Virus record (IMG/VR): IMGVR_UViG_3300013004_000148
Span: 1 to 27,852 of that record
Reading direction: 5' to 3' (one strand)
Length of the DNA: 27,852 nt
Origin: a virus
The notes beneath the pieces are model-generated. The model was given only the letters and a program-made list of their open reading frames with translations. It was not told the DNA's origin and made no database searches. Each line of letters opens with the position of its first letter. Within the stretch, counting starts at the first letter, position 1. This document shows, piece after piece, positions 1-27,852 of this stretch. The position numbers and the translations under genes were made by a program.

Positions 1-877
1 CAGTGTAATTAAATTCAGCGTTTCTTGCTCTACAAAATACAAAATCAGAAGTAATTGTTTCATTACTATTTAATGAGAAACTACTTGTTATAGATCCTGT
101 AGTTAATCCTATTCTACCAGATGATGTTGAAAATAAACGGGTTGGATTATTTGTATTAGTATTTGATGTTCTTAGAGTATTTAAAGCAATACCTCCATTA
201 GCAAATGATAAATCTAATGCTGGGGCATTTAGTATAATAGTTCCAATGTCTGGGAGGAATAAACCATATGACCCAGATATAGTCATACCAGCACTAATAG
301 CTCCAGGAGCACTATTTGCTGTTGTTATTGCTGCTCCATCACTTCCTGATACAATTTGGAATACTCGCCCTGCATCACAGTATGTAACTGTGGTTGTGTC
401 TAAACTATTATCTGTTAAAGTAATATTTCTAGAAGCAGAATATAATGTTAAATTTAATGAACCTGGGAATAATGATTCTTTAAATCTTGCTCTATCAATA
501 GTAATAGAATAAAAATCTTGTTGGGCTGGGGTAACTGTTGAAAATGAAAAATTAGTATTTTCATCCCCATAAATTAAATTACGGAATTGACCATATACTG
601 TTCTTGAAGGAGATAACCCATCTATACCAGCATTATATAATAATGAGCCTGATCCATTTATGTTACCATAAGCTATGTTAAATTGGATTTCAGCTGAGGT
701 ATCTGTAGAAGGATTAGCATTATACACATTTAAGTAATAATTACCTGATGTCCCTGCTATTTGTACAGATGATGTATATAGTGCGGTTATTGGAGAAACA
801 TAATTAGTCCAACATGGAGCTGTTACACTATCGGCACTAACTAAGAAGTCTTGAGGGTCTAATGATTTATATGACAT
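1..877 (-). CDS. Tail/baseplate-associated structural protein, 3' end cut by window edge
   Basis: An uninterrupted minus-strand frame starts at the ATG at 875-877 and runs off the left edge with no stop, giving at least 292 residues. It begins MSYKSLDPQDFLVSADSV and is rich in Ser, Thr, Asn and Gly, with alternating beta-type stretches like the following structural genes. It is the last gene seen in the baseplate/tail run, 17 bases after the stop of the 218-aa gene. I recognise no named domain; by position and composition it is probably a virion protein (tail, fibre or baseplate periphery). Certainty is good that it is a real gene and low for its role. Confidence 0.8.
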   Translation of the reverse strand, partial: MSYKSLDPQDFLVSADSVTAPCWTNYVSPITALYTSSVQIAGTSGNYYLNVYNANPSTDTSAEIQFNIAYGNINGSGSLLYNAGIDGLSPSRTVYGQFRNLIYGDENTNFSFSTVTPAQQDFYSITIDRARFKESLFPGSLNLTLYSASRNITLTDNSLDTTTVTYCDAGRVFQIVSGSDGAAITTANSAPGAISAGMTISGSYGLFLPDIGTIILNAPALDLSFANGGIALNTLRTSNTNTNNPTRLFSTSSGRIGLTTGSITSSFSLNSNETITSDFVFCRARNAEFNYT

Positions 878-894
878 TTTTTATAATATTTTTA

Positions 895-1551
895 TTAGCT
901 AACTTTTGTTATAGTGATTGGAATAGTTACTCTTGCTCCGCTATCTCTACCTGTTACTATTAATACAGTTTGTAATTGTGTTTGGTTACCAAACAATGTA
1001 TTAATAGTAGTACCAGCCATGTTTAATGTAGTACCAATTACTGTTTTAGATACATTAGTTCCTAAGGTAGTTGTTGAATTTAGTGAGGTAGCTTGTGTTG
1101 TGTTAATACCTACACCATTAAATACACTCATTGTTCTAACATCACCAATAGTAAAGTTATATCCTGATGCTTCATAAGTTTGTGAACCACCTAAATAGTT
1201 TAATGTTTGAGGAGTAATTGAAAGTGAAGCTCCTTGTTTCAATACTATATTAGTATATCCAATATTAAGAATAGGCATTTTAGCTGTACCACGAGGTAAT
1301 GTAGTAAGTTGATATTTCATTATTTGAGTTTCATCTGAGAATGCTTCTAATAATGGCATACCTTCAATAGCTTGACCGTAATAAGCAGAACCTGAAGGAT
1401 TATTTGGGTTATAAAGTGTGTAATCAATTTCATCATCAGATAATGAAAATTGAGTAATACGGAATGTGCCGTCGTTTTTAGCTAATAGTTCTCTACCTTT
1501 TTTAGTTAAGATAGCATCAACTGTTATAATTTGGTTATTTAAATATCCCAT
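895..1551 (-). CDS. Conserved T4-like phage structural protein (218 aa)
   Basis: The N-terminus (residues 1-50) has the pattern VDAILTKKGRELL followed by ITQFSLSDDEIDYTLYN, which I recall from uncharacterised structural proteins of marine T4-like phages, where it lies among baseplate/tail genes. The remainder is Thr/Ser/Asn-rich beta-type sequence with no catalytic motif. It follows the 505-aa structural gene with a 26-base gap containing an ATATTTATAA element. The role is inferred from context: virion component, probably tail or baseplate. The start is the ATG at 1549-1551, preceded by an A/T-rich leader without Shine-Dalgarno. Confidence 0.8.
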   Translation of the reverse strand: MGYLNNQIITVDAILTKKGRELLAKNDGTFRITQFSLSDDEIDYTLYNPNNPSGSAYYGQAIEGMPLLEAFSDETQIMKYQLTTLPRGTAKMPILNIGYTNIVLKQGASLSITPQTLNYLGGSQTYEASGYNFTIGDVRTMSVFNGVGINTTQATSLNSTTTLGTNVSKTVIGTTLNMAGTTINTLFGNQTQLQTVLIVTGRDSGARVTIPITITKVS

Positions 1552-1577
1552 TTTTTATATATAATTTATTATAAATA

Positions 1578-3095
1578 TTATGTTAATAAGCCTTCTGCGG
1601 CAAGTTTTTGTATTATAGTTGTAAAATTGTCTTCTATTTCTTGAGAAGCATATTGAGGTTTAATAAAACCAGTTAATTGTTGACCTGTTGTACCTGTGGG
1701 TTTAGGCACGTTTAGTATTATTTGATTACCTGCATTTGGGTTTATTCTAAATACTGTAAAGTGATCTAGAATAGAACCTGATGGAACTGGTGGCATTATA
1801 TCTATTTGAGCTAAACCTACACTTCCTATTGTATATGTACTAACATTGTATATTTTTGACATTTTAGTTTTATCATATTCAAAACGTATATAATCACCAG
1901 GAAGTAAATATGATGGAGAAAAGATGGTACTAAATCCTAATGATGATGTTGGATTAATTTGTGTATAATCACTTTGGGGATTAAGTATATTAGTTAATTT
2001 TACAGAAGTTATTAAAGATTGAGTAACATTAGATGATGTTGGGTAACTTAGAGCTACCCAGTATGGTGCTTCTACTTCTAAAGCATTAGAATAATTAGTA
2101 GTTGCTACAAAAGAAGTATTTAATGTGTTAGGAGAAGAACCAACTAATAACAAGGATGGTGAAAAGGGACTTAATGATTCTAACTTGTATCTTACTCTTA
2201 TTCGTGATCCACTTTCAAATGTTTGAGGTAAAGTTTGTATGTAATTTAAATAACCTAAGTTAGATAAACCACCTTGCGCTCTATATATTTTACCTTCTTC
2301 TGTTGTTATAATACTTTGGAGTGGTGGAGTAGTTGAATTTGAAAAATTAGCTCCAGGTGAAGCAACTTCTATATCTAATGATTGAGATGTTACAAAATTA
2401 TCAGTAGATTCTATTATTTGCATATATAGTACTTCACTAGCACTTAATCCACTAACTAACATACTAGCTTTAAAAACAACTTTAGTGCTATAATCATATG
2501 AGCTAGTTGAAAAAGTATAAGTGTATGTTGAGTTATTATAACTAGATGATGGATCAAATAATTCATATGGATAATCTACAGTTGTAAAAGTTGTAGCTGT
2601 TATAGTACTTGTATTAACTTTTTTAGCTGAGAATGAAAAGTCAGGAATAAAAGATGTTTGTAATGATGTTCCTCCTTGAGAAAAACTCATTGTTGTAATA
2701 TAATCTCTTCTTCCAGAACCTGTTTCTGAAGTTAGAATAGTTTCTATTCTTCCTATATCAGTAACCGTTTTAGTTCCTAATAATGAATTAAATAATGTTG
2801 TTCCTTCTAGACTTGTAACATTTACTATTTTCCCAGCCTCAAAATTTTGTATTAAATTTAATACATCAATAGAATTAGGTTGTGGAGTAACCACATTACC
2901 TTGAGCATCAATTAAATATTTTACAAAATAAGCTGTTTGGTCTATAAGTTCAGGACCTGTTCCTCCTACACTACTAAAGTAAGCAAAATATGTTTGATTT
3001 TTTTCAGCAGCTGGTAGGGCACCATATCCACTTCCATCATTGGTAAGAGTATTAAAATCTCCTTGAATATTTGCACTATATAAATTTTCTGACAT
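1578..3095 (-). CDS. Putative tail/baseplate structural protein (505 aa)
   Basis: A 505-residue protein dominated by Ser, Thr, Asn and Tyr with long beta-strand-like segments and no signal peptide or membrane segment. The middle section (about residues 150-330) reads like a beta-sandwich, but I cannot name a family. The C-terminus (about 470-505) becomes helical (ASQEIEDNFTTIIQKLAAEG). It begins one base after the stop of the 312-aa gene, so the two are probably translationally linked. Its position between baseplate genes and the 218-aa conserved protein suggests a virion protein, possibly a receptor-contacting one. The functional call is inference only. Confidence 0.75.
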   Translation of the reverse strand: MSENLYSANIQGDFNTLTNDGSGYGALPAAEKNQTYFAYFSSVGGTGPELIDQTAYFVKYLIDAQGNVVTPQPNSIDVLNLIQNFEAGKIVNVTSLEGTTLFNSLLGTKTVTDIGRIETILTSETGSGRRDYITTMSFSQGGTSLQTSFIPDFSFSAKKVNTSTITATTFTTVDYPYELFDPSSSYNNSTYTYTFSTSSYDYSTKVVFKASMLVSGLSASEVLYMQIIESTDNFVTSQSLDIEVASPGANFSNSTTPPLQSIITTEEGKIYRAQGGLSNLGYLNYIQTLPQTFESGSRIRVRYKLESLSPFSPSLLLVGSSPNTLNTSFVATTNYSNALEVEAPYWVALSYPTSSNVTQSLITSVKLTNILNPQSDYTQINPTSSLGFSTIFSPSYLLPGDYIRFEYDKTKMSKIYNVSTYTIGSVGLAQIDIMPPVPSGSILDHFTVFRINPNAGNQIILNVPKPTGTTGQQLTGFIKPQYASQEIEDNFTTIIQKLAAEGLLT

Positions 3096-3096
3096 A

Positions 3097-4035
3097 TTAT
3101 ATTGTTCTATATGAATTTGTTCTACTACCGTTATATCTCAAATTAGACCATGCTTTTGAATTATAATTTGAGTCTTGAACAAAAGCTCTATCTGCTGTTC
3201 CAGATATGATAAGACCAAAATTGACAGGAACCAAGGGATTTTGAGAATAATCTACATCCATCCATATATTAGAATATTGAGGCGTTTCTGCATTGTCTAA
3301 TAATGGATTATAGTCATTGTAATCAAAATTAAGAGCATCTGGGTCAAATATTGATAATGATGATGAGCCATCAAATTGGGGAGTAACATTATATATACTC
3401 ATACTAACAGTAGCACTAGCAGAATTACTAAAATTATAAGTATATACAGCTAAAGTTTCTGTTTCTGTTAATGATAAACTTCCAGTTAATGTTATATCAA
3501 TACTACCATTACCTATAACTAATCCTAATAAATTATCAGGGTCAACTGGGTTTAATGTTGTATAAGATGTGCCAGTTGAGTTTTTGTAAATACTATGAGT
3601 TGTAGCAGCATTAGATACATTTGATATATTTACATTAACTTTAACTGGTATATTAGGAGTGTCTCCAAAAGTATATACACCTGTAGTAGCGTCAAAGTAT
3701 CCTAGGTTATTTCCATTTGTAGTACTATAATTTCTTACTTTTATAAGATTACCAATAGTTGGAGGTTGAAGATTTGCTTTTGAACTAGTAACACTATAAT
3801 TATTGATATTTCCTTTAGAAGACGTAGCCTCAGTAGTTGATATCCCATATAAGTAGAAATTAGCTTGTTCTTGAGTAGTTAAAATAGGATATAAAACTGA
3901 TCCTCTATCAGGATATATTAGGGTAATAGTTTGTAACTGTTCTAAGTAATCAGATCTATCTAATCCTCCTGAATCGTATCTATTAACTTTAATATATTTG
4001 ACACCTTCGTTAACTGTAAATCCGTAATCTGGCAT
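3097..4035 (-). CDS. Putative tail/baseplate structural protein (312 aa)
   Basis: A 312-residue protein. Its N-terminus (MPDYGFTVNEGVKYIKVNRY) and helical residues 25-70 lead into a Ser/Thr/Asn-rich beta region (about 80-230). The C-terminal 60 residues contain WMDVDYSQNPLVPVNFG and end in a basic/aromatic tail. No catalytic or binding motif is visible. It lies 15 bases after the 1340-aa gene and 1 base before the 505-aa gene, in the same transcription unit. Virion component by context; family not recognised. Confidence 0.75.
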   Translation of the reverse strand: MPDYGFTVNEGVKYIKVNRYDSGGLDRSDYLEQLQTITLIYPDRGSVLYPILTTQEQANFYLYGISTTEATSSKGNINNYSVTSSKANLQPPTIGNLIKVRNYSTTNGNNLGYFDATTGVYTFGDTPNIPVKVNVNISNVSNAATTHSIYKNSTGTSYTTLNPVDPDNLLGLVIGNGSIDITLTGSLSLTETETLAVYTYNFSNSASATVSMSIYNVTPQFDGSSSLSIFDPDALNFDYNDYNPLLDNAETPQYSNIWMDVDYSQNPLVPVNFGLIISGTADRAFVQDSNYNSKAWSNLRYNGSRTNSYRTI

Positions 4036-4050
4036 AGTTGCTTATTTTAA

Positions 4051-7000
4051 TTATCTTCCGCCTGTTGGGGCTCCAGGTGTAATTGATGGGTTAATTGTAC
4101 TTCCGGTATCATACCATAAATATATTTCACCTTGATTTGGTGAAGTATTAATATTTAAAAAGCTTTCTAGTGGAGTTATATTACTTAGATATAATGTTGG
4201 GTCATAATATACTTCAAAAGTAGTAGGATATTTAAAATCATTAGCATCATTTAATTCTCCATTTGTTACAATATATTCTGTTCCTGGTAATTCTCCATTA
4301 TAAAACTCATCTTGTGTTGAATGGATTATGGTAGACACCCCAGTTGATCCAGTATAATATTGAGGCCATGTCTGATTTGAGTAAGGGTTAATATATGTTA
4401 AACCAAATTGTGGGTAAAGTATATTAAGTGGGACATTTAAATTTTTAATCCAAAGTGAAAATCTTTCACCATATGAACAAGATATAGATGATGTGATATT
4501 AAAAGTTAGAGATCCTTCATTAGAAGAAACTAATGTACCCTGTTGTGATGATGATAAATAAACTGTAAATGTATTACCACCCCCAGAATTACTTCCAGAT
4601 GCAAATAGTTGTATGTCACCGTAAAAATAGGTAATTATCTCACCACTATTTGGATCCCAATAAAAATTGTTATTTATTGGGTTATTAGTTGTTATACTTG
4701 CATTTGAAGATGAAATAACATAATAATTTAAGATATCAGATGATGTCACATAAAAATTAGAACCACTTATTATAAAAGGGTAATCTTGATTAGGTGAAAG
4801 TACATTATATTGGTTAAATGTTCCTCCAGTACTACCAGTTATAAAAGCAGTGTCAATAGAACCACTATATGTTAAATCTTCTCCATAATTATATGAACTA
4901 CTTAATCCTAAACTTGATGAATAAGTAGTTGCATTTTGATATTGAGTATTATCAACTTGTGGTTGAGGATACTTATTTCTTTCTAATAGATGTTGTTTAA
5001 TAACTACACCAGATGTAAGACTTGTTCTTGCGGGAACAAAATCTTTAATCATTTTAAATAATGAGTTATCAAAATATTTAATTAATCTTATATAATCAAA
5101 TAAATTATATGTAGCAAAATATTTTTGAAAGAAATTATTACTTAAAGCATTTAAATCAGGATATGAAGTAGCAGATGAAGATACTTGTCTTGGATCACCA
5201 ATGTACTCACCTATATTAAAATATCCTAATGAATCTATAATATCATCATTAATTTCATTTTGAGGTGAGAATGCTACTTCTAATAAATTAACATCAGGTG
5301 ATTCACTATTTAATGATGGATAATTTTGTTCTAGGCTAGTATACTGTGATAATACACTTCCTGTAGGTAAACTAGAAGATACAATTTGTATTTTATCTGT
5401 TACTCTACCTCTTAAACCTATAATAGGAGAGTTTAAGAATCTAGTTTCTATATTAGGGGTAAAAGTAACATTAGTTAATGTTGCGTTATTAGAAGCTATA
5501 AATGAGCTTGTTGAAGCCCAAGATCCAGTAGCTCTAGGATGTACTGAGCCTGAGTTAGTATATAAGTCTCCTCCTAAAGGTAATCTAAATACTAAGTAAT
5601 CATCATATAAAACTTCCCCAGAATAATCTATAGATTGGGGATTCATTACAAAATCTTTAAATGAATCTACACTTCCTGTTTTAATCCAATATCTTATTTC
5701 TTGTAGTGAACCTGTAAATCTATTGTATGTTGTTCCACCTAAACTAACAGATGAAGATAAAAATGTTGAAGTGGAGGTGAATGATTCAGTCCAAAAATTT
5801 ACAGATGATGTGATTGAAGAAGAAGCTAAGTATCCTATTTGATTACCATCATATCCATCATAATATAATTTATTACCAGCATACAATGTATAAGTATTTT
5901 CAAATTTATTAATCATAATTGACCACCAATTATGATCAAAAAATGGTAAATACACACTAGCTGTATTTGTAATATTAGTTGTATCTGGGTAAAATGTTAA
6001 ATAAGCATGTTGATAATATGGGTTTACAATTGAGCCACTATATGAACCTGTAGTTAAACCTGATCCACTATATTTAATAACTAATGAAGCTGAAGGGTAA
6101 TTTGTTGGGTCAAGTAATGAGGATAAATTCCAAAGTTGATAATTTGACCCGGTATCAAAATCACTTGTTTTAAATCTAAATTGTACTGATGAGGCTTTGA
6201 ATTGGTTAATACTAGCACTCCACACAGTATTTAAAAACCATGGGGTTGAGATTATAGCTGAGCTACTTGCAACAGCAGTGTAATTATACTGTTGATCAAA
6301 ATAATCATAAGTAGAAGTATCTTTATCTCTACCTCCAAATTCACTGATTCTTAATATAGTATCAGGTACACCAAAACAATTTATTAAAGCACGTAAACCA
6401 GGTATAGTACCTTTAGTTTTAGCTAAATAAGGTAAGTTATGATAAATACGTTTATATACTTCTTTATTAATATCATCTAATGGCATCACAGATGCGTCAT
6501 AAGAAGATGTAATATAACTATTAATATATTCTTGGCCTGAGTTAGCTGTTACAGGTAATGTAGGTGTAGTTAATGGGTTTCTAGCTCCATACCCTAAGAA
6601 TGCTGAGTATAAATCGTTTGATGAAAAGTTATTTTGATATAGTTTAACACCGAATGATCTTAATGCTTCTGCTACTAAATCTTTAGAAATACCATAATCT
6701 AATCTATTATCAGCTTGATATAAATTAGTCACATCTTTATAATAAATCCAAATGTTATCATAGTTTTGAGCCACCATATCAATGAATAACTTATATGGGT
6801 CATTTTGTGGATCATCTCTAAGATACTCAGGAATTGTATAAAGTAAATAATCTGAGTTTTGGTCATCAAATATAGATGCGCTTCCTAAAATTCCTGATGG
6901 GTTATTTAGGTCATCATCTCCTAACCAAGTAATTACTTGGGCTGAGGTTGGACTGTATAGAGTATATGGAACTGTTGAGGTAGACTTAGGCCATGAATAT

Positions 7001-8073
7001 GAACCTGTTCCATAATATAGATAATATTCATACCCATCAAAATTATCAATTATATTATTAATTTGATTTGTTAAAATACTAGTATTACTTGAGGTATCGT
7101 ATCCTGAGAATGAAGAGTTAATAACATTTATTTCAGCTTGAGAAGAAGATATTTGAGTTACTTTATATTGAAAGTTTTTTATTCTTTGTACAGCTGAGGA
7201 GAAATGGATAAAATTTGAAAAATCAGTATAATTAACACTAATTTCTATCCCAGATGAAGACATTAAATTATTTAATTGGGAATATTGAGTAGATAATAAT
7301 GAGCTAGTAATGAGATCATTATAATTAGTATAAGGTGTTGAATTATTTATTAAATCTTTAGTATCTAAATTAAGGTTAGGACCTTTTAAAGCAAAAGATA
7401 CTAATGTTGGAGTTACAGGAGTAGGGGTAATTGATATATCAAATACTAATGAATCAGCTATTTTAGTTACTATCCATAATGGAACAGTAATACCGATGTT
7501 ATTAGGAAGTGGATTATATAAATTAATTATTATATCAAAAGTAGTAGAATCAATAGCTATATTATTAGCTACAGTTAAAACATTATTTCCAAAATTTAAA
7601 TAAAAATCTTCAAAATATAAAACATTATTAAATAATGATTCTTTAAAAGAATTTACTTGGGTTACTAAATCACTATTTGGATTTGTACTACGGATTACAA
7701 CTTCAGTTCTATCTGGTGAGATAGATTTAATAAAAAATGATTGGTTATCATATGAAGAACCAAGTTCATTTTTATAAAAATTATAATATACATTATATTC
7801 ACCATTGTCAAATCCTCTAGATCCTAAATCTAAATCAGGATTGATTATAATATCACTTACTGATGATGAAATTACTGTTCCATTTGTTGGGAATGAATAA
7901 TCAGTATACTTATAATCTACTGTCTGGAATGAATTATTCGGTGTAGTTATAATATACTCTATATAATCTGTTGCCGGATCAAAAGAAGAAGTTATAATCT
8001 GTGATGAAATTAACGCTTCATCATTTGAAGAATAAGGTGTTGGAGAAGAAAGGTCAATTATATCTACAGCCAT
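4051..8073 (-). CDS. Giant baseplate/tail protein with LamG-like section (1340 aa)
   Basis: The largest gene in the window. Residues about 410-480 form a conserved-looking helical section (YKLFIDMVAQNYDNIWIYYK), followed by a segment on short-range folding (INCFGVPDTILRISEFGG, near 570). Residues about 620-800 look like a LamG/concanavalin-type jelly roll: QFRFKTSDF early, then WWSIMINKF, TLYAGNKLYYDGYDG and SLQEIRYWIKTG near the end. A further conserved stretch near 1010 reads SLFKMIKDFVPARTSL. The rest is Ser/Thr/Asn-rich beta sequence. Lying between gp6-like and other structural genes, it is probably a baseplate-periphery or tail protein that also presents a carbohydrate-binding fold. Domain calls are by eye. 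Confidence 0.8.
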   Translation of the reverse strand: MAVDIIDLSSPTPYSSNDEALISSQIITSSFDPATDYIEYIITTPNNSFQTVDYKYTDYSFPTNGTVISSSVSDIIINPDLDLGSRGFDNGEYNVYYNFYKNELGSSYDNQSFFIKSISPDRTEVVIRSTNPNSDLVTQVNSFKESLFNNVLYFEDFYLNFGNNVLTVANNIAIDSTTFDIIINLYNPLPNNIGITVPLWIVTKIADSLVFDISITPTPVTPTLVSFALKGPNLNLDTKDLINNSTPYTNYNDLITSSLLSTQYSQLNNLMSSSGIEISVNYTDFSNFIHFSSAVQRIKNFQYKVTQISSSQAEINVINSSFSGYDTSSNTSILTNQINNIIDNFDGYEYYLYYGTGSYSWPKSTSTVPYTLYSPTSAQVITWLGDDDLNNPSGILGSASIFDDQNSDYLLYTIPEYLRDDPQNDPYKLFIDMVAQNYDNIWIYYKDVTNLYQADNRLDYGISKDLVAEALRSFGVKLYQNNFSSNDLYSAFLGYGARNPLTTPTLPVTANSGQEYINSYITSSYDASVMPLDDINKEVYKRIYHNLPYLAKTKGTIPGLRALINCFGVPDTILRISEFGGRDKDTSTYDYFDQQYNYTAVASSSAIISTPWFLNTVWSASINQFKASSVQFRFKTSDFDTGSNYQLWNLSSLLDPTNYPSASLVIKYSGSGLTTGSYSGSIVNPYYQHAYLTFYPDTTNITNTASVYLPFFDHNWWSIMINKFENTYTLYAGNKLYYDGYDGNQIGYLASSSITSSVNFWTESFTSTSTFLSSSVSLGGTTYNRFTGSLQEIRYWIKTGSVDSFKDFVMNPQSIDYSGEVLYDDYLVFRLPLGGDLYTNSGSVHPRATGSWASTSSFIASNNATLTNVTFTPNIETRFLNSPIIGLRGRVTDKIQIVSSSLPTGSVLSQYTSLEQNYPSLNSESPDVNLLEVAFSPQNEINDDIIDSLGYFNIGEYIGDPRQVSSSATSYPDLNALSNNFFQKYFATYNLFDYIRLIKYFDNSLFKMIKDFVPARTSLTSGVVIKQHLLERNKYPQPQVDNTQYQNATTYSSSLGLSSSYNYGEDLTYSGSIDTAFITGSTGGTFNQYNVLSPNQDYPFIISGSNFYVTSSDILNYYVISSSNASITTNNPINNNFYWDPNSGEIITYFYGDIQLFASGSNSGGGNTFTVYLSSSQQGTLVSSNEGSLTFNITSSISCSYGERFSLWIKNLNVPLNILYPQFGLTYINPYSNQTWPQYYTGSTGVSTIIHSTQDEFYNGELPGTEYIVTNGELNDANDFKYPTTFEVYYDPTLYLSNITPLESFLNINTSPNQGEIYLWYDTGSTINPSITPGAPTGGR

Positions 8074-8075
8074 TT

Positions 8076-8423
8076 TTATATATTTTGTACACTAGAAGAA
8101 ATTTGTAAGTTTAAGTTTTGTTGTTCAATTATTAATAATTGTTGTCTTAATACTGTAATTTCATCTAATAATAATTGTATATCTTCATTTGTATTAGAAG
8201 TATTTATATAGTCTCCACTTGTTTTCACTAAATAAGCATGAGAATTAGTATTTCCCTCAGCTGGGATGTCATAAAATATCTTACTGTAATATTGGAAAAA
8301 TTGTTCAACAGTTATTGTATCTTCTACAGGTATAGTAGGAGTGATTTGAGTAAAAGAAGTATCAATAACATTAAGATATTCTCTTCTATTATAAACTGTT
8401 TTATTTAAGGTATAATTAGCCAT
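8076..8423 (-). CDS. Small structural-module protein with C-terminal coiled coil (115 aa)
   Basis: 115 residues: a beta/mixed N-terminal part (1-75) and a helical, heptad-like C-terminus (about 80-107, LLLDEITVLRQQLLIIEQQN). The start codon overlaps the end of the DNRLRE-like gene by 8 bases, with that gene's TAA lying inside ATGGCTAA, and the stop is 2 bases before the 1340-aa gene, so the three genes are probably translationally coupled. A coiled-coil connector or trimerisation subunit is plausible but not shown. I do not recognise a family. Confidence 0.75.
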   Translation of the reverse strand: MANYTLNKTVYNRREYLNVIDTSFTQITPTIPVEDTITVEQFFQYYSKIFYDIPAEGNTNSHAYLVKTSGDYINTSNTNEDIQLLLDEITVLRQQLLIIEQQNLNLQISSSVQNI

Positions 8424-9504
8424 TTATTACTTTAAAAGTGTAATCATTATCAAATATTAAAACATTGTTATCTATAATAGTTTTAATTAAAATACTATAA
8501 TATCTTTCAGGTTCTAGACCATTCATATATAATGTAAAATAACTTCCATTAGCATCCACGCTTAATTGAGTAAATTGATTATCAAAATCAACTACATATT
8601 CATTTGTGTATGTATCTTTAATAGCGTAATATGAGGCTGTAGGTAAATAATAATTTTGAGTATAATAAGAAGATGTTGAGAATATTCTAGTTGGGTACTC
8701 AGGTCTACTATTTACTCTAAATTTATTTATACTATCAGGATTAAATGTACCTGGGTTTTCATCTATAGCTATTGTAGCTGGTAGTGTGGTTAGTTCAGTT
8801 AATGAACCTGTGTTAAATGAGTAGTCTCTCCATTTTATTTCTAATTGTGGAGGATATATAGTATGGGTATCTCTTGAAAAATAATCTAAATTGATATTAT
8901 ATAAAAGATTATCTACAAATTCAACAGATTGTTTAATAAGAAATCCATTATTAGCTATAGACCCAGAGAACCAACTTCTAACAATAGGTGTAACATTTAT
9001 GTTTATATCTTTATCATCATAGTATGAAAATGACTGCGTATAAGAGGCAGTATACCAGTTACCTCCACCACTCACGGAACCATATGATCCTGTTACTCCT
9101 GTTGGAAAACCCGCTGTTCTCCATGCTCCACTACCTGAAGATAATCTATCATACCAACTTACTCCATTAGTATATTCTGGGGAGTATGAGTATTTTCCTG
9201 TACCCATATTCCATGAACCTGTCACAGCATATACTTCTAAAGTAGTATCAAAATTTAACCCATTAGCTTCAGCTATGAATCCTCTTAGTGAAGCACTCCA
9301 AGTAGATCCACTTACTTTATTAGTAATAACATCCGCTATTTCTGTAGATGAAAATTGTATTAAAGTTCTAGCAGCTTGGGTATTACCACTATCTTGAGCG
9401 TCCTCAATACTTACAGATAATATTTCATTTAATCCTGTGTTTTTATTAGGATATCTAGAATATATTGTTGCGTCTTGGGAAGGGAATAATTTGTATACTG
9501 CCAT
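8416..9504 (-). CDS. DNRLRE-like domain structural protein (362 aa)
   Basis: The N-terminal half (about 1-230) resembles the DNRLRE family of beta-sandwich domains: an opening DATIYSRYPNKNTG, then ARTLIQFS, later SWNMGTGKYS, WYDRLSSGSGAW, and DININVTPIVRSW with FLIKQSVEF. DNRLRE domains are common in secreted and surface proteins and are linked to carbohydrate binding. The C-terminal third (about 240-362) is a second beta domain ending FDNDYTFKVING. It follows the gp6-like gene by 19 bases, in the baseplate run. A peripheral baseplate or adhesin role is inferred. An ATATTTATAA element ends 3 bases before the ATG. Confidence 0.75.
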   Translation of the reverse strand: MAVYKLFPSQDATIYSRYPNKNTGLNEILSVSIEDAQDSGNTQAARTLIQFSSTEIADVITNKVSGSTWSASLRGFIAEANGLNFDTTLEVYAVTGSWNMGTGKYSYSPEYTNGVSWYDRLSSGSGAWRTAGFPTGVTGSYGSVSGGGNWYTASYTQSFSYYDDKDININVTPIVRSWFSGSIANNGFLIKQSVEFVDNLLYNINLDYFSRDTHTIYPPQLEIKWRDYSFNTGSLTELTTLPATIAIDENPGTFNPDSINKFRVNSRPEYPTRIFSTSSYYTQNYYLPTASYYAIKDTYTNEYVVDFDNQFTQLSVDANGSYFTLYMNGLEPERYYSILIKTIIDNNVLIFDNDYTFKVING

Positions 9505-9523
9505 TTGTTATAAATATAAAATA

Positions 9524-11362
9524 TTAAAATGTTACAACCTTACCTTTAATATCAACATTAGGATATTTAACTTCAAATATCATTGGGTCTAATGATGGAT
9601 AAACAACATTATTAACTGTCGCCCCAGTAACATCATATGAATAGTTAGAATAACCTAAAGCTGAGCCGTATTTGTTAACAATACTGATATTTTTAACTGT
9701 TTGGACTCCATTTACTTTATCTAAAAGCACATATAAATCTCGCAATATTATAGGTTCATTAATTTGCCATTTATCAATATTAAAATAATCTTGAAGTTTT
9801 ACTATACAATCTGCTATTACTAAATTACTATTATAGTTAGGTAAAACAATTATTTCAAAATCTACACCTATATTAATTACAAATGCATCTTTAATTTTGA
9901 TTGAATCATTTATCACTCTATATTGAGATATATATGTTGAAAGATTTTGTTTTAATGCTGGGGAGGATAGAATTAAATGTTTGTTGATATCATATGTTAA
10001 TATGAATAAATTTAATATTGAAGGAGTTTCCCCAGGTAGTAAATTAGATATTTTTTCTGACTCAATGTATGCTTTAGCTACATTACCATAATTTGAAGGT
10101 AAAGATAATGCTCGTACTAAGTAATCATCTTGCGTAACTGTTCGTTGTTGGGTTGTAAATGAACCCATTGATTTTAAACGTAAATCATCATCTGTGTCAC
10201 CAGCTCCACCACCATTAGAAGCTAATGGGTTGGTTACAGCTACACTATTAAATATAGCATTAGATAATATTGGGTCTAAGTTATTATTTTGGAATTTAAA
10301 TAATTCTTTATTATTAATAACACTTAATGTACCAGCTCCAACATTAGATTGAATTCCTCCACCTACCAAATATCTAACAGTTAAAGTTGTTTGATAAGGA
10401 GCTATTCCGTAAGTATCTGTAAATAAGAAATTAGCTGGGGAGAATGCTGTGTTAAGTTTTGATTTTCTATAAGGTAATCCTAATCCTACATTATCAGAAT
10501 TAGGTGTTACTTCTTCATCATTATTACTAGTATTAGTCCCAGCTCCAAATTGGATTTGTAGTGTAGTACTATCTAAAAATCTAGTAACAAATCTACGTTG
10601 AACTTTTTTAAGTTGAAGTAAATATGGTGCTTCTCCACTATCAGATGACAATGAAGGATTATTTATATTAGTATTTTTAATAGTGTCATAAATCATTTCT
10701 TGGGCTAGATATGGAACTTCATACCAAGTATTCCCATCACTATCAGTTATATCTAAAATTCCTATTATGTTAGAATTATTTATTTCCACTGTTGGAAATG
10801 ATGTAGGTGTTGTGAATGAAAATGTTTCTGTTTTTATTTCAGATGATATTGCTTTTCTAGTTTTTTTTAAAAGATAATAATTAGCATCATATACTGTAAC
10901 TTCAGTAGGATCTGATGAGCTAGAGAAAGCAAAATCAATTGTATCTTGTATTAAAAATTTAGCAGCAGATTGTAGTGGTGATTGGATTGATAAATTCTCA
11001 GCTACATAAAATGCATATGAATAATCTGGGAGGTCTCCTACTAATGGTATTTTTTGATATATATCTATATCTACTGTTGAAACTGATGTTACTTTAGGTG
11101 TGTAACCTAACATATATGCTAAAGCATATAAATTATCAGATTGTCTAGCATATTGAATAAAATTTTCTTGAATTTGATTATCAAGATAAAAAGACATTAT
11201 ATCCCCAACATAAGCGGACATTTCCATAAACATCATTCCTGGAGAGGAAGGGCTAAAATCAGTATATGATGTTGGAAAATAAGTTTTAGCATAATCAATA
11301 AGAGAATTTCTAAATTGATTAAAATCTTTATTTAAATATGTGATATTTCTAATTTCAGCCAT
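9524..11362 (-). CDS. gp6: Baseplate wedge protein, T4 gp6-like (612 aa)
   Basis: Recognised as a T4 gp6-type wedge subunit (Baseplate_J-like C-terminal part). The N-terminus has the typical YLNKDFNQFRNSLIDYAK, then FSPSSPGMMFMEMSAYVGDIMSFYLD and a tyrosine-rich ARQSDNLYALAYMLGYTP. The C-terminal half has the GDTDDDLRLKSMGSFTTQQRTVTQDDY stretch characteristic of baseplate J proteins, with a closing segment on NVDIKGKV. Its length is close to T4 gp6 (about 660). In T4, gp6 forms the wedge core that joins gp25, gp53 and gp7 around the hub. The ATG overlaps the gp25-like stop as TAATG, the order expected for a wedge operon. Confidence 0.93.
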   Translation of the reverse strand: MAEIRNITYLNKDFNQFRNSLIDYAKTYFPTSYTDFSPSSPGMMFMEMSAYVGDIMSFYLDNQIQENFIQYARQSDNLYALAYMLGYTPKVTSVSTVDIDIYQKIPLVGDLPDYSYAFYVAENLSIQSPLQSAAKFLIQDTIDFAFSSSSDPTEVTVYDANYYLLKKTRKAISSEIKTETFSFTTPTSFPTVEINNSNIIGILDITDSDGNTWYEVPYLAQEMIYDTIKNTNINNPSLSSDSGEAPYLLQLKKVQRRFVTRFLDSTTLQIQFGAGTNTSNNDEEVTPNSDNVGLGLPYRKSKLNTAFSPANFLFTDTYGIAPYQTTLTVRYLVGGGIQSNVGAGTLSVINNKELFKFQNNNLDPILSNAIFNSVAVTNPLASNGGGAGDTDDDLRLKSMGSFTTQQRTVTQDDYLVRALSLPSNYGNVAKAYIESEKISNLLPGETPSILNLFILTYDINKHLILSSPALKQNLSTYISQYRVINDSIKIKDAFVINIGVDFEIIVLPNYNSNLVIADCIVKLQDYFNIDKWQINEPIILRDLYVLLDKVNGVQTVKNISIVNKYGSALGYSNYSYDVTGATVNNVVYPSLDPMIFEVKYPNVDIKGKVVTF

Positions 11363-11763
11363 TATAATGTTATATTAAGAGTATTTGGGTTGCCCCCTAG
11401 TATTGAATAATTTATAGTTATAAAAATTGAATTAGTATCATATTGAGGTATAACTAAGATTTCATTTACTAAAACTGATGGGAAGTTTGTTTTTAATTCT
11501 TCTTTTAGTAAACTAGATATATTATCTGTTGTGGTTGGTGATAATGATTCAAATAACTGTTGTCTTATATCAGTACCAAAATTAGGGTTAAGAACTCTTT
11601 CTCCTTTAGATGTTAATATAAAATTTATTATATTTGATTTGATTTGATCAGATGTAGTATAAGTTTGAGTAAAGACTTGAGGTTGATTAAAAGGAATAGA
11701 AACTCCTATAGCAACTCTTTGTCCTACATCAAGTGGATTTATATTTGGTACTCTATAAGCCAT
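11362..11763 (-). CDS. gp25: Baseplate wedge subunit, gp25/GPW family (133 aa)
   Basis: The length and the central motif, FILTSKGERVLNPNFGTDIRQQLFE (read in two parts: FILTSKGERVL at about 48-58 and NPNFGTDIRQQLFE at about 59-72), match the gp25-like family of phage and contractile-system baseplates. gp25 forms the core bundle with gp6 and contacts the sheath-initiating end of the tube. It sits directly upstream of gp6 with a one-base TAATG overlap and directly downstream of a small protein with the same overlap. High confidence in family. Confidence 0.93.
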   Translation of the reverse strand: MAYRVPNINPLDVGQRVAIGVSIPFNQPQVFTQTYTTSDQIKSNIINFILTSKGERVLNPNFGTDIRQQLFESLSPTTTDNISSLLKEELKTNFPSVLVNEILVIPQYDTNSIFITINYSILGGNPNTLNITL

Positions 11764-12128
11764 TATTTAGCGTTCATTATTCCCATTATTTGATCTAAAC
11801 TTACTTCACCTCCAGGTAAACTTGATCCTTCACTCATAGTATTAGCTGATGGTGGTGGGGTGTAAGATGGTTGAGCATGTGATGAGTTAGCAGTAATTAC
11901 CGCGTCAAATTCACCTCCAATCATACTTCTTAAATTACGTTTAAGATCATGATTTACAGTAGTATGGTTTGGTTGAAGATTAACTGTTGAAGGTGAAACA
12001 GGAACATAGGTTTCCTGTACTACTGTTTTTGGTGATTTAACTGCTTCAAGTAGAATGTCTTTTAATTCTTCTTGAATTGCTTCACGTACTGCTTCTTTAA
12101 TTAATTTTTTTAGTCCGTCGATTTTCAT
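11763..12128 (-). CDS. Small conserved protein with N-terminal amphipathic helix (121 aa)
   Basis: Residues 2-32 form a charged amphipathic helix (KLIKEAVREAIQEELKDILLEA); the middle (33-95) is Pro/Ser/Thr/Asn-rich and probably disordered, and the end (100-121) is a short helix, DQIMGIMNAK. I recall similar small proteins next to gp25 in marine and Bacteroidota phages without known role. It overlaps the gp25 gene as TAATG. A baseplate assembly or chaperone role is possible; the N-terminal helix also resembles packaging or targeting peptides. An ATATTTATAA element lies 4 bases before the ATG. Confidence 0.75.
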   Translation of the reverse strand: MKIDGLKKLIKEAVREAIQEELKDILLEAVKSPKTVVQETYVPVSPSTVNLQPNHTTVNHDLKRNLRSMIGGEFDAVITANSSHAQPSYTPPPSANTMSEGSSLPGGEVSLDQIMGIMNAK

Positions 12129-12146
12129 ATGTTTATAAATATTTGA

Positions 12147-13907
12147 TTATTCAGCTGTTATGCTAGGATTTGAATCTATTATGAATTTTAATTGATCTAT
12201 CAATACAGTTGGATCTGAGGCGAATGAAGAGTCTGTTCTTAGTACATCTACTCCTTGTTTATTAGTAGCAACAGCATAACGTCTAATATATTGACTTTCA
12301 TTTGTTTGGTCTATTTTAACTGATAAAGTAAATTCTTTATAAGTATTGTCTTCACTTTGTAATACTTTAACTGTATTGTTAGATAAAGAATTAATTTCTT
12401 CATTTATTTGTTCAAAATCCATGTTATTATCTTGAGCACAAAATTGTAATATAATATCTAAACTATTTAGTAAGTTTATTATTGTACCTAATATCACACC
12501 AAAAGACGCTAAAGATAAAGTTAAAACACTAACTGTTATTTGAGCTTGTTCTAAAGCTTTAGATAATTTACCAGCGGCTACTACTGCTCCCCCTGGTGCT
12601 CCTGGTGGGGATGGTATTAGTCCTATAGCATTAATACCAACTTGTATCGCAGTTATAACTATTGTAGTACCTGCTAATACAGATGTTAATAATTTAACAG
12701 TGTTATATATATTATTTATTTGTCTTACTAGTTTATTACGTTTATTTATTAAATTAGTGATAAATGCGGCTGAAGGACATTTGACTAAACTTTTAATTTG
12801 GTCAATAGGAAGTTTTGATGTTATACCTTGAACAGCAGCTGCTCCAAAAGGAATAAGTAAACTTATAACAAATGGAATTAATAGTCGTTTTATATCTTCT
12901 TTTTTTAAATTAATACTATTAACTAATTTATCTTGTGGTGGAAGATTAATATCTATTTGTTCTCTTAATGTTTTATTTTCTTCAGTTTTTACTTCTTGCT
13001 CAACTTTTTTAGACTCAGTATAAGATATATCTGGTGGGGTAAGTAAAGTTATCCGAGGTACTTCTATAGTAGTTACATTAGTTTCAGGGATAAATAAAGT
13101 TTGTTGTGGGTTAGTTATTGTTTTTAATTCTTTTTCATCTTTAGAAAAAGTAATAGATAATTCTTTAGACTCAACATTAGTAGTTGGGACTTTATATTCC
13201 CATGTTCCATCTTCTTTAGTTGTTAAAGTTTCATTTATTGGGGTTGTTGGCTCAGGTAATTGTGGAGGATTCGCTATTACATCACTAACATTTGGAGATG
13301 TTACATTTGAGATTAAATTAGTAATATCTGAGGCTGTTGGTTTGGCTGGAGAAGAAATAATATTAACTGTTGCTCCTGGTAGAGGTTTACCAGTTTCATC
13401 TAGAACTACTCCTGAAATAGTTGTTTGTGGAGCAGGAGGGGCGTCTTCTAATTGTACTTCATCTCCTCCAGATAAATCAGTTATTTGTTTATTTTGATTT
13501 AATCTTAAATTATTCCAATAAGTGGTAGCCTTAGATTGAGCTACACTATTATTTTGGCTTCTAAATTCTTTATCTCCTACTTTATAAATATAAAAAACAT
13601 CATCAATAACATTTAATCTAGTTGGACCTTCAATACTAGGTACTGTTTCTGATGGTACAATTGCTGGTGGTGGTAGATTAACAGTTTGTTGTTTAAAATT
13701 TTCTTTATCAAAAGTTAATGTTATTAAAGAATTATCTATACCTTTAATAAATGGAGTTGTATTTGAGTCAAATACAAACTGGCCTGATATATCACTAGTA
13801 GTGGTAGATTGAAGTAATTCATATTTAATAGTGACAGTTACTCCTTTAATAGCATCCCCATATCTATCAATAATTGTACCTTGTACTATATATAATATAT
13901 TATCCAT
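12147..13907 (-). CDS. Baseplate-module protein with two carboxypeptidase-regulatory-like domains and hydrophobic helices (586 aa)
   Basis: Two beta-sandwich repeats are visible: residues about 5-75 (VQGTIIDRYGDAIKGVTVTIKY, split at 8-18 and 19-29) and about 163-275 (ISGVVLDETGKPLPGATV, later DGTWEYKVP). The second is the classic carboxypeptidase regulatory-like (SusC-plug-type) motif so common in Bacteroidota outer-membrane proteins. Residues about 342-361, 404-430 and 455-482 are strongly hydrophobic helices separated by Lys/Arg-rich linkers. It lies directly between the gp5-like spike gene (TAATG overlap) and the gp25 neighbourhood. A hub-associated protein that meets or enters the host envelope is an inference. 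No enzyme motif seen. Confidence 0.8.
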   Translation of the reverse strand: MDNILYIVQGTIIDRYGDAIKGVTVTIKYELLQSTTTSDISGQFVFDSNTTPFIKGIDNSLITLTFDKENFKQQTVNLPPPAIVPSETVPSIEGPTRLNVIDDVFYIYKVGDKEFRSQNNSVAQSKATTYWNNLRLNQNKQITDLSGGDEVQLEDAPPAPQTTISGVVLDETGKPLPGATVNIISSPAKPTASDITNLISNVTSPNVSDVIANPPQLPEPTTPINETLTTKEDGTWEYKVPTTNVESKELSITFSKDEKELKTITNPQQTLFIPETNVTTIEVPRITLLTPPDISYTESKKVEQEVKTEENKTLREQIDINLPPQDKLVNSINLKKEDIKRLLIPFVISLLIPFGAAAVQGITSKLPIDQIKSLVKCPSAAFITNLINKRNKLVRQINNIYNTVKLLTSVLAGTTIVITAIQVGINAIGLIPSPPGAPGGAVVAAGKLSKALEQAQITVSVLTLSLASFGVILGTIINLLNSLDIILQFCAQDNNMDFEQINEEINSLSNNTVKVLQSEDNTYKEFTLSVKIDQTNESQYIRRYAVATNKQGVDVLRTDSSFASDPTVLIDQLKFIIDSNPSITAE

Positions 13908-15166
13908 TATGCTGTTTTAACTTTTTTAGAAAGTAAATTTCCCCCATTAACCTCATTTAATATTTGATTACTTAATGTAAAAGCATCAGCTGATATGGCT
14001 TTTATAGAGGGATCAGTAGCCCCAGCAAATGATATACTTAAAGTTCCTAAAAATATAGCTATATCACCTAACAATAAGTTTAATCTATCTCCTAGTACAA
14101 CAGATTGAATTTGAGTTCCTTCTGTTCCTTGTGATGAACCTAAATATACTTTAGGAGCAGATAATGTTATTTGATTACCTCCGTCTATTCCTATAGTATC
14201 ATTAGATGTTAAATGAATAGATTTATTAGCTCCTAATATTATAGAATCACTTTTAGCATTAAATACTAATCTACCTGAGTTTAGTATTATTTGGTTTTTA
14301 GAGTATTGCGATACAGACTCTGGTGCTGTTGATTTCGCAAATGAATCTTGTATGTTACTAGATGGGAATAAAGGTAATTGTTGAGTAGAAGTAAGATAAA
14401 TAGATGATGAATCATTATTAATATTTTCTAATTGAGGGACCCAAGGATACTCAAATGTACTAGTTTGACCATTTCTTAATATAAAGATAGGATCTCCATT
14501 TGTTCCTACAGAAGACCAATCATTAGGTTTATTAGCATTTTTTACAGTAGAACCTAAACGTATTGAGTTACCCCATCTTCCTTCATATATAATATCACCC
14601 TCATATGGTAATAAAGGATATATACTAGCATTTTCAACAAATGTTTTACCTAAAAATATCTCAGAACTATTATCTTGTATTTGTCTTACTTCACCTTGAA
14701 AAGAAGCATTATAATCAACTGTTTGGGCTGCATCATTTGAAGGATCTTCATCATAACCTGGTTGAGCGTTATGCATTTGACTATTCCACATATTAAGTGG
14801 TGGAAAATAATAGTATTTATTCGCTGATAAGTTAGTAGATATATTAGTACTAGTTAATTGGACTGTGTATATTATCTCATTAATTAATGGATAATGTTTT
14901 ATATTTGGGAAAATAGGGGAAGCATATGATTTTTTATCATAACCACTACCACTATATGGCTGGTCAATTGGTTCCCAAAATATAGTTCCTATACTACTCC
15001 ATTCTCCAAATTCAATAAAATACTCATGTGTATCATCTAATATGATAGATTTAACTCTAGCTGATGTAAAATTTGAATTAGCTAAAGGAGCACTGAATGT
15101 ATTTGGTGTGGTTGAAGTAGCAGCTGAGTATACACTACCATTTAAGCCAGATATAATTGAGGCCAT
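13907..15166 (-). CDS. gp5: Baseplate central spike / hub protein, gp5-like (419 aa)
   Basis: Residues about 150-250 contain the motif EGDIIYEGRWGNSIRLGS, which I associate with gp5-like OB-fold spike proteins of T4-like phages. Residues about 288-345 form a short repeating beta pattern (NQIILNSGRLVFNAKSDS, then IILGANKSIHLTSNDTIGID, NQITLSAPKVYLG), as in the triple-stranded beta-helix needle of gp5/VgrG. The C-terminus (355-419) is helical. No lysozyme domain is visible, unlike T4 gp5, so the needle is non-lytic as in many T4 relatives. The ATG overlaps the previous stop as TAATG. Confidence 0.85.
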   Translation of the reverse strand: MASIISGLNGSVYSAATSTTPNTFSAPLANSNFTSARVKSIILDDTHEYFIEFGEWSSIGTIFWEPIDQPYSGSGYDKKSYASPIFPNIKHYPLINEIIYTVQLTSTNISTNLSANKYYYFPPLNMWNSQMHNAQPGYDEDPSNDAAQTVDYNASFQGEVRQIQDNSSEIFLGKTFVENASIYPLLPYEGDIIYEGRWGNSIRLGSTVKNANKPNDWSSVGTNGDPIFILRNGQTSTFEYPWVPQLENINNDSSSIYLTSTQQLPLFPSSNIQDSFAKSTAPESVSQYSKNQIILNSGRLVFNAKSDSIILGANKSIHLTSNDTIGIDGGNQITLSAPKVYLGSSQGTEGTQIQSVVLGDRLNLLLGDIAIFLGTLSISFAGATDPSIKAISADAFTLSNQILNEVNGGNLLSKKVKTA

Positions 15167-15507
15167 TATTCTTCAGTCTTAAATTTATCTAATTCAGCTA
15201 GTAGCTGTTGTTTTTCTTCTTCAGAAATACCAAAACCACCATCATTTGGACCAGCATTGTTATTCATAATACGTTGAATGATAGTAGCCATCTTAATTAA
15301 TTGTTCATCATTTTTAACACTTATTTCTAAGTATTCTTTAATCAAAGGAACAATAAGAGTAGCATCACCTATTTCTTGTACAAGTGGTTTTAATTCTGAT
15401 ATCAGGATAGATATTTGTTTGTCTTTCTTTTGTTGGTTGGTATAAATTTCCTCTAATATGTCAGAGAATTTTTTTTTACCAAATACAACATTGTCTAGTC
15501 CATTCAT
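15166..15507 (-). CDS. Small helical protein upstream of spike gene (113 aa)
   Basis: Predominantly helical: residues 10-85 form long amphipathic helices (KKFSDILEEIYTNQQKKDKQ, ISILISELKPLVQEIGD), then a Gly/Asn-rich turn NNNAGPNDGGFG and an acidic C-terminal helix. Family not recognised. It sits between the gp55-like gene (25-base gap) and the spike gene (TAATG overlap), so it may be a baseplate assembly factor. A TATAAATA box at 15515-15522 and an overlapping ATATTTATAA element lie just before the ATG. Confidence 0.75.
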   Translation of the reverse strand: MNGLDNVVFGKKKFSDILEEIYTNQQKKDKQISILISELKPLVQEIGDATLIVPLIKEYLEISVKNDEQLIKMATIIQRIMNNNAGPNDGGFGISEEEKQQLLAELDKFKTEE

Positions 15508-15532
15508 AATATTTTATTTATAAATATGAACA

Positions 15533-16249
15533 TTAGAAATTTGTGTATCCGTTTTCTAGATAAAAATAATAATGTTGTTTAAATATATTATATAATCTGT
15601 CGGCTATCTTAGTGATTTTAGGGGTTTTAGCATCAATAATCTCACGAATGTATATATACAGTGCCTTTTTATTAAAGATGTCTATATGCTCTCTCTTACG
15701 GAATAACTCAAGGATAGCATCTGCTATTTGAGCATCTGTTTCTTTAGGGAATAAAGTATAAATATTAGATGTGCAATAAGTGACATATTCATCTAAGAAA
15801 TTAGATAATCTATCTTGTGATGAACCTTCATCAATTCTGTAGGAGAAATTTTCATTTGATTCAATTTCTTCAATGGGTGCTTTATCTACTCGTTTCTTAT
15901 AATTTTTAGTATTAGTAATAATTAAATAACGTTTAGCAATAGTACCAAAATATGAGAATGCTTTTGCTCCCTTAGCTGGGTTGAATAGATGTATTTTAGA
16001 AAGTAAAAATGTTATTACTTCATGTTGTAAATCTTGAATATTATCTACCTCAGTATAATAAAACTTAAAAGTATGAATAATATTTTCTGTTAATTTAAAG
16101 AAAGCATAATGGATACGTTCACGATATATCTTATCTTTTAACTCAAAATCAGTTGTTGAGTTATACTCGTTAATAGCATTTTCTGTATCTTGAGTGAAGT
16201 ATTGAACACCTTTAGGTTTTCTTTTTTTAGCCTCTTGTATTTCAATCAT
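15533..16249 (-). CDS. gp55: Late-transcription sigma factor, T4 gp55-like (238 aa)
   Basis: The order YFTQDTENAINEYNST, then RERIHYAFFKLTENIIHTFKFY, DLQHEVITFLLSKIHLFNP and GAKAFSYFGTIAKRYLI is the conserved core of T4 gp55 relatives in marine T4-like phages. gp55 replaces the host sigma on RNA polymerase and, with the sliding clamp, directs late transcription from TATAAATA-type promoters. The protein is longer than T4 gp55 (185 aa), with an extra acidic and helical C-terminal portion. It is ATGA-overlapped with the preceding one-TM protein and is followed by the baseplate genes it would be expected to control. Confidence 0.9.
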   Translation of the reverse strand: MIEIQEAKKRKPKGVQYFTQDTENAINEYNSTTDFELKDKIYRERIHYAFFKLTENIIHTFKFYYTEVDNIQDLQHEVITFLLSKIHLFNPAKGAKAFSYFGTIAKRYLIITNTKNYKKRVDKAPIEEIESNENFSYRIDEGSSQDRLSNFLDEYVTYCTSNIYTLFPKETDAQIADAILELFRKREHIDIFNKKALYIYIREIIDAKTPKITKIADRLYNIFKQHYYFYLENGYTNF

Positions 16250-16521
16250 AAATTTTTAATTTGGAAAGCATTTAATGCTTCTTGAAGTTGTTTAACAGAT
16301 TGGAAAAAGAAACCAATTTCATCATCTGATTCAAATGAGCCTTTATGGTCTATTTCTTTAAGTTTTTTATCTGATAATTCAATTATGCCTGATATTCTAC
16401 TTAAGTATTCCATATATCCTGCTAAGATATCTTCTTGACGCTCATTCTTTTTAAGAAGATTAAAGGTCGTGAATCCTAAGATCACGACCATTAAACCTAA
16501 TATTATTGTTAATATTATCAT
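16246..16521 (-). CDS. Single-TM small protein (91 aa)
   Basis: Residues 2-22 form a strongly hydrophobic helix (IILTIILGLMVVILGFTTF) followed by Lys/Asn, so the protein is probably N-terminally anchored with the soluble part in the cytoplasm. Residues 27-91 are helical and charged, with coiled-coil character. It overlaps both neighbours by ATGA (HD protein upstream, gp55 downstream), so it is translationally coupled to both. I do not recognise a family; small TM proteins beside gp55 are known in relatives, but their function is unknown. Confidence 0.75.
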   Translation of the reverse strand: MIILTIILGLMVVILGFTTFNLLKKNERQEDILAGYMEYLSRISGIIELSDKKLKEIDHKGSFESDDEIGFFFQSVKQLQEALNAFQIKNL

Positions 16522-17288
16522 ATACTATCTAACATGTTCATTAAACCTTGAGACTTAACATTACTTAATGTTTTTGTCTTAATTGTTTGTTTAGGTGCTT
16601 TAGTAACTGAAAAGTTATTTGTTTTTTTAACTTCACCTTTTAATTTAGGATTCCATTCACGCTCAAACTCAATACGAGCAGCCATCAAATCAGCTTGGTG
16701 AACAATATAAATTAATGAAGTACGTGGTTTAGTTTCTGGTGACCAAGACATTAAATATGGCTTGTTAGCATCATCATATAGACTATCATGTAATTTAATC
16801 GCTAACCATTCATTTTTAGAAACTGAAATACCATGAGAAAGTAATAAATGTAAACTACGATCTGGTACTGACATAAATTCTAAGCGATCATTAAATTTAT
16901 AGTCTTCACCTAATTTATCTTTACGCCATTGATCATCCTGAGGGATATATGCTTCATGTTGCTCATCACCCATTTTACCTAGATCATGATTTAGAGCTGC
17001 GAATACTAATTCTTCTTTAGTATAAGTATACTCATCTACTCCCATTTCAACCCAAACATTATTTAATTTAAGAGCGCAATCTACTACTCGTAATACGTGG
17101 TCTACGTAACCACCTGGGAAAGCATTATGATATTCTTTCTTATGAGCAGCAGGCATTAACATAATACGCTCTGAGTATTTAGAATAAAAATCTAATAACT
17201 GTGAACAACGAGGTTCACTGATGTAAGATTTGATTGTTTCCTCAAAATCTATCCAGTTTTGTTGGATTTGTTCTGCTGTTAAATTCAT
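16518..17288 (-). CDS. HD-domain metal-dependent phosphohydrolase-like protein (256 aa)
   Basis: HD-domain signatures are in order: His in YHNAFPGGYVDHVLRVVD, the central NHDLGKMGDEQ (HD pair), a further His in LLLSHGIS and LAIKLHDSLYDD, and a terminal Asp in IVHQADLMAARIEFE. HD-domain proteins hydrolyse nucleotides or other phosphoesters with bound metal; the substrate cannot be told. The frame is open to 17339, but I place the start at the ATG at 17286-17288 (MNLTAEQ), because upstream codons overlap the previous gene and this ATG follows its stop by one base. The C-terminal 35 residues are basic and probably disordered. It ends ATGA-coupled to the TM protein. Confidence 0.85.
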   Translation of the reverse strand: MNLTAEQIQQNWIDFEETIKSYISEPRCSQLLDFYSKYSERIMLMPAAHKKEYHNAFPGGYVDHVLRVVDCALKLNNVWVEMGVDEYTYTKEELVFAALNHDLGKMGDEQHEAYIPQDDQWRKDKLGEDYKFNDRLEFMSVPDRSLHLLLSHGISVSKNEWLAIKLHDSLYDDANKPYLMSWSPETKPRTSLIYIVHQADLMAARIEFEREWNPKLKGEVKKTNNFSVTKAPKQTIKTKTLSNVKSQGLMNMLDSI

Positions 17289-17289
17289 A

Positions 17290-17472
17290 TTAATTATACA
17301 TTGTTTGTTCAGACTCAACGAATAAGCGAGTTTGTTCAACTATTTCTTTTAATTTTTCAATACCTTCTATATATGTTTCTAAAGGTTGTTGTTGTTTAAC
17401 AATAAAATTCAATTGATTAGCAAGATTATCTATCTTATCTAATTGATGTAATACGTTGTTTTTGTTTTTCAT
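17290..17472 (-). CDS. Small coiled-coil protein (60 aa)
   Basis: 60 residues, almost entirely helical with heptad-like spacing of Leu/Ile (LHQLDKIDNLANQL, IEGIEKLKEIVEQT). It is the first gene after a structured leader carrying a TATAAATA box 13 bases before its ATG, and its stop precedes the HD protein's ATG by one base. Family not recognised; small coiled-coil proteins in this position occur in T4-like phages. Real gene by coupling and context. Confidence 0.7.
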   Translation of the reverse strand: MKNKNNVLHQLDKIDNLANQLNFIVKQQQPLETYIEGIEKLKEIVEQTRLFVESEQTMYN

Positions 17473-17484
17473 ACGTTTATTATT

Positions 17485-17492
17485 TATTTATA
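17485..17492 (-). promoter_or_regulatory. TATAAATA late-promoter-like box
   Basis: An exact match on the minus strand to the T4 late -10 consensus, 12 bases before the ATG at 17472, in the context GGGTATATAAATAAATAAT, which is nearly repeated at 27812-27819. A gp55-type sigma is encoded just downstream. The site assignment is by consensus only, and the region is AT-rich. Confidence 0.45.
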
Positions 17493-17552
17493 TACCCGTG
17501 GTCACATTCCACGTTCTTTATTTCCTACGTTTTAGATGTTTCCTAAAACCCG

Positions 17553-17560
17553 TATTTATA
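17553..17560 (-). promoter_or_regulatory. TATAAATA late-promoter-like box
   Basis: A second exact TATAAATA on the minus strand, upstream of the two leader hairpins. A partial match to the -33 element of the host-like promoter family (CTTGGC, at about 17584-17589) lies upstream, so this could instead be a degenerate member of that family. Confidence 0.35.
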
Positions 17561-17595
17561 TAATACGAATTAGGACTTGCAAGGCCAAGCTATTT

Positions 17596-18009
17596 TTAAG
17601 AGGGGTTTGCTATGTCTTGTATTTTTTTAAGAAGAGCACAATTCTCATATTCTTCTAAATCTTCAAAATGAGAAAGTGCTGACGATAATGCTTTTAAGAA
17701 ATGTTCATCTGAGTATAATATAATACAATCACGATGCATTTGGTTAGTGGTGTCTATTTTAGAAATATGATCCATAGCTCTAGTAAACACCATCATACCA
17801 CCAGCTAATTTAATATCATCTATATCTAATTTAGGATCAGATGATTCAAAAAACTCTATCATCTGTTTACTAAATATCTTATAATTTATAATTAACTTTT
17901 TAAACATCCCCATCCAGACAATAGGATGATCTGACATGTCTACCTGGGTAGTAGTCTCATTTTCCTCTTCAGGGGATTTAAATAAGTTAAAAATATCGTC
18001 AATATTCAT
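17596..18009 (-). CDS. Small conserved phage protein with UVR-like C-terminal helix (137 aa)
   Basis: An acidic, largely helical 137-residue protein. The central part (about 30-100) includes PIVWMGMFKKLIINYKIFSK and DDIKLAGGMMVFTRAMDHI. The C-terminus (about 113-134, HFEDLEEYENCALLKKIQDI) resembles the UVR-type helical hairpin found in UvrB/UvrC and some small adaptor proteins. No enzyme motif is seen. It starts at the ATG at 18007-18009 after an A/T-rich leader with an ATATTTATAT element, and lies between the tRNA operon terminator and the structured leader. Function unknown. Confidence 0.75.
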   Translation of the reverse strand: MNIDDIFNLFKSPEEENETTTQVDMSDHPIVWMGMFKKLIINYKIFSKQMIEFFESSDPKLDIDDIKLAGGMMVFTRAMDHISKIDTTNQMHRDCIILYSDEHFLKALSSALSHFEDLEEYENCALLKKIQDIANPS

Positions 18010-18038
18010 ATATATAAATATATGTTAAGTAGGGAAAT

Positions 18039-18055
18039 AGCGGCTTTAAGCCGCT
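18039..18055 (-). terminator. Terminator hairpin after 47-aa membrane protein / tRNA operon
   Basis: A perfect 6-bp stem AGCGGC/GCCGCT with loop TTAAA, 12 bases after the stop of the small gene at 18068-18211 and followed on the minus strand by ATTTCCC. The U-tract is weak, but the position fits operon termination. Confidence 0.65.
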
Positions 18056-18067
18056 TTAACCATCAAA

Positions 18068-18211
18068 TCAACCCTTTAATAGTTGTTTGATATGTCGAGT
18101 TTTTAACTCACTTATTTCGTTCTCTAATTGTTCTACTCGTTTACTTATAGTATAGAGATAAGTAATTGATAAAACTGTTTCAATAAGTAAAATAACTGTT
18201 AATAAAATCAT
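18068..18211 (-). CDS. Tiny membrane protein with coiled coil (47 aa)
   Basis: A minus-strand frame from the ATG at 18209-18211 to the TGA at 18068-18070. Residues 2-21 are a hydrophobic helix (ILLTVILLIETVLSITYLY) and residues 24-46 a charged heptad-like helix (KRVEQLENEISELKTRHIKQ). It is the last element of the tRNA operon, 15 bases after the CAT tRNA and just before a terminator. The TM-plus-coiled-coil plan resembles many small phage inner-membrane proteins; function unknown. Its size puts it below usual ORF cutoffs, but the plan and position support it. Confidence 0.65.
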   Translation of the reverse strand: MILLTVILLIETVLSITYLYTISKRVEQLENEISELKTRHIKQLLKG

Positions 18212-18225
18212 AATAAAAAATTTAG

Positions 18226-18299
18226 TGCGCCCTCCTGGGGTCGAACCAGGTACCTACTGATTATGAGTCAGTTGCTCTAACCGAATGAGCTAAGGGCGC
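18226..18299 (-). tRNA. tRNA with CAT anticodon (Met, or Ile2 if lysidine-modified)
   Basis: A full cloverleaf on the minus strand: acceptor GCGCCCT/AGGGCGC (7 bp), D-arm GCTCATTCGGTTAGAGC, anticodon arm ACTGA-CTCATAA-TCAGT with anticodon CAT, variable loop AGGTA, T-arm CCTGG-TTCGACC-CCAGG, discriminator A. No CCA is encoded. Elongator Met and Ile2 (CAT read as ATA after lysidine modification) cannot be separated by eye. Confidence 0.93.
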
Positions 18300-18305
18300 T
18301 ATTGT

Positions 18306-18446
18306 ACTCAAGGCAGGAATCGAACCTGCACGAGCTGCCATTATAATGACCACATCTTGTTCAGATGATTTTTTACCCACGTTGTTATAACCATACGTCG
18401 CGTCTACCATCGACCAGGGCCTCCTGATCCTTTCGCCACTTGAGTG
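18306..18446 (-). tRNA. Oversized tRNA-like RNA (141 nt), Leu-like frame, anticodon unclear
   Basis: On the minus strand the ends form a perfect 7-bp acceptor stem (ACTCAAG/CTTGAGT, discriminator A), the 3' part holds a perfect T-arm (GCAGG-TTCGATT-CCTGC), and TG then GCG...CGC with GGTAGACGCG give a D-arm of leucine-tRNA type. The D-loop contains an extra 19-nt segment forming a 7-bp hairpin (GATCAGG/CCTGGTC). The anticodon stem is only 4 bp (ACGT/ACGT) with a 12-nt loop, and about 49 nt, including two more hairpins (CATCT/AGATG and CATT/AATG), precede the T-arm. It sits between two ordinary tRNAs. It may be an intron- or insertion-bearing tRNA or a tRNA mimic. The RNA identity is secure; the amino acid is not. 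Confidence 0.6.
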
Positions 18447-18450
18447 TAGA

Positions 18451-18521
18451 GCTTCTTGTAGGAATCGAACCCACTTATCCTGAGTACAAATCAGGTGCAT
18501 CACCTTTTATGCTTAAGAAGC
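18451..18521 (-). tRNA. tRNA-Thr (TGT)
   Basis: A minus-strand cloverleaf: acceptor GCTTCTT/AAGAAGC (7 bp), D-arm GCAT-AAAAGGTG-ATGC, anticodon arm CCTGA-TTTGTAC-TCAGG with anticodon TGT, short variable loop ATAA, T-arm GTGGG-TTCGATT-CCTAC (one G-U), discriminator T. No CCA is encoded. First RNA after the promoter at 18534-18566. Confidence 0.93.
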
Positions 18522-18533
18522 TTTTATATATGA

Positions 18534-18566
18534 TGAATATAATATCCATCTATTGGGGAGCCAAAC
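18534..18566 (-). promoter_or_regulatory. Host-like promoter (copy 1) for the tRNA operon
   Basis: TTTGGC (-33, 18560-18565) and TATATTCA (-7, 18534-18541) separated by exactly 18 bases, the family spacing. It lies 12 bases upstream of tRNA-Thr. Confidence 0.8.
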
Positions 18567-18576
18567 TCTTATTAAT

Positions 18577-18603
18577 AAAAAAAGCCGGGCTTAACCCGGC
18601 TTT
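18577..18603 (-). terminator. Rho-independent terminator of the holin-like gene
   Basis: A perfect 9-bp stem AAAGCCGGG/CCCGGCTTT (18581-18603) with a TTAAG-type loop, followed on the minus strand by a run of seven T. It is 26 bases beyond the stop of the gene at 18629-18904. Confidence 0.9.
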
Positions 18604-18628
18604 AAACGACTATCTATATTTTTATATA

Positions 18629-18904
18629 TTAGATATTATCCTCACCGGTATTGTTGGTATTTTCCGTTTTTTTACGTGGAGAAGAGAACTTATCCAATGT
18701 ATCAGCACCCATACCTATAGCTGTTATAATTAATACAGCGTCAACTAAATTATCAGCTGGTGAGAAATCAGCATGAGAAAATGAGTTAATAGTCATAGTT
18801 GTACTTAAAAATAAAGCACCAAGTAATGCGATTACCGGTTTAACTGAAGTTGAGCCACGTTCATCTTTAAATAAATCGATGACCCATTGTTTAAAATTCA
18901 TCAT
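18629..18904 (-). CDS. Holin-like membrane protein (91 aa)
   Basis: A short basic N-terminus (MMNFKQWVIDLFKDERG) is followed by a hydrophobic helix at about 23-41 (PVIALLGALFLSTTMTINS), a polar turn (FSHADFSPADN), a second hydrophobic helix at about 53-67 (VDAVLIITAIGMGADTL) and a charged C-terminal tail. The size, two TM helices and charged tail fit a holin or lysis-related membrane protein, and similar sequences are common in marine phages. It has its own strong terminator and, like late genes, lacks the host-like promoter; a GTATTTATAA element lies 22 bases upstream. The start may be either of the two first Met codons. No endolysin is visible in the window. Confidence 0.7.
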   Translation of the reverse strand: MMNFKQWVIDLFKDERGSTSVKPVIALLGALFLSTTMTINSFSHADFSPADNLVDAVLIITAIGMGADTLDKFSSPRKKTENTNNTGEDNI

Positions 18905-18939
18905 AGTTGTGTGTTTAAGTGTTTATTATAAATACAACA

Positions 18940-18962
18940 GAGAAAGGAGCTTTCGCTCCCTT
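18940..18962 (-). terminator. Terminator of the DUF932 gene
   Basis: A stem GGAGC/GCTCC closed by a GAAA tetraloop on the minus strand (18946-18959), followed by TTTCTCT. It is about 25 bases after the DUF932 stop. Confidence 0.75.
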
Positions 18963-18985
18963 CTTAATACTCAACCACTAACTGT

Positions 18986-19789
18986 TTAAGCAGCAAACTC
19001 AGCTGCCAACTCATACAACTTAGCATTCAAATCTAAGTCTTGTCTGAAGTTCTTAATCTTACGAGCTTTTCTTACTTTAGCTCCTGACTGGTACTCAAAC
19101 ATACCTTGAGTAATTTTCTCTTGAATCACATTAAACACACTCCACAAATCAGTACCACGATCTTCAGGTCTAGTAGCTGTGGTTAAGGCGTTATAATCAA
19201 TTGCAATGTTTTGCGCATGTTCCTCACCAAAACGTACTTGAACCGCTTTACGAGCAAACTCTAAAATTTGTTCTTGAGCTAGTTGTGTTTGTTTGAAACG
19301 ATTCATTGACTCAACTGCTAACGGTAACGCTCCTACCATTGTATTAATAACAGTTTGTAACTCATTAAAATCATATCCGTAGTGGCGAATCTTCATATTT
19401 TCAAACTCTTGAGTTGAAATTACTAAACCATTCTCACAAACCATTCGGAACAAACCAGCTGTGAATGTAAACGCATTTTTACCATCATGACTATTAGTTA
19501 ATAGAATTTGTGGAAACACATTATCACCATCAGCACCCTCAATGAACAAATCATTGTTACGGAACACTACTAAGTGTTTTTGAAAACCTTCACCTTTACG
19601 GGCGCGTACTTGTTTAGCATCCACCACACCCCATCCTAATTCTTCCATATCATCAATGATCTGTTTAGTTGAAATGTGTGAGTACTTTTGACTAGTACCT
19701 GGAGCACTTGTAGTTGTGAAAATTGAACTTGCTTTCTCTCTAATTTCAGAAGCAGTTAAAAACGTGTTGTTGTTTAAATCTAGTGGCAT
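18986..19789 (-). CDS. DUF932 family protein (267 aa)
   Basis: The central section (about 95-125) reads LTNSHDGKNAFTFTAGLFRMVCENGLVIST, quoted here as SHDGKNAFTFTAGLFR and MVCENGLVIST, which is diagnostic of the DUF932 / phage-plasmid-like protein family. Its N-terminal part contains VVDAKQVRARKGEGFQKHLV and its C-terminal part is helical and basic. DUF932 proteins are widespread on phages and plasmids, but their biochemical role is not established; some are linked to DNA metabolism. It follows the AT-hook gene by 22 bases with an AAAGGTT start context shared with it, so both belong to one operon from the promoter at 20137-20168. Confidence 0.85.
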   Translation of the reverse strand: MPLDLNNNTFLTASEIREKASSIFTTTSAPGTSQKYSHISTKQIIDDMEELGWGVVDAKQVRARKGEGFQKHLVVFRNNDLFIEGADGDNVFPQILLTNSHDGKNAFTFTAGLFRMVCENGLVISTQEFENMKIRHYGYDFNELQTVINTMVGALPLAVESMNRFKQTQLAQEQILEFARKAVQVRFGEEHAQNIAIDYNALTTATRPEDRGTDLWSVFNVIQEKITQGMFEYQSGAKVRKARKIKNFRQDLDLNAKLYELAAEFAA

Positions 19790-19811
19790 AACCTTTATTT
19801 ATTTATTTTAT

Positions 19812-20108
19812 TTATAATTCTTGAATTAGTGAACACATACGACTGATTGTGTTTCTGTATTTTTCTCTATAATCCATTCTCCATGGATCCTTATCTATAT
19901 CCTGAGCTAAAAGAACTGCCTGGTCCGCATATATCTTTAACTTCTCAGATGTTGAACCTTCAAATTCACCTTCTAAGGCATCAATTGTAGGTACAATAAA
20001 TATCTTTTGAACTGCCTTACGGCCTCTTTTTTTAGGTTCAGCTGTGCTTACTTCTAATTTAACTTCTTGTTTCTTTGTCCCGGGTGGGCGACCTCTTCTT
20101 TTTTCCAT
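19812..20108 (-). CDS. AT-hook-containing small protein (98 aa)
   Basis: The N-terminus contains KRRGRPPGTKK (residues 3-13), a canonical AT-hook (core RGRP), and KKRGRK at 27-32 is a second, partial hook. AT-hooks bind the minor groove of AT-rich DNA. Residues 55-98 are helical and acidic/basic mixed (EKLKIYADQAVLLAQDID), perhaps a partner-binding domain. It is the first gene of the operon with the DUF932 protein. A DNA-binding or nucleoid-like regulator in this AT-rich genome is plausible; not a recognised named protein. Confidence 0.8.
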   Translation of the reverse strand: MEKRRGRPPGTKKQEVKLEVSTAEPKKRGRKAVQKIFIVPTIDALEGEFEGSTSEKLKIYADQAVLLAQDIDKDPWRMDYREKYRNTISRMCSLIQEL

Positions 20109-20136
20109 AACCTTTATTTGTGTTTTTAATTATACC

Positions 20137-20168
20137 TAAATATAATATCCTTATCCTGGTGAGCCAAA
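20137..20168 (-). promoter_or_regulatory. Host-like promoter (copy 2) for AT-hook/DUF932 operon
   Basis: TTTGGC (20163-20168), 18-base spacer, TATATTTA (20137-20144). It overlaps the 3' end of the upstream 56-aa gene's flank and is 28 bases before the ATG. Confidence 0.85.
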
Positions 20169-20171
20169 CTC

Positions 20172-20342
20172 TTAACCAAAGATGATTGTTAAAGCGATAT
20201 AAAACGCAAAATTAACAGTCACATTACCTAAAAAACTAACTAGTTCCTGTTTAGCTGTTGGTTTAACTTCAGCCTTTTTATTCGCGATTACTCGAGCGAT
20301 TACTGCTGTCAAAATCAAAATTGCAATTACTGTTGTGTTCAT
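20172..20342 (-). CDS. Small two-helix membrane protein (56 aa)
   Basis: A minus-strand frame from the ATG at 20340-20342 to the TAA at 20172-20174. Residues 4-20 (TVIAILILTAVIARVIA) and 40-56 (NVTVNFAFYIALTIIFG) are hydrophobic helices joined by a charged linker (NKKAEVKPTAKQE). It has its own host-like promoter (copy 3) and ends 3 bases before the next promoter's -33 box. Family not recognised; it is below the usual ORF cutoff but well supported by promoter and topology. Confidence 0.7.
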   Translation of the reverse strand: MNTTVIAILILTAVIARVIANKKAEVKPTAKQELVSFLGNVTVNFAFYIALTIIFG

Positions 20343-20368
20343 AGTCGTTATTATTAATTATTATATAT

Positions 20369-20400
20369 TAAATATAACATCCATTCACCAGGAAGCCAAA
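20369..20400 (-). promoter_or_regulatory. Host-like promoter (copy 3) for 56-aa membrane protein
   Basis: TTTGGC (20395-20400), 18-base spacer, TATATTTA (20369-20376), 26 bases before the ATG. Confidence 0.85.
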
Positions 20401-20452
20401 CACTCACCCGGAAAGGTTACAAGAAGGTACTAGAACGTTGAAAATTAATGGA

Positions 20453-21415
20453 TTAGACGATTTCTAGAGTAACATCGTCACCTACCTCGCGAATCACCGC
20501 TAAAGCGTCCTGAGTCGCTACTACTATAGCTGGGTAGTTATCATCATCATTTAATCCAACTACTTGTATTAAACCAGCTTCTTCAATTACTTCTTCAATC
20601 GAACCAACTTGGTCAACAATTTCATCTAATTGAGTTACTTTAAGATTTGAAGTTCTCATTTCATAGATACCATAATCCCCTTTAGATAGAGATAAACCTG
20701 ATAATGCTTGTTTAATGTCGAGTAATACTTGAGGCGGTTCAGTAGATAGTATTAAGTGGTCTACTCCTATACCTTCCATCAAACTAGCATCACTTATATC
20801 TTCAGGAGTAAACGGAACAATAATTCCTCCTACTTCACCTCCAATAAAGTTACCTTGTTTTAAACCTATAGGAGCCAATTTACTAATCCATAACTTCCAG
20901 CTACCAGGATATAAGATGTTATCTGAGAAAATTGTTTTATATGCTTCTAATAACATAGTATACATCTTAACGCCTAGTCCTTTGCCGCGGTACTTCGGGC
21001 TAACATATGTTAAATGTATCTCTGCACCAGGTATGCGATATGGCTTAGTACGCCCGGAATTCGCGTTGATATATATTTTTTCTACCTCTACTTGCCCTAT
21101 AACATAATCATCTAAAGTAGTACCTTTAGTATTTACTAAATATAAAGTACCACGGTAAGTAGAAGGGACTATAAACTCATAATCACCATCAGATATAAGA
21201 GTTGTTTTCTTAAGTATCTTAGGATTGAATGTAGCACCAGGTTTTAGATCAAAGTCCTCAGAGTTAAACTTACCTCTACTTACAGTAAAGAATTCATCTT
21301 CAGGTATTTGAAAGTCTTCTAAAAATGCTATTAATACCTGTTCTAGGGTGATATTATCATCTAGGTCTCCACTACGTAGGTCTAATTCTTTAAGTAAGTC
21401 AGTGAGTTTAATCAT
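20453..21415 (-). CDS. GNAT-type acetyltransferase with possible virion-targeting N-terminus (320 aa)
   Basis: Residues about 105-165 form a GNAT core: the beta strand IPGAEIHLTYVSP, the acetyl-CoA pyrophosphate-binding loop KYRGKGLGVKMY (R/Q-x-x-G-x-G/A type) and the helix MLLEAYKTIF. The N-terminus (1-16, MIKLTDLLKELDLRSG) is a short amphipathic helix like those at the start of many phage virion proteins. The C-terminal 120 residues are a second alpha/beta region without recognised domain. The substrate is unknown; host-protein or small-molecule acetylation is possible. It has no host-like promoter; an ATATTTATAA element lies 2 bases before the ATG, as with structural genes. Confidence 0.8.
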   Translation of the reverse strand: MIKLTDLLKELDLRSGDLDDNITLEQVLIAFLEDFQIPEDEFFTVSRGKFNSEDFDLKPGATFNPKILKKTTLISDGDYEFIVPSTYRGTLYLVNTKGTTLDDYVIGQVEVEKIYINANSGRTKPYRIPGAEIHLTYVSPKYRGKGLGVKMYTMLLEAYKTIFSDNILYPGSWKLWISKLAPIGLKQGNFIGGEVGGIIVPFTPEDISDASLMEGIGVDHLILSTEPPQVLLDIKQALSGLSLSKGDYGIYEMRTSNLKVTQLDEIVDQVGSIEEVIEEAGLIQVVGLNDDDNYPAIVVATQDALAVIREVGDDVTLEIV

Positions 21416-21427
21416 GGTTATAAATAT

Positions 21428-21466
21428 TAAAAAAGTAAGAGAGGTCCATGCGTGGACCCCATCTTA
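21428..21466 (-). terminator. Terminator of the 23036-21492 operon
   Basis: An inner 6-bp stem GGTCCA/TGGACC with loop CGCA (21443-21458), an outer stem TAAGA/TCTTA, then TTACTTTTTT on the minus strand. It follows the 56-aa membrane gene by 26 bases. Confidence 0.8.
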
Positions 21467-21491
21467 TTGCACTTTAATACGTATATACGAT

Positions 21492-21662
21492 TTATAGGCT
21501 AGCTATAATAGCATCACCAATAGCATATAAAAGTGATAGTGATGACCAACCTAAGAAAAACCAAGATGTTTTATACCAAAATCCTTTTTGTTCATCTTTG
21601 TGTAAACGAATGTTGAGAGTGTGTAGGCCTGTTAGTAAGGCCCATCCAATAATTGAAATCAT
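21492..21662 (-). CDS. Small membrane protein (56 aa)
   Basis: A minus-strand frame from the ATG at 21660-21662 to the TAA at 21492-21494. Two hydrophobic segments, residues 2-13 (ISIIGWALLTGL) and 32-54 (SWFFLGWSSLSLLYAIGDAI), flank a basic loop (NIRLHKDEQKGFWYK). Its ATG follows the stop of the 80-aa gene by one base, so it is translationally linked. It is the last gene of its operon, before a strong terminator. Function unknown. Confidence 0.68.
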   Translation of the reverse strand: MISIIGWALLTGLHTLNIRLHKDEQKGFWYKTSWFFLGWSSLSLLYAIGDAIIASL

Positions 21663-21663
21663 A

Positions 21664-21906
21664 TTATTCTATTGTTAAGTTATCTTCTTGTAGCATTTCT
21701 CTAATAACGTCTCTTAGACGGTAACATACATCCATTTCTTCAGATGTTGCTTCACCTTGACCTTGTAACGCACTTCCGTATTTGTGGACACTACGTAGTT
21801 TTTGGTCTAGTTCCCAAAGTAAACTTCTATACTTGTATCCGTATAGTGCAGAGTGTATTCCTTCTGCTTCCTCAACGAGGTCAAATTCTATTGTTAATTT
21901 TGCCAT
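21664..21906 (-). CDS. Small soluble protein of unknown function (80 aa)
   Basis: The frame is open to 22020, but the upstream part is the tRNA-like RNA at 21921-22026, so I place the start at the ATG at 21904-21906 (MAKLTIEFDLVEEAEGI). The protein has a short beta strand then helices with many Glu/Arg and Leu (SLLWELDQKLRSVHKYG, VCYRLRDVIREML). No domain is recognised. It lies directly after the tRNA-like RNA and is coupled to the following membrane protein. Confidence 0.72.
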   Translation of the reverse strand: MAKLTIEFDLVEEAEGIHSALYGYKYRSLLWELDQKLRSVHKYGSALQGQGEATSEEMDVCYRLRDVIREMLQEDNLTIE

Positions 21907-21920
21907 AATTTTAATTTTAG

Positions 21921-22026
21921 TAGTCAGGACAGGAATCGAACCTGCTTCAGCTTTATCATTTTGAGTGCCATTAGCTGTTAATCTCAACCCTGGAAGGTGC
22001 CGCGCTTTCCAAAACGCCACCTGACT
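21921..22026 (-). tRNA. Oversized tRNA-like RNA (106 nt), Leu-like frame, anticodon unclear
   Basis: On the minus strand: perfect 7-bp acceptor AGTCAGG/CCTGACT, discriminator A, TG then D-arm GCG-TTTTGGAAAG-CGC, and T-arm GCAGG-TTCGATT-CCTGT (one G-U) nearly identical to that of the 141-nt RNA. The 55 nt between D-arm and T-arm do not form a standard anticodon arm: TTGAG/CTCAA encloses ATTA/TAAT, and CTCAAAA, a typical loop for anticodon CAA (Leu), is flanked by an imperfect stem. It could be a tRNA-Leu with an insertion, a decayed tRNA or a mimic. Confidence 0.55.
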
Positions 22027-22027
22027 A

Positions 22028-22246
22028 TATTACTATCAGTTCTTTAGCATTCTACTCCCTGCGGGACGGAATTGTATCTTACTTAGCCCTACGTCCTCAG
22101 TACGGGTACTAAAGTTTACTAATAGTTGCCTTTTTAAACGACGTCGAGAAGGCTAACTCTATCTCCTATACGATGAGAACAGTTACTTGAGCTTATGTCA
22201 GAGGCTTACTGTGTTTTACGATCCCCTCGCGAGCGGGGCTAATTTT
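22028..22246 (-). ncRNA. Structured non-coding stretch between small membrane gene and tRNA-like RNA
   Basis: About 220 bases with no usable ORF on the minus strand. It is richer in GC than its surroundings and full of potential hairpins: CCCC/GGGG right after the upstream stop codon (22223-22240), TAACT/AGTTA enclosing TCTC/GAGA, GCCTT/AAGGC around the palindrome CGACGTCG, and CCC-TAC/GTA-GGG (bulged). It lies inside an operon, directly 5' of a tRNA-like RNA. I recognise no known RNA family. Transcription from the plus strand is also possible, since the GC hairpin is followed by TTTTTT on that strand. Confidence 0.4.
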
Positions 22247-22390
22247 TTAATCTTTACAACATTTACATTTGCCTCTACCGGCGTGGCCCTTCATTTTATC
22301 TTTAGGCATCCATACCCCAATATATACTATAAACGCTATTGCTAGTCCTAGTAAGGCAAACAATATACCATAACCTATTTGATCCATCAT
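22247..22390 (-). CDS. Tiny one-TM protein with Cys-rich basic tail (47 aa)
   Basis: A minus-strand frame from the ATG at 22388-22390 to the TAA at 22247-22249. Residues 5-27 are a hydrophobic helix (IGYGILFALLGLAIAFIVYI), followed by a basic tail with CKCC near the end. The start overlaps the previous stop as ATGA (a second Met follows at once). The CKCC cluster could bind metal or be lipidated, which is not shown. Function unknown; supported by coupling and topology. Confidence 0.65.
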   Translation of the reverse strand: MMDQIGYGILFALLGLAIAFIVYIGVWMPKDKMKGHAGRGKCKCCKD

Positions 22391-22560
22391 TGTGCTTCTA
22401 TATGATTATAAATTAATTTCATTACCCAAGCGTTCTCAAGCTCATGTATACCACATATAAGACTTGCTTTTTCTTCGGTATCATAGTATTTTATAGTACC
22501 ATTTTCATCCTTCATAAAATCCATATTTCTTAGATCTATGATTACATACTTACCTTCCAT
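22387..22560 (-). CDS. Small soluble protein (57 aa)
   Basis: A minus-strand frame from the ATG at 22558-22560 to the TGA at 22387-22389, starting 3 bases after the preceding stop and ending in an ATGA overlap with the 47-aa membrane protein. It begins MEGKYVIIDLRNMDFMKDEN, then YYDTEEKASLICGIHELENAW, quoted as two parts: YYDTEEKASL and ICGIHELENAW. The alternating pattern suggests one beta hairpin and one helix. No family recognised. Confidence 0.68.
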   Translation of the reverse strand: MEGKYVIIDLRNMDFMKDENGTIKYYDTEEKASLICGIHELENAWVMKLIYNHIEAQ

Positions 22561-22563
22561 AAT

Positions 22564-22767
22564 TTAAAGATTTTCAATTTCTTGTTTTACTTCGTTCCAA
22601 TAAGTTACTTCGGCTTGTGAATCATTGTAAAATGACGCTACTTTTAATATCTCATCTACTGCTATCAAAGCGCATTCTTTAGCCATTTCATATTCTATTA
22701 CGCTTCCACCTGCTATCCAATTGAACATTTTGTTTACTAACTGTTCTGCTTTTTCTTTTGCTTCCAT
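22564..22767 (-). CDS. Small helical protein (67 aa)
   Basis: 67 residues, nearly all helical: EKAEQLVNKMFNWI, then EYEMAKECALIAVDEILKVA and a C-terminal YWNEVKQEIENL. Similar small helical proteins are frequent in Bacteroidota phages and prophages, but none is characterised that I recall. It starts 11 bases after the 85-aa gene and is followed after 3 bases by the next gene, within one operon from promoter copy 4. Confidence 0.72.
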   Translation of the reverse strand: MEAKEKAEQLVNKMFNWIAGGSVIEYEMAKECALIAVDEILKVASFYNDSQAEVTYWNEVKQEIENL

Positions 22768-22778
22768 AATTATTTAGT

Positions 22779-23036
22779 TTAAAATCGTGCTAAAGGATCT
22801 GAAGTGATGATGCCACCATCTTTTTCACCTCGTGAAGTTAACATTTGTTCCTGTGGTATTACTTCGACTATAACGCCGTTAGCAGTGAATTTACCACCCT
22901 GCTTTAGCAACTTCGTGAACAGCGTTGCGTGCTTAGGTTCCCATGTTTTACTCGCTTCTACTACCACTGCTTTGTCTACTACCTTACCATCAAATTTGAT
23001 AGTAATGCCTTTTCTAATTGCTCTTGATGAAATCAT
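22779..23036 (-). CDS. Small protein of unknown function (85 aa)
   Basis: First gene of the operon driven by promoter copy 4. The N-terminal part has short beta segments (KGITIKFDGKVVDKAVVVEA), the middle a helix HATLFTKLLKQGGKF, then another beta segment ANGVIVEVIP and a Gly-rich end. No domain recognised. The start is the ATG at 23034-23036 with an A-rich leader (AAAATAAAAACATATG). Confidence 0.72.
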   Translation of the reverse strand: MISSRAIRKGITIKFDGKVVDKAVVVEASKTWEPKHATLFTKLLKQGGKFTANGVIVEVIPQEQMLTSRGEKDGGIITSDPLARF

Positions 23037-23054
23037 ATGTTTTTATTTTATATA

Positions 23055-23086
23055 TGAATATACGTATATACTCACTCGATGCCAAA
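23055..23086 (-). promoter_or_regulatory. Host-like promoter (copy 4) for the 23036-21492 operon
   Basis: TTTGGC (23081-23086), 18-base spacer, TATATTCA (23055-23062). The spacer is the most diverged of the family (TATATACG in place of GGATGT), but the spacing is kept. Confidence 0.75.
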
Positions 23087-23341
23087 CTTTTTGTTAAAGG
23101 AGTTTTTTCATTTCTTGCGATTTTTGATTGAAGGAGTTAGTTTGGAAATTGGGGTGTGGTTGTGGGTAATATATATGTATATACAAATCGGCGCGTAAAG
23201 ATCGTTTATGATCTGAAGGTTAATCCATTCCCAGGAGTTTCAGGACTACCGGGTATATGGATATCAACGCGCATGGTAGCGCTTACGTTGTACTGTATAT
23301 GTACATACCGTGTACACGCGCACTCCCGCGACACAGGAGGA
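23087..23341. other. Gene-poor, GC-richer intergenic stretch
   Basis: About 255 bases without a convincing gene. The minus strand holds only a 22-codon frame (MRVDIHIPGSPETPGN..., about 23205-23273). Visible structure: two AAGGAGTT copies on the plus strand (about 23096 and 23133), the alternating run GTAATATATATGTATATAC, and a CTCC/GGAG hairpin at about 23324-23340 beyond the 54-aa gene's stop. An 87-codon plus-strand frame crosses it but also overlaps the 54-aa gene and has no family character. Confidence 0.5.
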
Positions 23342-23506
23342 TCAAGCGTGGTCAGAAATGTAAACCACCTCTTCACTAGTCAGCGACACATGAATTTCAT
23401 CGGCGATCGTCTTCACTAGGTTAGGTGACAGTTCACCATGTGGCACTTGCTGGCGATGGACCTCCATCATCACTAGTGCGGCGTTGTAGCTCATCGTTGT
23501 CATCAT
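23342..23506 (-). CDS. Small protein of unknown function (54 aa)
   Basis: A minus-strand frame from the ATG at 23504-23506 to the TGA at 23342-23344. It overlaps the preceding stop as ATGA, and in-frame Met codons follow at 23503 and 23494, so the exact start is uncertain. It reads ...SYNAALVMMEVHRQQVPHG, then ELSPNLVKTIADEIHVSLTS, a helix-turn-helix-like helical plan without recognised family. GC content is higher than in the structural region. Confidence 0.58.
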   Translation of the reverse strand: MMTTMSYNAALVMMEVHRQQVPHGELSPNLVKTIADEIHVSLTSEEVVYISDHA

Positions 23507-23682
23507 TGTTGGAAATATGAGCGTACGAATGCTTCACACATGTCAATTGTACCTACTATTCGGCTAGCACCATTCCAGTCTAGTACCTCATATGCGTCTG
23601 CTGTTGCTGGGCAGTTGCAGTATCTGGTTTCGGGGAACTTGTCCATTGTCTCACCAGTGTATTTAATTTGAAATCGTTTCAT
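23503..23682 (-). CDS. Small protein with Cys pair (59 aa)
   Basis: A minus-strand frame from the ATG at 23680-23682 to the TGA at 23503-23505. It begins MKRFQIKYTGETMDKFPETR, then YCNCPATADAYEVLDW, and ends FVRSYFQQ. The CNC pair at 22-24 and a third Cys near 49 could bind metal. It starts 14 bases after the 85-aa gene's stop, with the leader ACGAAC before the ATG that is also seen before 25366. No family recognised. Confidence 0.65.
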   Translation of the reverse strand: MKRFQIKYTGETMDKFPETRYCNCPATADAYEVLDWNGASRIVGTIDMCEAFVRSYFQQ

Positions 23683-23696
23683 GTTCGTATGTTTTA

Positions 23697-23954
23697 TTAG
23701 TGTTTAATTTCGTAACTGAATAAGTAACCACAATCGTCATCGTACATATCAAACTCAGATACTACCAGACCTGATAACTGCGCTCTAATGTCTTCGTTTA
23801 AGCGTTGCCAGTAACCGATTCTCAAATAACGTTCGTTGTCTTTGAATATACGGAATTGGATATCACTAACATCGTAACCGTTGTTTACTAAAATGTTTTC
23901 GATTGCTACTTCAGTTGCTGTAACTGGGGCTTCATTGTCTGATCTAAATTTCAT
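23697..23954 (-). CDS. Small protein of unknown function (85 aa)
   Basis: The frame is open to 24023, but that stretch contains promoter copy 5; I place the start at the ATG at 23952-23954 (MKFRSDNEAPVTATEVAIEN), which has the leader AAAACAGATATAACATG shared with two other cassettes. The N-terminal helix (TATEVAIENILVNNG) and following beta segments (IQFRIFKDNERYLRIGYW) suggest a small alpha/beta fold. No domain recognised. Confidence 0.72.
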   Translation of the reverse strand: MKFRSDNEAPVTATEVAIENILVNNGYDVSDIQFRIFKDNERYLRIGYWQRLNEDIRAQLSGLVVSEFDMYDDDCGYLFSYEIKH

Positions 23955-23967
23955 GTTATATCTGTTT

Positions 23968-24141
23968 TTAATTATACCTAAATATAACATCACCTGGGCG
24001 CGGAGCCAAACAAGTGTCCACAAGTGTTGTATCTGTTATCACGATCGGAACCGTCTCACCATACTGGCTCACCCAATATATGTCTGTTGTCGTCGGGGAA
24101 CATCCCGCTAGCATGAGCGCTACTATAAGGAAACGTACCAT
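23968..24141 (-). CDS. Tiny predicted lipoprotein (57 aa)
   Basis: A minus-strand frame from the ATG at 24139-24141 to the TAA at 23968-23970. Residues 1-14 (MVRFLIVALMLAGC) are a textbook lipoprotein signal with lipobox LAGC at 11-14, so the mature protein would start at Cys14 and be anchored in the envelope. The remainder (SPTTTDIYWVSQYG onward) is short and Thr/Val-rich. It overlaps the end of the caspase-like gene by 19 bases, and its last third contains promoter copy 5. Candidates are an Rz1-like outer-membrane spanin or a superinfection-exclusion lipoprotein; neither is shown. Confidence 0.68.
   Translation of the reverse strand: MVRFLIVALMLAGCSPTTTDIYWVSQYGETVPIVITDTTLVDTCLAPRPGDVIFRYN
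23979..24010 (-). promoter_or_regulatory. Host-like promoter (copy 5) for the 23954-23342 genes
   Basis: TTTGGC (24005-24010), 18-base GC-rich spacer, TATATTTA (23979-23986). It lies inside the 3' part of the lipoprotein frame, 25 bases before the ATG at 23954. Confidence 0.85.
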
Positions 24142-24671
24142 CTGTCGCTATTGTATTTGGCGATGTCGTTTGTCTCCGCTAGCAACTGGTACTGCTGTCC
24201 CACACTAGCATGGATATCCTCCAGAGCGTCTGACACCAGTAATCGCTCTCCCAGCAACTGTGCGAACGTATCATTGGATCTGTCTACCGTATCCTGGTCG
24301 GTCAGTATCTTGAAGTAAGACGCTTCCGCTACCTCACTGATGAACATTCCGGAGTACATGCCCTTGAGATTGTAGCGATGGACGAACTGGTCGGCGTTGC
24401 ACCAGATGAATATGCTGTTGTCCTTGTGCGCTAACGCTTCCGCTACCAGTGAATCCACAATGTACATACCTGTTCTGAATCCAGATACGTTCAGCAGTCC
24501 ACCTGGCGTTCCATGGCCTAACATGATCACCTGGTCGTGCTCGTCTATCATATCCATGATATCTAGGCGGCTACATCCTGTAGTCACTAGTGTGACGTCT
24601 GGTAAGCGGTTGTATATCGGCGCTAGGAAGTCTGTAGACTCGTCTGTCGGGTGTATTACTAGGCGTTTCAT
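24123..24671 (-). CDS. Caspase/CHAT-like protein of a Bacteroidota family (182 aa)
   Basis: The frame is open to 24740; I place the start at the ATG at 24669-24671 (MKRLVIHPTDESTDFL), which overlaps the previous stop as ATGA. A His-Gly motif, VIMLGHGTPGGLL (His53), and a hydrophobic strand ending in Cys, IFIWCNADQF (Cys91), sit as the His-Cys dyad does in caspase-fold/CHAT/gingipain-type proteins. I recall uncharacterised Bacteroidota proteins with the same MKRLVIHP start and WCNADQF motif. The C-terminal half (GMFISEVAEASYF onward) is helical. Protease activity is inferred, not shown. Its GC content is clearly higher than in the structural region, suggesting transfer. Confidence 0.75.
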   Translation of the reverse strand: MKRLVIHPTDESTDFLAPIYNRLPDVTLVTTGCSRLDIMDMIDEHDQVIMLGHGTPGGLLNVSGFRTGMYIVDSLVAEALAHKDNSIFIWCNADQFVHRYNLKGMYSGMFISEVAEASYFKILTDQDTVDRSNDTFAQLLGERLLVSDALEDIHASVGQQYQLLAETNDIAKYNSDRWYVSL

Positions 24672-24859
24672 TTGTTTCGGCTTATTAATATTAGTGCTCC
24701 AATTCCACCTATAACTACTATAAGCGCTAGCGGTATCCATAATGGACTAGTCACCCACCACCAGCTCCAGTCGATGTTACCTGTTAATTTAAGTACTAGG
24801 AACACTAGGAATAATACTGTTCCAAATCCGATTCCGTTTGATGTGTTGTTATTTGCCAT
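24668..24859 (-). CDS. Small phage membrane protein (63 aa)
   Basis: Two hydrophobic helices, residues 11-27 (FGTVLFLVFLVLKLTG) and 39-58 (PLWIPLALIVVIGGIGALIL), are separated by WSWWWVTSP. The pattern KLTG-x-I-x-WSWWWV-x-(S/A)PLWI is familiar from small membrane proteins of many unrelated phages; function is unknown. It starts one base after the 81-aa gene and overlaps the caspase-like gene by ATGA. High confidence that it is real. Confidence 0.85.
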   Translation of the reverse strand: MANNNTSNGIGFGTVLFLVFLVLKLTGNIDWSWWWVTSPLWIPLALIVVIGGIGALILISRNK

Positions 24860-24860
24860 T

Positions 24861-25106
24861 TTATTTATTTGCTATTTGATTCATAACCTCGAGTACATCG
24901 TCCGGTGAACACCATCCACGAACATCATCATGTTCGCTCAGTTTCACCCATTTCCTATCTGGACCCCATGCTGCAATTTCAGCTGTGGTCTCACCACCGT
25001 CTGAGTAATTGGTTTTACTAAATTGGACACTTATAGTGTATCCATTTTTGAATGTCATATGGAACCCGTTATGGTATTCGTTTTGTGTTGCTCTAAATTT
25101 ACTCAT
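24861..25106 (-). CDS. Small phage protein of unknown function (81 aa)
   Basis: It reads as a small beta-rich domain: NGFHMTFKNGYTISVQFSK, then TTAEIAAWGPDRKWVKL and a C-terminal helix SPDDVLEVMNQIANK. I recall similar proteins from diverse phages without function. It overlaps the 87-aa gene by ATGA and is followed one base later by the membrane protein, in an operon from promoter copy 6. Confidence 0.75.
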   Translation of the reverse strand: MSKFRATQNEYHNGFHMTFKNGYTISVQFSKTNYSDGGETTAEIAAWGPDRKWVKLSEHDDVRGWCSPDDVLEVMNQIANK

Positions 25107-25366
25107 ATGTCTAATGCTTTTCTTTGTATATTAATAAACCACTCAATTGTCTCACCATCCTCCTTAACTTTATCACTAGCGTCATTTAAAACGCAAACGT
25201 CAAAACGTGATTTGTGATACTCAATACTGTCATGATAATTTTTATAATCAGGTTTGATAAACGTTACTCGTCCTCCGTCTCCATCATCTACTACCTCGTA
25301 ACCTAATCCTGTTACCATTTCAAATACTAGCTTGTTAAGCGCTTTTCTTGATTCTGTTTTGTTCAT
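25103..25366 (-). CDS. Small protein of unknown function (87 aa)
   Basis: First gene of the operon from promoter copy 6. An N-terminal helix (SRKALNKLVFEMVTGLG) is followed by YEVVDDGDGGRVTFIKPDY and a C-terminal helix ETIEWFINIQRKALDI. No family recognised. The start at 25364-25366 has the leader ACGAACATG. It ends in ATGA overlap with the next gene. Confidence 0.73.
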   Translation of the reverse strand: MNKTESRKALNKLVFEMVTGLGYEVVDDGDGGRVTFIKPDYKNYHDSIEYHKSRFDVCVLNDASDKVKEDGETIEWFINIQRKALDI

Positions 25367-25388
25367 GTTCGTGTTATTTAATTATGAC

Positions 25389-25420
25389 TAAATATAACAT
25401 CACCCTCACCAGAGGCCAAA
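25389..25420 (-). promoter_or_regulatory. Host-like promoter (copy 6) for the 25366-23968 operon
   Basis: TTTGGC (25415-25420), 18-base spacer, TATATTTA (25389-25396), 22 bases before the ATG, directly downstream of a terminator hairpin. Confidence 0.87.
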
Positions 25421-25431
25421 CCTAGGTACGG

Positions 25432-25452
25432 AAAAGGGCCCCTATGGGGCCC
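25432..25452 (-). terminator. Terminator stem-loop after the 172-aa gene
   Basis: A perfect 7-bp GC stem GGGCCCC/GGGGCCC with loop ATA, followed by TTTT on the minus strand. It stands directly before promoter copy 6. Confidence 0.8.
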
Positions 25453-25486
25453 ACATCCTATATAATTAAAAACACACATGAACTAC

Positions 25487-26005
25487 TTAACTGATCCTCT
25501 CTAGGTACATGTCCCCAAAAATATCATCTATCTCATCACTTATCGAATCCGGATCCAAATTAATCGCATCCTCAATCTCACTATTAACATTATTAGCAAG
25601 TGTATTATTGTCTAACTCCACCTCAATTGTTTTACTCCAGCTATTTAACTCTATTTCAACCACGTCATCCGCGTTTAATTCCATATCGGTAACCGCTTTC
25701 TTAACTGAATCAAGTACTCGTTCTGTCAATCTAGTGGCGAAGTCGATCATTTCTGCTCTGGTAAGGTGAACATGTCCCACGTACTTATTATCCTCTGTTA
25801 CCATGTACTGGCCATCCACAACTCGGTCCTCTTTACTGAAACCAGCGCTATCAAACTCAGGACCTTCGTCTTCCACTTCCACAGGTGATTCATCACATCC
25901 ACATCCACAAGCTGCATCCTCGCAGGTGGTGTCACCACACACTGCAATTTCGATTGCGCTAATCTTATCTTTTAACTCCATTAATTGTTCTAATACTGTC
26001 TTCAT
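25487..26005 (-). CDS. Acidic protein with N-terminal Cys cluster (172 aa)
   Basis: I place the start at the ATG at 26003-26005 (MKTVLEQLMELKDKISAIEI) rather than the longer frame, which would overlap promoter copy 7; the leader AAAACAGATAACATG supports it. Residues 23-37 contain five Cys (CGDTTCEDAACGCGC), suggesting metal binding. The rest is strongly acidic (Asp/Glu), with helices such as ARAEMIDFATRLTERVLDSV (approximate) and NNTLANNVNSEIEDAIN. No family recognised. It is the sole gene of its cassette, flanked by promoter and terminator. Confidence 0.75.
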   Translation of the reverse strand: MKTVLEQLMELKDKISAIEIAVCGDTTCEDAACGCGCDESPVEVEDEGPEFDSAGFSKEDRVVDGQYMVTEDNKYVGHVHLTRAEMIDFATRLTERVLDSVKKAVTDMELNADDVVEIELNSWSKTIEVELDNNTLANNVNSEIEDAINLDPDSISDEIDDIFGDMYLERIS

Positions 26006-26028
26006 GTTATCTGTTTTTATTATTGATC

Positions 26029-26060
26029 TAAATATAATGTCCTGTCCTCCGAGAGCCAAA
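26029..26060 (-). promoter_or_regulatory. Host-like promoter (copy 7) for the 172-aa gene
   Basis: TTTGGC (26055-26060), 18-base spacer, TATATTTA (26029-26036), 24 bases before the ATG. Confidence 0.85.
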
Positions 26061-26067
26061 CTTAAGA

Positions 26068-26250
26068 TTATTTAAATTTGTATTTCTTTACCTCATAATC
26101 AATTACTTCTTCATCCACCTCATCCTCCTCATCAACGTCCTTCTGATGACTCATCACTCGGTGAACTGCTGCTTCCTCATCCTCAGCATCCACAAAATAA
26201 ACTCGTTTAACTGTTTTCAAAACTGTTTCTTCTACCTTAAATGTCTTCAT
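26068..26250 (-). CDS. Small acidic protein, DpnD/PcfM-like in layout (60 aa)
   Basis: The frame is open to 26334, but that stretch includes promoter copy 8; the ATG at 26248-26250 (MKTFKVEETVLKTVKRVYFV) is the sensible start. A beta strand, the turn VDAEDEEAAVHRVMSHQK and an acidic strand EVIDYEVKKYKFK give the beta-helix-beta plan of small phage proteins related to DpnD/PcfM; the relation is tentative. The 79-aa gene upstream has a similar plan. Sole gene of its cassette. Confidence 0.7.
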   Translation of the reverse strand: MKTFKVEETVLKTVKRVYFVDAEDEEAAVHRVMSHQKDVDEEDEVDEEVIDYEVKKYKFK

Positions 26251-26274
26251 GTGTTTATGTTTTTTAATTATGTC

Positions 26275-26306
26275 TGAATATAACATCCATGTCCCGTTAG
26301 GCCAAA
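26275..26306 (-). promoter_or_regulatory. Host-like promoter (copy 8) for the 60-aa gene
   Basis: TTTGGC (26301-26306), 18-base spacer, TATATTCA (26275-26282), 25 bases before the ATG. Confidence 0.85.
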
Positions 26307-26318
26307 CAAATGGTAAGA

Positions 26319-26332
26319 GAGGTTTAATCCTC
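26319..26332 (-). terminator. Short hairpin over the stop codon of the 79-aa gene
   Basis: A 4-bp stem GAGG/CCTC with loop ATTAAA; the TAA stop (26324-26326) lies in the loop. Weak on its own, but it matches the arrangement at 27226-27242 and precedes promoter copy 8. Confidence 0.4.
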
Positions 26333-26563
26333 AATTACCTCTAATTCCTCAATTTCATAAGAGGTACTATCATAATCAATCATTTCCCAATTGTCATACC
26401 CTTCATTTTCATCTACATCCCCATTTTCAATTGCTATTTCAAAATTATGTTTAACCATTTCCCTTTCAGCTAAATCTCTTGATTTAAAAGCTAAACAGGT
26501 TACATTGTTCAAGTCAAAACTTGATGAATCGTACTGCCAAATTTTCAATAGGTAAATTTTCAT
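26324..26563 (-). CDS. Small acidic protein (79 aa)
   Basis: It opens with a beta strand (MKIYLLKIWQYDSS), then CLAFKSRDLAEREMVKHNF, a helix, and a highly acidic C-terminal half (GDVDENEGYDNWEMIDYD, then YEIEELEVIED). The beta-helix-acidic beta plan parallels the neighbouring 60-aa protein, suggesting they are distant paralogues. The start at 26561-26563 follows the AAAACAGATATAATATG leader. No named family. Confidence 0.72.
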   Translation of the reverse strand: MKIYLLKIWQYDSSSFDLNNVTCLAFKSRDLAEREMVKHNFEIAIENGDVDENEGYDNWEMIDYDSTSYEIEELEVIED

Positions 26564-26588
26564 ATTATATCTGTTTTTTAATTATATA

Positions 26589-26620
26589 TGAATATAACAT
26601 CACCTTACCCAATAACCAAA
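26589..26620 (-). promoter_or_regulatory. Host-like promoter (copy 9) for the 79-aa gene
   Basis: TTTGGT (26615-26620, one change from TTTGGC), 18-base spacer, TATATTCA (26589-26596), 26 bases before the ATG. Confidence 0.8.
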
Positions 26621-26625
26621 CATGT

Positions 26626-26895
26626 TTAGTTAAGGTAAAACCCTATTTCCTGTACCTCGTTCTTGGCGAAATTTTTAGCCGACTGTAGGAAGTGTAGGTG
26701 CAAGTGCAAGGCGTTGATGTCGTCCATGATCTCCCTAGTTGGTCTCATGTCTAGGAACATCATCGAATTATGTTCTAGTTCCTGTATTTGCTTCAGCGCT
26801 TGTTCTATCGATTTGTTAGCCGTGGCTAGTATTTCTAGGATCTGATGCGCCTGTAAACGCTCTAATACTTCGTTTGTGTGTTTATCGTAATCCAT
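26626..26895 (-). CDS. Small helical protein (89 aa)
   Basis: Nearly all helical with many Leu, Gln and Glu: VLERLQAHQILEILATANKS, then IEQALKQIQELEHN, then DDINALHLHLHFLQSAKNF. Coiled-coil or helical-bundle assembly is likely. It begins one base after the stop of the 88-aa gene, so it shares that gene's promoter (copy 10). Family not recognised. Its base composition is somewhat richer in GC than its neighbours. Confidence 0.72.
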   Translation of the reverse strand: MDYDKHTNEVLERLQAHQILEILATANKSIEQALKQIQELEHNSMMFLDMRPTREIMDDINALHLHLHFLQSAKNFAKNEVQEIGFYLN

Positions 26896-26896
26896 C

Positions 26897-27163
26897 TTAT
26901 TTAAATTTATTTATAATGTCCTTAATACAATGTTCTTCTCCTAAATTAATTGTCCAAACACTTCTAACCATTCTCTTTTTACCATCCTTAACTCCTACTA
27001 CCTTCATAATTCGTTCTTCACCTGTAAAACCTTTACATCCTTCCTTTCTCATCCAATAATGAAAAGTAATGTTCACACCATCTACTTTTGTCTCCTTCTC
27101 CCAATATTGGTTAATACAATACTCTGAAGTTGAGTTAATTTGTTCTTCTCTGAAATTTTTCAT
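26897..27163 (-). CDS. Small basic protein of unknown function (88 aa)
   Basis: The frame is open to 27196, but promoter copy 10 is there; I use the ATG at 27161-27163 (MKNFREEQINSTSEYCINQY). It is rich in Lys, Trp and aromatic residues, with beta-type segments (GVNITFHYWMRKEG, KKRMVRSVWTINLG) and a short C-terminal helix. No domain recognised. First gene of a two-gene cassette with the 89-aa protein. Confidence 0.72.
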   Translation of the reverse strand: MKNFREEQINSTSEYCINQYWEKETKVDGVNITFHYWMRKEGCKGFTGEERIMKVVGVKDGKKRMVRSVWTINLGEEHCIKDIINKFK

Positions 27164-27184
27164 ATTCGTGTTTTTAATTATACA

Positions 27185-27216
27185 TAAATATAACATCCAT
27201 GTTCGGCTAAGCCAAA
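27185..27216 (-). promoter_or_regulatory. Host-like promoter (copy 10) for the 27163-26626 genes
   Basis: TTTGGC (27211-27216), 18-base spacer, TATATTTA (27185-27192), 22 bases before the ATG. Confidence 0.86.
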
Positions 27217-27225
27217 CAAAGGTGT

Positions 27226-27242
27226 AAGGGGTTAAACCCCTT
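27226..27242 (-). terminator. Terminator hairpin over the stop codon of the 76-aa gene
   Basis: A perfect 6-bp stem AAGGGG/CCCCTT with loop TTTAA; the TAA stop (27232-27234) lies in the loop. It directly precedes promoter copy 10. Confidence 0.65.
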
Positions 27243-27462
27243 TAAAATCAAAATCAATACATCTACCCATCATCATTCCATACCCATCATGGCCTTCTAT
27301 AAAACTTATATTATTATCATTTAATATTTTTTTACACTTAACCCAATTCACTCTCCCATCAACCCTACAAATTCTAAATCTATCATTATTATCCATCCTC
27401 ATTACAAAAATACCATCCCCACACTTACTAAACATTTCTCTTAACATTTCTAATCTTTCCAT
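27232..27462 (-). CDS. Small protein of unknown function (76 aa)
   Basis: An N-terminal helix (MERLEMLREMFSKCGDG) is followed by beta-type FVMRMDNNDRFRICRVDGR and a Gly/Met-rich end (GHDGYGMMMGRCIDFDF). Three Cys residues are spread through the protein. No family recognised. Sole gene of its cassette, from promoter copy 11, with its stop codon embedded in a terminator-like hairpin. Confidence 0.72.
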   Translation of the reverse strand: MERLEMLREMFSKCGDGIFVMRMDNNDRFRICRVDGRVNWVKCKKILNDNNISFIEGHDGYGMMMGRCIDFDFKGV

Positions 27463-27485
27463 AATATTATATTTTTAATTATACC

Positions 27486-27517
27486 TAAATATAATAAATA
27501 TTACCCACAAAGCCAAA
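27486..27517 (-). promoter_or_regulatory. Host-like promoter (copy 11) for the 76-aa gene
   Basis: TTTGGC (27512-27517), 18-base spacer, TATATTTA (27486-27493), 24 bases before the ATG. Confidence 0.86.
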
Positions 27518-27530
27518 CAATGGTACACAA

Positions 27531-27560
27531 CAAGATGGGGCCCCTTTGGGCCCCTACTTG
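27531..27560 (-). terminator. GC-rich stem-loop after the HTH gene
   Basis: A perfect 7-bp stem GGGGCCC/GGGCCCC (27537-27554) with loop AAAG, extended by an outer CAAG/CTTG. There is no T-run on the minus strand, so it may act as a stem-loop rather than a classical terminator. It directly precedes promoter copy 11. Confidence 0.6.
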
Positions 27561-27584
27561 TAAAAACACACACATGGCTGGGTA

Positions 27585-27794
27585 TTAACCCACTAGCTCG
27601 ATAGTCTTCATACGACGACGAGACATATTGTACATAGCGTTCGCTACGTCTTGGTTCACCGAACGGTTACCGTTAATGATGTTTGAAACATGACTGGTAG
27701 AATAACCAGTTGCTTCTGCTAGGCGAGCGGTGTCACCTTGTCTTTGACGTGCATTGTAGAACGCCAATTTTGCTGTACGATTTAATTTACGCAT
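27585..27794 (-). CDS. Small HTH DNA-binding protein (69 aa)
   Basis: Residues about 20-46 form a Cro/CI-type helix-turn-helix (DTARLAEATGYSTSHVSNII followed by NGNRSVN), with a basic N-terminal helix and a short C-terminal RRRMKTIELVG. The size fits a single HTH domain, such as a small repressor or activator of phage genes. It is the first gene at the right end. A possible twelfth family promoter lies just upstream, cut by the window edge, and a TATAAATA box lies at 27812-27819. Confidence 0.8.
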   Translation of the reverse strand: MRKLNRTAKLAFYNARQRQGDTARLAEATGYSTSHVSNIINGNRSVNQDVANAMYNMSRRRMKTIELVG

Positions 27795-27811
27795 AACTTT
27801 AATTAATTATT

Positions 27812-27819
27812 TATTTATA
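27812..27819 (-). promoter_or_regulatory. TATAAATA late-promoter-like box
   Basis: An exact TATAAATA on the minus strand, in the context GGGATATAAATAAATAAT, almost identical to the context at 17485-17492. It is 17 bases before the HTH gene's ATG. Confidence 0.4.
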
Positions 27820-27821
27820 TC

Positions 27822-27852
27822 CCAATATACGATAGTACTAGTGTTAGAGCAA
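27822..27852 (-). promoter_or_regulatory. Truncated host-like promoter (copy 12, partial)
   Basis: TATATTGG (27822-27829) lies at the family distance from TTG at the extreme right edge (TTGCT, 27848-27852), as if the first T of TTTG were just outside. A tentative member of the family. Confidence 0.5.

Follow-up and report, generated by a model that had tools for sequence, protein, structure and literature searches.

In T4-type myoviruses, cassettes made of an early promoter and a stem-loop lie between small accessory genes, and these elements are dense in variable regions and form conserved borders around genes that have been swapped. They are known as PeSL (promoter early stem-loop) cassettes (Arbiol et al. 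2010 and Comeau et al. 2014, as cited in PMC4503421), for which the 2014 title, as given there, uses the term "composite conserved promoter-terminator motifs". In the haloarchaeal myovirus HGTV-1, a TATA-like box with an inverted repeat stands before most left-hand-side ORFs. According to the review PMC3950731, this motif was proposed to be both a transcription regulator and a gene shuffler, the shuffling being suggested from its similarity to PeSLs. The repeated intergenic elements of halovirus HF2 carry promoters, which were tested by reporter assay (PMC8707807).

The window analyzed here is the IMG/VR virus record IMGVR_UViG_3300013004_000148, a stretch of 27,852 bases. Its repeat array resembles PeSLs in that it lies in a T4-type myovirus, places a repeated promoter before small accessory ORFs, and has cassettes bordering exchanged genes (18 junction types). 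It differs in that the promoter is of the Bacteroidota -33/-7 type and not an E. coli sigma-70 early promoter, a conserved A-rich leader belongs to the repeat, the stem-loop accompanies only around half of the copies, and neither the phage lineage nor the presumed host phylum is the same. With a promoter unlike the E. coli early type and many copies lacking the stem-loop, these cassettes are not classed as PeSLs in the strict sense. A promoter-like motif before many genes, accompanied by an inverted repeat, is shared with HGTV-1, whose promoter is, however, archaeal. The HF2 repeats are also archaeal, unlike the window cassettes, and cassette shuffling goes unmentioned in the passages of PMC8707807 that were consulted.

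The virus and its promoter repeat

The baseplate genes of the window are T4-type, namely gp25 (Pfam match 9e-9) and a gp6-type gene (PHROGs), and the window also contains two tRNAs and a DUF932 gene. From approximately 20 kb onward, it is occupied by small genes that, with few exceptions, lie on the minus strand, and most of them have no known family. A DNA-level search with the window gave no close match in the phage collection; among cultured phages, Flavobacterium phage immuto is the closest relative as judged by the baseplate protein (47% identity). The lineage was assigned as T4-type because a 160.8-kb relative (G005) has a Gp23-type capsid gene (6e-61) and tail sheath genes. The window virus is described as a T4-like phage of Bacteroidota-type bacteria, this host phylum being presumed. 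Weak RecA-domain matches in frames of 362-365 aa suggest a UvsX-like recombinase. Gene families and promoters were charted along seven IMG/VR relatives (A2=G002, A3=G003, A5=G005, A6=G006, A7=G007, A8=G008, A9=G009).

Bacteroidota sigma-ABfr promoters have a spacing of approximately 20 nt between the -33 and -7 elements, with which the spacing in the window agrees. The pattern TTTGG-N19-TATATTYA occurs in 11 copies in the window, all on the minus strand, against 0.01 expected; none of 100 shuffles reached 11, and the reversed pattern gave 0 matches in the window and likewise in the relatives. All 11 copies end 12-28 nt upstream of a start codon or, in one case, of tRNA-Thr, and most of the small accessory genes are preceded by one of these near-identical elements. 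A motif scan located the promoter of gene 27232-27462 at 27486..27517 (-33 TTTGGC, -7 TATATTTA) and that of genes 26897-27163 and 26626-26895 at 27185..27216. Further copies lie at 26589..26620 (a TTTGGT variant, gene 26324-26563), 26275..26306 (gene 26068-26250), 26029..26060 (gene 25487-26005), 25389..25420 (gene 25103-25366), 23979..24010 (gene 23697-23954), 20369..20400 (gene 20172-20342), and 20137..20168 (gene 19812-20108). A divergent copy at 23055..23086 precedes gene 22779-23036 and has a palindromic GTATATACGTATAT overlapping its -7 element, while the copy at 18534..18565 stands 12 nt upstream of tRNA-Thr (18449-18521). The relatives carry the same array, packed in accessory regions with strand ratios of 24:0, 31:1, and 28:0. 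The strict form of the pattern was found in at least 120 stretches in IMG/VR, and the entire collection of cellular genomes gave 10 single matches.

Derived from 120 unique copies in the window and the seven relatives, the consensus is (A/T)G-TTTGGCYT-N3-GG-N6-GATGTTATATTYA-GGTATAATTAAAAA. The sequence of host sigma-70 (E. coli-type) early promoters was not matched by the window promoters. The Bacteroidetes promoter consensus consists of -33 TTTG and -7 TANNTTTG, the final G of which is nearly invariant in F. johnsoniae (PMC6847099). The repeat, with -33 TTTGGC and -7 TATATTYA at 20-nt spacing, fits this consensus exactly at TTTG and differs in the -7 element at the final position (G to A). 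The A-rich leader following the window promoters fits the translation without Shine-Dalgarno sequences that such leaders are described to suit in Bacteroidetes (PMC6847099). Three leaders (AAAAACAGATATAACATG before 23954, AAAAACAGATAACATG before 26005, and AAAAAACAGATATAATATG before 26563) are indeed nearly identical up to the ATG, as the sequence-only reading had stated. From these sequence features, we infer that the repeats are Bacteroidota-type promoters, which would be active and fire early with the host RNA polymerase.

Three features go beyond the published host consensus, namely the TTTGGC extension, GG at +11/+12, and GATG preceding the -7 element. Together with the palindrome GTATATACGTATAT in one promoter class, they favor a reading in which the repeats are binding sites of a phage regulator, either operators or a phage-specific promoter class, that are kept alike by the regulator while recombination is incidental. 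We regard this as rather improbable, as spacers differ freely from cassette to cassette and are exchanged among genes at the junctions, and no regulator was identified. Regulator binding and recombination at the repeats are mutually compatible.

Stem-loops adjoining the promoters

The sequence-only reading had located stem-loop and promoter cassettes at 25366-27794. They are present there; however, the array is wider, spanning 18.5-27.5 kb in the window and extending further upstream in the relatives, and only 5 of the 11 promoters have a strong upstream stem-loop. The four units that had been singled out (27531-27486, 27242-27185, 26332-26275, and 25452-25389) were recovered as four of the 11 promoters, each with a stem-loop just upstream on the minus strand. 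These stem-loops are GGGGCCCAAAGGGGCCCC at 27537..27554, upstream of the 27517 promoter; AAGGGG-TTTAA-CCCCTT at 27226..27242, adjoining the 27216 promoter; an imperfect one at 26312..26339, upstream of the 26306 promoter; and GGGCCCC-ATA-GGGGCCC followed by TTTT at 25436..25452. The fifth is a terminator-like hairpin, AAAGCCGGGTTAAGCCCGGCTTT with a T run, at 18581..18603 (minus strand) upstream of the 18565 promoter. The promoters without a strong stem-loop are those at 26620, 26060, 24010, 23086, 20400, and 20168.

When the 40 nt directly upstream of 105 unique promoters were folded, the mean z was -1.72, and 53% fell below -1.5 versus 13% of control stretches. Swapping the upstream halves between promoters weakened the mean MFE from -5.50 to -3.83 (sd 0.08), which indicates that the stem pairing is real in the promoter population. 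Orthologous stem-loops before the 25103-25366 gene have changed in sequence and kept the stem (GGGCCCC-ATA-GGGGCCC, GGGGCCG-CTTG-CGGCCCC, and GGGCCC-ATTA-GGGCCC). Where the neighbors have changed, the stem-loop stays with the preceding gene, as expected of a terminator. By sequence, these elements appear terminator-like, and we infer that they would terminate transcription. As a stem-loop occurs in only about half of the close relatives' cassettes, the recombining homology is mainly promoter and leader.

Two other candidate structures were discarded. A hairpin inside the promoter spacer (e.g., TTTGGCCTTCGGGCC) was only modestly enriched (13.2% vs 8.8% with swapped halves) and was therefore not included in the model. 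What looked like an inverted leader beside GC hairpins belongs to a conserved CATGTGTGTG-T(n) box that precedes the terminator.

Junctions between relatives

The PeSL-like organization with a Bacteroidota-type promoter, as originally proposed, implied that genes between cassettes differ among related phages while the cassette is conserved at the junctions. This was observed at nucleotide resolution in the seven IMG/VR relatives, among which the opposite pattern, strictly conserved gene content without junction homology, was not seen. The proposal is supported, with the limit that the stem-loop is not a constant part of the cassette. The accessory block upstream of window 25.4 kb consists of promoter-gene units whose order is largely conserved, and relatives differ by the absence or addition of single units. 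L003 lacks the window gene 27232-27462 (minus strand, 76 aa, family a15), and the single promoter remaining at the junction aligns to both flanking window promoters. Gene 26324-26563 (minus strand, 79 aa, family a18) is missing in L003, L006, L007, L008, and L012, where the junction falls at the promoter or in the flank upstream of it.

Pairwise comparisons at sites where one unit is absent and promoters stand on both sides numbered 48 and are not independent of one another. In these, the upstream flank of the remaining promoter came from cassette 1 in 44/48 and its leader from cassette 2 in 44/48, while the spacer came from cassette 1 in 16 and from cassette 2 in 31. A single-crossover fit resolved 13 of the 18 junction types inside the cassette, all within -17..+47 around the -33 T. 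At 12 of the 13, the true flanking cassette pair beat all other pairs that the donor genome offers, and at the remaining one it was tied by 1 of 275. The cleanest junction (A3 to A6, a10|a12) gave 128/130 matches with a crossover at +20, between -33 and -7, in exact register. At some junctions, the best-fit breakpoint was upstream of the promoter (a3|a5, a14|a16 in A3, and a17|a9). Selection to keep one promoter would also favor junctions in or near the promoter.

Metagenomic contigs mis-joined at repeated promoters could in principle yield false chimeras; the close relatives are all metagenomic contigs, and an L001 difference at 27590 sits 316 nt from a contig end. Such an artefact is highly improbable, since the exact runs shared by partner cassettes today (8-27 nt, mostly 8-16, with a single pair, at 27 nt, exceeding 23 nt) are below the usual assembly word sizes. 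In addition, junctions such as a17|a9, a10|a12, a6|a8, and a2|a3 were seen again, at 84-97% identity, in contigs from different metagenomes, and a comparable array exists in a cultured phage (immuto, described below).

The shortness of the shared runs speaks against cassette shuffling insofar as they are short for classical RecA-type recombination. It would suit an ordinary promoter array, in which every early gene has a host-type promoter of its own, units are turned over non-homologously, and selection discards junctions without an intact promoter, so that the repeats have no role and the chimeras are a by-product. Non-homologous turnover clearly occurs in these phages, as gene turnover in the promoter-less accessory block is about as high: cassette-flanked genes lack a counterpart in relatives in 35% of cases versus 30% for promoter-less accessory genes, and gene adjacency is broken at 75% of promoter boundaries versus 67% of others. 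This similarity indicates that the cassettes mark the position of junctions more clearly than the rate of turnover. Promoter-less indels had no boundary homology, with local scores at the shuffled level in approximately 30 of 32, compared with scores of 18-41 for cassette-flanked units, and therefore two modes of turnover coexist. As a full account of the array, non-homologous turnover is nevertheless unlikely. At several junctions (+20..21, +14..17, +7..8, +18..19, and +13..30), the crossover lies in the -33/-7 spacer or the -7 core and the 19-nt spacing is preserved exactly, whereas random joints would rarely be in register. Moreover, cassettes within one genome are sometimes identical over 30-47 nt although spacers are otherwise variable, for example from the leader through the start codon before two unrelated positions' genes in A6 (5627 and 9472, different genes), which suggests that cassettes were exchanged or duplicated recently.

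Clear relocation of a unit was seen in one case, the a7/a5 order in A5 versus A2. Apparent translocations of a6 and a37 were actually diverged homologues of approximately 40-50% identity.

Proposed exchange and its distribution

On the sequence comparisons above, it is likely that the promoter cassettes shuffle accessory genes by recombination inside them. In the proposed mechanism, each small accessory gene or short gene run would form its own unit, composed of a host-type Bacteroidota promoter (-33 TTTG, -7 TATATTTA), an A-rich leader, and the gene. About half of the units would end in a terminator-like stem-loop, the 3' arm of which runs into the next promoter. Since all units start with nearly the same 50-60 nt or so, cassettes within one phage or between co-infecting phages could recombine in register, which would add or remove whole units and leave one working promoter. 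The junctions would be made by homology-directed recombination, probably by annealing or strand switching at short homology.

A comparable array was found in Flavobacterium phage vB_FspM_immuto (NC_055915), which contains 15 exact copies of GTTG-N20-TATNTTTAGNTATCAATAATTAAAA on one strand before small accessory genes. Two of its copies are identical over 49 nt, and some are accompanied by a hairpin. The immuto TATATTTAGGTATCAATAATTAAAA closely resembles the -7 element and leader of the window, whereas its -33 element is of the GTTGCC type instead of TTTGGC. The papers found gave no description of the immuto array, and the stretch examined of the Microcystis phage Mel-JY01 record held no such array. 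We lean slightly toward the view that PeSL-like shuffling evolved independently and is a general feature of Bacteroidota T4-type phages, with at least two dialects (the TTTGGC type and the GTTGCC type of immuto) and exchange by crossover inside the promoter core.

These observations would extend gene shuffling by promoter cassettes to a different promoter, in phages of another phylum, and suggest a tendency to recombine at promoters in lytic phages whose early units are many and self-contained. Nucleotide-level junctions are now given for an abundant group of uncultured phages, and the cultured immuto provides a relative in which promoter activity and recombination are measurable. In these genomes, the cassettes would mark the entry and exit sites of accessory genes without an assigned function.

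Hairpins, palindromes and boxes around the promoters

A perfect hairpin spanning the -33 element and the spacer was observed in some promoters (TTTGGCTCCTTCGGGAGCC and TTTGGCCTTCGGGCC; G024:C1 6742-70751 and, in the 160.8-kb relative, G005:C1 67676-113568), so that a terminator and a promoter may overlap there. The enrichment of this hairpin over all promoters was modest. Another promoter, on the minus strand of the window (23055-23086), carries in its sequence the palindrome GTATATACGTATAT over the -7 element, and is perhaps a regulated promoter. It usually occurs in 1-2 copies per genome, and was also found in other phages, including distant relatives (G010, G011, G017, G019, G020, G022, and G031). 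Between the stop codon and the GC hairpin, a box CATGTGTGTG-T(n) is located at 27556-27575 and 25461-25482, which is accompanied in some cases by TTTTTAATTATA; the box was also detected in several other phages, some of them distant (L034, L106, and L116).

tRNA-Thr and a candidate recombinase

Within 18449-18565 of the window, tRNA-Thr is preceded at a distance of 12 nt by a cassette promoter, so that tRNA genes, too, seem to be driven by this promoter class. Weak RecA-domain matches in 362-365-aa frames throughout the lineage (G005:C1 121177-121389) suggest a UvsX-like recombinase.

A possible gene replacement and the immuto array

The phage contig L001 was identical to the window (100%) across 9.2 kb. 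Within its positions 1-316, compared with window 27590-27852, another gene with its own cassette promoter occupies the place of the HTH gene (27585-27794), reflecting either a recent exchange or a contig-end chimera. Fifteen promoter cassettes are arrayed on a single strand in the cultured Flavobacterium phage vB_FspM_immuto (L185; NC_055915.1, 67607-73844). They differ from the window cassettes in the -33 type (GTTGCC versus TTTGGC), constituting immuto's own array, which is apparently undescribed.
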